NCBI GenBank assembly: GCA_023473795.1
Contig: JAMCYS010000030.1
Coordinates: 1 to 53,878, forward strand
DNA: 53,878 nucleotides
Origin: Chloroflexota bacterium
GTDB taxonomy: Bacteria > Chloroflexota > UBA6077 > FW602-bin22 > JAMCYS01
Reading direction: 5' to 3'
Below the pieces are notes generated by a model. That model ran no database searches. It was not told the DNA's origin and worked only from the letters and a program-made list of their open reading frames with translations. The first letter of the stretch is position 1. Each line of letters opens with the position of its first letter. Positions 1 to 53,878 of the stretch are shown here, piece by piece. A program made the translations under genes and the position numbers.

Positions 1-105
1 GTAATGCCCGTTGTCCACAGATGCGCGGATCACCGTCCCTGATGGGCGGCTGCCAACGTCCCTCGGTCCGACGATCCCCGAAGAGGTCATCTGTTCGTGC
101 ACTAG
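1..105. repeat. Left arm of 105-bp perfect inverted repeat
   Basis: These 105 bases are the exact reverse complement of 53753-53857 at the other end of the window. The left arm starts at base 1, so its outer edge is cut by the window. The right arm is followed by 21 further bases. The arm contains one DnaA-box-like 9-mer, TTGTCCACA, at 11-19. No gene is visible in it. It may be a dispersed repeat at which assembly stopped, or an assembly fold-back. Confidence 0.95.
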
Positions 106-180
106 GCTATGGTCGCGGGGACCATGCTCTCGTGCCCCAGACGATCCAAGGGCACGGGGGCGGGCCGGCTGCCGCAATCC

Positions 181-1167
181 CTAGGTCGACGAGCGCACCA
201 CTAACGTCATCGGCAGGGTGATCTGGCTCTCTACCGGCGTCTCGCCGCGGAGGGCGGCCAGCAGCAGCCCGGCGGCGCGGAAGCCGAGCGTAAACGCGTG
301 GGCATCCACGGTAGTGAGTGGTGGCTCGGTCAGCGCTGAGAAAGGGAAGTTGTCGAAGCCGGCGACAGCCAGGTCGCCCGGCACCGATAGCCCTGTCTGG
401 CGAGCCGCGGCCAGGGCGCCGTAGGCCATAACGTCGCTGGCCAAGAAGACGCCGGTCGGACGCTCGGGCCTGGCTAGCAGTTTCGCCATCAACCTCTGGC
501 CGCTGTCGCTGGAGAACTCCCCGTCCAGTGCCAGCGAGCGGTCGAACGCCAGACCGGCCTCCAGCAGCGCCCGCTGGAAGCCGCGCCGCCGGTTGACGCT
601 CCACATCGAAGCCGGGCCGTTGACCAGCGCCAGGCGGCGGTGTCCCCGCGCGAGCAGGTGCCTGGTGGCAGCGTAGGCGCCCTCTTCATCGTCCATCGTC
701 ACAAAGGGCACGGCCAGCTGGGGCGAGGGCCGGCCCACCACTACCACCGGCACCACGGCGTCATCGAGATGGCGGGCGAGCGGATCGTCGGCCCAGATGC
801 CGGCGAAGACGATGCCATCGCAGCTGCGGTCGCGGTGGATGGCTGACAGGCTGGCGGGCCCCGCCGAGGTGATGATCTGCAGGCCCAGGCTTTGTGCCTC
901 CAACGCCGCGCCCACTCCGCGCATCACCTCGGTCAGGAAGGCATGGCCGAAGGCGAACTGCGCCGGGCGGGGGATGACCAGAGCGATATTGCCGGTGCGG
1001 CGGCGCGCCAAAGCCCGGGCCACGGCGTTGGGCTCGTAGCCCTCCTGGCGCACCACCGTCTCGACGGCGGCCCGCAGCTCCGGGCTCACCGAGGGGTGGT
1101 TGTTGAGCACCCGGGAGACGCTGGCCTTGGACACGCCCGCCAGCTCGGCGATCCTCTTGATGTTCAC
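181..1167 (-). CDS. LacI-family transcriptional repressor
   Basis: A 328-residue DNA-binding regulator of the LacI/GalR family. The N-terminus has the family helix-turn-helix (IKRIAELAGVSKASVSRVLN, about residues 3-22), followed by the hinge and a periplasmic-binding-protein-like sugar-sensing domain (about 60-325). Length is typical. The start is GTG at 1165-1167 with GGGAG just upstream. A palindromic operator lies between its own -10 box and the start, so it very likely represses itself. No sugar operon is adjacent: the next thing on this strand is a transposase remnant. The effector therefore cannot be named. Confidence 0.93.
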   Translation of the reverse strand: MNIKRIAELAGVSKASVSRVLNNHPSVSPELRAAVETVVRQEGYEPNAVARALARRRTGNIALVIPRPAQFAFGHAFLTEVMRGVGAALEAQSLGLQIITSAGPASLSAIHRDRSCDGIVFAGIWADDPLARHLDDAVVPVVVVGRPSPQLAVPFVTMDDEEGAYAATRHLLARGHRRLALVNGPASMWSVNRRRGFQRALLEAGLAFDRSLALDGEFSSDSGQRLMAKLLARPERPTGVFLASDVMAYGALAAARQTGLSVPGDLAVAGFDNFPFSALTEPPLTTVDAHAFTLGFRAAGLLLAALRGETPVESQITLPMTLVVRSST

Positions 1168-1177
1168 GCTCCCGCCC

Positions 1178-1191
1178 TGAAACCGGTTTCA
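1178..1191. promoter_or_regulatory. LacI-type operator
   Basis: TGAAACCGGTTTCA is a perfect 14-bp palindrome with the central CG typical of LacI/GalR operators. It sits directly downstream of the -10 box of the lacI-like gene, covering the expected transcription start, which fits autorepression. I saw no second copy in the window. Confidence 0.85.
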
Positions 1192-1196
1192 AGGCA

Positions 1197-1225
1197 AGGA
1201 TAGCGGGCCTCGTGCCGGCTGTCAA
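1197..1225 (-). promoter_or_regulatory. Sigma-70 promoter of the LacI-family gene
   Basis: On the minus strand the -35 box TTGACA (1220-1225) is followed by exactly 17 bases and the -10 box TATCCT (1197-1202). This near-consensus promoter points into the regulator at 1167, and the operator at 1178-1191 lies immediately downstream. Confidence 0.85.
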
Positions 1226-1309
1226 CCGGCGAATTTGACACCCGTGCACAAACTCGCAGGGGCGGGGCGCTGTACCATCCGTTCCAACTAGATGAGGCCT
1301 GGTCATAAA

Positions 1310-1846
1310 TCAGGCCGTCTTGATGAAGGCTTTCAGACCGACACGCAAATCCCCGTCGGTCAGGTATTGGTAGAGTAACGTCAGTTGATAGACGAGAATG
1401 GCGCCCAGTACGAAGCGGCGCGTGGCACACAAGCCGCGTGTCGGCACGGAAGCGTGGCCGTCGAAGATGCCCTTGAACTGCTCGTTGAAGTTCTCGATGG
1501 CCAGCGAACGGGTCTCGTGCAAGACGCGGCGCCCCTCGACGCCGGGATCGGTGTGCGGGTAGGGATGCCCCTTGGTGTTGTGCGTCGTGACGAGGATGAT
1601 CCCGCGCTCTTCGCGGAGGGTCGCAAGGACGGAGTCAAGGTAGTGGGCATCCCCCAGCAGGAAGCGCGGTTCCGCGGGCAGTTCGCGGATGAGGGCCGGG
1701 GCCTCCTGGTTGTCGGCGGCGTTGGCGGGTGTCAGGAGAGCAGCGAGCGGGATCCAAACGGCCGCCGCGGAGGCGACGAGGTGAAGTTTCCAACCGTACA
1801 CCCACGCCAATTCTATCATCCCGGGCGAAGAGGCGCGAGCTGCGCG
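1310..1846 (-). pseudogene. Truncated DDE transposase (IS4/IS5-like remnant)
   Basis: The C-terminal part of a DDE transposase. The stretch GWKLHLV, a later Asp in LLGDAHYLD and a Glu in IENFNEQFK resemble the second and third catalytic acids of the DDE_Tnp_1 fold. The N-terminal half with the first Asp is missing: the frame stays open only a few codons upstream of 1819 before reaching the htrA terminator. Just past the 3' end, 1294-1314 forms a short hairpin (GGCCTG/CAGGCC) that could be an IS end. This is a decayed insertion; the family is uncertain. Confidence 0.75.
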
Positions 1847-1850
1847 AGCG

Positions 1851-1882
1851 AAAAGAGGCCACCTCGCTGGGTGGCCTCTTTT
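1851..1882 (-). terminator. Rho-independent terminator of the ctpA-htrA operon
   Basis: A perfect 13-bp stem (AAAAGAGGCCACC and its complement) with a 6-nt loop, ending in TTTT. It lies 23 bases beyond the htrA stop codon. It is nearly symmetrical and could work in both directions. Confidence 0.9.
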
Positions 1883-1904
1883 CTTGGTGGGCCGTCAGTT
1901 GGCC

Positions 1905-3149
1905 CTATCTGCTCGGCATCGTGCCCAGGGTGACCTGGGCTGGCTGTTGCTGCCCGCCCCGAATCACGGTCAGCGTCACCTGGTCGCCCGGCTTCTTGCC
2001 GTCGATGATCTCGGCCAACGACGATTCGCTGGTTAGCGTCTTGCCGTCGATCGCGGTGACGACGTCGCGCGCCCGCAGGCCGGCCTGGGCCGCCGGCGAA
2101 CCACTAACGACCTGTCCAATGTACACGCCCTGCTTCTGGTTGAGGCCGAGCTGCGCCGCGGTCACAGGATCGAGCCACTGGTAGTGGATGCCCAGGTAGG
2201 GATGATCTACCTTGCCGCTGGCCACCAGCTGGTCGGCGATCGGCTTAGCGGTATTCGTGGCAATCGCGAAACCGATGCCCTGGGCTTGGACGCCCGGCTC
2301 GGCCTGACCCGCCACCAGGGTATTGATGCCTATGACCTCTCCGGCGAGGTTGACCAGGGCGCCGCCCGAATTGCCCGGGTTGATCGGGGCGTCGGTTTGA
2401 ATAACGTCGAAGAGGAACGGCCCGGCGCTGCTCGAGGTGGTCCCCGGCTCTTGGACCGTCCGGCCCAGGGCGCTGACTACGCCGGTGGTGACCGTCGGGC
2501 CGCCCGGCAGGGCCAGCGCATTGCCAATGGCGACAAGCCAGTCGCCAACCTGCAGCTGCTTGGAATCGCCCAGCTTAGCCACGGGCAGATTGTCGCCGCT
2601 GATCTGCACTACGGCCAGATCCGTCTCGGGGTCGGCGCCGACAAGTTTGGCGGTCATCGACCGCCCGTCCGGCAGCGTCACCAGCAGGCTCTGCGCGCCC
2701 TCGATGACGTGGTTGTTGGTGAGAATGTAGCCTTTGGCGTCGTAAATGACGCCCGAACCAACGCCTGCTGGCACGGTGAACGGTTGATTAGGACCGACGT
2801 TCTGGGTCTGCTGATTCGTGATCTGTACGATGGCGGGCTTCACTTGCTGCGCGACCGCCCGGACGGCGCCGGCGAAGTCGCTGCTGAGCGGAGCCGGCGC
2901 CGGGCCGGTGGACGCAGGCGCGGCCGTCGCCTGCGTCCGGCTGGCGCTAGCAGTCTGCGCCTGGGTCCCGCTCGCCCCACCCTGCGCGCTGCCCCCGGGC
3001 GTGGCCTGGGCTGGTTGGAGAGGGGCGGCTGGCGCCGCCGTGGCGCCCAGCGGCGACGACGTCAGCAGGCCGCAGCCCGCCACGAGCGAAGCGAGCAACG
3101 CCAGCGTCAACGCCAGCAGCGTTACGTATCGCATTCTCCTGCCGTTCAT
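1905..3149 (-). CDS. HtrA/DegP-family serine protease, lipoprotein-like
   Basis: A trypsin-like S1C protease with one PDZ domain, for degrading damaged envelope proteins. I chose ATG at 3149 (414 residues) because GGAGG lies 7 bases upstream; a longer frame lacks a ribosome site. A hydrophobic segment ends in a lipobox (LVAGC, Cys26), so it is probably a membrane-anchored lipoprotein. A low-complexity Ala/Pro/Thr linker fills about 31-90. The catalytic triad is complete: His147 in TNNHV, Asp177 in ETDLA, Ser261 in GNSGG. The PDZ domain occupies about 315-410. It lies 62 bases after the S41 protease gene and is probably cotranscribed with it. Confidence 0.93.
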   Translation of the reverse strand: MNGRRMRYVTLLALTLALLASLVAGCGLLTSSPLGATAAPAAPLQPAQATPGGSAQGGASGTQAQTASASRTQATAAPASTGPAPAPLSSDFAGAVRAVAQQVKPAIVQITNQQTQNVGPNQPFTVPAGVGSGVIYDAKGYILTNNHVIEGAQSLLVTLPDGRSMTAKLVGADPETDLAVVQISGDNLPVAKLGDSKQLQVGDWLVAIGNALALPGGPTVTTGVVSALGRTVQEPGTTSSSAGPFLFDVIQTDAPINPGNSGGALVNLAGEVIGINTLVAGQAEPGVQAQGIGFAIATNTAKPIADQLVASGKVDHPYLGIHYQWLDPVTAAQLGLNQKQGVYIGQVVSGSPAAQAGLRARDVVTAIDGKTLTSESSLAEIIDGKKPGDQVTLTVIRGGQQQPAQVTLGTMPSR

Positions 3150-3211
3150 TAGAAACCTCCTGGGGAACCGGTCCGGCAACGAGCCGTCCGCCCCACCGCG
3201 CCGCCTCCGGT

Positions 3212-4492
3212 TCAGTGGGCCGGGACGGCGGCATTCAATTCCTGCAAAGCCCGGAGCAGCTGGGCGTCATTGCTAGACTGCAGCTGCTCGGGCGACATAG
3301 CACCGGCCTGGGCCGGGATGAGGGGCACCGCTCCGGCTGGCAGGGCCACTGTGATATCCGGGGTGATGCCCTGGTGCCAGATGCGGCGGCCATTGGGCGT
3401 GAGCCAACCTTCAGTACCCAAGAAGATGGCCGAACCATCACTCAGCTTGTAGATGGACAGTACGGTGCCTGTGCCCAGAGTGGTGGTACCGATGACAGGT
3501 CCGCGTTTGTGGTCCTGCAAAGCCCCGGCGACGATCTCGGCCGAGCTGGCCGTGCCGTCGTTGACCAGGATGGCCAGCGGGATGGCCTGCGCCACGCCAC
3601 CGGGTTTCACCGGAAACTCCTGTCGTTGGCCGTCGGCGCTGACCTCGATCAGCACCAAGCCGTCCTTCAGGAACTGGCTGGCCACGCCCACTGCCTCGTC
3701 ACGTAAGCCGCCCGGATCGTTGCGCAGGTCGAGGATCACCGCTTTGGCTCCCTGCTGCTGCGCGGCCTGCAGGGCATCGACCAATTCGGTTGTCGCTCGT
3801 TCGGCGAACTGGCTGACCAGAACGTGGGTTACATTCGTTCCCGGCAGCATCGCCCACATCACGCTCGGCACGTTGATCTGTGCTCGAACCACGGTGATGT
3901 CGACGGGTGTTGTTTGGTCGGCGTGCAGGACCTTCAGGGTTACGCTGGTGCCTGCCGGACCCCGCACCAGCTTGACCACGTCGTCCAATCTCTGGCCGAT
4001 CACGTCTTTGCCGTCCACTGCCTCGATGACGTCACCGGGCCTGAGGCCGGCCTGCTGCGCGGGAGAGCCGGGTATTGGGGCCAGCACCGTTGGTTTGCCG
4101 TCACGGAGCACCATATGGGCCCCGATGCCTTCGAATTGCCCGGAGAGCGCCTCCTCCTCCGAGCGCAGGGCATCGGGCGACAGGAAGCGTGTATGCCCAA
4201 CGTCGCCCAACGAATCCAGCATACCTTCGATTGCCCCGTAGGTCTGTATCTTTGGGTCTATCGCACTACGATCGACGTAGTGCTTCTGCACCAGGTCCCA
4301 GGCCTCCCAGAAGACGCTGAAAGTCGACTGGATGGAATCTGGTTCTTTGGCCGTTGCCCCAGGCAGCACGCCGCTGCGGTCGGCCACTGCCCCGCCCACG
4401 AAGCCGGCGGATAGCAGCAGCAGGGCGACGACGAAGGCGATGCCGCCGTAAAGAATGAAACGGGACGCGCGCCCGACGGGCCTACTATCCAT
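3212..4492 (-). CDS. S41-family (CtpA-like) PDZ protease, catalytic Lys replaced
   Basis: A 426-residue C-terminal-processing-protease homologue. It has one N-terminal membrane anchor (about 12-36), a PDZ domain (about 110-200) and an S41 core. By alignment with E. coli Tsp (Ser430, Asp441, Lys455) the nucleophile is Ser316 in GTASSAEI and Asp327 is kept. The lysine position, 25 residues after Ser316, is Thr341 (TTLGTG instead of TFGKG; codon ACA). It may use another base, or be a non-proteolytic homologue. It is the first gene of an operon with htrA; start ATG, with a promoter at 4581-4608. Confidence 0.9.
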   Translation of the reverse strand: MDSRPVGRASRFILYGGIAFVVALLLLSAGFVGGAVADRSGVLPGATAKEPDSIQSTFSVFWEAWDLVQKHYVDRSAIDPKIQTYGAIEGMLDSLGDVGHTRFLSPDALRSEEEALSGQFEGIGAHMVLRDGKPTVLAPIPGSPAQQAGLRPGDVIEAVDGKDVIGQRLDDVVKLVRGPAGTSVTLKVLHADQTTPVDITVVRAQINVPSVMWAMLPGTNVTHVLVSQFAERATTELVDALQAAQQQGAKAVILDLRNDPGGLRDEAVGVASQFLKDGLVLIEVSADGQRQEFPVKPGGVAQAIPLAILVNDGTASSAEIVAGALQDHKRGPVIGTTTLGTGTVLSIYKLSDGSAIFLGTEGWLTPNGRRIWHQGITPDITVALPAGAVPLIPAQAGAMSPEQLQSSNDAQLLRALQELNAAVPAH

Positions 4493-4881
4493 TGTTCACA
4501 CCCCGACGGCGACCGCCCCACGGCAGCGGGCGCCTTTGCTGCCAGACGGTGGCAGACGCGCCATCGCTGACTCGCCGTCCATTATACTAGCAATTCATAT
4601 GCCAGCAAACCGAGCGCCCTGCTCGCGTTTCTGGGCACCTGCGACAGCCCGTCGGGCTGCTTGGGCGCCCAACACAAGATAGCCGACACCAGGTGCCGAT
4701 GCAAGCTGCTGGGCACTGGACGCCTGTACTCCGCGCACAAATCGCCGTCCGCAAGTGTGGGCTGCCGCACGTAGACTCAGGCCGAACCGCGGTGCTACTT
4801 TTGCCGTGGTAGGGCAGGACCTCTCCACTGGCGGGTGGCTGGGAGGGGTTAGATCGGCCCAGGAGGTACAGGGCAACTACA
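4493..4881. other. Divergent intergenic region between ctpA-like gene and amt
   Basis: 389 bases without a convincing gene. It contains the minus-strand promoter of the protease operon (4581-4608) and, at its right edge, the AGGAGG ribosome site of amt (4860-4865). Short frames here show no recognisable domain. I could not identify a clear amt promoter or a nitrogen-regulator site. Confidence 0.6.
4581..4608 (-). promoter_or_regulatory. Promoter of the ctpA-htrA operon
   Basis: The minus strand reads TTGCTG (4603-4608), 16 bases, then a perfect TATAAT (4581-4586), pointing at the protease start at 4492. The predicted leader is about 80 bases. Confidence 0.7.
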
Positions 4882-6111
4882 ATGGATGCGGTCAACGCGG
4901 GCGACAACGCCTTCCTGATTCTGAGCGCGGCACTGGTGATGCTGATGACGCCGGGGTTGGCGCTTTTTTATGGCGGCATGGTCAGGGCCAAGAACGTTCT
5001 CGGCACCATCATGCAGAGCTTCTTCATCGTGGCCGTGGTTTCTCTGCTTTGGGCCATCATCGGCTATACGCTGGCCTTCGGTCCCGACTTCGGTGGCCTC
5101 ATCGGCGGTTTGGCCTGGCTGGGGCTCAACGGTGTCGGCCAGGAACCCTTCGCGGGCTACGCGGCCACCGTGCCCCACCTTTCCTTCATGATCTTCCAGG
5201 CCATGTTCGCGGTGATCACCCCCGCTCTGATTACCGGTGCCTTCGCCGAGCGGATGAAATTCTCCAGTTTTCTCCTGTTCACCATTGCCTGGTCGTTACT
5301 GGTCTACAGCCCGGTGGCGCACTGGGTATGGGGGCTTGGCGGTTGGGTTCGCACTCTGGGCGCCCTCGATTTCGCCGGTGGCACGGTCGTGCACATCAAC
5401 GCCGCCGCGGCAGCGCTGGCGGCGGCCGTCGTCATGGGCAGGCGCCGGGGACTGGGTACCCCTGATCTCAGCCCGCATAACCTACCCATGACCGTTCTCG
5501 GAGCCGCCTTGCTCTGGTTCGGCTGGTTCGGCTTCAACGCCGGCAGCGCCCTCACGGCCGGTGGCCTGGCGGCTAGCGCCTTCGTCGTGACCCACCTGGC
5601 GGCGGCCGCGGCCACCGTTTCGTGGGTGGTCGTGGAATGGCTGCATCGGGGCAAGCCCACCACTCTGGGCGCGGCGTCCGGTGGTGTCGCCGGTCTGGTG
5701 GCTATCACGCCGGCCTCCGGCTTCGTGGGGCCAATGCCTGCCATCATCATTGGCTTGTTGGCGGGTGCAATCTGTTACGGTGCCGTCCTGCTGAAGTGGC
5801 GCTTGGGCTACGACGATTCGCTTGACGCCGTGGGCGTGCACGGCGCGGGCGGCATCACGGGCGCCCTGTGTACGGGCCTTTTCGCCTCTGTGGCCGTTAA
5901 CTCGGCCGGGGCCAACGGGGCCTTCTATGGCAATCCCGGTCTGTTCATCAGCCAGCTGATCGCGGTGGTTGCTACCTTGACCTACTCCTTCGTGGTCAGC
6001 TACGTTATCCTGCGTCTGGTCGACGGCACGCTGGGGCTGCGTTTGAAGCCCGACGAGGAAGAGAGCGGCCTGGACCTGAGCCAGCACAGCGAATCGGCCT
6101 ACACTCTGTAG
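4882..6111 (+). CDS. amt: Ammonium transporter (Amt family)
   Basis: A 409-residue inner-membrane channel for ammonium/ammonia with about eleven hydrophobic helices. The Amt signature is visible around DFAGGTVVHINAAAAALAA (about 166-184), and the channel histidines fall in the conserved regions ALDFAGG.. and GVHGAGG. No cleavable signal peptide is evident; the N-terminus goes straight into helix 1. AGGAGG lies 16 bases before the ATG, a rather long spacing. The PII gene follows 15 bases downstream, the usual amt-glnB pairing in which PII plugs the channel when nitrogen is plentiful. Confidence 0.96.
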   Translation: MDAVNAGDNAFLILSAALVMLMTPGLALFYGGMVRAKNVLGTIMQSFFIVAVVSLLWAIIGYTLAFGPDFGGLIGGLAWLGLNGVGQEPFAGYAATVPHLSFMIFQAMFAVITPALITGAFAERMKFSSFLLFTIAWSLLVYSPVAHWVWGLGGWVRTLGALDFAGGTVVHINAAAAALAAAVVMGRRRGLGTPDLSPHNLPMTVLGAALLWFGWFGFNAGSALTAGGLAASAFVVTHLAAAAATVSWVVVEWLHRGKPTTLGAASGGVAGLVAITPASGFVGPMPAIIIGLLAGAICYGAVLLKWRLGYDDSLDAVGVHGAGGITGALCTGLFASVAVNSAGANGAFYGNPGLFISQLIAVVATLTYSFVVSYVILRLVDGTLGLRLKPDEEESGLDLSQHSESAYTL

Positions 6112-6126
6112 GAGGGGGGGACGTAG

Positions 6127-6465
<339 letters not shown>

Positions 6466-6548
6466 GGCAAACGGACCGCAAGGACCTGCGGCTGCCAGGG
6501 CTACCTCTAGGAAGGTGGCCCTAGCACGTCGTTCTGGGGGTATCTGAG

Positions 6549-9176
6549 GTGTTCAAGACGTTGCCCGATGACGTGTCCGAAGCGGCAATAGAGAGCCTTC
6601 TCCATGCCCGGGAGGAACTGCGGCAGAGTCACGCGATCGCCGACGGGGGGCCGGGGCACGCCCGCGCTCTGGCCAGGGCGGTCGATTCGGCTCTCGTGGC
6701 CCTCTGCCCGACCTGGCTGCCGGGCGCGGACTGGGCACTGCTCGCGGTGGGCGGCTATGGTAGGGGCGAGCTGAGCCCGTTCTCGGACGTGGATCTGCTG
6801 ATCCTTTCGCGACGTCCCAACAAGATAGCGGAGCAGCTGGCGCGCACCATATCCTACGCCCTGTGGGACGCCAAGCTAGAAGTGGCACCCGCCGTCAGAG
6901 ATCTGGCCGATGCCCTCAGACTCCCCGAAGATGATTTCGCCCGGGTGACATCGTATCTCCAGGCCCGCCCTCTGGCCGGCGACGAGTCGCTCGGCCGCGA
7001 GTTCAGCCTGCGTTTGCGGTCGCGTTTGGCGCGCGATCACGGGCGCGCCTTCTTGCGGAATGTCCGGCTCGCCGACCGCCAGCGCCACGAGGCGAGCGGT
7101 GAAGCGGACCAGGACCTCGAACCGGACTTGAAGGAGGGCAAGGGCGGTCTGCGGGACGTGCAGAGCCTGCTCCTGGCCGGGGCCGTGATCCTCGAAGCCC
7201 CAACAGCGGCCGGTCTCGTGGCCAGTGGCTACCTGGCTGCCGACGAGGTGGCAGAAATGGCACAAGCGCTGGAACTGCTCTGGGCCGTCCGCCACCGCCT
7301 GCACTATGCCTCCGGCAGGCGCTCCGACCGGGCCTACTTCGCGTTGCAGGAGGAGGTCGCCTCCTTCTTCGGTCACGGTCACCAGAGCGGGCGCGCGCCG
7401 GCCGAGCACTTGATGCGCACCGTCCACGCGCAGGCGGCCGCCGTGACGCGAGCGACTACGGCCTTCTGGGAGCACGTGGAAGAGGAGCTGCTGTTACCAC
7501 GGAGCGCCCCAGGTGGATGGCCGGTTTGGCTGGGCTCGGTTGGCCGACCGCCGGCCCGCAACCGGGGGAGCTGGCGGGTGAGGGGCGATCGTCTCGATCA
7601 GGCCGACCCCGACCAGCCACTGGGCAACCCCGAGGTGGCGTTGGCGGCCTTCGCCGAGGCGGCCCGGCGCGGCGTGTTGCTGGGCCACGTCGCCATTCGC
7701 GCCATCAGGGCGGGGCTCGCTCGTGGCCCTGGTTCGCCGCTGTGGACGGAGAGGGCGTGGGAACGGTTCCTAGCGGTTCTGGCAGCAGGGGAGCGGTCCG
7801 CCGAGCTGCTTGGGCAGCTGGCGGACTGCGGCCTGCTGGGCCTTTACTTGCCTGAATGGGAGGCGGTGCGCTACCTTGCCCACCACGACCTCTACCACCT
7901 GCACACCGTGGATCGCCACTCCGCCCTCACCGTGCGCGAACTCAACCGCCTAGCAATGGGACAGGGCGAACTGGGTGAACTGGGGGCCAGCGTCGCCGGC
8001 GAGGTGAGCGACTTCGAGCTGCTCTTGCTCGCCGGCCTGGTGCACGACCTGGGCAAGGGCGGTGAGGGCAACCATTGCACCCTGGGCGCTGAGCTGGCCG
8101 TCACTGTGGCCAAGCGACTGGGGTTGGCAGCAGAGCGCCGCCAGCGCCTGGCGTTGCTGGTGCGCCATCACCTGGACCTGGCCCGTGCTGCCACCCGGCG
8201 CGACCTCGATGACCCCTCGCTGGTGCGCCAGATGGCGACAGTGGTCGGTGACCCCGACACTCTGCGCATGCTGTTCTTGCTGACCGTGGCCGATAGCGTT
8301 GCCACCGGCCCCTCGGCCTGGAACGACTGGAAGGCTACCCTGCTGCGCGACCTTTTCTTCCGCACTCTGCGGGTTTTGGAGTCGGGTGAGACGGTCGAGG
8401 CGGGCTCGGCGGTGGCCAAACGCCAACAGCTGCGGCTGGCTTTGGCCGAATCCGCTCCCCTGGACCAGGCGGATGCCTTCCTGCTCTCTCTTCCGGAGCC
8501 CTACATACTCTCACAGCCGCCGGCCGTGGCCCAGAGGCACTTGGCGTTGCGCCAGCGCCTGGGGCCGGCATCTCTGGCGGTCGACGTCTCCCCGGTGTCG
8601 TCCGGGCCTGGATACGAGCTGACCCTGGCAACCGCCGACCGACCAGGCCTTCTCTGGCGAGTGTGTGGAGTCTTCGCCCTGCACGGGCTGAACATCCTGG
8701 AGGCGCGGGTCTACACCGACGCCACGGGCACCGCTCTGGACGTCTTCCGCCTCGCCGGCGCCTTCGAAGAGGAGATACCGGGCCACCGCTGGCCGGCCGT
8801 GCTGCGCGACCTGGAACAGGTCCTGGACGGCCGTCTCGCCCTGGGTTACAGGCTGGCGCGCAAACTGCGCCCCTACCGCCAATCCCACACGGGTCCAGAG
8901 CGGCAGCCCAAAGTCACAGTCGACAACAGTGGCTCGGCCGAGTTCACTATCGTGGAGGTCCACGCTCGCGATCGTTTGGGCCTGCTGTATGCCATCGCCC
9001 GGGCCCTCGACGAGCTTGGCCTCAGCATTCACGTGGCGAAGGTGGCGACGCGGGGGCCGGAGGCGGTGGACTCCTTCTACCTGCGAGACCAACGCGGCCT
9101 GAAGGTCATGGACCAGCAGCTCTTGCCGGAAATCGAGCACGGCATTCTCTTCGAACTGCAGGGTCTCGACAGGTAG
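6549..9176 (+). CDS. glnD: PII uridylyltransferase/uridylyl-removing enzyme
   Basis: An 875-residue bifunctional sensor that adds UMP to PII Tyr51 at low glutamine and removes it at high glutamine. Domains in order: nucleotidyltransferase with GGYGRGEL (68-75) and the catalytic pair Asp80/Asp82; GlnD helical region; HD phosphohydrolase (LVHDLGKG, about 500); and two C-terminal ACT domains (about 700-770 and 805-870) that bind glutamine. Length is normal. The start is GTG. It is third in the amt-glnB-glnD operon. No glutamine synthetase or adenylyltransferase gene is in the window. Confidence 0.94.
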   Translation: MFKTLPDDVSEAAIESLLHAREELRQSHAIADGGPGHARALARAVDSALVALCPTWLPGADWALLAVGGYGRGELSPFSDVDLLILSRRPNKIAEQLARTISYALWDAKLEVAPAVRDLADALRLPEDDFARVTSYLQARPLAGDESLGREFSLRLRSRLARDHGRAFLRNVRLADRQRHEASGEADQDLEPDLKEGKGGLRDVQSLLLAGAVILEAPTAAGLVASGYLAADEVAEMAQALELLWAVRHRLHYASGRRSDRAYFALQEEVASFFGHGHQSGRAPAEHLMRTVHAQAAAVTRATTAFWEHVEEELLLPRSAPGGWPVWLGSVGRPPARNRGSWRVRGDRLDQADPDQPLGNPEVALAAFAEAARRGVLLGHVAIRAIRAGLARGPGSPLWTERAWERFLAVLAAGERSAELLGQLADCGLLGLYLPEWEAVRYLAHHDLYHLHTVDRHSALTVRELNRLAMGQGELGELGASVAGEVSDFELLLLAGLVHDLGKGGEGNHCTLGAELAVTVAKRLGLAAERRQRLALLVRHHLDLARAATRRDLDDPSLVRQMATVVGDPDTLRMLFLLTVADSVATGPSAWNDWKATLLRDLFFRTLRVLESGETVEAGSAVAKRQQLRLALAESAPLDQADAFLLSLPEPYILSQPPAVAQRHLALRQRLGPASLAVDVSPVSSGPGYELTLATADRPGLLWRVCGVFALHGLNILEARVYTDATGTALDVFRLAGAFEEEIPGHRWPAVLRDLEQVLDGRLALGYRLARKLRPYRQSHTGPERQPKVTVDNSGSAEFTIVEVHARDRLGLLYAIARALDELGLSIHVAKVATRGPEAVDSFYLRDQRGLKVMDQQLLPEIEHGILFELQGLDR

Positions 9177-9239
9177 CCGGCCCTCTCAGCCAGCAGCGCC
9201 GCCCCTGCCCGTGGGCAGCGGCCGCCACCGCTGGCGTGC

Positions 9240-9245
9240 TATACT
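9240..9245 (+). promoter_or_regulatory. -10 box for the PEP-utilising gene (near-leaderless)
   Basis: TATACT ends 8 bases before the ATG at 9254, so transcription would start about at the initiator codon. There is no Shine-Dalgarno, consistent with a leaderless mRNA. No good -35 box is visible. Confidence 0.45.
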
Positions 9246-9253
9246 TGGCCACT

Positions 9254-10990
9254 ATGCACGACGGCACAAGTCCCGCCTCGGATTCCTTCTTCTCCGAGAC
9301 GGTATCCGACGACGACCTTTGGAGCGCGGCTTTTCTGGACGAGCGCTTCCCGACCCCAGTCAGCCCTCTGGGCTGGTCCCTGATTCGGGACGCCTTCGAA
9401 CGACTGGCCCTGCGTGAGCCTTTGGCCTTCCTGGGACATCCGGAGGCGGAGCGCCTTGGTCGGACTCGTCTTTGGCGCGGCCACCCTTACGTTCCGGTGG
9501 CGGCCCTAGCCAGTATGTACAAGCTACTTCCCGATTGGCTGCTGCCCGATGATGCTCGCCGCTACTTTCCCGAGGGAGACGTGAGCCAGCGCCGTGCGGC
9601 GCCCTATCCTCCCTCCGGGTTCGCCTCGCACCTCTGGCGCGCCGCCCTGGGCACAGTCGTCAGGGAAGCCGGCAACGCCTCGCCCTGGCACAACCACCGG
9701 CGCTGGCGGGCGCTGCGGCAGCAGTTGGAGGACGGGGTAGCGGCGACGGAGGCTAGTCTGGCGCGGGCGCAAACCGAGGCAGACCTGCTGCAGGCAATTG
9801 CCGGATTGCGGGCCGCGAGCGAGCAACTACTCGCAGTGCACCGCTGGAGCTTGACCCATGCCGACCTTTGGTTCAGCGCCCTGCGCCGCCTGGGCCATCG
9901 CTGGTTGGGCCCGAACTGGCAGTCGCTGGTGGTCCGGCTCGTTCGTGGCGCCGAGAATGTGACCGCGGCCCTGGATGGCGAACTGAGGGCCATCGCCCAG
10001 GTGGCGCGGGAGAGCCCCGGGGGGCGGGCTGCCCTGGCCGAGGCGGCCGACTTGGCCGATCTGCAGTTGCGTCTGGTGGCGGTGGCGGAGGGCAATTGCC
10101 TCTGGCAGGGCATCAACCAGTTCCTCAGACGCTACGGTCACCGTTCGTACAGCCTTGATATCTACCATCCGGGCTTCGCCGCGGACCCACGCCAGGTCTA
10201 TACGCTCGTAACGGCGCTCGCGGCCGAGCCGGAGCCCGGCCCGGAGCACGACTTCGAGCCAGCTGATTTGCCGCTGACTTTCTGGCAGAGGCCCTGGTTT
10301 TCGCTGCTGTTGGGCCTGTCTCGACGCTACCTGGCTCTGCGCGAGGAGCAGCGCTTCGTCTGGCAGCGTTTGCTGGCACTAGAGCGGAGCGCCTACCTAC
10401 GTCTGGGAGATCTGCTTCAGGCCCTGGGCCAGCTGGACCAGGGTTTGGACGTGCTCTTTCTCACGGCGGACGAAGTCGAGCGCCTGTGTGCTGAGGACGC
10501 CATGCCTTTGGCTGCTAGGCTAGCCAGAGAACGCCGGTGCGAATTCGAATCACTCACCAACGCCGAATCCTCAGATGCGGGTGAATCGTATACTGCCTTC
10601 TTGCGGGGCAACCTGCCTCTGGCGGTGGCGGCGACTTTGCCTGCCAATACTCTGCGGGGCACGCCTGTGAGCGCGGGCGTGGCCGTGGGTCCGGTACGAG
10701 TAGTTCACCAGGCAAGCGAAATCGGGCTCGTGCGTGGCGGCGAGGTGCTAGTGGCCCCAGGTGTCGATCCTGCCTGGACGCCTGTTTTCGGGAAGATAGT
10801 CGCGCTGGTCACGGAATCGGGCGGCCAGCTGTCGCATCCGGCGGTGGTGGCCAGGGAGTACGGCCTGCCCGCGGTGCTCGCCGTAGCCGGCGCCACCCAC
10901 CGCCTAGCGACCGGCGACACCGTGCGCGTCGACGGCGCCACGGGGACCGTCACGCGGCTGGCGCCGTCGTTGGCGGGGCAAGACGTCTGA
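9254..10990 (+). CDS. PEP-utilising enzyme without ATP-grasp domain
   Basis: A 578-residue protein ending in the swivelling phosphohistidine domain of PEP synthase, PPDK and rifampicin phosphotransferase (about 480-575). The phosphocarrier His is His528 in GGQLSHPAVVAREYG. The first 470 residues are helical and Trp-rich and resemble the linker region seen in rifampicin-phosphotransferase-like proteins. The PEP/pyruvate-binding ATP-grasp domain that should phosphorylate the His is absent here and from the neighbouring genes. It may work with a separate ATP-grasp protein. The ATG at 9254 fits the -10 box at 9240; the longer open frame upstream lies inside glnD. An ACT gene follows by 15 bases. 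Confidence 0.85.
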   Translation: MHDGTSPASDSFFSETVSDDDLWSAAFLDERFPTPVSPLGWSLIRDAFERLALREPLAFLGHPEAERLGRTRLWRGHPYVPVAALASMYKLLPDWLLPDDARRYFPEGDVSQRRAAPYPPSGFASHLWRAALGTVVREAGNASPWHNHRRWRALRQQLEDGVAATEASLARAQTEADLLQAIAGLRAASEQLLAVHRWSLTHADLWFSALRRLGHRWLGPNWQSLVVRLVRGAENVTAALDGELRAIAQVARESPGGRAALAEAADLADLQLRLVAVAEGNCLWQGINQFLRRYGHRSYSLDIYHPGFAADPRQVYTLVTALAAEPEPGPEHDFEPADLPLTFWQRPWFSLLLGLSRRYLALREEQRFVWQRLLALERSAYLRLGDLLQALGQLDQGLDVLFLTADEVERLCAEDAMPLAARLARERRCEFESLTNAESSDAGESYTAFLRGNLPLAVAATLPANTLRGTPVSAGVAVGPVRVVHQASEIGLVRGGEVLVAPGVDPAWTPVFGKIVALVTESGGQLSHPAVVAREYGLPAVLAVAGATHRLATGDTVRVDGATGTVTRLAPSLAGQDV

Positions 10991-11005
10991 GGAAAGGAGC
11001 GGCCG

Positions 11006-11674
11006 TTGGCGGAGAGCGAGGTCGGGCAATTGGCCCTTCTGATCAGCGCCCGGGACGAGCCGGGCACGCTGCAGCAACTGGCCAAAGTCATCGCCGATCA
11101 CAATGTCAACATAACCTATGTCGACACCCCCGAGCGCAACGAGCGCTTTGGCACGGTCTATTTCGAGCTCAACGGCGTGGTCGACGGTGAGGACCTGGTC
11201 GCGGCTCTTCGTGCCCTGCCGGTGGTTGTCGGCATCGAACGGGTGCCGCCCCTGTGGCGCATCTTCGGCAAGCGCATCATCGTCATCGGCGGCGGGGTGC
11301 AGGTGGGTCAGGTAGCCATGGGGGCCGTGAGCGAAGCCGACAGGCACAACATTCGCGGCGAGCGCATTTCGGTGGACACGATCCCGCTCGTCGGCGAGGC
11401 AGAATTGGCGGCGGCGGTGCGCGCCGTGGCGCGCCTGCCTCGGGTCACGGCCCTGGTAATGGCCGGTTCTCTTATGGGTGGCGAGATCACGCGTGCCGTT
11501 AGAGAGGTTCGGGAAAAGGGCATCATGGTCATCTCGCTCAACATGGCGGGCAGCGTTCCTGAGGCCGCGGATCTAGTGGTGAGCGACCCGCTGCAAGCGG
11601 GGGTGATGGCCGTAATGGCCGTGGCCAGTACGGCCAAGTTCGACATCAGTCGGCAGCGCGGCCGACGCTACTAG
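11006..11674 (+). CDS. ACT-domain protein (DUF5612-like)
   Basis: 222 residues. An N-terminal ACT domain (about 6-80; SARDEPGTLQQLAKVIADHNVNI is the glycine-containing ligand turn) is followed by a second alpha/beta domain with the glycine-rich IIVIGGGVQVG (about 91-101). The arrangement resembles the DUF5612 family of predicted amino-acid-binding regulators. The start is TTG, supported by GGAAAGGAG. It lies 15 bases after the PEP-utilising gene and 3 bases before the methyltransferase-like gene, so the three form an operon. The ligand is unknown. Confidence 0.8.
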   Translation: MAESEVGQLALLISARDEPGTLQQLAKVIADHNVNITYVDTPERNERFGTVYFELNGVVDGEDLVAALRALPVVVGIERVPPLWRIFGKRIIVIGGGVQVGQVAMGAVSEADRHNIRGERISVDTIPLVGEAELAAAVRAVARLPRVTALVMAGSLMGGEITRAVREVREKGIMVISLNMAGSVPEAADLVVSDPLQAGVMAVMAVASTAKFDISRQRGRRY

Positions 11675-11677
11675 CCG

Positions 11678-12322
11678 ATGGCCGCTTTGTTCGGCGACGC
11701 CGCGGAGGTGCCCGATTGGCGCACGGGTCCCCGCGTCCAGGTGGTCCAAACCGATGGCCAGCAGGCCCTGGTGGTGGAGGGCGTGGTCCAGTCGGTCGCC
11801 GTCGACGGCCCCGACATCGGCCGAGGCTACTGGCCCGCCCTCCTGCCTGATGCCAAACCCCGCTCGGCGCTGATCCTCGGCCTGGCGGGCGGCACGATCG
11901 TGCACCTTCTGCGGCGACGCTTCGGGCCGCTGCCCATCACCGGCGTAGACGACGACGTCGAAGTCCTGGCGGTGGCGCGCCAACGCTTCTCCCTGGGTCA
12001 AGAACCGGAGCTGCGCGTCGTCGTGGACGACGCTTTCGACTACGTCGCCAACTGCCAGGTTCGCTTCGATTACATTTGCGTCGACCTCTTTCGCGCCGGA
12101 CAGGTGCCCCGCCAGGTCACGGCGACCCCCTTCCTGCGCCAGGCGCGGCGGCTGCTGGAGCCGGGCGGCGCCGCCATCTTCGATCTGGCCCGCGACCGTC
12201 GGGCTCAGGAGCGAATCCACCGCCTCGGCCGGATCTTCCTGGTGGAACGACAGGTGCTTGTTGGCTTGAACGTAGTCGTCCACTGCCGGCCGCCCGTGCG
12301 CCCGGTGCGGGGGGAGGCCTGA
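11678..12322 (+). CDS. Spermidine-synthase-like SAM-binding protein
   Basis: 214 residues with a class-I Rossmann fold of the polyamine-synthase type: motif I LILGLAGGTIVHLL (about 65-78), acidic residues in the next strand (GVDDDVEVLAVAR) and a DDAFDYV..RFDYICVDLF stretch matching the PABS family. It is shorter than true SpeE (about 280) and lacks an obvious N-terminal beta domain and putrescine pocket. A methyltransferase or regulatory homologue is therefore as likely as an aminopropyltransferase. It is the last gene of the 9254-12322 operon. Confidence 0.75.
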   Translation: MAALFGDAAEVPDWRTGPRVQVVQTDGQQALVVEGVVQSVAVDGPDIGRGYWPALLPDAKPRSALILGLAGGTIVHLLRRRFGPLPITGVDDDVEVLAVARQRFSLGQEPELRVVVDDAFDYVANCQVRFDYICVDLFRAGQVPRQVTATPFLRQARRLLEPGGAAIFDLARDRRAQERIHRLGRIFLVERQVLVGLNVVVHCRPPVRPVRGEA

Positions 12323-12400
12323 GAGCCGGCGCTTCGGGGTGAGAACGGCTGCTGCTGAGGCCGAAAAGGGATGTTGTGGGCCCGCAGCCAGGCGGGCGAG

Positions 12401-12430
12401 TTGGCGGCCCTGCACGGATAATGCTATACT
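12401..12430 (+). promoter_or_regulatory. Promoter of the YchF-like gene
   Basis: TTGGCG (12401-12406), an 18-base spacer and TATACT (12425-12430). The predicted transcript starts near 12437 and would include the hairpin at 12451-12480 in its leader. Confidence 0.55.
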
Positions 12431-12450
12431 GTCGGCGGGCTTGTGCGAAG

Positions 12451-12480
12451 AGGCCCGGCGGCCAAGTGCTCGCCGGGCCT
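12451..12480 (+). terminator. GC-rich hairpin: terminator or leader attenuator
   Basis: A perfect 10-bp stem (AGGCCCGGCG and complement) with a 10-nt loop, followed by TTGCTT. It could end transcription from the upstream operon (last stop 12322). Because a promoter lies just before it, it may instead be a terminator inside the 5' leader of the GTPase gene. Confidence 0.6.
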
Positions 12481-12516
12481 TTGCTTGCGCCGAAAGTGTG
12501 CCCTGGGGATGCCAGT

Positions 12517-13593
12517 ATGGAGATCGCCGTCACCGGGCTGCCTGGCTCGGGCAAGAGCACCGTTTTCGCCGCTCTCTCGGGGCGCGCGCTATCCTCCGCC
12601 GAGCAGCCGCGGCGCGGGGATACTCCGCGAGCCGTCGTCAAGGTGCCCGACGCGCGCGTCGAGGCCCTGGCTCAGATGTTCAATCCGCGCAAGGTCACGC
12701 CGGCCGAAGTGCAATACGTCGAGGCCCCGGAACTGACCCACGCCGGGCGCAATACCGAGGGCTGGTCGGCCCTGCTGACCCAGCTGCGCCAAGCCGATGC
12801 CGTGCTACTGGTGGTGCGTGCTTTTGATGAGCCCAGCTACCCCCATCCGGCCGGCAGCGTGGATGTCGCGCGCGATGTGGCCGAAATGCACTCCGAGCTG
12901 CTACTGGCCGACCTGATTACCATCGAGAAGCGCCTAGAGCGGCTGGACAGGGAGTCGCGCGGCGGCGCCAAGCCTCAGCAGGCGCAGGAGCGACAGCTGC
13001 TCTCGCGCTGCAAAGAGCAGCTGGACAAGGGCGAGCCCCTGCGCGGGCTCGATCTGGGGCCGGCAGAGCGTAAGCTGCTCTCTGGCTTCGGCTTCCTCAC
13101 CCTCAAGCCCCTGCTGATGGTCGCCAATACCGGTCCCGAGGGGCTGGGCGGCGGCACGGCAGCCTTAGCCAGCCAGGCGGCGGCACTGCGGGCTTCCTCC
13201 CTGACGCTGGACGGCAAGTTGGAGCGTGAGCTCGTGGAGCTGGCGCCCGAGGAGCAGGCGGAGATGCTGGCGGCGTTCGGGCTGGACGAGCCTGCCCTGG
13301 CTCGGGCCATCCGGGCCTCCTATGCTCTCTTGGACTTGATCTCGTTCTTCACGGTGGGTGAGGACGAGGTCCGCGCTTGGACCGTGCGGCGCGGCGCCAC
13401 CGCCCCCGACGCGGCGGGCGTGATCCACTCCGACCTGCAGCGCGGCTTCATCCGGGCCGAGGTGGTGCCGGCAGCGGACCTGCTTCGGGTCGGCGGCATG
13501 CAGGAGGCCAAGCGCCAGGGCCTGCTGCGCCTGGAGGGCAAGGCCTACGTCGTTCAGGACGGCGACGTAATCTCGGTCTTGTTCAACGTCTAG
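12517..13593 (+). CDS. YchF/Obg-like GTPase homologue with TGS domain
   Basis: 358 residues from ATG 12517. The N-terminal P-loop GLPGSGKST (about 7-15) begins a G domain. The middle has the helical insertion of YchF proteins. The C-terminus (about 285-358) is a TGS-type domain (DLISFFTVGEDEVRAWTVRRG...VQDGDVISVLFNV). Compared with true YchF (GLPNVGKST, DIAGLV, NVDE) it is divergent: the G3 DxxG is replaced by YVEAPEL and the G4-like site reads VANTGPEG. It is probably a paralogue of the ribosome-associated ATPase, with altered or no nucleotide hydrolysis. It stands alone behind its own promoter. Confidence 0.82.
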   Translation: MEIAVTGLPGSGKSTVFAALSGRALSSAEQPRRGDTPRAVVKVPDARVEALAQMFNPRKVTPAEVQYVEAPELTHAGRNTEGWSALLTQLRQADAVLLVVRAFDEPSYPHPAGSVDVARDVAEMHSELLLADLITIEKRLERLDRESRGGAKPQQAQERQLLSRCKEQLDKGEPLRGLDLGPAERKLLSGFGFLTLKPLLMVANTGPEGLGGGTAALASQAAALRASSLTLDGKLERELVELAPEEQAEMLAAFGLDEPALARAIRASYALLDLISFFTVGEDEVRAWTVRRGATAPDAAGVIHSDLQRGFIRAEVVPAADLLRVGGMQEAKRQGLLRLEGKAYVVQDGDVISVLFNV

Positions 13594-13740
13594 CGGCAGC
13601 GCGCCCACCCGCCCGAAAGTCCGGGCAGGCGGGACAGAGACGCGCCCCTACGGACGACGGACCGGCTGGGGGCCAGCCGCCTTGACGTCTACTTCGCTAT
13701 GAGATCAGGAAGCAGGTTGCGGCGTTCCTTAATTGGGCGT

Positions 13741-13769
13741 ACGACACGGGCCTTCCCGGCGACTATAAT
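13741..13769 (+). promoter_or_regulatory. Promoter of the sigma-factor gene
   Basis: A perfect TATAAT lies at 13764-13769 with a weak -35 (ACGACA, 13741-13746) 17 bases upstream. The start point would be about 13776, only a few bases before GTG 13777/ATG 13780. An upstream in-frame ATG at 13768 overlaps the -10 box and is unlikely to be translated. Confidence 0.6.
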
Positions 13770-13779
13770 GCTGAGCGTG

Positions 13780-14382
13780 ATGTCGCAGGAACTGGGTTTG
13801 GCATCAGCAGACGGTGCGGCCGCCAAGGACAGTGACTTTGCGGCTCTGCTGGCGAAGGTGAAGGGCAACGACCGGGCGGCGTTCGGGGAACTCTATCGCC
13901 GCGCGGTGACCCCTGTCTATCGCTACCTGCACGCGCGCACTGGCGACGTGCCCCGGGCGGAGGAGCTGACCCAGGAGGTCTTTCTGGCGGCGCTGGCGGG
14001 CCTGGACGGCTTACGGGCCGCGGACGAGACCCAGTTTCTCGCTTGGCTGTTCCAAATTGCCCGCTACAAGTTGGCCGACCATCTGCGGCGGCGCTACCGG
14101 CGGCCGTCCGAACCTCTGGACGAGGCGAGGGAGTTGCCCGACGGGCAGGCCTCGCTCGAGGACCTGGCCGCCAGTAGGGAGCAGCGGGCGGAATTGCGAC
14201 GAGCCCTCGAGCAGCTCACGCCGGAACAGCGGGAGGTAGTGCTCTACAAGTACGTGCTCGGCTATGACAACGAGCGGACGGGGCGCCTGGTGGGCAAGAA
14301 GGCCAACGCGGTGAATCAGTTGCACCACCGAGCGTTGGCGAGCCTGCAAAGGCTGCTGGCCAAGGCCGGCGTGTCCGGGTGA
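13780..14382 (+). CDS. RNA polymerase sigma factor (sigma-70/ECF-like)
   Basis: 200 residues from ATG 13780 (GTG 13777 is equally possible). Region 2 is at about 35-100 (AFGELYRRAVTPVYRYL...RAEELTQEVFL...WLFQIARYKLADHLRRR) and region 4 at about 135-195 (LEQLTPEQREVVLYKYVLGYDNERTGRLVGKKANAVNQLHHRAL, seen as separate segments). There is no region 1 or 3, as in ECF sigma factors. The next gene starts 6 bases downstream and encodes a membrane DUF5667 protein, its likely partner. The target regulon is unknown. Confidence 0.92.
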   Translation: MSQELGLASADGAAAKDSDFAALLAKVKGNDRAAFGELYRRAVTPVYRYLHARTGDVPRAEELTQEVFLAALAGLDGLRAADETQFLAWLFQIARYKLADHLRRRYRRPSEPLDEARELPDGQASLEDLAASREQRAELRRALEQLTPEQREVVLYKYVLGYDNERTGRLVGKKANAVNQLHHRALASLQRLLAKAGVSG

Positions 14383-14388
14383 TCTAGA

Positions 14389-15162
14389 ATGCAGGAAGAA
14401 GAGAAGTTCGCCGCCGTACTGGACGGATGCTGCCGGCGTTACCGCGCGGGAGAGCCGCTGGCGGGCCTGCTGGCGCAGTACCCGGAGGAGTACAGGGGAG
14501 AACTAGCGCGCCTGGTGCCGATCGGCGAGCGCCTCGCCGAACTGGGGCAGGGCCCCGGCGTGGAGTTCCAGGGGCGCCTGGCAGACACGCTGTCGGCCGC
14601 CTACGCCGATGCCCGGCGGCGTCCTTCCCCGTCCGGCGGCTTCCTGTCCCCACTGTGGCGGACTCTGCGACGGCTGCCCACCGTGGCCGTCCTCGTGGTC
14701 GCGCTCTTGCTCCTGGGGGGCGGCGGCGCGGGCGTGGTCCAGGCTGCCGACGGCAGCCTGCCGGACAGTCCGCTGTACAACGTCAAGGCCGCCCGCGAAT
14801 GGGTGCGCCTGCTGCTGGCCGGCAGCGGCGAGGCCAAGCTCAACGTCTACAATGCCCAAATCGCCGAGCGCACCCGCGAGCTGGAGCGCGCCGTGCGCCT
14901 GAACAAGCCGCGGCGGGTAGTGCTGGCCCTGTCTCTCAGTCTGTCTTACACAGTCGACCGGGCGGTCGATCAGGTGTCGCAACTGCAGGCCCAGGGCAGG
15001 CCCCAGCCGGCGGCCCGGGCGGTCAGCGCCCTGCACAACGCCGAGCGGCAGATCGATGGGCTCTCCGCCGAGGCTTCGCTCCAGGTGCGACCGATACTCC
15101 AGCGCCTCAAGGCCTTTCTGGCCTCACAGGCCGACCGCCTGGCGGTCCCTCCGTCTGTCTAG
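14389..15162 (+). CDS. DUF5667 membrane protein, likely sigma-factor partner
   Basis: 257 residues. A cytosolic N-terminal part (about 1-95) resembles the region that precedes membrane segments in sigma-linked proteins. A single membrane helix follows (about 97-117), then an external helical domain starting with GSLPDSPLYNVKAAREWVRL, characteristic of DUF5667. It overlaps no other gene on its strand and follows the sigma factor by 6 bases. It may be an anti-sigma or a sigma-regulated surface protein; no zinc anti-sigma motif is visible. Its last 4 bases overlap the end of the convergent reductase gene. Confidence 0.82.
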   Translation: MQEEEKFAAVLDGCCRRYRAGEPLAGLLAQYPEEYRGELARLVPIGERLAELGQGPGVEFQGRLADTLSAAYADARRRPSPSGGFLSPLWRTLRRLPTVAVLVVALLLLGGGGAGVVQAADGSLPDSPLYNVKAAREWVRLLLAGSGEAKLNVYNAQIAERTRELERAVRLNKPRRVVLALSLSLSYTVDRAVDQVSQLQAQGRPQPAARAVSALHNAERQIDGLSAEASLQVRPILQRLKAFLASQADRLAVPPSV

Positions 15163-15935
15163 CCGGGAGCGCGGTGCCGCACCCTGTAGCGAAGGAATAG
15201 CTCGCCCTGATAGCCCAGCGCCGACAGTAGGTCCAGCGGGCGCTGCGTGCTCTCCGGCAACTCCCCCGCCACCAACCCCGGCGAGGTCCCACCCAGCAGC
15301 CACGGGGCCAGGGTGAGGAAAACTTCGTCTACCAGACCCTCCGTGAGCAGTTCGGCGTTCAAGCGCGGTCCGCCCTCCACGACCAGCCTGCGGACCCCGT
15401 GTTCGCGATGCAGCAGGCGCAGAGCTTCTGGCAGGTCCACCCCGTTCTCTCCCACCGGCAGCACCCGAGACCGCCCGGCCGCCTGCTCTACCAACCCTGG
15501 CGCTGCCTGCTGGCTGGTGAGAATGAGCGGTACAATATCCGGCGACGGCCTGGCAAAGAGGCGGCGCTGCACGGGCAGGGGCGTGGCCCCGGCGGTGATG
15601 ATGACGACGAGCAACTCTCGGGGCAGGCCTCGCCGCAGGCGGCTGGCCAGCACGTCGGGGGCGAACTGAAAGGGGATTTCCTCGGCTCGCAGGGTGTTGG
15701 CGCCGATCAGCACCGCCTCCGCCGCGGCGCGCACCCGGCGCAACAGCCGGCGGTCGAGGGCGCTGCCTATGCCCCTGGAACTGCCGGCCAGCGCCGTGCG
15801 GCCGTCGATGCTCTGCGCCGTGTTGGTGACGGTGTAGGGTCGGCTGTGCCCCACGGGGAGGGTGAGATCCAGATAGATGTTCGCCGCCTCACCGTCGCTC
15901 AGCGAGCGAACCTCCACTAGGTCCCGTCGGGACAT
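15159..15935 (-). CDS. RibD C-terminal-type (DHFR-fold) reductase
   Basis: 258 residues of the RibD_C/DHFR-like family, which reduces pyrimidine intermediates with NADPH. Recognisable parts are YTVTNTAQSIDGRTA near residue 34, VLIGANTLRAE near 95 and the glycine-rich VVEGGPRLNAELL near 193. There is no deaminase domain, so it is not complete RibD; it may be a stand-alone reductase of riboflavin or a related pathway. AGGAGG lies upstream of ATG 15935. It follows the thiamine-diphosphate enzyme gene on the same strand, separated by a hairpin. Confidence 0.85.
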   Translation of the reverse strand: MSRRDLVEVRSLSDGEAANIYLDLTLPVGHSRPYTVTNTAQSIDGRTALAGSSRGIGSALDRRLLRRVRAAAEAVLIGANTLRAEEIPFQFAPDVLASRLRRGLPRELLVVIITAGATPLPVQRRLFARPSPDIVPLILTSQQAAPGLVEQAAGRSRVLPVGENGVDLPEALRLLHREHGVRRLVVEGGPRLNAELLTEGLVDEVFLTLAPWLLGGTSPGLVAGELPESTQRPLDLLSALGYQGELFLRYRVRHRAPG

Positions 15936-15951
15936 CGGTAGCCTCCTCCAC

Positions 15952-15977
15952 CGGCGACCGGTATCTGCCGGTCGCCG
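15952..15977 (-). terminator. Hairpin between TPP enzyme and reductase genes
   Basis: A perfect 10-bp stem (CGGCGACCGG and complement) with a 6-nt loop in the 65-base gap between two minus-strand genes. No clear T-run follows. It could terminate the upstream gene partially or stabilise the mRNA end. Confidence 0.5.
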
Positions 15978-16000
15978 CCCTGGCCGTGGCGCCCTCTGTC

Positions 16001-17641
16001 CTACCAGTACTTGGAGAAGGTCGGCTCTTCGCGGGTGATGATCTCCAACAGGGCGGGGCGGCTCTCCTGCGTGTACTTGAGCGCCCGCTTGACCGCGGGG
16101 ATGATCTCGTCCGGCTTCTCCACCTTTTCGGCGTAGGCGCCGAGACCCTCGGCTACCTTCGTGTAGTCGCCGCTCAGATAGCGCGTGCCGTACTTCTGCG
16201 TGGCGATCGGCAGGTACTTGTCGTAGCCGCCCAGGCGGGAGTTATTCATCAGGATGGTGAGCGTACCGATCTTGTTCCGCGCCGCCGTCTCGATCTCCAG
16301 GCCGCTCATGCCGAAGGCGGCGTCGCCCATGATGTTGACCACCGTCTTCTCGGGCTTGGCCACTTTGGCGCCCAGGGCCAGCGGCAGGCCGTAGCCAAGG
16401 TGAGTGGACTTGCCCCAGCCGATGTAACTGTTCGGCTCCAGCGCCTGCCAGAACGGCGACATCTGGTCGCGGGGGTTGCCGGCGTCATGGGTGGCGACGG
16501 TGTTTCTCAGGTCGAGGGTAGCCTGGACGTCGCGCATCACCCGATAGGGGCTGATCGGCGTTTCGTCGGCGTCGAGGCGAGGCTGCCACTGGGCCAGCCA
16601 CTCCGCCCGGATGCTCGCCACCTCGCGCACTACCTTGTCGTCGCCCTTCTTGCCATCCCGACCTAGTTGCCGCTTCGCTTCCTCGATGAACTGCTGCAGC
16701 ACCAACTTGGCGTCGCCGAGCAGTGGGTAGGCGGTCGGGTAGTCCTTATTGAAGTCGCGTTCGTCGACGTTCAGCTGAATGCAGGTCTTGCCCCTGGGTA
16801 CCGGCGCGGCGAAGGAGGAGATGGTGAGGCTGGCGCCGATGCCGAAGATCAGGTCGGAATCCACCAGGAAGCGGGCGGCCATCAGTGGGCCGGACAAGCC
16901 GCCGCTACCAAGTGCCAGCGGATGGTCCTCCGGAAAGCCGCTCTTGCCGGGCAGGGTGGTCATCACCGGCACCTGCACCAGCTCCGCGAATTCACGCAGC
17001 TCGTTCCAGGCCTCGGCGTAGAGCACGCCGGCGCCGGCGTGGATCATGGGCTTCTTGGCTGCCAGCAGCGCCTTGAGCGCCGCGCGCATGTCGGCCGGGT
17101 TGGCCATCGACCGCGTGCCCCGCACCGGCCGGTAGGCCAGCGCCGCTTCGTCCACCGGCCCCAGCTGAACGTCCTGCGGCACTTCCAGAATTACCGGGCC
17201 AGGCCGGCCGCTGCGCAGCTGCGCGAAGGCATGGCCCACTAGCTCCGGGATGCGCTGCCCCTGATTGACGCGCGCTGCCCACTTGGACACGTGCTGGTAG
17301 TTCAGCGTGGGGTCGAACGTGGGTAGGAAGCCCAGCCTTTCTTGCCTCTCGCCGCCGGGGAAGGCGAGTATGGGGCTCGAGTCGGCGAAGGCCTGAGCGA
17401 TGCCGCCGAAGGTGTTCTCGGCGCCCGGCCCGTTCTGCACAGCGAGAACGCCAATCCGGCGCCCATTCGTCACCCGCGAGTAGGCGTCGGCCATGCCAAC
17501 TACGGTGCGCTCAGTGCGCGCCATTATCGGCCGGATATCGTACTCCGCAGCCGCTTCGATGATATGGTTGACGGGGAAGCAAAACAGATGCTCCACGCCC
17601 TCGGCTTTAAGCAACTGCGCGATCGCCTGTGCGCCTTTCAT
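16001..17641 (-). CDS. Thiamine-diphosphate enzyme, acetolactate-synthase-like (copy 1)
   Basis: 546 residues with the three domains of the acetolactate synthase/pyruvate oxidase superfamily. The TPP-activating glutamate is Glu44 (ARTERTVVGMADAY). A central FAD/nucleotide-like domain lies at about 185-340. The C-terminal TPP/Mg motif GDAAFGMSGLEIE...LMNN is at about 440-470. The family acts on 2-oxoacids by decarboxylation or carboligation; the substrate is unknown. No ilvH regulatory subunit is near. GGAGG precedes ATG 17641. A paralogue of identical length lies directly upstream, and each has its own promoter. Confidence 0.88.
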   Translation of the reverse strand: MKGAQAIAQLLKAEGVEHLFCFPVNHIIEAAAEYDIRPIMARTERTVVGMADAYSRVTNGRRIGVLAVQNGPGAENTFGGIAQAFADSSPILAFPGGERQERLGFLPTFDPTLNYQHVSKWAARVNQGQRIPELVGHAFAQLRSGRPGPVILEVPQDVQLGPVDEAALAYRPVRGTRSMANPADMRAALKALLAAKKPMIHAGAGVLYAEAWNELREFAELVQVPVMTTLPGKSGFPEDHPLALGSGGLSGPLMAARFLVDSDLIFGIGASLTISSFAAPVPRGKTCIQLNVDERDFNKDYPTAYPLLGDAKLVLQQFIEEAKRQLGRDGKKGDDKVVREVASIRAEWLAQWQPRLDADETPISPYRVMRDVQATLDLRNTVATHDAGNPRDQMSPFWQALEPNSYIGWGKSTHLGYGLPLALGAKVAKPEKTVVNIMGDAAFGMSGLEIETAARNKIGTLTILMNNSRLGGYDKYLPIATQKYGTRYLSGDYTKVAEGLGAYAEKVEKPDEIIPAVKRALKYTQESRPALLEIITREEPTFSKYW

Positions 17642-17734
17642 CCGGTTCCTCCAGAGAGCGAATAACCGGGGGCGTGAGCCTGGGAAGGCGACCTCGCACC
17701 CTGCCCGTTAGGCCCGCTCGCCCCCTTTTCAGGC

Positions 17735-17762
17735 ATCTTAGCACACGACCCATGGCTGTCAA
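17735..17762 (-). promoter_or_regulatory. Promoter of TPP enzyme copy 1
   Basis: On the minus strand a perfect TTGACA (17757-17762), 16 bases, then TAAGAT (17735-17740). It begins just beyond the stop of copy 2, giving copy 1 its own transcription. Confidence 0.75.
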
Positions 17763-17775
17763 GCCACGCCGCTTC

Positions 17776-19416
17776 CTACCAGTAGATGGAGAGGTTGGGC
17801 TCCTCGTGCGTCAATACCTCGAGCAGGGCGGGCCGTCCCTCCTGCGTCGCTCGCACCGCTCGCTGCACGGCAGGGATGATCTCGCGCGGGCGTTCCACCC
17901 GCTCGCTCCAGGCGCCCAGGCCCTCGGCGACCTTGCTGTAGTTGCCGCTGAGGAAGCGCGTGCCATAGCGCTTGTGGGCTACCGGTAGATGTTTCTCATA
18001 GCCGCCGAGGATGCCGTTGTTCATTACCACGGTGATCGTGCCGATGCTGTAGCGCGCCGCCGTTTCTATGTCCATGCCGATCATGCCGAAGGCCGCGTCG
18101 CCCATTAGGTTCAGCACAGTCTTGTCAGGGCGGGCGAGTTTGGCGCCCATTGCCAGGGCCAGGCCGTAACCCAGGTGGGTGGACTTGCCCCAGCCGATGT
18201 AGCTGTTGGGGACGAGCGCCTTCCAGAAGGGATTCATCTGGTCGCGAGGTGTGCCCGCGTCATGAGTGGCGATGACGTTTCGGGTATCCAGGGCCTGTTG
18301 CAGATCCCAGACGAGCCTGTAGGGACTGATCGGCTCCTCGTCCGAGGTCAGCCGCGGCAGCCACTCGGCGAGCCAGGACTCCTTCGCGGCCTTGACGGCA
18401 CGGGCGACCTGCTCGTCTCCCCGCCGGCCATCGGGCCCCAACTGCCGTTTGACCTCTTCGATCAACTGCCGCAGCACGAGCTTGGCGTTGCCCAGCAGTG
18501 GGAAGGCGGTTACGTAGTCCTTGTTGATGTCCCGCTCGTCGGCCACCACCTGCGCGGCCACCTTGCCCTTGAGAATGGGGGCCTCGTAGTCGGAAACGGT
18601 GAAGCTGGCGCCGATGCCGAAGAGGAAGTCCGAGTCGCGTAGCCATTCCGCCACCGGGCGCGGGCCCGAGCGCCCCCCGCTCCCCAGCGCCAGCGGGTGG
18701 TCCTCAGGGAAGGAGCTCTTGCCCACCATGGTGGTCGTGACCGGCACCTGCACCAGTTCGGCGAACTCGCGCAGCTCGTCCCAGGCCTCGGCGTAGAGCG
18801 CGCCCAACCCCGCCTGGATCAGCGGGCGTTTGGCAGCCAGTAGTGCCGCCACCGCCGCCTGCACCATCTCCGGGTCGGCTAGCGAGCGCACCGGCTTGAC
18901 GGGGCTGTAGTGCAGCGCGTCATCCGGCAGCTCGGCCGCGGTGACGTCCAGGGGCAGTTCGAGCAGCACGGGGCCCGGCCGGCCCGCCCGCAAGTAGGTG
19001 TAAGCCCGGCGGAAGAACTCGGGGATGCGGCCGACCTCGTTGATCCGCGCCGCCCACTTCGTGATGTACTGGTAGTTGCGGGCGGCGTCGAAGCTGGGTT
19101 CCACTTCCCAGCGGTTGGCCGGAACCCCACCCGGCAACACCAGCAGGGGCGTGCCGTCGGAGAAGGCCTGAGCCACGCCGCCGAAGGTATTCTCTACGCC
19201 GGGGCCGTGTTGCACGGCCACCACCGCGTTGCGGCGGCCGTTGTTGACTCTGGTGTAGCCGTCGGCCATGCCCACGGCGGTGCGTTCGGTGCGGGCCATG
19301 ATGGGCTTGATTTCGATTTCCGCGCCGGCTTCGATCACGACGTTGGCCGGGAAGCAGAAGGTGTACTCTGTGCCCTCGGACTTGAGAATCTGGGCAATCG
19401 CCCTGGCACCCTTCAT
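17776..19416 (-). CDS. Thiamine-diphosphate enzyme, acetolactate-synthase-like (copy 2)
   Basis: 546 residues from ATG 19416 (AAGGAGG upstream; a longer frame begins at 19455 without a good site). It is collinear with copy 1 from MKGARAIAQILKSEG to the final YW: Glu44 in ARTERTAVGMADGY and GDAAFGMIGMDIE...VMNN are retained. Tandem duplication is evident, but side chains around the presumed substrate loops differ, so the two may have different substrates or form a heteromer. Family knowledge gives only 2-oxoacid chemistry. Confidence 0.88.
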   Translation of the reverse strand: MKGARAIAQILKSEGTEYTFCFPANVVIEAGAEIEIKPIMARTERTAVGMADGYTRVNNGRRNAVVAVQHGPGVENTFGGVAQAFSDGTPLLVLPGGVPANRWEVEPSFDAARNYQYITKWAARINEVGRIPEFFRRAYTYLRAGRPGPVLLELPLDVTAAELPDDALHYSPVKPVRSLADPEMVQAAVAALLAAKRPLIQAGLGALYAEAWDELREFAELVQVPVTTTMVGKSSFPEDHPLALGSGGRSGPRPVAEWLRDSDFLFGIGASFTVSDYEAPILKGKVAAQVVADERDINKDYVTAFPLLGNAKLVLRQLIEEVKRQLGPDGRRGDEQVARAVKAAKESWLAEWLPRLTSDEEPISPYRLVWDLQQALDTRNVIATHDAGTPRDQMNPFWKALVPNSYIGWGKSTHLGYGLALAMGAKLARPDKTVLNLMGDAAFGMIGMDIETAARYSIGTITVVMNNGILGGYEKHLPVAHKRYGTRFLSGNYSKVAEGLGAWSERVERPREIIPAVQRAVRATQEGRPALLEVLTHEEPNLSIYW

Positions 19417-19517
19417 GGGTCTACCTCCTTGTGCTCTAGCGGGGTCATTCGGCACGGCAGGGGTCGTCTTGAGCCTTGCCGGGGAGGAGCGGGCAGTTGG
19501 CCGCCGCGCTCAGCTCA

Positions 19518-19545
19518 ATCGTAGCACAGAAGCGACTGCCGTCAA
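19518..19545 (-). promoter_or_regulatory. Promoter of TPP enzyme copy 2
   Basis: The minus strand reads TTGACG (19540-19545), 16 bases, TACGAT (19518-19523), about 100 bases before the ATG. The same 16-base spacing occurs in front of copy 1. Confidence 0.7.
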
Positions 19546-19562
19546 GGCGAGTGGGCGAGCCG

Positions 19563-20417
19563 CTAGTCTGGGCCCCCGAACAACTGGGCGCGATGCAGTC
19601 TGATGTAGTTGTCGGTGATGTAGTTGAGGGGCTTGCGGGCGAGATTGAAGTTCTGGGCCAGTTTCAGCAGCGTGACGTTGACCCCCTGCTCGCCCGCCGT
19701 GGGGGTCACTGCCGCCAGCTTGTAGAAGCGCTTGGCCTCGAGCTCGTACTCCTCCAAACCACGCCTCTGCCGCCTCCGCCACCAGCCGGCCTGGGGGGTG
19801 GTGACGGCGGGAGCGTAGGCGGCCGGCACGTGCTCGGGAAAGACGCCCGTGATGAAGAGGCAGATGTCGCCGATTCGTTTGTAGTACGGGTAGCGAAACT
19901 CGGCCGCGGCCGCCCCCGCCAGGGCGATCATGTCGTCCACATCCATGTCGCTGTACGTGCGCCGCCGGTAGCGACGCCCCGAGCGGTAGTAGACCGTGGC
20001 GCTCTCCGTGCGCACGAACGAGGTGAGCATTTCCGCTAGATAGTCGACAACCGCGGGGTCACCCAGTAAGTCGCCCACCCTGGATGCGTCGAAGACCGGC
20101 AGCCGCTCGCCGGAACCCAGGCGCTCGATGGTGAACTTCTCGTGTGGTAGGTCGCGCGCCGCTCGTCGTAGGAGCACCGTAAAGAGCAGATAGGGCGAGG
20201 CCCGCACGAGCGCTTCCTCCTCATGCAAGAGACGGCGAAACAGTTGCTCGTCGTCCAGCATCCGGTCGACGATATCGGGTTTGTCGCGCAGCAACTCCAC
20301 CACACGCTCGTGGTCATTGCGCTGCGTGGCCACGGTCTGCACCAGGAAGCGCAGATCTGATTCCGAGAGCTGCGGCCAGCGTTGCCGCTGGGCCGACTGC
20401 CTGCGCCAGACTGCCAT
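19563..20417 (-). CDS. Conserved-looking protein of unknown function
   Basis: 284 residues from ATG 20417 (AAGGGTG upstream; a GTG nine bases earlier is an alternative). I do not recognise the family. It is soluble, Arg/Tyr-rich and mostly helical: it begins with an LSESDLRFLVQTVA segment, has a charged repeat-like part VVELLRDKPDIVDRMLDDEQLF, then SDMDVDDMIALAG and FRYPYYKRIGDICLFITGVFP. There is no signal peptide, membrane helix or catalytic motif. Strong codon regularity and a ribosome site support a real gene. It stands alone between the TPP enzyme and the DUF2079 gene. Confidence 0.75.
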   Translation of the reverse strand: MAVWRRQSAQRQRWPQLSESDLRFLVQTVATQRNDHERVVELLRDKPDIVDRMLDDEQLFRRLLHEEEALVRASPYLLFTVLLRRAARDLPHEKFTIERLGSGERLPVFDASRVGDLLGDPAVVDYLAEMLTSFVRTESATVYYRSGRRYRRRTYSDMDVDDMIALAGAAAAEFRYPYYKRIGDICLFITGVFPEHVPAAYAPAVTTPQAGWWRRRQRRGLEEYELEAKRFYKLAAVTPTAGEQGVNVTLLKLAQNFNLARKPLNYITDNYIRLHRAQLFGGPD

Positions 20418-20552
20418 GAAGATCACCCTTGTGGGATGTATTGTCAGCTAAATATAACCCCATCGGGTGCCCCGTGCCAGGCTCTGCCATGGGTCTCGAC
20501 GAACTCTGCGAAGGGACTTGCCGGGATTCGCGCAAAGCGCCCGCGGCGACGC

Positions 20553-23027
20553 TTACTTGGCGCCCACCTGCAGTTTGCCGGGCAAAACGAAGTGGTCTGA
20601 GGTCGTGCCGTCGGCCAATACTACCGGCAAGCGCTTGCCGGTCTTGGGATCGTAGAGCCCTATCTCCACCTCGTACTGGCCCGCGGCGAGATCGGCCGGC
20701 AGGGGCATCGCGTACTCGTCCGCCAGTTCGTCGCCCGGCAGCCAGAAAGTGGTGGGGAAGCGGCCGCCGAGGGGTGGCGAGTCCTTCTGGGCGGCCACCT
20801 TGGGGCCCGGCGCCAGGGCGTGGACGAAGGTGGTGTAGGCAGCGTCCGGATTGCGCAACACTCGCCACACCAGGCGTACGCGCGCCTCACCCCCCGGCTG
20901 GGCCGGGTTGGGCTCAACCGCATAGCTCAGCAGCGCCGCCGAGCCGCCGAAGGTGGCGAGAGGCGCCAATTCCGGCGCCAGTTGCCGCGAGCGCCCGGGC
21001 AGCCACGGGGTGAGCAAGCCCCGGTCGTTGTGGAAACTGACGATTTCGGCGATCGTGCCGTCGGCGGCGGCGCCGATTTGCCACGCCGCCTCCACTACGC
21101 TCGCCGGCAGGCGCTTGCTCACGTCCCAGGGATCGCGTCCCGCGCTCACCGCCACGCCCAGGCCGAAGTCCTCGTTCCTGGGGTCCCAGGGCAGGTCGAG
21201 TGTCTGCACCTTCACCGTCTCGCCCACGCGCCAGCGACTGGTGGGATACCAAAAGTTGGCGGGTTGCGGCTGGGCCGTGGCGCCGAGCTCCTTGCCCTTG
21301 CCGTCGGTGAGATAGACCGCCAGGGAAAGGTCCCGCTCGATGGGTTTGAGCGCCCGCCAGTACAGGGTTAGGTCCGCTTTGGCGTCGCGGCTCGTTTGCA
21401 CGTCGAAGCCCACCAGTTCCAGGGCGTCGCCAAAGCGGAGCCGTAGCTGGTGCTGCGGGGTGGCCTGGGGAGCGCGCGCGAAAGTGAAGAACTCGTCCGG
21501 CAGTTCGCGGTGCGGTGCCCCCTTCCTGAGAAGGAGGAAGCCGTCCTCGGCGGCGACCAGGCCGTAATCAGGCCGCGCCAGCGCCTCTTTGATGCGCTCG
21601 TGGAAGCCTTCCCAGAAGCCCACCGAGTTCGGCTGAGTGGCCACGTCTAGGAAGATGTACTCCGAGTTGCCTACCGCCGGGAACATGCTGAACTGCGCCC
21701 GCTGCGAGACGTGCGGCCCCAGGTTGAACTGGGCGGAGACTGCGGCGTCGGGTGGAATGCTGGTGGTCAGTCGACGCCCGATCTCCTCGTGGCTGCCCGG
21801 CCAGGTGAGTGAGAAAGAGGGCGAGAGCGGCGTATAGCCGTGGTAGTAGTGGTAGGTCAGGCTGCTGCCCAGCACGAGAGCGCAAATCGCCCAGACGGCG
21901 ACGCGGCGGGGCCACTCGCCCAGACGTCCCGCCAGGCCGGCGAGGACGCCTGCCCCGCAAATGGCCGAGACCACCACTAGTGGTACCAGCCCAGCCGCGT
22001 AGTGGTAGGTCTCGATAAGATGCATCGCTTCGTAGTCGGTCAGCAGATTGGTTGCCAGCCCCGGCCCCAGCAGTAGCAGGGACGCTGGATGCAAGAGGGA
22101 CAAGTAGCCGAGTGGGAAGAGCAGTTGCCGCAGATACCGCACGTTGTCCAATCCGGGCCCCGCCTGCAACAGCCGCTCGGGGTGGGCGATGAGAAAAGCG
22201 ATCACCTGCAGAGGGCCGCCGCCCATGCCGGCGTAGCGGTTCCACAGCCAGCTTTGGCCGTGGAAGTTGAAAGCGGGCACGATGGCGTAGGTGCCAAGCA
22301 GGAACCAGCCGGCGGCAGCGCCGATGGTCAGCAGGCCAGGCCGCCAGCTGCGTTGCAGAACGAGCATGTACAGACCCATCAGGCCGATGGTCAGGGGCAC
22401 GTTCTCCCGGGTGCTCATGGCGAGCACCGCCGCCACGGTGAAGGCCACGTACCGACGCTGGTCCACGTAGTAGAAGGCGAACAGCAGGAACGGCGCGGCC
22501 AGGGTGAAGGCGTGAAAGTCGAAGAGGTTGGCCGATTGCAGGGCCGGGAAGAGCAGGTAAGCGATGGCGAAGACGATGGCGGCGAGGTTGCTGCGCAACC
22601 TGGCGTAGGCCAGCCAGGAAGCAGGGAGAGCCCCCAGTGCCAATAGCGCGCTCTGCAGAATAAGGATAACGTCGACGTTGGGAATCAGCCAGTAGAGGGG
22701 CGCGATGGGCAGCAGAATCAGCTCGCTGTGGTAGCCCAGGTCGCTAAGCGTGGCGTCCGGCTCGAGCGTCAGTCCGAGCAGGTTGCCGTGCAGCGTGTTC
22801 CACAGCGCCTGGTCGGTGATTACCAGGTCGAAGGTGGTGCTGTGGAACGTCTCGTGGCGGAGGACGGTGACCAGAGCGAAGAAAGCGGCGTAGAGGCCTA
22901 CCAGGCCCCAGACCACAAGGCGCCGGGCGAGAACGGCGCGCGCCGTTCTCCCCGGAGAGGCGCTGACTCGCGCCAACTGAGGTGACGGCTCAGCCGCCAG
23001 CTCGGTTCCCCGCTGCTCGTAGCCCAC
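20553..23027 (-). CDS. DUF2079 integral membrane protein with C-terminal beta domain
   Basis: 824 residues. The first about 430 are a chain of hydrophobic helices typical of DUF2079, a GT-C-like membrane family, with conserved FDLVITDQALWNTLHGN and DFHAFTLAAPFLL. The remaining about 390 residues are soluble and beta-rich, probably external, with segments such as LTLYWRALKPIERDLSLAVYL (read in parts) resembling carbohydrate-related beta-sandwich domains appended to glycosyltransferases. The start is GTG 23027. A TATAAT at 23036-23041 puts the transcription start within about 2 bases of it, so the mRNA may be leaderless. Function is unknown; cell-surface glycosylation is the usual guess. Confidence 0.85.
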   Translation of the reverse strand: MGYEQRGTELAAEPSPQLARVSASPGRTARAVLARRLVVWGLVGLYAAFFALVTVLRHETFHSTTFDLVITDQALWNTLHGNLLGLTLEPDATLSDLGYHSELILLPIAPLYWLIPNVDVILILQSALLALGALPASWLAYARLRSNLAAIVFAIAYLLFPALQSANLFDFHAFTLAAPFLLFAFYYVDQRRYVAFTVAAVLAMSTRENVPLTIGLMGLYMLVLQRSWRPGLLTIGAAAGWFLLGTYAIVPAFNFHGQSWLWNRYAGMGGGPLQVIAFLIAHPERLLQAGPGLDNVRYLRQLLFPLGYLSLLHPASLLLLGPGLATNLLTDYEAMHLIETYHYAAGLVPLVVVSAICGAGVLAGLAGRLGEWPRRVAVWAICALVLGSSLTYHYYHGYTPLSPSFSLTWPGSHEEIGRRLTTSIPPDAAVSAQFNLGPHVSQRAQFSMFPAVGNSEYIFLDVATQPNSVGFWEGFHERIKEALARPDYGLVAAEDGFLLLRKGAPHRELPDEFFTFARAPQATPQHQLRLRFGDALELVGFDVQTSRDAKADLTLYWRALKPIERDLSLAVYLTDGKGKELGATAQPQPANFWYPTSRWRVGETVKVQTLDLPWDPRNEDFGLGVAVSAGRDPWDVSKRLPASVVEAAWQIGAAADGTIAEIVSFHNDRGLLTPWLPGRSRQLAPELAPLATFGGSAALLSYAVEPNPAQPGGEARVRLVWRVLRNPDAAYTTFVHALAPGPKVAAQKDSPPLGGRFPTTFWLPGDELADEYAMPLPADLAAGQYEVEIGLYDPKTGKRLPVVLADGTTSDHFVLPGKLQVGAK

Positions 23028-23035
23028 GGTCGTGG

Positions 23036-23041
23036 ATTATA
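23036..23041 (-). promoter_or_regulatory. -10 box of the DUF2079 gene (leaderless)
   Basis: A perfect minus-strand TATAAT ends 8 bases upstream of the GTG start, leaving no room for a Shine-Dalgarno. No good -35 box is visible (TAGCAG at the expected place). Confidence 0.5.
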
Positions 23042-23096
23042 GCACTGCCGGCAGCCGGCTGCTAGGGCCATCACTCCTGGCGAGCGCTGAACCTGA

Positions 23097-23405
23097 CTAG
23101 CCAGCTTGGGCCCGCCTGGAAGCAAGCGCGGTGCCGGCGTTCGTCCTAGCTCGCGCCTGCTGAATCGCGGCCGCGACTGCCTTGCGAGGGTCGAGGAAGT
23201 GCTGTATTGTGCGGCCCTGGCCGGTGGCCATTTCCATCAGCGTGCAACCATCTCCCCAGGCGTCTTGCACTACGTACAAAGTGCCGCGCTGGCCAGGAAA
23301 GCGGATCCAGCTGCCGCTAGGGGAGGCCTCGACCGTCAATCCGGCCTGCTGGGCGAAGTGGACAAGTGGGCCCACGAACCGAGGAGGCTTCGTCTCGCTA
23401 GCCAT
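23097..23405 (-). CDS. Small protein of unknown function
   Basis: 102 residues from ATG 23405, chosen for the GGAGG nine bases upstream; a 43-residue longer frame has no such site. It contains FVGPLVHFAQQAGLTVE, then IRFPGQRGTLYVVQDAWGDGCTLMEM, and ends in an Ala/Arg-rich tail. The middle could be a small alpha/beta fold. No signal peptide, cysteine cluster or known domain is seen. It lies alone between two minus-strand genes. Confidence 0.6.
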   Translation of the reverse strand: MASETKPPRFVGPLVHFAQQAGLTVEASPSGSWIRFPGQRGTLYVVQDAWGDGCTLMEMATGQGRTIQHFLDPRKAVAAAIQQARARTNAGTALASRRAQAG

Positions 23406-23588
23406 GACACGCCCTCCTTCAGAGAACGCAATGGGGCGGGTTGACCACCTGGCCACCACCCCGCCCCAGAGAACCAGGAGAGAAAAGGAGTACCGGTCGG
23501 ATGTCATCCTTCCGGCAAAACTATTGTACGACAAGCGAATGCAATAAGGGATAGTACTTCCTGGCTATATATGCCTACCCCAAAACGG

Positions 23589-24737
23589 CTAGCTCTTGGC
23601 TGCCTCAGCGGTCGCCGCCAGGCGACCCAGGGACCGATTCTGCGAGCAGCGAATGCTCTTGTGCTGGGTCACGACCAGGTCGAGGCAGACAAAGCACTCG
23701 TCGCAGCGGATGATATCCTCTCCTCGTCCCTCGAGGAGCTTGAGGGCCAGCCCAGGGTCGCAAAGAAAGCCCCGGGCCACGCCCACGAGGTCCGCCTGGC
23801 AGGTGGCCAGGGCACGCTCGGCGACCTCAGGCAGGCCCATCTTGCCGACGGCGATCACCGGCACGCCCGTGGCCTGGCGGATTGCCGCCGCGTTGCCCAG
23901 GGCCGCCCCGGGGGGATCGTCCTTGGTCAAATACGGTTTCGTGGACCAGTAGGAGTAGCCCCCTTTCTCCACGAGCTGCGCCGTATTGATGGCGGAGACA
24001 TCGAAAGCATCCACGCCTGCCTCGGCGAGGCGCTCCGCCGTGTCTAGTACGTCCTGGTGGGTCATGCCACCCTGCACTCTCTCTTCGCCGTGCATGCGCA
24101 GCAAAACGGGGAAGGACGGCCCCGCTTCCCGGCGTACCACCCGGACGACCTCCTCCACCAAGCGTGCCCTGCGGGCGACGTCGCCGCCGTAGTGGTCTTG
24201 CCGGTGGTTGCTAAAGGGAGAGAGAAACTCGCTTAGCAAGTACATGTGCGCCGCGTGCACCTCGATGGCGTCGAAGCCAGCGACCACGGCCCGGCGGGCG
24301 GCGGCGGCGAACTGAGCGACTATGGCGGGCAGCTCCTCCTCCGCCAGTACGCGCGGCGGTGCGCCGGGGCGCAGGGACACGCCAGAGGGCGAGACGGCCG
24401 GCAGGCCGGCCACGCTGCGGGCCCCGGAATGGAACAGCTGCAGGGCGGCGGCGGCTCCGCCTGCCTTGATCCGGTTGGCCAGGCGGGCCAGACCCGGCAC
24501 GTGGTCGTCGTCCCAGGCGCCAAGACCGCGCGCGATGTTGCGGGCGTCCTGGGCCACGGCCGTCGCCTCGACGATGACCATGCCTACCTCGCGTGCCGCA
24601 CGGGCGCCGTAATGGGCAATCGTGGCCTCACTGACGGTGCTATCGGGCTGGGCGAGGTTCGTAACCATAGGCAACATCACCAGGCGGTTGCGCAGGTGCA
24701 ACCCGGCTAGTTCAAGTGGCTGGGCGAGGAAGGCCAT
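23589..24737 (-). CDS. Old-yellow-enzyme family flavin oxidoreductase with Fe-S site
   Basis: 382 residues from ATG 24737 (GGAGG 7 bases upstream). It is an FMN-binding TIM barrel of the NADH:flavin oxidoreductase/2,4-dienoyl-CoA reductase group: RLVMLPMVTNLA at the N-terminus, HAAHMYLLSEFLSP, and the FMN phosphate site VIAVGKMG...ADLVGVARGFLCDP. Near the C-terminus it keeps the CX2CX2CX11C pattern for a 4Fe-4S cluster seen in dienoyl-CoA reductase and trimethylamine dehydrogenase. The C-terminal FAD/NAD domain of those enzymes is absent, so electrons must come from a separate partner. The substrate is unknown. Confidence 0.88.
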   Translation of the reverse strand: MAFLAQPLELAGLHLRNRLVMLPMVTNLAQPDSTVSEATIAHYGARAAREVGMVIVEATAVAQDARNIARGLGAWDDDHVPGLARLANRIKAGGAAAALQLFHSGARSVAGLPAVSPSGVSLRPGAPPRVLAEEELPAIVAQFAAAARRAVVAGFDAIEVHAAHMYLLSEFLSPFSNHRQDHYGGDVARRARLVEEVVRVVRREAGPSFPVLLRMHGEERVQGGMTHQDVLDTAERLAEAGVDAFDVSAINTAQLVEKGGYSYWSTKPYLTKDDPPGAALGNAAAIRQATGVPVIAVGKMGLPEVAERALATCQADLVGVARGFLCDPGLALKLLEGRGEDIIRCDECFVCLDLVVTQHKSIRCSQNRSLGRLAATAEAAKS

Positions 24738-25136
24738 TGGGCATCCTCCGCGAGCGAAGTCAGGAATCAATGCCATAGTAGTAGTGGCGCAGGGCTCCGT
24801 CAAGGGGTCACTCCCGCTAGCCGGCGATTTCGCCTCAGGAAAGGTCGGGAGTAGCACGTGCGCTCGCCACCTTGCCCGCTCCCAAGGTTGCCCTGGCTTG
24901 GCCCGACCTGCTGTCGGCGATATCACGCACACTTTTGGTTCGCGGTTTGGACCTGGTACGAGGTGTCCGCAGGGTAGAGCTGCTGGCCCACCGCCAGACG
25001 GCCGGCCGGGACGGGGCGTCGCCCGGGGAGAAACGGCTCTGGCACGGTATCTGCCAGCGTCTCTAGGCGTCAGCGCTGACGCGCTGGTTCGAAGCACGCC
25101 GCGGCGAGGTTCGCCGTGTCAAGAGGGAGGTCGCTC
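24738..25136. other. Divergent intergenic region
   Basis: 399 bases between the OYE gene (minus) and the DUF378 gene (plus), with no convincing coding frame. The only clear structure is the perfect 16-bp palindrome GCGTCAGCGCTGACGC at 25067-25082, 54 bases before the DUF378 start, which may be a regulator site. No confident promoter boxes are visible. Confidence 0.55.
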
Positions 25137-25391
25137 GTGAGGAATATGCCCTCGTCGTCGTCGATGTACCCTTGGAGCTGGCTCGCCAGTCTGTTGTCCA
25201 TCATCGGCGCGCTCAACTGGGGCTTCGTCGGGCTGTTCAACTTCAATCTCGTTCGCTCTCTGTTTGGCCCGATGACCTGGCTGTCTCGGCTCGTCTACTC
25301 GCTGGTCGGCATCTCCGGCCTGTTCCTGCTCCTCTCGTACTGGTCCACCTACAACCAGCGGGAGAGCGGCCGGCGCGGCTGGTTCAGCTAG
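25137..25391 (+). CDS. DUF378 small membrane protein
   Basis: 84 residues from GTG 25137, set by GGGAGG six bases upstream. Two membrane helices (about 15-38 and 45-68) and the sequence LSIIGALNWGFVGLFNFNLV identify the DUF378 (YuzA-like) family of small bacterial membrane proteins, whose function is unknown. It is a single-gene unit closed by a strong terminator at 25443. Confidence 0.88.
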   Translation: MRNMPSSSSMYPWSWLASLLSIIGALNWGFVGLFNFNLVRSLFGPMTWLSRLVYSLVGISGLFLLLSYWSTYNQRESGRRGWFS

Positions 25392-25442
25392 TAGTCCCGA
25401 CACCGGACGGGCCGCCAGGGGGGCGCCCGTCGGGAGAGGGTT

Positions 25443-25475
25443 AATGGGGCGAGTGCTTTCTCGCCCCATTATTCT
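25443..25475 (+). terminator. Rho-independent terminator after DUF378 gene
   Basis: A perfect 11-bp stem (AATGGGGCGAG and complement) with a 6-nt loop and a T-rich tail (ATTCTTGT). It also lies just past the end of the convergent isomerase gene (stop at 25485) and may serve both. Confidence 0.88.
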
Positions 25476-25484
25476 TGTCTGAGT

Positions 25485-26369
25485 CTAGCCGAGCGCTGCC
25501 CGTATGCGCGCCAAAGAGGGCAGCGCTTGTGCCAGCTCGAGTTCCAGTATCACCGGCCCCCGAAACTCCCCTGCCGCCAGTTGGTGAAGCAGCCAGACCA
25601 AAGGCAGTTCGCCCTCTCCCAATTGCAGATGGTCGGCCACCCTCGCGGACCCTTCTGTCTCCCCGCGGAAGGCGTCGTGCAGATGCACCTCCGCCAAGCG
25701 GGGCATAAATAGGCTAACGGCCTCCTCCAGGGAGTAGTGGCCGGAGTAGCCGGCCAGTACGTGGCCGGTGTCCAGACAGAGACCGCAGTCGAACTCCTCC
25801 GCCAGCCGCAAGGCGAAGTCCAGTGGGAACTCCACGTTCTCCAGCGCCAGGCGGCGGGGGGGCAGCCCCGTGCGTGCCAGCAGTTCGCTCATGCTGGCTC
25901 GGGCCATGTCGTGGAAGCGTTCGAGGATCAAGTCTTTGGCCGCGGGCGGCAGGGATGCCCTGGCAAACTCACCCGCCAGTGCCCCCGTCGCGTGCAGGAC
26001 GAAGATCTCAGGCGCGAGCGGCGCCAGCCGCTGGGCCGCGTCGGCCAGCGCCGCCAGAGAGCCAGCGCGTACGTGTGGATCGGGCGTGGCCGGTTCCATG
26101 GACCAGAGCGGCAGGTGTACAGTGTAGGTCAAACCGCGTGCCGCCCGCAGGGCTGCCAGACGCTCTACCGCCGTTGCGTCGAAGCAGCCGGGTAGGAACA
26201 GCTCGAGTTCCGTGTTCAGTTCGATCAAACTGAACCCGGCGTCGGCCAACCGCTCTACCAAAGCTGCAATGTCAAAGCGGGCCGGCCCAGCTAATACTGC
26301 CGCGCGGTCAACCGCTTGGCCTGATGGTAGGATCAACCCCAGTTGCATCGCCATGATCCCGAACTGCAC
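25485..26369 (-). CDS. Sugar phosphate isomerase/epimerase-like TIM barrel
   Basis: 294 residues of the xylose-isomerase-like (AP endonuclease 2) barrel family, which covers sugar epimerases and inositol catabolism enzymes IolE/IolI. Metal-site strands are visible: TVHLPLW, VLHATG, LALENVEFP, CLDTGHV, AEVHLHD and ILELE. The start is GTG 26369, with GGAGG about 8 bases upstream. It is divergent from the transketolase operon. The substrate cannot be read from sequence; the nearby IolB homologue makes a cyclitol or sugar-acid role possible. Confidence 0.82.
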   Translation of the reverse strand: MQFGIMAMQLGLILPSGQAVDRAAVLAGPARFDIAALVERLADAGFSLIELNTELELFLPGCFDATAVERLAALRAARGLTYTVHLPLWSMEPATPDPHVRAGSLAALADAAQRLAPLAPEIFVLHATGALAGEFARASLPPAAKDLILERFHDMARASMSELLARTGLPPRRLALENVEFPLDFALRLAEEFDCGLCLDTGHVLAGYSGHYSLEEAVSLFMPRLAEVHLHDAFRGETEGSARVADHLQLGEGELPLVWLLHQLAAGEFRGPVILELELAQALPSLARIRAALG

Positions 26370-26581
26370 CTACTTACCTCCTGGCCGGGCTACCGGCGCA
26401 GGCGAGTATAGCCTTAGGGCTCCCCCAGCGGCAAGCCCGGCCAGGAGATGGAGTCTGCAGATTGTCGGTCCGTGGCGCCCGGCGAAGTGGTACAATGGGC
26501 GGGCAGGCGGCGACAGCACCGCGTTGGTTGAATGCCGCCAATCGATCATACGTCTGCCTAGACGGCAAAGGAGGCGTTGCG

Positions 26582-27430
26582 TTGCAGCAGTCGCGAGCGG
26601 AACTAGTAGCCTCCCTCGAGCAGCTGGCCAAGGACATCCGCTTGGATGTGGTCAAGGCGCTGTACCAGACGGGGGGCTACCATCTGGGTCCCAGCTTCTC
26701 CATCGTGGAGACTCTGCTGGCTCTGTACTACTACAAGATGCGGGTGGACCCGCAGAACCCCAAATGGGCTGACCGAGATGTGTTGATTCTCTCCAAGGGC
26801 CACGGTTCGGCGGGGCTCTACTCCGTCCTGGCCCGCAAGGGCTACTTCCCCCGGGAAGAGCTGTGGACGATGAAGACCTTCGGCAGCCGGCTACAGGGCC
26901 ATCCCGACATGCTGCGCACCCCCGGCGTGGAGCTGACCACCGGCTCGCTCGGCAACGGACTCTCGGCCGGGCAGGGCTACGCCCTGGCGGCTAGGATGGA
27001 CGACCGGCCGACGCGCGTGTACGTGATCATCGGCGACGGGGAGGCCGACGAGGGACTGATCTGGGAAGCCTCGATGTCGATCCCGAAGTTCAAGTTGGAC
27101 AACCTCTGCTGCATCCTCGACTACAACAAGTTCCAGTCGAGCGGCGCCAGCACGGGCTGCATCATGCCGACCCTTTCGCCAATCGCCGACAAATGGCGGG
27201 CCTTTGGCTGGAACGTGCTGGAGGCACGGGGGCACGACATCGGCTGCCTGATGGATGCCCTGGACGAGGCCGAGAAATACGAGGGCAAGCCAACCTTCAT
27301 CATCGCTGACACGGTGAAGGGCAAGGGCCTTTCGTTCACCGAGGGCGACAACCGCTGGCACATCGGCACTCTCACCGAGGCTGAGTACCATCAAGCCCTG
27401 CGCGAGCTGGGCGCGGAGGCGGCGCAATGA
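26582..27430 (+). CDS. Transketolase N-terminal subunit
   Basis: 282 residues from TTG 26582, fixed by AAAGGAGG seven bases upstream. It contains the thiamine-diphosphate-binding half of a split transketolase: SKGHGSAGLY, GSLGNGLSAGQGYALAARM and the cofactor/Mg motif GDGEADEGLIWEA with DYNKFQ. The partner half overlaps by four bases (ATGA), so the two are translationally coupled. Split transketolases move two-carbon ketol units between sugar phosphates; some relatives use other acceptors. A -10-like TACAAT lies at 26491-26496. Confidence 0.92.
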   Translation: MQQSRAELVASLEQLAKDIRLDVVKALYQTGGYHLGPSFSIVETLLALYYYKMRVDPQNPKWADRDVLILSKGHGSAGLYSVLARKGYFPREELWTMKTFGSRLQGHPDMLRTPGVELTTGSLGNGLSAGQGYALAARMDDRPTRVYVIIGDGEADEGLIWEASMSIPKFKLDNLCCILDYNKFQSSGASTGCIMPTLSPIADKWRAFGWNVLEARGHDIGCLMDALDEAEKYEGKPTFIIADTVKGKGLSFTEGDNRWHIGTLTEAEYHQALRELGAEAAQ

Positions 27431-28368
27431 GCGAGTTGGCAGTTCCTGTCAACGGCATCGGTCCCGGTCTGGTCAAGGTCGGCGAGACCCACCCGGAGAT
27501 GGTCTTCGTCATCGCCGACAATGCCAAGGCCATCGGCGGCGGCCCCTTCGCCGAGAAGTTCCCGGAGCGGGTCTTCGACGTGGGCATCGCCGAGCAGAAC
27601 ATGGTCATGACCTCGGCGGGCTTCGCCCTGGCGGGCAAGTTGCCGTTCTGCAACGCCTTCGGCAACTTCCTGGCGCTGCGCGCCATCGAGCAGATCCGCA
27701 CCTTCGTGGCCCACACCAAGCTGAATGTCAAGTTCATCGGCGGCCTGGCCGGCGTCAGTGGCGGCAAGGAAGGCCCGACCCATGAAGCGCAGGAGGACAT
27801 CGCGCACCTGCGCGCCGTGCCGGACCTCGTGGTGTTGGCTCCCACCGATGTGGTCTCCACGGAGAAGGCGGTGATCGCGGCGGCCGAGTGGGTGGGCCCG
27901 GTCTTCATTCGCATCGGCCGCATGGCGGCGCCGGTGTTCTACGGCGCCGACTACACCTTCCGAATAGGCAAGGCCGAGCAGCACCGCCAGGGCAAGGATG
28001 CTACGATCATCTCCACCGGCGTCATGCTGGGTCCCGCCCTAGAGGCGGCGACCGAACTGGCCAAGGCCGGCGTCGAGGCTCGGGTGCTGGACATGCAGAC
28101 AGTTAAGCCTCTAGACGAGGAGGCAGTGCTGGCGGCAGCGGTGGAGACCGGTGCCATCGTCACTGCCGAGGAGCACACCATTATCGGCGGCCTGGGCGGC
28201 GCCGTGGCGGAGTTCGTTTGCGAGAACCGGCCCGTGCCGGTGCTGCGCGTGGGCATCCGCGATGTCTATGCCGAAACCGGCAAGCCGGAAGAGCTGATGG
28301 TGCACTACGGCATGACTACCGACAACATCGTTCGCTCCGTCAAGCGGGCGCTGGAACTCAAGAGGTAG
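27427..28368 (+). CDS. Transketolase C-terminal subunit
   Basis: 313 residues carrying the pyrimidine-binding domain, with the TPP-activating glutamate in FDVGIAEQNMV, and the C-terminal domain (about 190-310, ATIISTGVMLGPALEAA). Together with the preceding gene it reconstitutes a full transketolase-like enzyme; the four-base overlap supports equal synthesis. Relatives include the E1 beta subunit of dehydrogenases and DXP synthase, but the split form and the neighbour argue for transketolase. Confidence 0.92.
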   Translation: MSELAVPVNGIGPGLVKVGETHPEMVFVIADNAKAIGGGPFAEKFPERVFDVGIAEQNMVMTSAGFALAGKLPFCNAFGNFLALRAIEQIRTFVAHTKLNVKFIGGLAGVSGGKEGPTHEAQEDIAHLRAVPDLVVLAPTDVVSTEKAVIAAAEWVGPVFIRIGRMAAPVFYGADYTFRIGKAEQHRQGKDATIISTGVMLGPALEAATELAKAGVEARVLDMQTVKPLDEEAVLAAAVETGAIVTAEEHTIIGGLGGAVAEFVCENRPVPVLRVGIRDVYAETGKPEELMVHYGMTTDNIVRSVKRALELKR

Positions 28369-28400
28369 CACTGGGCTCGGCTCCGGTTTCGCGTACATGA

Positions 28401-28430
28401 CGAGGCCCCGGGCGCGCGCCCGGGGCCTCG
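28401..28430 (+). terminator. 30-bp perfect palindrome after transketolase
   Basis: CGAGGCCCCGGGCGC and its exact complement meet without a spacer, giving a very GC-rich hairpin 32 bases after the stop codon. No T-run follows, so it may act as an mRNA-end stabiliser or a Rho-assisted terminator. Confidence 0.65.
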
Positions 28431-28534
28431 CTCCAGCAAGACTCGGGCTCGGGTGCCCACCGGCGACAAGGTATCCTGTGGCGCCCGGATCGTAGTTGCT
28501 TGCTCAGAGATCAATTGCGGGGGGGAGACGGTCT

Positions 28535-29584
28535 ATGAGGGCTCTAGCCAAGGTAGATAATATCGCCAAGCACGTGGAAATCGTGGAGGTCCCCGAGCCC
28601 AGACCAAAGGAGGGCGAGGTCGTCATCGGGGTGCTGGCGTGCGGGCTGTGTGGCACCGACCTGACGCTCTACCAGTGGCCGGAGCATCTCGCCGTGCAGA
28701 TGGGCGTGCGCTTCCCCATCGTCTTTGGCCACGAGTTCGGCGGCCACGTGGTGGAGCTGGGGCCCGGGGTATCCGGTCTCCAGGTTGGGGACTTGGTCAC
28801 GGTGAACCCCCACCTCTACTGCAAGCAGTGCCACTACTGCCTCACCGACCGCCACGAAATCTGCCTCAACCGCCCGATCATTGGCTACAACACGGCGGGC
28901 GGCTTCGCCGAATACGTGGCAGTGCGGGCCGAGAACGTCTATAAGCTCGCTCGCACCGTGCCGCCGGTCGTGGCTGCTCTGGGGGAGCCCTTGGCCCTCG
29001 GCACTCATCTGGCCGAGCGCGCCGGCGTGGGACCCGAGTCGCTGGCCGTGGTCATTGGCCCTGGCCCGATTGGCCTGGTGACGACCATCGGCTGCCACAA
29101 CGCCAAGGCGAAGCGGATCATCGTCGTCGGCCTGCCGCAGGACGAGGAGCGGCTGGCCATGGCGCGGCAATGGGGGGCCGAGACCTTCCATGCCAGCGAC
29201 CCGGCGCTACGCGAGACGGTTCTCGAAGCAACCGATGGATTGGGCGCGGAAACGGTCTTCGAGGTCAGCGGCAGCCTCCCCGGCCTGCGCCAGGCTTTCA
29301 GCCTTTGTCGCCGGGACGGTACCGTCTATGCCGTCGGCATACCGCACCAGGAGGAACCGGTGGACGTGGCGGCGATGGTCTACGCCGAGAAGAGGCTCGT
29401 TGGCTCGCGCGGTTACCGCCCCAAAGACTGGGCAGCCGCGGCCAAGCTGATCGACGCCCGAGCGGCCGACCTGCTGCCGCTGGTTTCGGATGTGCTGCCG
29501 CTGGCGGAGTTCGAAACCGCTTTCGCCAAGAGCATCGGCCGCCAAGGCGTGCGCGTGGTCATGGATCCCACTCTCTCGTCGTAG
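28535..29584 (+). CDS. Zinc-dependent medium-chain alcohol dehydrogenase
   Basis: 349 residues from ATG 28535. Catalytic zinc ligands are Cys39 (CGLCGTD) and His66/Glu67 (GHEFGG). The structural zinc lobe has Cys96, Cys99, Cys102 and Cys110. The NAD(P) fold lies at about 165-300, with VVIGPGPIGLVTTIG. It resembles sorbitol, threonine and galactitol dehydrogenases; the substrate is not determinable. It follows the transketolase genes on the same strand but behind a hairpin, and precedes an SDR gene, suggesting a polyol or sugar-alcohol route. Confidence 0.9.
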   Translation: MRALAKVDNIAKHVEIVEVPEPRPKEGEVVIGVLACGLCGTDLTLYQWPEHLAVQMGVRFPIVFGHEFGGHVVELGPGVSGLQVGDLVTVNPHLYCKQCHYCLTDRHEICLNRPIIGYNTAGGFAEYVAVRAENVYKLARTVPPVVAALGEPLALGTHLAERAGVGPESLAVVIGPGPIGLVTTIGCHNAKAKRIIVVGLPQDEERLAMARQWGAETFHASDPALRETVLEATDGLGAETVFEVSGSLPGLRQAFSLCRRDGTVYAVGIPHQEEPVDVAAMVYAEKRLVGSRGYRPKDWAAAAKLIDARAADLLPLVSDVLPLAEFETAFAKSIGRQGVRVVMDPTLSS

Positions 29585-29760
29585 CGGGCCGCGGTGTTTC
29601 GCGGCAATACTCTCCCTGTTGCTTCTTCAGTACGAAACACGGGTCGAAGACGTAGCCAAGGCGGCGCTCGGCGTGCTGGCCAGTAAGGACAAGGGTCGAG
29701 GGCTGAGGGTCTAACTGCAGGTTCGCATGACGGGCGGCGAACACCGCGCCCAACGATGGT

Positions 29761-29784
29761 GGCCTCGGGTGCCTGCCCGAGGCC
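29761..29784 (+). terminator. Hairpin terminator after alcohol dehydrogenase
   Basis: A perfect 9-bp stem (GGCCTCGGG and complement), 6-nt loop, followed by TTCTGCTTGTT. It lies 177 bases after the dehydrogenase stop and directly before the SDR promoter. Confidence 0.65.
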
Positions 29785-29790
29785 TTCTGC

Positions 29791-29819
29791 TTGTTCGGGG
29801 CTGGCCGCTGCGTTATGAT
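29791..29819 (+). promoter_or_regulatory. Promoter of the SDR gene
   Basis: TTGTTC (29791-29796), 17 bases, TATGAT (29814-29819). The start codon is about 55 bases downstream. Confidence 0.65.
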
Positions 29820-29874
29820 GGTGGCAAGTGCCGGCCAAGTGAAGGCTGGTCGAGGAGACGCCAGGAGGTTGCGC

Positions 29875-30624
29875 GTGGGCAAGCTAGCAGGTCAAGTCGT
29901 CATAGTCACCGGCGCCAGCAGCGGCATGGGCTGGGAGGCGGCGCGGCAGTTCGCGGACGAGGGGGCCAAGGTGGTCGCCGCGGCCCGGCGCGAAGGACCG
30001 TTGCAAGAGCTAATCAAGAGGATCGCGGACAAGGGCGGCGAGGCGATCTCCTGCCCGACCGACATCGCCAAGCGCGAGGACGTGGACCGGCTGGTTCAGA
30101 CGGCCATCGACAAGTTCGGCCGCCTGGACGTGATGTGCAACATCGCCGGCATCAACGCGCCCTACCGCGAGATGGCGGTGCTAACCCAGGAGAAATGGGA
30201 TCGCATCCTCGCCACCAATTTGACGGGCGCCTTCCACTGCACCCAGGCGGTGCTGCCGCAGATGCGCCAGCAGGGTGGGGGCACCATCATCCACGTCAGT
30301 TCCGTCTCCGGCAAGTGGGGCGACACCTCGGGGGCTGCCTACCAGGCTGCCAAGCACGGCATGACCGGCCTTGCCTATGCCACGATGGTCGAGGAACGAA
30401 AGAACGGCATCCGGGTCAGCGTCATCTACCCGGGCCTGTGTGACACGCCTATTCTCAGGAACCGGGTCGTGCCCGTGCCGCGCGAAATCCTGGACAAGGC
30501 GATGCGCCCGGAGGACATCGCTGCCGCCTGCGTCTTCTGCGCTTCGCTGCCGCTACGCACTTATATCTCCGACCTGGTGATCATGCCGGGCGGTCTGCAG
30601 TGCGTCGGCCAGGCGGTCATTTAG
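29875..30624 (+). CDS. Short-chain dehydrogenase/reductase
   Basis: 249 residues from GTG 29875, chosen because AGGAGG lies six bases upstream. It is a classical SDR: cofactor motif TGASSGMG (12-19), NIAG (89-92) in place of NNAG, catalytic Ser142/143, Tyr156 and Lys160 (YQAAK). It most resembles 3-oxoacyl-ACP-reductase-like or glucose-dehydrogenase-like SDRs; the actual substrate is open. It has its own promoter after the alcohol dehydrogenase and is followed by a MITE-like repeat. Confidence 0.9.
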   Translation: MGKLAGQVVIVTGASSGMGWEAARQFADEGAKVVAAARREGPLQELIKRIADKGGEAISCPTDIAKREDVDRLVQTAIDKFGRLDVMCNIAGINAPYREMAVLTQEKWDRILATNLTGAFHCTQAVLPQMRQQGGGTIIHVSSVSGKWGDTSGAAYQAAKHGMTGLAYATMVEERKNGIRVSVIYPGLCDTPILRNRVVPVPREILDKAMRPEDIAAACVFCASLPLRTYISDLVIMPGGLQCVGQAVI

Positions 30625-30666
30625 ACCACTATTCCTTCCTCTAGGGCGCGGCACCGTCGCCCGGGG

Positions 30667-30920
30667 CTGAAACGTTTGGTGTGCGTTAGACCCGTTGGGC
30701 AGGAATGCGAGAGTGATGGGGAGGGTTCGGGTCGTAGCGCGCGGGCCATGTCCCCCGACAGGGGGGTCGCCAACCAGGGGTGGCATCCCGCGCGGTCCGA
30801 GTAAAGGCCAGACCGCGGGGCACGCCCCCCTGGCGGAGGGTGGAAGGCCCCGCGCTACGACCCATTACCCCAACCACAGGTGCCAAGCAGCGGCACTTTT
30901 CCTAATTCACACCAAACGTT
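30667..30920. repeat. MITE-like inverted-repeat element, copy 1
   Basis: Bounded by a 13-bp perfect terminal inverted repeat, AACGTTTGGTGTG (30671-30683) and its complement (30908-30920). Inside, arms containing GTCGTAGCGCG (from 30731) and CGCGCTACGAC (to 30861) can pair. It shares the 17-mer CTGAAACGTTTGGTGTG with 37241-37257, and its interior arms recur there in reverse orientation. It fills most of the 457-base gap before the radical-SAM gene. No transposase is present. Confidence 0.85.
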
Positions 30921-31008
30921 GAACCTGCCGGGCTAAGGCACCACAACTGGTGAGGGCGCCTGGCGGTGAGGCCCCGGCCGGCTGGCTCGCGGCAGCCCCT
31001 GGCGCCAA

Positions 31009-31037
31009 TGGACCGGCGCCCGCCGATGGGCTAGAAT
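31009..31037 (+). promoter_or_regulatory. Candidate promoter of the radical-SAM gene
   Basis: TGGACC (31009-31014), 17 bases, TAGAAT (31032-31037), about 44 bases before the GTG start. The -35 box is only a partial match. Confidence 0.5.
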
Positions 31038-31081
31038 AGACACGCTTGGCGGTCGACCGGTAGGGTACGGGGAGGCACAGC

Positions 31082-32677
31082 GTGCTGGACGTCCTGTTTG
31101 TCGGCGCAGAGAGTCAGGAAAACCTCGGCATCCGATATCTCGTCTCTGTGCTGCGCCAGCAAGGCTACAGCGCCGAAATCGCCCGTTTCGAGGGGCCCGC
31201 CGACGCCCCGGCGGTGCTCGCCACGATTGCCCAGAGACAGCCACGCCTCGTGGGCCTTTCCGTCATCTTCCAGTTCTCTGCCGGCGATTTCCTCGCCCTG
31301 GCGGCGAGCCTGCGAGCCGGGGGCTACGTCGGGCTGATCGCGTTGGGCGGTCACTTCCCCAGTTTCGAGTACGAGGCGCTGCTGCGGGACGAGCCGGCGG
31401 TCGATCTTGTCGTGCGTTTCGAGGGCGAAGAGACCGTGCTGGACCTGCTGCGCCATCTCGACCGCCACAATACCTGGGCCGATATTCGCGGGCTCGCCTT
31501 CCGTCACGGCTCCGAGGTGGTGACCACGCCCGCCCGCCCTCTCCTGGCCGACCTCGACCGCCTGCCTTTCCCGGCGCGCGACGGCGGCGTGAAAGACCAT
31601 CTGGGGGTACGCTTCGCCGCCCTTCTCGGCAGCCGCGGCTGTTTCCACAACTGCGCCTTCTGCAGCATCGGTGCCTTCTACCACCGGCCCGGCGGCTCGC
31701 CCCAGCGAATGCGCTCCGTGCGCAATCTGCTGGACGAGATGCAGCAACTGCACGACGACTGGGGGGTTGACCTGTACATCTTCAACGACGACGAGTTCTT
31801 CGACCTGCGGCCCGCCTATCGCCAGACGCAGATCGATCAGCTGCTGAACGAGCTGTCGCGGCGGCAGCTCCGCCCCAAGCTCTTCGTCAAGTGCCGGGCC
31901 AGCGACGTCGACCACGCTACGTTCGCCCGCCTGCGCGACGCCGGCCTGGTGCGTGCCTACGTGGGCATCGAGAGCGGGGCCAGCCACTCGCTCGAGGTTT
32001 TCGGCAAGAAGACCACCGTGTCCGAGAACCGGGCCGCCGTGGCCACGCTCAAGCAGTTGGGGATTCTCGCTGACTTCAACCTGTTGATGTTCAACCCCTA
32101 TACGACGTTGGCCGACGTCGAGGACGATCTACAGTTCGTGGAGGACATGGCCGCCGACGGCTCGGTGCCGGTGAGCATCGCCCGGGTCGAGATCTACTCC
32201 GGCACGCCCCTGCAGGGACGCCTGGGCCAGGAGGGTCGTCTGCTGGGCAACTACCGTGCCTGGGACTATCAGATCGCCGACCCGGCCGTGGAGCTGCTCC
32301 TCCGCCAGGTGCTGGCGGCGATGCAGCGGCGCAACTACCATCCCGAAGGCCTGAGCAAGACGGCGATTCAGGCGTACTACGAACTGCTCATCTACCGGCA
32401 CTTCTACCCAGACCACTACGACGAGGCGCTGGCGCGCGAACTGGCGGCTATCGTCGCCCGGCTAAACCGGCACTCGGTCGCCCTGATCCGCCGGCTGGCG
32501 CGCTGGGCGGGTAAGGGGGAGTTCTACGACCAGACGGAGGTCAACCGGCGCACCATCGCCGCCGCTCTCGAGACGGGGCGGGTAGACGCGGAACTGGAGG
32601 CGCGCCTGCGGCGCTGGCGCCAGCGCCTGCACGGGCGCGTGGCGAGGCTGCGTCCGCCCGTGTCGGTCGCCACCTAG
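31082..32677 (+). CDS. B12-binding-domain radical SAM enzyme
   Basis: 531 residues from GTG 31082 (GGGGAGG upstream). The N-terminus (about 1-130) is a cobalamin-binding-like Rossmann domain without the DxHxxG motif, as in many B12-radical-SAM enzymes. The radical-SAM barrel has the 4Fe-4S motif CFHNCAFC (Cys187, Cys191, Cys194). It continues with the SAM-site segment DDDEFF-like NDDEFFD and YVGIESGA. A helical C-terminal region (about 390-531) follows. Family members do methylations, ring contractions and peptide modifications. The next gene starts nine bases downstream and is the likely functional partner. Confidence 0.88.
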   Translation: MLDVLFVGAESQENLGIRYLVSVLRQQGYSAEIARFEGPADAPAVLATIAQRQPRLVGLSVIFQFSAGDFLALAASLRAGGYVGLIALGGHFPSFEYEALLRDEPAVDLVVRFEGEETVLDLLRHLDRHNTWADIRGLAFRHGSEVVTTPARPLLADLDRLPFPARDGGVKDHLGVRFAALLGSRGCFHNCAFCSIGAFYHRPGGSPQRMRSVRNLLDEMQQLHDDWGVDLYIFNDDEFFDLRPAYRQTQIDQLLNELSRRQLRPKLFVKCRASDVDHATFARLRDAGLVRAYVGIESGASHSLEVFGKKTTVSENRAAVATLKQLGILADFNLLMFNPYTTLADVEDDLQFVEDMAADGSVPVSIARVEIYSGTPLQGRLGQEGRLLGNYRAWDYQIADPAVELLLRQVLAAMQRRNYHPEGLSKTAIQAYYELLIYRHFYPDHYDEALARELAAIVARLNRHSVALIRRLARWAGKGEFYDQTEVNRRTIAAALETGRVDAELEARLRRWRQRLHGRVARLRPPVSVAT

Positions 32678-32686
32678 GAGGAGGCA

Positions 32687-33301
32687 ATGGGCAAGAGGAA
32701 GAAGGCCGGCCTGACGATGGCGGCGCTGCTGCTCAGCGAGACCGCCGCCTGTGTGCCGATTTGCGATCCCGTGCCGCCGCCACCTTTTCCCACCTCTATC
32801 GCCCAGACGGCCACCGCGGGCGCTGAGGCGTCGGCTACTGCCCGACCGACGTCGCCACGGGCGACCCCCAGCCCGAACCAGGGTACGCCGGGCCAGCCGC
32901 CGCCAATCTGCGATCCCGTCCCGCCCCCACCCTACCTCACGGCCGCGGCGGCGACCCGCGCCGCGACGGCTCCCACGCCCACTCGCACCCCTACGCCCTC
33001 GGGGACCGCGCTGCCCAGAACGTCGGCGACGCAGAAGCCGGATTTGGCAACTCTGCCGCTGCAGAGGCGGCTGACGCTGAGGATCTTGCCGGTCAAGGGA
33101 GAGCGCTTCGTCTACACGGTGGAGGCCAATTTCCCTACTGGACAAGTTACCTGGCTAGCGTCCGGTGGGGTCCTGGAGCAATGGGGAGCGGGCGTACAGT
33201 GGCTGCCGCCGCCACGCCCGGGTCGCTATCTCATCCAGGCCGTGGTCGACGCCGGGCCGCTGGGCGTGGCCGTCGATTCGCTGGCGGTGACCTCGCTATA
33301 G
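32687..33301 (+). CDS. Pro/Thr-rich exported protein with duplicated ICDPVPPPP motif
   Basis: 204 residues; AGGAGG overlaps the end of the radical-SAM gene. A Lys/Arg-rich start and short hydrophobic stretch lead to TAAC (Cys22), a weak lipobox. The nonapeptide ICDPVPPPP occurs twice (25-33 and 74-82), each followed by an aromatic residue, Phe or Tyr. The linkers are Thr/Pro/Ala-rich (about 35-70 and 84-115). The C-terminal 85 residues look beta-rich. Close coupling to a B12-radical-SAM gene suggests it is that enzyme's substrate, perhaps modified at the Cys-Asp-Pro motifs. That is inference; a plain lipoprotein is the alternative. Confidence 0.75.
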   Translation: MGKRKKAGLTMAALLLSETAACVPICDPVPPPPFPTSIAQTATAGAEASATARPTSPRATPSPNQGTPGQPPPICDPVPPPPYLTAAAATRAATAPTPTRTPTPSGTALPRTSATQKPDLATLPLQRRLTLRILPVKGERFVYTVEANFPTGQVTWLASGGVLEQWGAGVQWLPPPRPGRYLIQAVVDAGPLGVAVDSLAVTSL

Positions 33302-33308
33302 ACGGAGC

Positions 33309-33899
33309 TCAGCTCTCGATGGAGCGGCCGACGAGCACGGGCACCGATGGCTTGCCTAAGCCAACTGTGTCTTGGGGCACGAGCCCGACTGCGTAGCCAC
33401 ACACGTAGACCTTAGCGCCCGCCTTGATGGCGCCAACGCTGCCGAGGTGCGTGTAGTTCAGACGCGTGCCATCTTCGGCCACCAGCAGTAGTTCGCCAAC
33501 CTGGTCGACACCCAAGTCACGCGCCGTTTGCCCGCCGTGCGGCAGGTCCTGGGCGCGTAGCACCTGGCCGCGCAGACGCAGCGGCTTGCCGTAGTAGTCC
33601 CAAGGGGCTTTGGCGAGTGCCGACGGGGTGACGTTGTCCGCCGCCTGCCGCAACTTCGTCGGGTCGGCTGTTTTGAGGAAGGCCGCTACCAAACGGGCAT
33701 TGCCATTGCTGTTCGCGTTGGGGTCCTGGGCGTTCCACTTGATGGGGCCAAATGAAATGGCAGTGCCCGCCCGGGCTGGCGGCGCTGGGGCGGCAGGGGT
33801 GGATGTGGGTGGCGAGCCGGCGAGGGGCGAGGCGCACGCGGACGTGCCCAAGGCACAGACCAGCATAACCGCGACTAACGCGCTCCCCTTGCCGCCCAT
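33309..33899 (-). CDS. Putative lipoprotein with OB-fold-like domain
   Basis: 196 residues from ATG 33899 (AAAGGG upstream; an earlier GTG at 33929 lacks a site). The N-terminal signal ends at TSAC, a plausible lipobox, followed by a Pro/Ala/Thr linker. The domain WDYYGKPLRLRGQVLRA...GELLLVAEDG...GAKVYVCGYAVGL resembles the strand pattern of OB-fold tRNA_anti-like domains in secreted proteins. It converges on the CDPVPPPP protein gene with only 7 bases between stops. Function is unknown. Confidence 0.7.
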   Translation of the reverse strand: MGGKGSALVAVMLVCALGTSACASPLAGSPPTSTPAAPAPPARAGTAISFGPIKWNAQDPNANSNGNARLVAAFLKTADPTKLRQAADNVTPSALAKAPWDYYGKPLRLRGQVLRAQDLPHGGQTARDLGVDQVGELLLVAEDGTRLNYTHLGSVGAIKAGAKVYVCGYAVGLVPQDTVGLGKPSVPVLVGRSIES

Positions 33900-34145
33900 C
33901 GCCCCGCCCTTTCTAGCGCGGTTGGACACGGAACCGAGTGGGGGACTGGAAGGCCGGCCTCCGGCAAGGCGCTGCTCTTCTCGCTACGCAGTATACCAGG
34001 TGCCAGGCAAAAAGGAAGTCCTCCACCGGGAGAGCTGGCGTCCCGCTGGTAGCGGCCCGTCAGTGCGTGTGGGTGACCGGGTCCGCGCGCTCGTCTACCC
34101 ATGGCGAGGCGTTGGCTATTGGCAGGCCGCGAGGAAGGTTCCGTC

Positions 34146-34505
34146 TCAGCCTGCCGGTCGGAAGACGACCTTGCGCGCCACCAAGCCCGCCGCCATGCCC
34201 AGCAGGCAGCAGAATAGAACAGCGATGGCCGTTCCCTGCAGCGATGTCCAGTCGTTCGGGTAGGGGAGTCTCTGGCCGCTCAGCAGAGCCCACCACTGCA
34301 TCAGAGGCACCCAGAGGCCTAGAAGGAGCGTCCAGCGCCAGGCCCCCCTGGGGCTGGCGAAGGCCAGCCAGAACGCGGCTGCGAAGAGGGGCAACACGAC
34401 GAACGACACCTGGTCGCTGTGCAAATTGACGTAGGATATCGCCAGGCCAAAGGCGACGGCGACCAGCGGCGGTAGCCGCCGCGACCACGACCAAGACGCC
34501 AGCAT
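34146..34505 (-). CDS. Small integral membrane protein, unknown
   Basis: 119 residues from ATG 34505 (AAGGAG seven bases upstream; ATG 34523 is an alternative six codons earlier). About four hydrophobic helices fill most of the length (LVAVAFGLAISYV, FVVLPLFAAAFWLAF, TLLLGLWVPLMQWWALL, AIAVLFCCLLGMAAGLVA), with a basic C-terminal tail. No family is recognised. It sits alone between the lipoprotein gene and the aldolase operon. Confidence 0.65.
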   Translation of the reverse strand: MLASWSWSRRLPPLVAVAFGLAISYVNLHSDQVSFVVLPLFAAAFWLAFASPRGAWRWTLLLGLWVPLMQWWALLSGQRLPYPNDWTSLQGTAIAVLFCCLLGMAAGLVARKVVFRPAG

Positions 34506-34662
34506 CTGCTCGCTCCTTGACATCGCTCTCCAGCCCGCCGAGTGACGGCGTTACGGAGCCAGAGGGCTCGCGCCTGGCGGCGCTCTCGCTGCCGCTCGTG
34601 GCCGGGGGCGTAAGGTGGGGGAGCGCATCCACTCCCCCACTCGGACTCCGGCTGCCGGCGAA

Positions 34663-35433
34663 CTAGATGCCTGCCCTGCCGCGAATGAACTTCACCGCCT
34701 GCTCGGCGCCGTCGAACATGAAATGGCCCTCGTTGAGGCAGGCGATGTACTGGAAGCCTTGGGCGATGCGCTCCACGACCTCTTCTTTGCTCCGGGCGTG
34801 GATGCCTGCCGGCACGCCGACCTCTTTGGCGCCGCGCAGGACCTCCTGGATCGCCTCCTCGTGGGACGCCTTCTCGGTACCCTTGGCGAACTGGAGACCC
34901 ATCGACCAGGCAAGGTCATTGGGCCCGATGAAGCAGGCATCGACCCCCGGCACGCTGAGGATCTCGCGCACCCGGCGCACGGCGTCGATGTGCTCGATCT
35001 GCACCACGACCATGATCTCGTCGTTGGCGAACTGGGTGTAGTCGGCCCCTGCCCAGTAGCGCCAGCGACCGCCGCCCGCGCTGCGGATGCCTGCCGGCGG
35101 GTACTTGGCCGCCTCGACTGCGGCTTTGGCCTCCTCGGGCGAGTTGACCATCGGCACCACGATGCCGTAGGAGCCGGCGTCGAGCGCCCGCTTGATCTCC
35201 TTGGGGTCGTTCCAGGGTACGCGGCACATCGGGATGGTGTTGGTCGTGCCGATGGCGATGAACATCGCCGCCAGGGTCTCGAGGTCGATGGCGCCGTGCT
35301 CGGTGTCGACCACTATCCAATCCCAACCGGTGTGGGCCATCACTTCGGCCGCGCCGATGCTGGCGAAGTTCATCCAGGTGCCGATGGCCGGCTTGCCTTC
35401 CTTGAGCAGCTGCTTTGCCGTATTTGGTCTCAT
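34663..35433 (-). CDS. HpcH/HpaI-family class II aldolase (copy A)
   Basis: 256 residues. A metal-dependent TIM-barrel aldolase that cleaves 4-hydroxy-2-oxoacids to pyruvate plus an aldehyde. Family features: GTWMNFAS at the start, DTEHGAIDLETL, metal and phosphate region VQIEHIDAVRRVREIL and GPNDLAWSMG. The RSAGGGRWRYW loop differs from the RGxAGxRAxRYG form of copy B at 48767, so the substrates may differ. It is the last gene of a minus-strand group after the Ldh2-type dehydrogenase and NUDIX genes. GAGGAG precedes the ATG. Confidence 0.9.
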   Translation of the reverse strand: MRPNTAKQLLKEGKPAIGTWMNFASIGAAEVMAHTGWDWIVVDTEHGAIDLETLAAMFIAIGTTNTIPMCRVPWNDPKEIKRALDAGSYGIVVPMVNSPEEAKAAVEAAKYPPAGIRSAGGGRWRYWAGADYTQFANDEIMVVVQIEHIDAVRRVREILSVPGVDACFIGPNDLAWSMGLQFAKGTEKASHEEAIQEVLRGAKEVGVPAGIHARSKEEVVERIAQGFQYIACLNEGHFMFDGAEQAVKFIRGRAGI

Positions 35434-35554
35434 CAGTTCTCCTCTAAGCTTTCCGTCTCCGCCCGCGCTGCCCGAGCCGGCGCACGCGAGCTCGGACTGC
35501 TATCAGCCATTCTAGGCTCCGCTCGCGAAGACTGTCAACGAGCCCACCTGCGGG

Positions 35555-36121
35555 CTACTTGTCCACTCCGTAGAGCAGATACCCCGGCCTGGTCAGGTTC
35601 ATCTCCGACACCCGCACGAAGCCCCCGTCGCCGTGCTGGGCGGCACGGATGGCCCACTTGCTCAGGTTCTGCACCTGCTCCATCGTCTCCAGCTCGGCCA
35701 GCGAGAAGAACCCGGCCTCTACGCTCTCCACCGAGTCCTGGTGTGCCTCGCCCTCGAGCAGCTCCAGGGCGAAGATCACGTAGACGTTGGTGCTGCTGTC
35801 GCCGACCATGTTGCGAAGGCCCAGCACGCGGCGCGCCTTCGCTCGCACGCCGCTTTCCTCCCAGACCTCCCGCTCGACGGCCTGCTCGATCAACTCGTCG
35901 CGTTCGGCGTAGCCGCCCGGTATCTGCCACCAGCCCTTGTAGGGCTCCTGGCCGCGGCGAATGAGCAGGGCCTTATCCTCTCGCAGCACAACCCCGCCTA
36001 CGCCGATGCTGAACTCGCCGAAATGGACGTAGCCACAGCCGGGGCAGACCGGTCGTTCCCGCCCGCCCTCTTGGCGGCTGCCCATAGCCGTCCCACAGCG
36101 GGGACAGAACTTGCTTGCCAT
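35555..36121 (-). CDS. NUDIX hydrolase with zinc ribbon
   Basis: 188 residues. An N-terminal zinc ribbon (Cys6, Cys9, Cys26, Cys29) precedes a Nudix domain. The box is complete from Gly70 (GX5E, Glu76) through Arg84-Glu85 to Glu88-Glu89-Ser-Gly-Val. The layout resembles NADH pyrophosphatase-like and NudC-related proteins, acting on nucleoside diphosphate derivatives, but the NudC-specific motif is not evident. It begins five bases after the end of the Ldh2-type gene, so the two are cotranscribed. Confidence 0.9.
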   Translation of the reverse strand: MASKFCPRCGTAMGSRQEGGRERPVCPGCGYVHFGEFSIGVGGVVLREDKALLIRRGQEPYKGWWQIPGGYAERDELIEQAVEREVWEESGVRAKARRVLGLRNMVGDSSTNVYVIFALELLEGEAHQDSVESVEAGFFSLAELETMEQVQNLSKWAIRAAQHGDGGFVRVSEMNLTRPGYLLYGVDK

Positions 36122-36126
36122 TGGCC

Positions 36127-37170
36127 CTAGATGCCTGCCACCTTGGACACGTCGACGCCGTACTTGGCGCCGGTCGCCAGCAGAGCCTCCCAGGTGGCCT
36201 CGGGAACGCCGATGCCATCCTTTTCCCGCTGGGCCTTGCTGCGCATTTCCGGCTCGCCGGGTATGAGCACCTCCTGGAAACCGGCGGCGGGCTGCACGGC
36301 CTTGATCTCGTCCAGGCGGCCATCCACGGCCGCCGCGAACTCGGCCAGAGGGCGGAAGGCCTCGACGTTGACCGCGAGCATGAAGGTGCCCGTCAGGTTC
36401 CAGTCGCGCCCCACCCGTTCGTTGCCCGCGAGTAACCCGCCCAGGATGTCGGCGATCAGCGCCAGAGAGTAGCCCTTGTGGCCGGCCGCGGGCAGGAGCA
36501 TGCCACCCTTATAGAAGTCGTTGGGATCGGTACTGGGGTTGCCGTCCTTGTCCAGGATGTAGCCCTGCGGCACGGGCGCGCCCTTGGCGATGGCCACCTG
36601 TAGCTTGCCCTCGGCGACGACCGAGGTGGCAAAGTCCACCAGCACCATTTCGTGTTGGCCCGTCGGGATGGCGAAGGAGTAAGGGTTTGTACCGATGATC
36701 CGGCCGGCACCGCCAAAGGGAGTGACGCCGGTGATGGGGGACCGCCAGCCGCCGGTGATTACCATACCCACCATTCCTGCCTCGGCCATCATCCCCGACC
36801 ACTCACCCAACCTGCCGACGTGGTTCTGGTGTACCAGGGTCACCACGGCGACGTTCTGCTCCTTGGCCTTCTTGATGGCAGTCTCGGCCCCTAGTTTGGC
36901 CGTCACCTGACCGAAGTTCCAGTTGCCGTCGACGATGGCGGTAGTCGGGGTCTCCGTCGTGACCTGCGGGCGAGCGGTGGGCACGATCTGTCCCTCGGCG
37001 ATTTGCTGGCAATAGCGGGGGATGCGCAACACGCCGTGCGAGTCGTGGCCCATTAGGTTCGCGCTCACTAGAGAATGGGCGACGAGCTCCGCCACGTCCT
37101 GAGGCGTGCCCGTGCCCTGGAAGATGGCGCTCGCCACCTTCTCCAACTGCTCGGCTTTGAACTGCAACAT
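36127..37170 (-). CDS. Malate/L-lactate dehydrogenase family oxidoreductase (Ldh2)
   Basis: 347 residues of the type-2 malate/lactate dehydrogenase family, NAD(P)-dependent enzymes with a non-Rossmann fold that also includes ureidoglycolate, sulfolactate and 2,3-diketogulonate-type reductases. Characteristic stretches: DSHGVLRIPRY, HVGRLGEWS, GTNPYSFAIPT and GGMLLPAAGHKGYSLALI. It is the first gene of the minus-strand group with NUDIX and aldolase genes, consistent with breakdown of a hydroxy- or keto-acid. The exact substrate is not readable. Confidence 0.88.
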   Translation of the reverse strand: MLQFKAEQLEKVASAIFQGTGTPQDVAELVAHSLVSANLMGHDSHGVLRIPRYCQQIAEGQIVPTARPQVTTETPTTAIVDGNWNFGQVTAKLGAETAIKKAKEQNVAVVTLVHQNHVGRLGEWSGMMAEAGMVGMVITGGWRSPITGVTPFGGAGRIIGTNPYSFAIPTGQHEMVLVDFATSVVAEGKLQVAIAKGAPVPQGYILDKDGNPSTDPNDFYKGGMLLPAAGHKGYSLALIADILGGLLAGNERVGRDWNLTGTFMLAVNVEAFRPLAEFAAAVDGRLDEIKAVQPAAGFQEVLIPGEPEMRSKAQREKDGIGVPEATWEALLATGAKYGVDVSKVAGI

Positions 37171-37240
37171 TGGCTAGTAACGACCTCCGTATCTACTCAA
37201 GCGCTAGTTGGCCCTGGCGGCGCGGCCGGCAGCAAGACGG

Positions 37241-37394
37241 CTGAAACGTTTGGTGTGAAGTTGGGGCAATAGGTCGTAGCGCGGGGCCTCGTGCCCCGCG
37301 GCGTGGCCTTCTGTCGGACCACGCGGGACATGGCCCGCGCGCTACGGCCAGAACGCTCCTATCCCTGCCCTACAGGGCTTACTCACACCAAAAC
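37241..37394. repeat. MITE-like inverted-repeat element, copy 2
   Basis: It begins with the same 17-mer as copy 1 (CTGAAACGTTTGGTGTG) and ends in an imperfect inverse (CACACCAAAAC, 37384-37394). Interior segments match copy 1 but inverted: GGTCGTAGCGCGGGGCC (37272-37288) is the exact complement of the right arm of copy 1, and 37325-37348 matches its left arm at 22 of 24 bases. It lies in the 421-base gap between the Ldh2-type gene and iolB; the rest of that gap holds the iolB promoter. Confidence 0.82.
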
Positions 37395-37516
37395 ACTTCG
37401 GCCGGGGGCAGCAGGAACCGGCTCGCCGTGGTTGGGCAGACTGCGGCAGCGTACCATCGGGCGGTTTGTCTGTCAACCAATCCGCCCGCTCGCAGCCTCT
37501 CCGGGCGACCGCCATC

Positions 37517-37545
37517 TTGACGCCGCCTCCGGCCGATGCCATAAT
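37517..37545 (+). promoter_or_regulatory. Promoter of the IolB-like gene
   Basis: TTGACG (37517-37522), 17 bases, CATAAT (37540-37545), with the ATG 47 bases downstream. Confidence 0.7.
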
Positions 37546-37591
37546 CGGCCCGCCGCCAGGGCGGGCGGCGTCAGGAAGGAGGAGGCGTTTG

Positions 37592-38428
37592 ATGGTGCAG
37601 GAGATGTTCAAGGTGCCGGCGGGCGCCGGCTACGTGCCCGTGGTGGGCGAGGCCAACGCGGCCTTGCGACACCTGTCCTTCGACTGTCTTCGTTTGTCTG
37701 CCGGCCAATTCTGGTCTGGCGAGAGCGGCGACGAGGAGGTCGCGCTGGTCACGGTCGGCGGCAAGTTCTCGCTCAAGGTCGAGGGCCGGCACGCCGCGGA
37801 CTGGTCGAGCATCGGCGGCCGGGCCAACGTCTTCGCCGGCAATCCGGCCGCGGCCTGCGTTCCCCGTCGCTCGGCCTACAAAGTGGGGGCCCTGTCGAAT
37901 TGCGAAATCGCCGTCTTCAAGGCCAAGACCGACGCCGACGCCGAGCCGGCGCTGGTGAACCCGGATGAGGTCGGCATTACGAACTCAGGCACGGCCAATT
38001 GGCGGCGCGACGTCAGACTGATCTTTCCTCCGGGCAGCGGCAAGACGACTAGGTTGATCATCGGCGAGACGCTGAACCCGCCCGGCAACTGGTCCGGCGT
38101 GCCGCCCCACAAGCACGACGCGCTGACGGGCGAGGAGTTCCCTCTGGAAGAGGTCTACTACTTCCGCACCCTGCCGTCGGACGGTTTCGGCGTGCAGCTC
38201 TTCTTCGGGGGCAAGGAAGCGGAGGCAGCGCACTTCATTTACGACAATACCGCCGCCGTCTTCCGCAGCGGCTATCACACCACGGGCGCCTTACCGGGCG
38301 TGCAGGTCTCGTATCTGTGGGCGCTGGCCGGCAGCGAACGCACCTACAAGATCACCACGGACCCGCGCTTCCGCTGGCTCGCCAACGCGGAGCCGGTGCT
38401 GAGGGAGAGTCAGAAGTACTACCGTTAG
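37592..38428 (+). CDS. iolB: 5-deoxy-glucuronate isomerase family protein (IolB-like)
   Basis: 278 residues from ATG 37592 (AAGGAGGAGG upstream). It is a bicupin of the IolB/KduI group; the metal region reads NWSGVPPHKHD followed by LEEVYYFR, as in IolB, which isomerises 5-deoxyglucuronate in myo-inositol breakdown. None of the other inositol genes is clearly present, although two acetolactate-synthase-like TPP enzymes (relatives of IolD) and an IolE/IolI-like barrel lie within 22 kb. It may act on another uronate. It is a single gene with its own promoter and a long hairpin behind it. Confidence 0.83.
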   Translation: MVQEMFKVPAGAGYVPVVGEANAALRHLSFDCLRLSAGQFWSGESGDEEVALVTVGGKFSLKVEGRHAADWSSIGGRANVFAGNPAAACVPRRSAYKVGALSNCEIAVFKAKTDADAEPALVNPDEVGITNSGTANWRRDVRLIFPPGSGKTTRLIIGETLNPPGNWSGVPPHKHDALTGEEFPLEEVYYFRTLPSDGFGVQLFFGGKEAEAAHFIYDNTAAVFRSGYHTTGALPGVQVSYLWALAGSERTYKITTDPRFRWLANAEPVLRESQKYYR

Positions 38429-38441
38429 GCGAGACCCGGCA

Positions 38442-38494
38442 GCCAATGCCAGAACGGGCGCTAGCATCAAGCTAGCGCCCGTTCTGGCATTGGC
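38442..38494. terminator. 24-bp perfect-stem hairpin between convergent genes
   Basis: A 24-bp perfect stem (38442-38465 with 38471-38494) and a 5-nt loop, ATCAA. It separates iolB (stop 38428) from the convergent membrane-protein gene (stop 38558). The stem is unusually long and has no T-run on either side, so it may be a bidirectional terminator or a small palindromic repeat. Confidence 0.75.
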
Positions 38495-38557
38495 CGTGGT
38501 GCCACTGGGTAGTGGCGCCTCCGGGGGAGCCTCGGCTAAGCCCTGATGGGCTAGGCC

Positions 38558-39193
38558 TTAGCGATTGTTCGCGTTCGGCTCCCTCACCATGCCGACGAGT
38601 CCGCCGACCAGAGCGGCGATCCAAGCCAGGGCGAGACCAATGAATGTGCCCCAGGCGGTCCCGACGCCGGCGTTGGCAGCCGTGCTTGGTGACAGGCTAT
38701 TCGCCGGCGAAGCCAGGCTGCCGAACAGGCTCGCCACGCCAGAGAGCCCTGCCAGGCCCAGCGCCGCGACGAGCAGTAGGAACAACATCGAGAAGGCCCA
38801 GACCACCGTGCTGTTGATCACGGCCGTCAGAGTTGAGCTCATCGGCAGTGCGCGCACGGCGATCCAACCGCCGACGAAGAACGACACGATCACGATGATC
38901 GCGCCCCAGACTGCGCCAGCGGTCGTGCTGGTGGCCGCGTTCGCGGCCGCGCCGTTGGCACTGGTGACCGTCGTCAGACCAACGGCCAGACCAAGCGCCC
39001 CGAGCAATAGCAGTATGCCGAAAGTGGAAGCGAAGCCCGCCAAGATCGGCCCCCAGCGCACCAGGTCGCCGAAGCCCACCGTCCTGACGTCTCGCACTTC
39101 GGCAGCGTAGTACGGCCGCTCAGTCGGATCGTTGACGTCGCGGTTCATCCCCTTATCGGGGTCGTTAGGCCGCGGAGTCATGGGGTCTTGCAC
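38558..39193 (-). CDS. Membrane protein of unknown function
   Basis: 211 residues from GTG 39193 (GGAGGGG about 9 bases upstream). A hydrophilic N-terminus (about 1-45, Asp/Pro-rich) is followed by four hydrophobic helices (about 46-72, 90-113, 120-150, 175-200) with Ala/Gly/Ser-rich loops. It resembles small predicted membrane proteins (YrzE-like TIGR families) seen in many bacteria. No catalytic residues are evident. It is a single gene, convergent with iolB. Confidence 0.75.
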   Translation of the reverse strand: MQDPMTPRPNDPDKGMNRDVNDPTERPYYAAEVRDVRTVGFGDLVRWGPILAGFASTFGILLLLGALGLAVGLTTVTSANGAAANAATSTTAGAVWGAIIVIVSFFVGGWIAVRALPMSSTLTAVINSTVVWAFSMLFLLLVAALGLAGLSGVASLFGSLASPANSLSPSTAANAGVGTAWGTFIGLALAWIAALVGGLVGMVREPNANNR

Positions 39194-39345
39194 TATACAT
39201 CCCCCTCCTTCCCATTCTGGGCCCCGTCTGGAGCCCTAGGAATCTGATTGCCGGGCGCCGTGGTCGCTCCACGGCGCTGCACTGCGAGGCGGCACATTCT
39301 GTGCCATTTGCGCCTTCTCGCTCGCCCGCTGCCCGGGGGACGGCG

Positions 39346-39375
39346 TTGACGGACAGGCTTAGGCGGATGTACGAT
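39346..39375 (+). promoter_or_regulatory. Promoter of the molybdopterin oxidoreductase gene
   Basis: TTGACG (39346-39351), 18 bases, TACGAT (39370-39375), about 25 bases before the TTG start. Confidence 0.65.
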
Positions 39376-39399
39376 GCGCAGTCACAAGGAGGTGCCGCC

Positions 39400-41487
39400 T
39401 TGCCTTCGCCGAAACCCGAGCCGCTGGTCCGCCGGTCTGTCTGCCCGCACGATTGCCCCGACACCTGCGGCATGCTGGCCCTGCTCGATCCCTCCGACGA
39501 GCGCTTGCTCGGCGTCCGAGGCGACCCCGCCCACCCGCTAACCCGTGGCAAGCTGTGCGCCAAGGTCAATCGCTACCACGAGCGTGTCTACAGCCCAGAC
39601 CGCGTCCTGCATCCTCTGCGGCGCGTCGGCCCCAAGGGAGCGGGCCGGTTCGAGCGCCTTGGTTGGGATGAGGCGCTGGACGTCATCGCCGCCCGAATAG
39701 CATCCGTTCAGGGTGAGTTCGGTGAGGAGGCCGTGCTGCCGTACAGCTACGGCGGCACGATGGGCGTGGTGAACCATGCCAGCATGGATCGCCGTTTCTT
39801 CTACAAGTTGGGCGCCTCGCAGCTCGAGCGCACCGTCTGCTCGGCGGCGGCGGGGGTTGGTCTCAGCTATACCCTTGGCGGCTCGTTCGGAGCAGACCCC
39901 GAGACGGTCCCCGAGGCCAAGCTGGTGATCGCCTGGGGCATCAACGTCGTGACGACCAACCTACACCAGATGCCTCTTATCCAGGCGGCGCGGCGCCACG
40001 GTGCCGCTTTCGTCCACGTCGACGTGCACCGCAACCGGACCGCCAATCTGGCCGACCACTTCGTGCAGCTCTACCCGGGCACGGACGCGGCCCTCGCTTT
40101 GGGGCTGATGCGCGTCATCGTGGACGACGGCCTGCACGACGCCCAGTACATCGAGCGCCATACCGAGGGCTTCGCGTCTCTGCGGCAGCGACTATCCGAG
40201 TACCCGCCCGAGCGCGTGGCCGAGATCACGGGCGTGCCCGCGGACACCATCCGCTGGCTGGCACGCCTCTACGCCACGACGCAGCCGGCTTTCATCCGGC
40301 TGGGCAATGGACTGCAGCACCACTCCAACGGCGGCATGGCCATCCGCACCATCGCCTGCTTGCCGGCCCTCGTGGGTAGTTACGGCCAGCCGGGTGGCGG
40401 TCTGGTCAAGAGCAACAGTGGCTACTTCGCCCTGAACACGGACGCCGTGGAACGCCCCGACCTGCTGGCCGGCCGGCGGCCTCGGCCAGTAAGCATGAAC
40501 CAGGTGGGCGAGGCGCTGCTGCGGGCCGACCCGCCGGTGAAGCTGCTCTACGTCTATAACAGCAATCCGGCCGCCATCGCCCCTGCCCAAGCCAAGGTGT
40601 TGGCCGGCCTGCGACGCGAGGACCTCTTCACGGTCGTGCACGAGCAGCTGCTGACCGATACGGCCGCCTACGCCGACATCGTTCTGCCGGCGACCACTTC
40701 TCTCGAGCATCTCGACCTCTACAAGTCGTATTGGCATCTTTACCTGCAGCTGGCGGAGCCTGTGCTCGCCCCCCCGGGCGAGAGCAAGCCCAACATTGAG
40801 GTCTTCAGCCTGTTGGCACGGCAGTTAGGCTTCCCCGAGGATTGCTTCCGCGACCGGGCGGAGGAGATCATTAGCCAGGCCCTGGACTACCCGAGTCCCT
40901 ACCTCGCCGGCATCACTTGGCAGCGCCTGCGGCAGGAGAAGATCGTGCGCCTCAACCTGCCGGCGCGGCCGCACGTTGCCTTCGCCGACGGCGTGTTTCC
41001 CACGCCCTCCGGCAAGGTGGAACTGTTCTCCCAGCGCATGCAGGCGGATGGCTACGACCCCTTGCCGCGCTACGACCCGCCTGCCGAGGGCCACGACTCG
41101 CCGGATGTTCACCTGCGCTCGCGCTTTCCCCTGACCCTGGTAACCCCGCCGGCCCATCATTTCCTCAACAGTACCTTTGCCAACTTGCCCGAGCCCTTGC
41201 GGCACGAGCGGCGGCCGACCGTGGAGATGCATCCGCGGGACGCGTCTCCACGCGGCATCTGCGAGGGGGACCCGGTGCGGGTGTGGAACGACCGGGGGGC
41301 CAGCATCGTCTTCGCGGCGGTGCGGGAGACCGTCCTGCCTGGCGTGGTGGTGGGCACCGGCGTCTGGTGGCCACGCCATTCGCCCGACGGCACGAACCTG
41401 AACCAGACGACGCCCGACCGGCTGGCCGACATGGGGCGCGGCGCAACTTTCTTCTCCAATTTGGTGGAGGTAGAGAAGGCTGACTGA
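39400..41487 (+). CDS. Molybdopterin-dependent oxidoreductase (DMSO-reductase family)
   Basis: 695 residues from TTG 39400, set by AAGGAGG seven bases upstream. The N-terminal 4Fe-4S site has Cys15, Cys19, Cys23 and Cys53 (CPHDCPDTC...KLCAKV). The bis-MGD-binding domains follow, and the C-terminal molydopterin dinucleotide-binding domain spans about 570-690. The region expected to supply the metal ligand reads TVCSAAAG (Cys147/Ser148). There is no signal peptide and no adjacent electron-transfer or anchor subunit, so it is probably a soluble cytoplasmic enzyme of uncharacterised substrate, like many BisC-related proteins. Confidence 0.9.
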   Translation: MPSPKPEPLVRRSVCPHDCPDTCGMLALLDPSDERLLGVRGDPAHPLTRGKLCAKVNRYHERVYSPDRVLHPLRRVGPKGAGRFERLGWDEALDVIAARIASVQGEFGEEAVLPYSYGGTMGVVNHASMDRRFFYKLGASQLERTVCSAAAGVGLSYTLGGSFGADPETVPEAKLVIAWGINVVTTNLHQMPLIQAARRHGAAFVHVDVHRNRTANLADHFVQLYPGTDAALALGLMRVIVDDGLHDAQYIERHTEGFASLRQRLSEYPPERVAEITGVPADTIRWLARLYATTQPAFIRLGNGLQHHSNGGMAIRTIACLPALVGSYGQPGGGLVKSNSGYFALNTDAVERPDLLAGRRPRPVSMNQVGEALLRADPPVKLLYVYNSNPAAIAPAQAKVLAGLRREDLFTVVHEQLLTDTAAYADIVLPATTSLEHLDLYKSYWHLYLQLAEPVLAPPGESKPNIEVFSLLARQLGFPEDCFRDRAEEIISQALDYPSPYLAGITWQRLRQEKIVRLNLPARPHVAFADGVFPTPSGKVELFSQRMQADGYDPLPRYDPPAEGHDSPDVHLRSRFPLTLVTPPAHHFLNSTFANLPEPLRHERRPTVEMHPRDASPRGICEGDPVRVWNDRGASIVFAAVRETVLPGVVVGTGVWWPRHSPDGTNLNQTTPDRLADMGRGATFFSNLVEVEKAD

Positions 41488-41941
41488 CCTGCCTGAGGTT
41501 CAAGCAATCTGGCGTGCCCTGGCGGAGACGCCAGTCGTCGTCGGCGCAGAGGACCTGCTTCTGGTTGCGCTGCCGCTCGAGGCCGTCGCTCGTGCGGCGA
41601 CTGCCCTGACCGGCGCCACCGGTTTTGTCTCCTTGACGGTCGACGACCGGGAGGCCACCCTGGTGTTACCGGCTCTCGCTTGGCAAACGATGGCAGAGCG
41701 CTTCGCCAGTGCCACCGTCGCCGGCCCCTATCGTCTGGTCACCTTCGACCTGCCCCTCGACCTGGGCCTGGTAGGTTTCTTGGCGGCGGTTGCCCGCGCT
41801 CTGGCTGAACGGAGTCTACCCCTTTATGCCCTCTCGGCCTTCTCTCGTGACCATCTGCTAGTCCGCTCCGCCGACGCCCCGGCGGCCGCCGGCGCGCTGG
41901 CGGAACTGCGGCGGCGGGCCCGTCGAGTCTGCTCCATCTAG
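41480..41941 (+). CDS. ACT-domain protein, start probably non-canonical
   Basis: Coding similarity to the stand-alone ACT_7-type proteins (COG3603) runs from near 41489 to 41941: FVSLTVDDREATLVLP, then GPYRLVTFDLPLDLGLVGFLAAVARALAERSLPLYALSAFSRDHLLV (read in parts). The frame is open from 41474 but has no ATG, GTG or TTG before 41633. With GGAGG at 41466-41470, CTG 41480 is a candidate start overlapping the end of the oxidoreductase gene. TTG 41633 would remove a third of the domain. Members bind small ligands, probably amino acids. Confidence 0.7.
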   Translation: MTDLPEVQAIWRALAETPVVVGAEDLLLVALPLEAVARAATALTGATGFVSLTVDDREATLVLPALAWQTMAERFASATVAGPYRLVTFDLPLDLGLVGFLAAVARALAERSLPLYALSAFSRDHLLVRSADAPAAAGALAELRRRARRVCSI

Positions 41942-41959
41942 AGAGGCTAGACGGGGGGT

Positions 41960-43153
41960 CTACCTTGGCCAGAGGCGAGCGCCGCTGGCCTGCTCGAACA
42001 GGTAAACGTGCTGGAAATTGATGCTGGCGCCCACCACGAAGCCGGGCCGTAGGATCTGCTCGCGCGGCGCCTGCGCCTGGCAATTGCTGCCGGCGACCGT
42101 CAGATGGACGAGCTGGTAGCGTTCTGAGGGCAGCACTTCCACCACGTCCACCGTGCCTCGCAGGCCGTGCCCGTCCGTGGGCTTGACCAGCGTCACGTCC
42201 TTGCCCCGCACTCCCAGGGCCAGCTGTGCCCCCTGCCGGGCGACGCTGGCCACGTGCCCGGGCAGCTCGACCGAGACGCCACTCTGCAGCTGAAGCTGGT
42301 TGCCGTCCAGGCGGCCGTTGAAGAACGACATCGGCTCGATGCCGAGAAAACCGGCCACGAACAAGTTCTCCGGCCGTTCATAGAGCTGGTTGTAGCTGCC
42401 GATCTGCTCGATTCGCCCATCGCGCATCACGGCAATGCGGTCTCCCAGGGCCAAAGCCTCCGTCTGATCGTGCGTGACGTAAAGGCTGGTGATTCGGAAA
42501 CGGCTCAGCAGCCGCTTGATGACCACACGCGTTTGCACCCGCACCTTGGCGTCCACATTGGATAGCGGCTCGTCGAAGAGAAACGCCGAAGGGTCGCGCG
42601 TGATGCAACGGCCGATGGCCACTCGCTGCTGCTGGCCGGGGGAGAGTTTGGGTGGCTTCTTGGCCAGGAGCTGCTCGAAACCTACGCCCAGCATCTCCGC
42701 CGTCACGCGCACGCGTTCCTCGATCTCTGCCTGCCGGTGGTGCATCCGCAGGTAGAAGGAGACGTTCTCCTTGCCGGTCATGTGGGGGTAGAGGGCGTAG
42801 TTCTGGAAGACAATGCCGATTCTCCGGGCCGCGGGCGGTAGTCCGGTCACGTCCTCGTCGTCGAAGTAGACCCGACCGCTGTCCGGGCCCTCCAACCCGG
42901 CGACTACCCGCAGCAGGGTCGTCTTGCCGCAGCCGGAAGGCCCGACGACGCTCACGGTCTCGCCTTGCCCCACCCACAGGTTGACACCGTCCAGGGCGCG
43001 CACGGGCTGCTCGGTCTTGAGGCCGGCAGTGGCCGCGGCGAGGCCGCCGCTGAACAGATGGCCGAACCAGGCCATGCCGCGCGGATTGCTCAAGCCGCCC
43101 TTGGGGCGGTCGGTGAAGGTGCGGCTGATATCATCCAGGCGGATGCTGGCCAA
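41960..43153 (-). CDS. ABC transporter ATPase, MalK/UgpC-like, orphan
   Basis: 397 residues from TTG 43153. Walker [10 protein letters not shown] (71-79), signature LSPGQQQ (Pro for the usual second Gly of LSGGQ), Walker [14 protein letters not shown], switch His in YVTHD, and a C-terminal TOBE/OB domain (about 285-395) as in sugar importers. Walker A lies about 30 residues later than in MalK because of an insertion at about 15-48. No permease or binding-protein gene is in the window, so it probably energises transporters encoded elsewhere. It is 22 bases after the zinc-ribbon gene. Confidence 0.88.
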
Positions 43154-43175
43154 TTACGCCTCTTGGAAATGGATG

Positions 43176-43412
43176 TCAATCTTCGTACCAGCGCCTGGCC
43201 TTGACGCTGGGGGTTTGCCTGGCAGGTCGGCGGCGGGAGCCGCTGGTCTGAGGCGATTCCTCCATTAGTGATAGCCGGCTGTGGCAAGCGAGGCAGATCG
43301 TGTCGTTCTCTTCCTCGCCGTGCCACTCGCCCACGCCTATGGGTTGATGGCAAACACTACAGAAAACGTCGGCCCAGTCGCCGTCATACGCCTCGGACGT
43401 TCGTCGATTCAT
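43176..43412 (-). CDS. Small zinc-ribbon protein
   Basis: 78 residues from ATG 43412 (AGGAGG upstream with a good gap). Two CxxC pairs, Cys18/Cys21 and Cys40/Cys43, form a likely zinc ribbon in an acidic N-terminal half. The C-terminal tail is Arg/Ser/Pro-rich and basic. It is probably nucleic-acid or protein binding. It lies immediately upstream of the ABC ATPase gene on the same strand. Function is unknown. Confidence 0.7.
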
Positions 43413-43722
43413 CGGGATACCTCCTGGCAACCATCGTCGTCCAGCCTGGTTTCCGAATCGTCAGCCGCCCCTTGCCCGTTCTCCCCGCGCTCGCGGTTGG
43501 CCACGTGGCTCTTTACCATCATAGCACGTTCGGCCAGGCAACTGCCGATGGCGAGGAACTGGGACTCGACTCCCGGCCGTGGTGCCGGTCCGGTGCAAGG
43601 CTGTTGCTCTCTGTGGTAGACTGAAAACAGAGGTGGTGCCGAAGTGCCGCTTCCTTCCGGCGTAGGGCGACGAACCGTTTGCCCACTTCCGCCCGCGAGG
43701 GTCACCTAGGGGGTGAGCCGTT
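43413..43722. other. Divergent intergenic region upstream of kor operon
   Basis: 310 bases between the zinc-ribbon gene (minus) and korA (plus). A minus-strand -10-like TATGAT lies at 43518-43523 and a plus-strand TAGACT at 43617-43622, both with poor -35 boxes. No gene is seen. A GGGGGTGA sequence precedes the korA ATG. Confidence 0.45.
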
Positions 43723-44769
43723 ATGCAGAGACTCGTGCAGGGCAATGAGGCCACTTTCCAGGGCGCGGTACGCGCCGGGGCCAGCTTCTACTCGGGCTAC
43801 CCGATCAGCCCGTCGTCGGAGATTATGGCCGAAGCCGCCAAGTACAGCGCCAGCCACCCGGAGTTCCGCTTCATCCAGACCGAGGACGAGATTGCCGCGG
43901 CCATGTCCGTGCTGGGGGCATCCCTGGCCGGGGCCAAGGCCTTCACCGCCACCTCCGGGCCCGGCTTTTCGCTGATGCAGGAGTCTCTAGGCATGGGTTA
44001 CATGTCGGAGATCCCCTGCGTCTTCGTGGACGTGCAGCGAGTCGGCCCTTCCACCGGCATGCCAACCTTGATCGCCCAAGGGGACCTCCTCCAGGTGCAG
44101 CACGGCAGCCACGGCGACTACTATTCCATTGCCTTCTATCCCAACTCCGTGGCCGAGTGCTACACCCTGGTGGGTACTGCCTTCAACGTCGCCGAGGAGG
44201 CTCGCCAGCCGGTGATCTTACTGAGCGATGCCCACGTGGGACATCTCTACGAGCTGGTGGACCTGGAAGCACTGGCGACGGGGGTGGAGGTGCTGCCGCG
44301 CGCCCTGGCGCCGCTGGGAGGGCACACTCGCCATTTCACCGGCCTGATCTCCGACGATAACGGCGTGCCCCGCACCAGCGATTATCAGGTCTATCGCCGC
44401 TGGCTGGCTAAGGTGAAGGAGCGCAGTGCGGCCGTTGCCGCCAAGCATCCCCTGTACGAATACCGGCCCAACCCGCGCTCGGCCACGCTGCTAATCTCCT
44501 TCGGCATCATCTCCCGAACCGTGCTACCCCTCACGGAGCAGTACGGCTACTTTCGCCCCATCCGCATGTTGCCGGTGTTGGCCGAGGAACTGAGGGAGGT
44601 AGCCAAGGATTACCGCAATCTGGTGGTGGTCGAGGCTAACGACGGCCAGTACGCCTCTCTGGTAGAACAGGCACTGAAACGGGATGTCGCCCGCGTTCCG
44701 GTGCTGGGTGGCAAGGTGAGCCCGGCGGAGATTGCCGACCGTCTGGCCGAAGTGATCGGCCAGGCGTAG
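43723..44769 (+). CDS. korA: 2-oxoacid:ferredoxin oxidoreductase, alpha subunit
   Basis: 348 residues, the pyrimidine-binding and transketolase-C-like part of a 2-oxoacid:ferredoxin oxidoreductase. The start QGNEATFQGAVRAGASFYSGYPISPSSEI and the IQTEDEIAAAM glutamate region are typical, as is TATSGPGFSLM. KorA (2-oxoglutarate type) is the closest guess from the separate alpha, beta and gamma order; other 2-oxoacids are possible. It is the first gene of a four-gene operon with 10-48-base gaps. Confidence 0.9.
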   Translation: MQRLVQGNEATFQGAVRAGASFYSGYPISPSSEIMAEAAKYSASHPEFRFIQTEDEIAAAMSVLGASLAGAKAFTATSGPGFSLMQESLGMGYMSEIPCVFVDVQRVGPSTGMPTLIAQGDLLQVQHGSHGDYYSIAFYPNSVAECYTLVGTAFNVAEEARQPVILLSDAHVGHLYELVDLEALATGVEVLPRALAPLGGHTRHFTGLISDDNGVPRTSDYQVYRRWLAKVKERSAAVAAKHPLYEYRPNPRSATLLISFGIISRTVLPLTEQYGYFRPIRMLPVLAEELREVAKDYRNLVVVEANDGQYASLVEQALKRDVARVPVLGGKVSPAEIADRLAEVIGQA

Positions 44770-44785
44770 GGAGAGGAGGGCGAGA

Positions 44786-45547
44786 ATGAGCGAAGTTCGC
44801 ACGGCGCCACGGGGGTTCGAGGGCCTCATCAAGCGCGAACGCTATCCGCATACCTGGTGCCCCGGCTGCGGCATCGGCCTGATTTTCAATAACATAATCC
44901 GGGTGCTGAGCGAGAAGGGCCTGGATTACAGCAATACGGCGGCCATCTCCGGTATCGGCTGCTCGGGGCGCATGGCAGGCTACATGAACATGGACTCAGT
45001 GCACACGCCTCATGGACGGGCGCTGCCCGTGGCCGAAGCGATCAAGCTCGTGAACCCGGACCTCAACGTCATCGTCGCCTCGGGCGACGGCGATCTCGCC
45101 AGTATTGGCGGCAACCACCTGCTGCACACTTCCCGCCGCAACCCGGACATCACCGTCTTCTGCGTCAACAACGAGACCTACGGCCTGACGGGTGGGCAGC
45201 TGGCGCCGACCACCCCGAAGGGGGTGCGCACCATCACCTCGCTCAACGGCGCGCTGCACAACCCGCTTAGCATGCAGAAGATCGTCACCGGCAACGCCCA
45301 GTACTTCTACGCCCGCTCCACGGTCTACCATCTGGACCACATGCGCGAGTGTATGCACGCCGCCCTGGAGTGGCCCGGCTTTGCCTTCGTCGAGGTCATT
45401 AGCGACTGCATCGAGCTGCACGGCCGGCGGCTGGGATTCAAGACGCCGCACGAGATGATCGCTACCTACGGCGAGAAATACGTGCTCGCCCCCGCCGGCA
45501 GGACGGAACTGGCGCCTAACGAGCTGGGCATCATGACCAAGGCTTAG
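44786..45547 (+). CDS. korB: 2-oxoacid:ferredoxin oxidoreductase, beta subunit
   Basis: 253 residues, the TPP-diphosphate-binding subunit. The cofactor motif GDGDLASIGGNHLLH...VNNETYGLTGGQ is complete. Cysteines in WCPGCGIG and GIGCSG, plus a later Cys, provide the catalytic 4Fe-4S cluster. GGAGAGGAGGG precedes ATG 44786. It follows korA by 16 bases and precedes the gamma subunit by 10. Confidence 0.93.
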   Translation: MSEVRTAPRGFEGLIKRERYPHTWCPGCGIGLIFNNIIRVLSEKGLDYSNTAAISGIGCSGRMAGYMNMDSVHTPHGRALPVAEAIKLVNPDLNVIVASGDGDLASIGGNHLLHTSRRNPDITVFCVNNETYGLTGGQLAPTTPKGVRTITSLNGALHNPLSMQKIVTGNAQYFYARSTVYHLDHMRECMHAALEWPGFAFVEVISDCIELHGRRLGFKTPHEMIATYGEKYVLAPAGRTELAPNELGIMTKA

Positions 45548-45557
45548 GAGGGCGACG

Positions 45558-46040
45558 ATGAAGCAGATAATGGTCTCGGGGGTCGGCGGCCAGAGCGTGC
45601 GCGTCATCTCCCACGCCCTGGCGCTGGCTCTGCAGCAGCTCGGCTACTACGTGACCTTGCTTTACGACTACGACTCGGCGATCCGAGGCGGCAAGATTGT
45701 CGCCTATCTGAAGTTTGCCGAGGAGCCGATAGACAATCCCCACATCGACAAGGCGGATATTCTGCTCATGCTGGCCGACAAAGAGAAGGGCCTGGTGGCG
45801 CAGAAGACCGTCTGCGATTCCGGGCTCTGCACGGACGAGGAGATCCCCTTCGGCCAGCTGGGGGTGGAGCGCTTCGGCCGAGCCATCTTCGGCAACATGA
45901 TCGCCTTAGGCCACCTGCTGCGCATGGTGGACGTCGACATCGAGAAATTCGACCTGCGCAAGTCCTTGCCGAAAGCCATGCAGGACGATAACGTACGCGC
46001 CGTGCAGGCCGGCTACGACCTGAACCTGTGGGAGGACTAG
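45558..46040 (+). CDS. korC: 2-oxoacid:ferredoxin oxidoreductase, gamma subunit
   Basis: 160 residues of the gamma domain (POR gamma, CoA-binding side). The N-terminus ISGVGGQG-like reads VSGVGGQSVRV, with Ser instead of the second Gly. SAIRGGKIVAYLKF is the family's conserved middle motif. It is third in the kor operon; a 48-base gap leads to the flavoprotein. Confidence 0.9.
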   Translation: MKQIMVSGVGGQSVRVISHALALALQQLGYYVTLLYDYDSAIRGGKIVAYLKFAEEPIDNPHIDKADILLMLADKEKGLVAQKTVCDSGLCTDEEIPFGQLGVERFGRAIFGNMIALGHLLRMVDVDIEKFDLRKSLPKAMQDDNVRAVQAGYDLNLWED

Positions 46041-46088
46041 CGGCGCCCGCCCGTATTGGGGGCCCGCCGCCAGGAAGGACGGACAAGC

Positions 46089-47768
46089 ATGACGATTGAG
46101 AGAACGCCGCACGAGGTCGCGCCCATCTCGGTCCTCAACCTCCACGGGGCCAGGCCGCGCGTCAGCTATTGGACCCAGCTGCGGCCGGTGTACCGCAACC
46201 ACGTCTCCCCTTGCACCAACGGTTGTCCCGCCGGGGAGCAGATAGCCACCTATATGACGTTCACCTCCCTCGGGCGCTATCGCGAGGCCTGGGAGACTAT
46301 TCTGCAGGACAATCCGCTGCCGGGCGTCTGCGGGCGGGTCTGCTACCACCCTTGCGAGCCGGTCTGCAACCGTGGCTCATACGACGAGCCGCTGGCCATT
46401 CACGCCATCGAGCGCCACTCGGCCGACCACGCCGCATCGCTGGGCCTCGTGCCTGAGCCAATCGCGCCTCGCTTCCCCGAACGGGTGGCGGTCATCGGCG
46501 CCGGGCCGGCCGGGCTCTCTGCCGCCTACCACCTGGCGGAGGCAGGCTACCGGGCCACTGTCTATGAGATGCACAATTCGCTGGGCGGCATGCTGCGTTT
46601 GGGTATCCCCGCCTACCGCTTGCCGCGTGAGGTCATCGACCGGGAAGTCGACTACATCGCCGGCCTGGGAGTCGAGTTCCGTCTCGGCCAGGCAGTGGGT
46701 CGCGACTTCGCGGTGGACGATCTGTTCGGCGAGGGCTATGGCGCCGTCTACCTGGCCACCGGCGCCCATAAGGCCAAGCGCCTGGGCGTGCCGGGTGAGG
46801 ACCTTCCCGGGGTGCGCTCTGGTCTCAACTTCCTGGCGGAGGTCAACGCCGGCCGGCGCGAGGCGCTCTCCGGCCGGGTGGCCATCATCGGCGGCGGCAA
46901 CACGGCAATGGACGTCTGCCGTTCGGCGTTGCGCGCCGGCGCCCGCGCCACCGTGGTCTACCGCCGCACGCGGGCCGAGATGCCGGCCATCAAAGAGGAG
47001 ATCGAAGAGGCGGAGCGCGAGGGCGTGGAGTTCGTTTACCTGGCCGCGCCCAAGCGAATCGTTCGCGGGGACGGCGGCCGGCTGGACTTGGTTTGCGACA
47101 AAATGCGACTGGGAGAAGGCGACCCCAGCGGCCGGCGCTCGGTGACGAAGGTGGCGGGGGGCGAGTTCGCTCTCTCGTTCGATTCCATTCTTCTGGCCAT
47201 CGGCGAGGACCCCGACCTTAGCTTCCTTCCGGCCGACGTGGGCGCCAGCGAGCGCCAGATCGTGGTGGACCGCTGGGGGAATACCAGCCGGACAGGGGTC
47301 TTCGCGGGCGGCGACGCCGCCAGCCAGTCGCGACGGGTGGTGGACGCCATCGGCGATGGCAAGCGTGCGGCGGTGGCCATCCACCGCCACCTGCGAGGCG
47401 AGCAGTCCAGCGAGCTGTCGCTGCCCAAGCGCATTATCCCCGTCGGCGAGATCGATCTCACTCAGTTCGCCAAGGCGGCGCGCGTACCTATCACAAGCCT
47501 ACCGGAGGAAGAGGCAGTCCACGGCTTTGCCGAGGTCAACCTTACTTTGACGCAAGCGGAAGCCAAGCAGGAGTCAGACCGCTGCTTCAGCTGCGGGGTC
47601 TGCACTTACTGCGACCGCTGCATGGTCTACTGTCCCGACCTGGCGATTGCGAAGGTCGCGGACGACCGGGCCGGCTATGCTGTGAACCTCGACTGGTGCA
47701 AGGGCTGCCGGCTGTGCGTGGACTTTTGTCCCCGGGAAGCTATGGAGATGGAAGGCTCGCCCGAGTAG
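46089..47768 (+). CDS. GltD-like NAD(P)H flavoprotein fused to a ferredoxin domain
   Basis: 559 residues from ATG 46089. The N-terminal Fer4_20-type cluster domain has Cys42, Cys46, Cys81, Cys85, Cys89 and Cys93. FAD motif VIGAGPAGLSAAYHLAEAGY lies near 140, and the NAD(P) motif VAIIGGGNTAMDVCRSA near 265. The C-terminal ferredoxin has Cys499, 502, 505, 508, 511, 515 and a clean CX2CX2CX3CP at 537-547. The GltD-like fold transfers electrons between NAD(P)H and Fe-S clusters. As the last kor-operon gene it probably provides the missing delta/ferredoxin function and links 2-oxoacid oxidation to NAD(P). Confidence 0.9.
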   Translation: MTIERTPHEVAPISVLNLHGARPRVSYWTQLRPVYRNHVSPCTNGCPAGEQIATYMTFTSLGRYREAWETILQDNPLPGVCGRVCYHPCEPVCNRGSYDEPLAIHAIERHSADHAASLGLVPEPIAPRFPERVAVIGAGPAGLSAAYHLAEAGYRATVYEMHNSLGGMLRLGIPAYRLPREVIDREVDYIAGLGVEFRLGQAVGRDFAVDDLFGEGYGAVYLATGAHKAKRLGVPGEDLPGVRSGLNFLAEVNAGRREALSGRVAIIGGGNTAMDVCRSALRAGARATVVYRRTRAEMPAIKEEIEEAEREGVEFVYLAAPKRIVRGDGGRLDLVCDKMRLGEGDPSGRRSVTKVAGGEFALSFDSILLAIGEDPDLSFLPADVGASERQIVVDRWGNTSRTGVFAGGDAASQSRRVVDAIGDGKRAAVAIHRHLRGEQSSELSLPKRIIPVGEIDLTQFAKAARVPITSLPEEEAVHGFAEVNLTLTQAEAKQESDRCFSCGVCTYCDRCMVYCPDLAIAKVADDRAGYAVNLDWCKGCRLCVDFCPREAMEMEGSPE

Positions 47769-47783
47769 TATAATGGCGCTCTG

Positions 47784-47816
47784 ACGGGCCCGTGGGAACC
47801 CGCGGGCCCGTTTGTT
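47784..47816 (+). terminator. Terminator of the kor operon
   Basis: A stem of 12 of 13 pairs (ACGGGCCCGTGGG with its near-complement), loop AAC, followed by TTTGTT. It begins 16 bases after the flavoprotein stop. A TATAAT (47769-47774) sits just before it but has no -35 box. Confidence 0.85.
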
Positions 47817-47840
47817 CGTCCAGGTAATGGGGGCAATACC

Positions 47841-48035
47841 CCCTCCCCCGAAGGGGTTCAGGGCAGGATAGTTTGCGATCCGCGGTGGCGCGGGACCGCC
47901 GCCCGTAGACTGTCGAAGTCGCGGGGTCGCCGTCGCCCGGCCATGAATGAGCCCGGGGCTTGAGCCCCGGGTGACAGCGCCGTACCGCCGCGTACTAGGC
48001 AAGACTGTCCGTCCCTGAACCCCGAAGGGGGAGGG
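47841..48035. repeat. 195-bp inverted-repeat element
   Basis: The 23-base ends (47841-47863 and 48013-48035) are inverse copies except for a 4-5 base centre that is flipped. An internal hairpin CCCGGGGCT-TG-AGCCCCGGG lies at 47952-47971. The element fills most of the 329-base gap between the kor operon and the lipoprotein gene. It has no coding capacity and differs in sequence from the elements at 30667 and 37241. Confidence 0.75.
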
Positions 48036-48097
48036 AGGGAGTGCGTTCGCTCGCTCTCCTCTAGAGAAATGGAACGCTGGTCTGGGAGGTGGCGGTC

Positions 48098-48586
48098 GTG
48101 GCTAGGCTACTCTTGGGTATGTCGGCAGGTCTGGTTCTGCTGCTCTTGTTCGTGGCCTGCAATCCGAATGCCGTCCAGCCGACGGCAAAGCCGGCCGTCA
48201 CCGCGGCCCCGGCGACGGCTAAGCCCGCGGCGACTGCCGTCAAACCGGCTGCTGTCGCCTTGCCGACGCCGACGGGCCAGCGCCCCATCGTGGTGGGCGA
48301 ACCCAAGCCCCAACAGACGGTGAAGAGCCCGGTGCACGTCTCTGGACTGGCCATCGCCTTCGAGGGTACGGTGCGAGTCGAAGTGGCGAACGCGCAGGGC
48401 ACCGTGCTGGGGCGCGGCTTCACAACCGCCTCCGTCGGCGGGCCGGAGGTGGGCACCTTCTCCTTCGACGTTCAGTTCACTGCTCCCGCCCAGAGCGGCC
48501 CCGGGACGGTCCGTGTCTACGCCGATAACCCGCGCGACGGTTCCCGGGTCGGGTTGGTGGAGGTGCCTGTCACGCTGTCGAAGTAG
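48098..48586 (+). CDS. Gmad2-domain lipoprotein
   Basis: 162 residues from GTG 48098, preferred over GTG 48089 because GGGAGG lies 8 bases upstream. The signal peptide ends in FVAC, a lipobox. A Pro/Ala/Thr linker (about 25-65) leads to an immunoglobulin-like Gmad2 domain (about 68-160): SPVHVSGLAIAFEGTVRVEV, then DVQFTAPAQSGPGTVRVY. Gmad2 occurs in spore-germination-like and other surface proteins. It is a single gene of unknown role, between two repeat elements. Confidence 0.83.
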   Translation: MARLLLGMSAGLVLLLLFVACNPNAVQPTAKPAVTAAPATAKPAATAVKPAAVALPTPTGQRPIVVGEPKPQQTVKSPVHVSGLAIAFEGTVRVEVANAQGTVLGRGFTTASVGGPEVGTFSFDVQFTAPAQSGPGTVRVYADNPRDGSRVGLVEVPVTLSK

Positions 48587-48594
48587 ATAGCGAC

Positions 48595-48707
48595 CCACAG
48601 ATGAACTCAGATATCGAGCAGATGCACACAGAGTCAGAGAATGACAAAGCACCGCTTGTCGAGATAAGTCGCCGGGTGATCGGTCGCCTTCTGGGTTTAT
48701 CTGTGGT
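48595..48707. repeat. Degenerate CCACAGAT-ended intergenic repeat
   Basis: A 113-base segment starting CCACAGATGAA and ending TTTATCTGTGG, so its ends are inverse copies of CCACAGATRAA. The interior repeats CAGAT-like words. It lies between the lipoprotein and the aldolase gene. The ends of the window carry a similar TCCACAGATG word, but no longer similarity is seen. Confidence 0.5.
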
Positions 48708-48766
48708 TTGCTACCCTGCCTCGTGCTAGAATGGCAACCGACTTTACAAGCCAGAGGAGGCTAGGA

Positions 48767-49546
48767 GTGCTAAAGAACGAGACCAAAGCCAAGATCAAAG
48801 CCGGCGGCGTGGCCGTGGGGACGTTTCTCAACGTCAACCATCCCCGACTGGTGGAGCTGTGCGGCTATACCGGCTACGACTTTGCTATTTTCGACGCCGA
48901 GCATGGGCCAGCCGACTACGAGGTCGTCGAGGGCCTGGTGCGGGCGGCCGAGTTGACGGGCATCACGCCGCTGGTGCGCATCGCCCAGAACGTGCCACAG
49001 GTTATCCTCCGCTACTTGGACGAGGGCTGCCTGGGCGCCCAGATCCCGATGGTGAATACGCGGGCGGACGCCGAGGCGGTGGTGAAAGCCTGCAAGTACC
49101 CGCCCGCGGGCATCCGCGGTCTGGCCGGTGTGCGCCCGGCGCGCTACGGCGTGATGGAGCCAATGCCCCAGTACGTGGACCAGGCCAATGAGGAGGTCAT
49201 GGTCATCGTCCAGGCGGAGACGATGCAGGCGGCGAACAACCTGGCGGAAATCCTCGCGGTGCCGGGCATCGACGTCATCTTCATCGGTCCTACGGACCTT
49301 GCCTCCTCGATGGGCTACAAAGGCGACTTCAACCGGCCCGAGGTGCAGGATCAGCTGTTCAAGATGATCAAGCAGATCCGCGACGCGGGCGTCGCCCCAG
49401 GCACCCTGGCCCTGGGCGGCGTCGCCGGCAGCAAGAATCTAGTCGATGCGGGAGTGCAGTACCTGGTGCCCAGTGCCACAGGCCTTATGGTCGCCGCCGG
49501 TCGCCAGTTCCTAAAGGATATTGGCCTGGGCCGGAAGCCGGAGTAG
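48767..49546 (+). CDS. HpcH/HpaI-family class II aldolase (copy B)
   Basis: 259 residues from GTG 48767 (AGGAGG upstream). An earlier ATG at 48731 overlaps a TAGAAT -10 box (48727-48732) and is unlikely to be used. Family motifs: AVGTFLNVNHP, DAEHGPADYE, VMVIVQAETMQAANNLAEIL (in parts), GPTDLASSMG. The loop RGLAGVRPARYG is the common form, unlike copy A. It cleaves or forms 4-hydroxy-2-oxoacids with pyruvate; the substrate is unknown. It is a single gene among repeats. Confidence 0.9.
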   Translation: MLKNETKAKIKAGGVAVGTFLNVNHPRLVELCGYTGYDFAIFDAEHGPADYEVVEGLVRAAELTGITPLVRIAQNVPQVILRYLDEGCLGAQIPMVNTRADAEAVVKACKYPPAGIRGLAGVRPARYGVMEPMPQYVDQANEEVMVIVQAETMQAANNLAEILAVPGIDVIFIGPTDLASSMGYKGDFNRPEVQDQLFKMIKQIRDAGVAPGTLALGGVAGSKNLVDAGVQYLVPSATGLMVAAGRQFLKDIGLGRKPE

Positions 49547-49604
49547 GCGGCTAGCGGGGAGCGAGCGCCCGCAGTGTGCACTGCCAACTGGTTTTCAGCC
49601 TCTT

Positions 49605-49674
49605 GTTCGTAGTGCGGACTTCAGTCCGCCCGTTTGCTAAGCAGACGGGCGTGCTAAAGCACGTTACTACGAAC
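49605..49674. repeat. Cloverleaf-folding palindromic repeat
   Basis: 70 bases closed by GTTCGTAGT/ACTACGAAC. Three hairpins lie inside: GCGGAC-TTCA-GTCCGC (49614-49629), a CCGTTTGC/GCAGACGG arm with one G-T pair, and CGTGCT-AA-AGCACG. It resembles REP/BIME-like sequences. It has no tRNA features (no T-loop GTTCRA, no anticodon arm of the right size). It lies between convergent aldolase and recX genes. Confidence 0.75.
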
Positions 49675-49814
49675 GGCGCTCGTTCTGGGAGTCCCATGTC
49701 ACCACGCTCGTTCTCCCTAGCGACGCCGCGTGCGGCCCTAGCGGACCCAGGTGCCGCGTCCCTAAGATAGGGGACTTGCCGCTGCCGACAACAAGGGTCG
49801 CCGCTCGGGCGTCC

Positions 49815-50468
49815 CTACTGTACTTCCTCGTCAGGTAGCTCGCCTTGGTTTTCTTGCCAGAGCTTGGCGACCACTTCCTTGGCGGTGTCGTAGTTGAAGC
49901 CGCGGCGGGCGAGGAAGTTGCCCAGTTTCTGGCGGAAGTCGCGGTATTCCAGTCCGGCCAGTTGCTTGGCCTTCTTGCGACCGGCGGCAAGCGCTGCCGA
50001 GTCGTCGTCCACGTTTTCCTCTAGAACCTCGTCGATGGCCTCGCGCTCCACGCCTTTGAGGCGCAGCTCCTGGGAGATGAGCCTGGCCCCCCGGGGGTTG
50101 AAGGAGGTACGATTCTCGGCCCAGTAGCGCGCGAACTCCCGGTCGTCCAGCAGGCCGTCCGCTCGCAGCTTAAGCACCACTCGGTCGGCCACTGCGGGTT
50201 CGAATTTGACTCTGGCGAGCCGCCGCCGTACCTCGTTCTCGCTGCGCGGCCGGTAGCCCAGCAGCACCAGGGCTCGGCCAAGGGCCTTCTGAAACAGGTC
50301 CTCGGCCAGCAAGGCTTCGATTTCGGCCTGGCTCAGCTCGCTGCCGATGTGCAAGCCTGCCTGTTGGGCAGTGATGACGGCGAGCCCGAACGCGAACTCG
50401 CCGTCCAAGAACACGTTCACCCGCTCGGCGTGGCGCTGCTGGGTCTCGAGCGCGCTGACGCGAGGCAA
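49815..50468 (-). CDS. recX: Regulatory protein RecX
   Basis: 217 residues from TTG 50468. A three-helix-repeat protein that binds RecA filaments and modulates recombination. Typical segments: ALVLLGYRPRSENEVRRRLARV, GLLDDREFARYWAENR, RGARLISQELRLKGV. It starts 3 bases after the recA stop, so the genes are translationally coupled. The longer N-terminus (about 60 residues before the first repeat) is normal for many recX genes. Confidence 0.92.
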   Translation of the reverse strand: MPRVSALETQQRHAERVNVFLDGEFAFGLAVITAQQAGLHIGSELSQAEIEALLAEDLFQKALGRALVLLGYRPRSENEVRRRLARVKFEPAVADRVVLKLRADGLLDDREFARYWAENRTSFNPRGARLISQELRLKGVEREAIDEVLEENVDDDSAALAAGRKKAKQLAGLEYRDFRQKLGNFLARRGFNYDTAKEVVAKLWQENQGELPDEEVQ

Positions 50469-50471
50469 GGC

Positions 50472-51509
50472 TTACTCCGCGACCTCGGCGCCGATGGCCG
50501 CGGTCACTAGCCCGCTGGCCTGCAGCGCGCCGGCGTTGGCGCGAATCTGGCGCTCGATCTCTTCGGCCACGGCTGGGTTCTCCTTGAGGAACGTGCGAGC
50601 GTTCTCGCGGCCCTGGCCGAGACGCTGGTCGCCTAGAGAGAAAAACGCGCCGCTCTTGCGGACGATGCCCGTCTCGACGCCGATGTCCAGCAGGCCGCCT
50701 GCCTTGGAGATGCCCTCGCCGAAGAGGATCTCGAACTCTGCCTGACGGAAGGGCGCGGCCACCTTGTTCTTGACCACCTTCACCCGTACGCGGTTGCCGA
50801 TGACCTCTGTGCCCTGCTTGATCTGGTCGATCCTGCGGATGTCCAAACGCACGGAAGCATAGAACTTGAGGGCGCGCCCACCGGGTGTCGTTTCGGGGTT
50901 GCCGAACATCACGCCAATCTTCTCGCGTAACTGGTTGGTGAAGATCACCGCCGTCCGCGAGCGGCTGATGGCTCCTGTGAGCTTGCGCAGGGCCTGCGAC
51001 ATCAGGCGTGCCTGCAGGCCGACGTGGGCATCGCCCATGTCGCCCTCCAACTCGGCTCGCGGCACCAGCGCCGCCACCGAGTCGATGGCCACTACGTCAA
51101 GGGCATTGCTACGCACCAACGCCTCGGCGATCTCCAGAGCCTCCTCGCCCGTGCTCGGCTGAGCGATGTAGAGGTCGTCCACGTTCACGCCGCAGAGGCG
51201 CGCGTAACCTGGATCTAGCACGTGCTCGGCGTCGATGATCGCCGCGATGCCGCCCCCTCGCTGAGCTTCGGCCACGATGTGTTGCACCAGAGTGGTCTTG
51301 CCGGCCGACTCGGGGCCGTAGATCTCAGTCACCCGCGCGCGGGGAATGCCGCCCACTCCCAGGGCAATGTCCAAGGCGATGGAACCGGTGGGGATGACTT
51401 CCACCTGTAACCTCGCCGAGGCCTCGCCCAGACGCATTATGGCACCCTTGCCGAATGCTTTCTCTACGCCCGCGATCGCTAGCTCCAGGGCCCGTTCCTT
51501 CTCCGACAT
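50472..51509 (-). CDS. recA: Recombinase RecA
   Basis: 345 residues. ATP-dependent DNA strand exchange and SOS co-protease. Walker A GPESAGKT is at 65-72, Walker B-like [18 protein letters not shown] near 140, and the L2 region [20 protein letters not shown] near 195. Length and order are standard. It is the centre of cinA-GNAT-recA-recX. The promoter lies at 51568-51596, overlapping the end of the GNAT gene, so recA can be transcribed independently. Confidence 0.98.
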
Positions 51510-51567
51510 CTACTCGCTCCTTAGTTTGTGCCTCAATCGTTGTTTGACTTCTTCACGGAGTAGCCGC

Positions 51568-51596
51568 ATTATAGCACGGGTGTTCTAAGAAGGCAA
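51568..51596 (-). promoter_or_regulatory. Promoter of recA
   Basis: On the minus strand, TTGCCT (51591-51596), 17 bases, TATAAT (51568-51573). The -35 box lies within the last codons of the upstream GNAT gene. A half-site GAAC occurs in the spacer, but no complete LexA palindrome is visible. Confidence 0.75.
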
Positions 51597-52163
51597 TGTC
51601 CTTCCATTCTGCCTATTGGCCTCAGCCGCCTCGATCGTCAAGTCCAGGAATAAGTTGCCCCTGATATCCCGGTGCTCGCCAATCGAATGGAAACCGCACT
51701 TGAGGTAACAGTGCTGGGCGCGTAGGTTGTGCTCCGCTACGTCCAGATCTAGGTGCTTCAGGCCCAGCTTGCCGAAGGCGTACTTGTAGAGAGCGCGAAT
51801 GGCATCGCTGCCATAGCCTCGGTCCACTTCGGCGGCGCTCAGGCGGATGCCGATGGTGGCACGGCCGCGTTTGTAGTCCAGGTTACGCAGGCCCAGCACG
51901 CCTATCAACCGGCCTGAAAGTAGAATCGCCAGCCGCTTGCGGGTGGGATCGTACATTTCGTGACGGTACCAGAGCTGCCGCTGGACCGGTGTGCTCAGGT
52001 CGTTGTTCGCCCACTGGAGCTCCGGCTCCGCGAAAGGCGGCCAGCGCTCCATCTCGTCCAGGTCTTTCCAGCGCAGCTCGCGTAGCGCCACCTGCTCACC
52101 GCGGGCGAGGATGCCGTCGGCCGGTCTACCCGGCCGCCTGTTCCCGATGCTCGGGGTTGCCAT
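51585..52163 (-). CDS. GNAT N-acetyltransferase (RimJ/RimL-like)
   Basis: 192 residues. Acetyl-CoA-dependent transferase of the RimL type: [20 protein letters not shown] at the N-terminus, [21 protein letters not shown], the acetyl-CoA loop [12 protein letters not shown], and a C-terminal [24 protein letters not shown] (in parts). Its start at ATG 52163 overlaps the last 38 bases of the cinA-like gene. The same order cinA-GNAT-recA suggests cotranscription from cinA. The substrate is unknown; ribosomal-protein or small-molecule acetylation is possible. Confidence 0.85.
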
Positions 52164-52641
52164 CGGTCTCGATGTACTCCAGTAGCAGGCCCAAAGCCTC
52201 CTGCGCGAAGTTCCTCTTGTTTGCCAGGCGCTCTTCCCCGGCCCGGTGGCGCCGGCACTGCTCGCCCCACGGACCGGCGACGGCGACGTAGACTAAGCCT
52301 ACCGGCTTGGCTGGCGTTCCACCGCTCGGTCCAGCCACGCCCGTAGTCGCCACAGCCAGGTCGGCGCCGAGCGCCCGCCGGGCGCCTCGGGCCATCGCCA
52401 GGGCCACCTGCGCGCTGACGGCGCCGTGTTGTGCCAGTGCCTCCCGCGGCACGCCGAGAACGTTCTGCTTCACTTGGTCGGCGTAGGCCAGGACGCCGCC
52501 GAGGAAGACGCGCGAGCTGCCCGGCACGTTGGTTACGGTGTCGCCCAGCAGACCGCCGGTGCACGACTCGGCGACGGCCAGAGTCAAGCCGCGCGCCGCC
52601 AGCTGGTCGACGAGGGTAGAACCCAGTTCCTGCAACTCCAT
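52126..52641 (-). CDS. pncC: CinA C-terminal-type nicotinamide-nucleotide amidase (PncC)
   Basis: 171 residues, only the amidase domain of CinA. It deamidates nicotinamide mononucleotide in NAD recycling. The signature AESCTGG (Ser26, Cys27) and [25 protein letters not shown] are intact. It lacks the MoCF-like N-terminal domain of full-length CinA, as in E. coli PncC. It is the first gene of the cinA-GNAT-recA-recX group; linkage of cinA and recA is common in bacteria. Confidence 0.93.
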
Positions 52642-52732
52642 CGGTTCGCCTCCGAGGGGAGCTTAACTCAGTTGCACCGCGCCTGTCAATGACGCTCGCC
52701 GAGGGGGTAGACGTGCGAGAACGGACAGGCCA

Positions 52733-52761
52733 TTGCTCGGAGCGAGCGGCTGGCTTACAAT
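52733..52761 (+). promoter_or_regulatory. Promoter of the corA-like gene
   Basis: TTGCTC (52733-52738), 17 bases, TACAAT (52756-52761). It leads to TTG 52774 or, with a better G-rich site, TTG 52795. Confidence 0.7.
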
Positions 52762-52794
52762 AGCGCTGATTCGTTGTCTGGGGGTGGTGGGGTC

Positions 52795-53756
52795 TTGCGG
52801 GCTACGCTGTTCTACGCGCGCAACGGCCACTTGCAGCGCACGGATGACGCCGCGCAAATCGACGCCGTGCTCGAGGCCGGGACCGGCCGTTACTGGTTGG
52901 ACCTAGAGTCGTTTGGCGCCGAGGACCAGGAGTGGCTCGCCCGACGCTTCAAGTTCCACCCCCTGGCCGTGGCCGATTTGCTGCAACCGAACTTCCGCCC
53001 TCGGTTCGAGGAATACGAGGGCCATCTCTTTCTCATCGCCCACTGGATCAAGATCGAACAGCGGGAACTCACCGCCCACGAAATCGAGTGTTTTCTCACT
53101 CAAGAATATCTCGTGACTGTCCACGGGAGTGCCGATGCCCTCGTCGAACGCGTGCGCAAGACGGTGGAGGGAGACAATGCCGGTCTGACCCGAGGCGCTG
53201 ACCGCGTACTGTACCTCATTCTGGACGCCGTCGCCGACAGTTTTTTCGACGCGACCGACTTTGTCGACGATCGGTCGACGATCTCGAGGCTGGCGTGCTG
53301 GACGCTCCCGATCGAGGTACCCTGGACCAGATCTTCGGCTTGCGCCGCGGGTTGGCGCTGATGCGCCGCTACTCCAGCCCCTTGCGCGACGCCATTAACG
53401 CCCTGATGGGGCACGAGGGAGGCTACGTTCACCGGGGCAACGCCATCTACTTCCGCGACGTGCACAATCTCATGGTTACGGTCCACGAGATGGTAGACAA
53501 CCAGCGCGACCTGACCACGGGCGTGCTGGACGTGTATCTGTCCAGCACCTCTAATCGCTTGAACGACGTGGTGAAGCGGTTGACGATCGTGGCCAATATC
53601 TTCCTACCTATCAGTTTCGTGGCCGGCTTTTTCGGCACCAACTTCGTTTCTCTCATTCCCTATGACAATACGGTCGTGTTCGTGGTCTTTCTAGCCACGC
53701 TGGTGCTGGCTCCGGTCGGCATGTTGATTTGGTTTTGGCGCCTGGGCTGGCTCTAG
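52795..53756 (+). pseudogene. corA: CorA-type magnesium/divalent metal channel, frameshifted
   Basis: Two frames together form one CorA-like protein of about 320 residues. The first reads from TTG 52795 to about 53274 (LFYARNGHLQR...DSFFDATDFVDDR). The second continues with DDLEAGVLDAPDRGTL to 53756, ending in two membrane helices. One base is missing between 53274 and 53275: CGG-(A)TC-GAC would restore the frame. The conserved GMN motif at the end of helix 1 reads GTN (FFGTNF). No slippery heptamer is present, so mutation or base-call error is likelier than programmed frameshifting. The stop codon lies in the terminal repeat. Confidence 0.87.
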
Positions 53757-53857
53757 TGCACGAACAGATGACCTCTTCGGGGATCGTCGGACCGAGGGAC
53801 GTTGGCAGCCGCCCATCAGGGACGGTGATCCGCGCATCTGTGGACAACGGGCATTAC
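53753..53857. repeat. Right arm of 105-bp perfect inverted repeat
   Basis: The exact reverse complement of bases 1-105. It begins at the last codons of corA (its TAG is at 53754-53756) and continues into 21 unmatched bases at the window edge. No gene is encoded. Confidence 0.95.
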
Positions 53858-53878
53858 CGACGACCTGTTCTGAGGCTG

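Follow-up and report, generated by a model that had tools for sequence, protein, structure and literature searches.

The window, i.e., the whole stretch of 53,878 nucleotides analysed here, corresponds to contig 38 of a 4.4-Mb genome; the genomes compared included no other member of the same family. Its plus strand carries a gene for a B12-binding radical-SAM enzyme (ORF 31082–32677, 531 aa, GTG start, TAG stop) followed by a gene for a predicted lipoprotein with ICDP repeats (ORF 32687–33301, 204 aa, ATG start). The initial annotation had placed the radical-SAM stop nine bases ahead of the next start and this was borne out (32678–32686, inside TAGGAGGAGGCAATG); a strong ribosome-binding site, GGAGGAGG, lies ahead of the lipoprotein start. 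A promoter-like site, TGGACC-17-TAGAAT (31009–31037, plus strand), is located 5' of the radical-SAM gene; it was found in a consensus scan, which is not evidence of function, and is the sole such site in the scanned stretch (one found vs. 0.1 expected).

Anatomy of the enzyme and the motif protein

The enzyme had been annotated as a B12-type radical-SAM protein and both Pfam domains are indeed above cut-off, i.e., the B12-binding domain at residues 13–122 (4.8e-16, 59.1 bits, cut-off 32.1) and the Radical_SAM domain at residues 184–353 (3.2e-15, 57.1 bits, cut-off 29.5). The translation reads a CxxxCxxC cluster motif (Cys187, Cys191, and Cys194; 31640–31663, plus strand), and all three cysteines are invariant in the only close homologue (see below). 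Together the two domains and the motif assign the predicted protein to the B12-dependent radical-SAM enzymes. The best NCBIfam match is BchE with 149.5 bits, far under the cut-off of 481, followed by ApyD (103.6, cut-off 750), HpnJ (87), HpnR (82), TIGR04014 (66.9, cut-off 360), and rSAM_ocin_1 (61.8, cut-off 282); no named B12-dependent radical-SAM family reached its cut-off among the families listed, and the homologue is likewise below the NCBIfam cut-offs among the matches listed at E 1e-15. A fold search with a low-confidence model of the enzyme (mean pLDDT 58), in which the C-terminal region is helical, returned OxsB, MgmA, TokK, AprD4, and CysS, and the closest solved sequences in a sequence search were OxsB and TokK. 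These profile and fold matches fix the superfamily of the enzyme, not its substrate. Pfam matches only the B12-binding and Radical_SAM domains and recognises no RRE-type domain.

The predicted lipoprotein starts with a basic and hydrophobic putative signal sequence (MGKRKK...AALLLSETAAC) that leads to a predicted lipobox cysteine, Cys22, in TAAC (residues 19–22; cysteine at 32750–32752, plus strand). This was read by eye; Thr at position -3 is unusual, the neighbouring gene has TSAC and the homologue reads ...STLAC at the same place. The motif ICDPVPPPP is present twice on the plus strand, at residues 25–33 (32759–32785) and 74–82 (32906–32932), each copy directly followed by an aromatic residue (F and Y, respectively), as the initial annotation had it, and set in Thr/Pro/Ala-rich linkers. 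A C-terminal domain of beta-strands, probably BiPBP_C/Ig-like, is placed at about residues 122–203 (33050–33295, plus strand) from a weak Pfam match, homology and a low-confidence structure model (mean pLDDT 46, used for strand placement only). Its likeness to BiPBP_C (PF06832; E 0.0018, 18.5 bits, under the cut-off of 26.8) and to PKD/Ig-like surface-protein domains is weak, and the homologue has no Pfam match. Armadillo-repeat matches of the same domain were set aside as short matches to designed proteins.

The genes flanking the pair are mostly those of ordinary metabolism (e.g., transketolase-like, dehydrogenase, SDR, and aldolase-like ORFs). It had been suggested that the pair is bracketed by two related MITE-like repeats. 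Two such elements exist, one at 30671–30920 with 19-nt terminal inverted repeats (89%) and a related, diverged one at about 37239–37392. The former is a member of a dispersed family and matches several further sites of the genome, and the latter is separated from the end of the pair by 3.9 kb that include five more ORFs; the repeats therefore define no unit, and a cassette carried by them was rejected. A second predicted lipoprotein, proline-rich and convergent with the ICDP lipoprotein gene, is encoded at 33309–33929 on the minus strand; it has no Pfam or NCBIfam match and one weak match (E 1.2e-4) in 60 related genomes. Elsewhere in the window a tandem duplication (15999–17560 and 17774–19335; 71% DNA identity across about 1.6 kb) covers two minus-strand ORFs with similar starts (16001–17641 and 17776–19455). 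Positions 1–105 are an exact inverted match of 53753–53857 (105 bases), perhaps the repeat that ended the assembly, and a 53-base near-perfect palindrome (94%) is located just past an ORF end at 38442–38494.

Distribution in the phylum and conservation of the motif

The survey covered 400 genomes drawn from one phylum, Chloroflexota. At a threshold of E below 1e-60 a close relative of the enzyme was found in one other genome (E 4.5e-156, 50% identity), Chloroflexi bacterium isolate Modern_marine_rock_biofilm.mb.101 (G038 in the following). G038, a fragmented MAG whose contamination is estimated at 8%, belongs to a different class from the window genome and is the only genome of its class in the sample. 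A profile built from the two enzymes and run on 201 genomes scored these same two at 1073 (window) and 1106 bits (G038) and the next match at only 164 bits, and the two enzymes thus form a discrete subfamily; a scan of the genome contigs with two narrow peptide patterns of the enzyme returned the G038 record alone. The sole strong match to the lipoprotein in the 400 genomes was also in G038 (1.5e-10, 40%). The homologue has 186 aa and three copies of ICDPPPP, and reads ...STLACSVCRPFIICDPPPPTPTLMICDPPPPSPT...SIIICDPPPPSPT.... The C-terminal domains of the two lipoproteins share 44% identity over 82 residues, linker excluded, and the linkers between the motif copies align poorly; the motif itself is the retained part of the linker.

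The substitutions between motif copies point in the same direction. The two ICDPVPPPP copies differ at four of 27 bases, all of them third positions and all silent, and a recent duplication is therefore not the explanation. When four changes were placed at random the peptide was preserved in 0.3% of the trials, a figure generous to the claim as the copies were noticed for being identical. The ICDPPPP copies in G038 also differ only at silent positions. Because the differences are silent only, and because three copies with silent-only differences are found in a homologue from another class, the repeat goes beyond chance, and the coding sequences indicate selection on the motif.

More than one ICDPxPP per gene was seen only in the window genome and in G038. 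Single matches, seen in 16 other genomes and at one further site of the window genome, were discarded as they fall in ORFs unlike the lipoprotein and without a second copy. Matches to CDP[hydrophobic]PPP outside the window in the phylum sample were short, antisense or unrelated ORFs, e.g., CDPVPPP in a P-type ATPase-like frame and in a dehydrogenase-like frame, and were rejected as well. So were weak lipoprotein matches in eight other genomes, which were SH3-like, Ig/PKD-like or of low complexity where the reading frame was recovered. The plasmids and viral contigs searched held no relative of the lipoprotein and no close relative of the enzyme, distant relatives of the enzyme in genome G003 are found in a glycan-cluster-like setting without a Cys-Pro repeat protein, and the motif was not mentioned in the literature searched.

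The initial annotation had proposed co-occurrence as a check and a motif protein that is widespread without a radical-SAM neighbour as a refutation. In the 400 genomes the enzyme and the repeat lipoprotein are both present in G038 and in no other sampled genome besides the window's own, and a widespread motif without the enzyme was not seen, here at the level of genomes rather than of neighbouring genes. Given both genes in the window genome, the chance that the sole other carriers coincide is about 1 in 399 if the two are independent. Two accessory genes from the vicinity of the pair, combined into one control query, gave no match in G038, and general gene sharing is thus not the reason for the co-occurrence. 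From two genomes, the sequences support that enzyme and motif protein are linked at the genome level.

The two genes are not adjacent in G038. The enzyme gene is located on contig C283, where it follows a TMEM260-like gene, and the lipoprotein gene is located on contig C562, ahead of an xdhC-like gene; the G038 flanks also hold uvrB and a cupin-like ORF. Two features argue for the contigs belonging together, i.e., a promoter-like sequence, CTGACACCGGCGTTT..GTGTGGTATAAT, present on both and a similar tetranucleotide usage, although the correlation for the latter (0.958) is equalled or exceeded between some different genomes. The promoter-like sequence is located at L021 ~6174 and L032 ~2353 (both minus strand), ahead of the gene that follows the radical-SAM gene and ahead of the lipoprotein gene. 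The TMEM260-like gene directly upstream of the radical-SAM gene (L021:7873–9909, minus strand) belongs to the protein O-mannosyltransferase family and has TPRs; it may be of interest because the candidate substrate is rich in Thr and Pro.

A possible enzyme and its dedicated substrate

The likeliest of the explanations weighed is that the lipoprotein is the dedicated substrate of the radical-SAM enzyme, a reading to which we give a probability of about 0.4. The B12-dependent enzyme would work in the cytoplasm on the pre-lipoprotein, whose unstructured linker carries the ICDP(V/P)PPP motifs, and would alter Pro, Asp or Cys in them; C-methylation or some other radical reaction is most plausible. 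This modification would precede export, after which a lipid would be attached to Cys22 and the protein, Ig-like C-terminal domain included, would be displayed. The initial annotation expected a post-translational modification system. The part of this that links the enzyme to the motif protein stands, by co-occurrence and selection on the motif, and modification of the motif by the enzyme, which we infer, is plausible. The nine-base gap and the strong ribosome-binding site also speak for this reading. In both genomes the motif is absent from all other convincing proteins, as would be expected of a dedicated substrate. We tentatively propose that a dedicated enzyme of this kind modifies an exported lipoprotein at the ICDP(V/P)PPP motifs repeated in its stalk; surface-protein modification of such kind is not described in the literature and families searched. 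If true, B12-dependent radical-SAM chemistry on peptides would reach beyond short natural-product precursors and include a surface protein that is lipidated and has a repeated recognition motif. The two genes would form a compact system where enzyme, substrate, and site are directly testable, and the ICDPxPPP repeats would be a sequence handle for further examples.

Precedents exist for parts of this proposal. The class B radical-SAM C-methyltransferases of RiPPs (bottromycin BotRMT, PoyC, TsrM, and ApyD) have the same domain order as the window enzyme, i.e., an N-terminal cobalamin-binding domain followed by a CxxxCxxC radical-SAM domain, and their known substrates are peptide residues, proline included (PMC11285071, PMC10635010). 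Proline is C-methylated by BotRMT3 in bottromycin (PMC11285071) and tyrosine by ApyD (PMC10635010). The window enzyme is however near no curated cut-off for these enzymes, ApyD has an RRE of the type that is not recognised here, and the RiPP enzymes act on short precursors whereas the candidate substrate is a predicted lipoprotein. A B12-dependent radical-SAM enzyme that does act on a full-size protein is the methyl-coenzyme M reductase glutamine C-methyltransferase (TIGR04014; MgmA, PDB 9ccb). It was found with the window enzyme by profile, sequence, and fold searches, but the profile score is far short of its cut-off and substrate and setting are different. Counted against the substrate reading are the separate location of the genes in G038, their presence in two genomes only, the absence of a recognised RRE-type domain, and nearest B12-dependent radical-SAM profiles (BchE, HpnJ, and HpnR) that mostly act on small molecules or lipids.

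The alternative that survives best, although in our view unlikely, is that the radical-SAM gene is a chance neighbour and that the two proteins are not functionally linked. The ICDPxPPP repeats could then serve the lipoprotein itself, e.g., by exposing cysteines in a proline-rich stalk for disulfide formation or metal binding. Selection on the motif needs no enzyme, the two G038 genes are found on different contigs, and a proline-rich predicted lipoprotein is nothing unusual in the window genome, where the next gene encodes another. Against this stands that both rare genes, and not the neighbouring genes, are found in the same two of 400 genomes.

Such co-occurrence without adjacency would also fit a shared pathway. 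The enzyme would then produce or modify a small molecule or lipid and the lipoprotein would, e.g., bind the product at the surface, so that the two are co-selected without being enzyme and substrate. The substrates of BchE, HpnJ, and HpnR are porphyrin or hopanoids, and these three are among the top-scoring curated profiles, all far under cut-off; the closest solved sequences, OxsB and TokK, act on small molecules as well. This explanation is doubtful, and more so than a chance neighbour, as no other pathway gene is common to the two loci: the window flanks are like those of sugar-acid catabolism, those in G038 are the uvrB, TMEM260-like, and cupin-like ORFs, and no porphyrin or hopanoid pathway genes adjoin the window pair. 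It also leaves the repeated motif unexplained.

Returning to the enzyme and its dedicated substrate, modification of a surface protein fits the signal sequence, the lipobox and the folded C-terminal domain better than does a RiPP precursor. It is very improbable that the linker is a multi-core precursor from which modified ICDP cores are released by proteolysis; identical short motifs are repeated beside a B12-dependent radical-SAM gene, and on a Burkholderia stagnalis plasmid (L079:1873–7398) a distant relative (30%) is located among three radical-SAM genes, together with an insulinase-family gene and a 55-aa ORF, possibly a RiPP cluster, but both predicted lipoproteins, with 204 and 186 aa, have an apparent export signal of their own and a conserved C-terminal domain rather than a short leader and core, no protease, RRE or transporter gene was seen beside either copy, and the genes are non-adjacent in G038.
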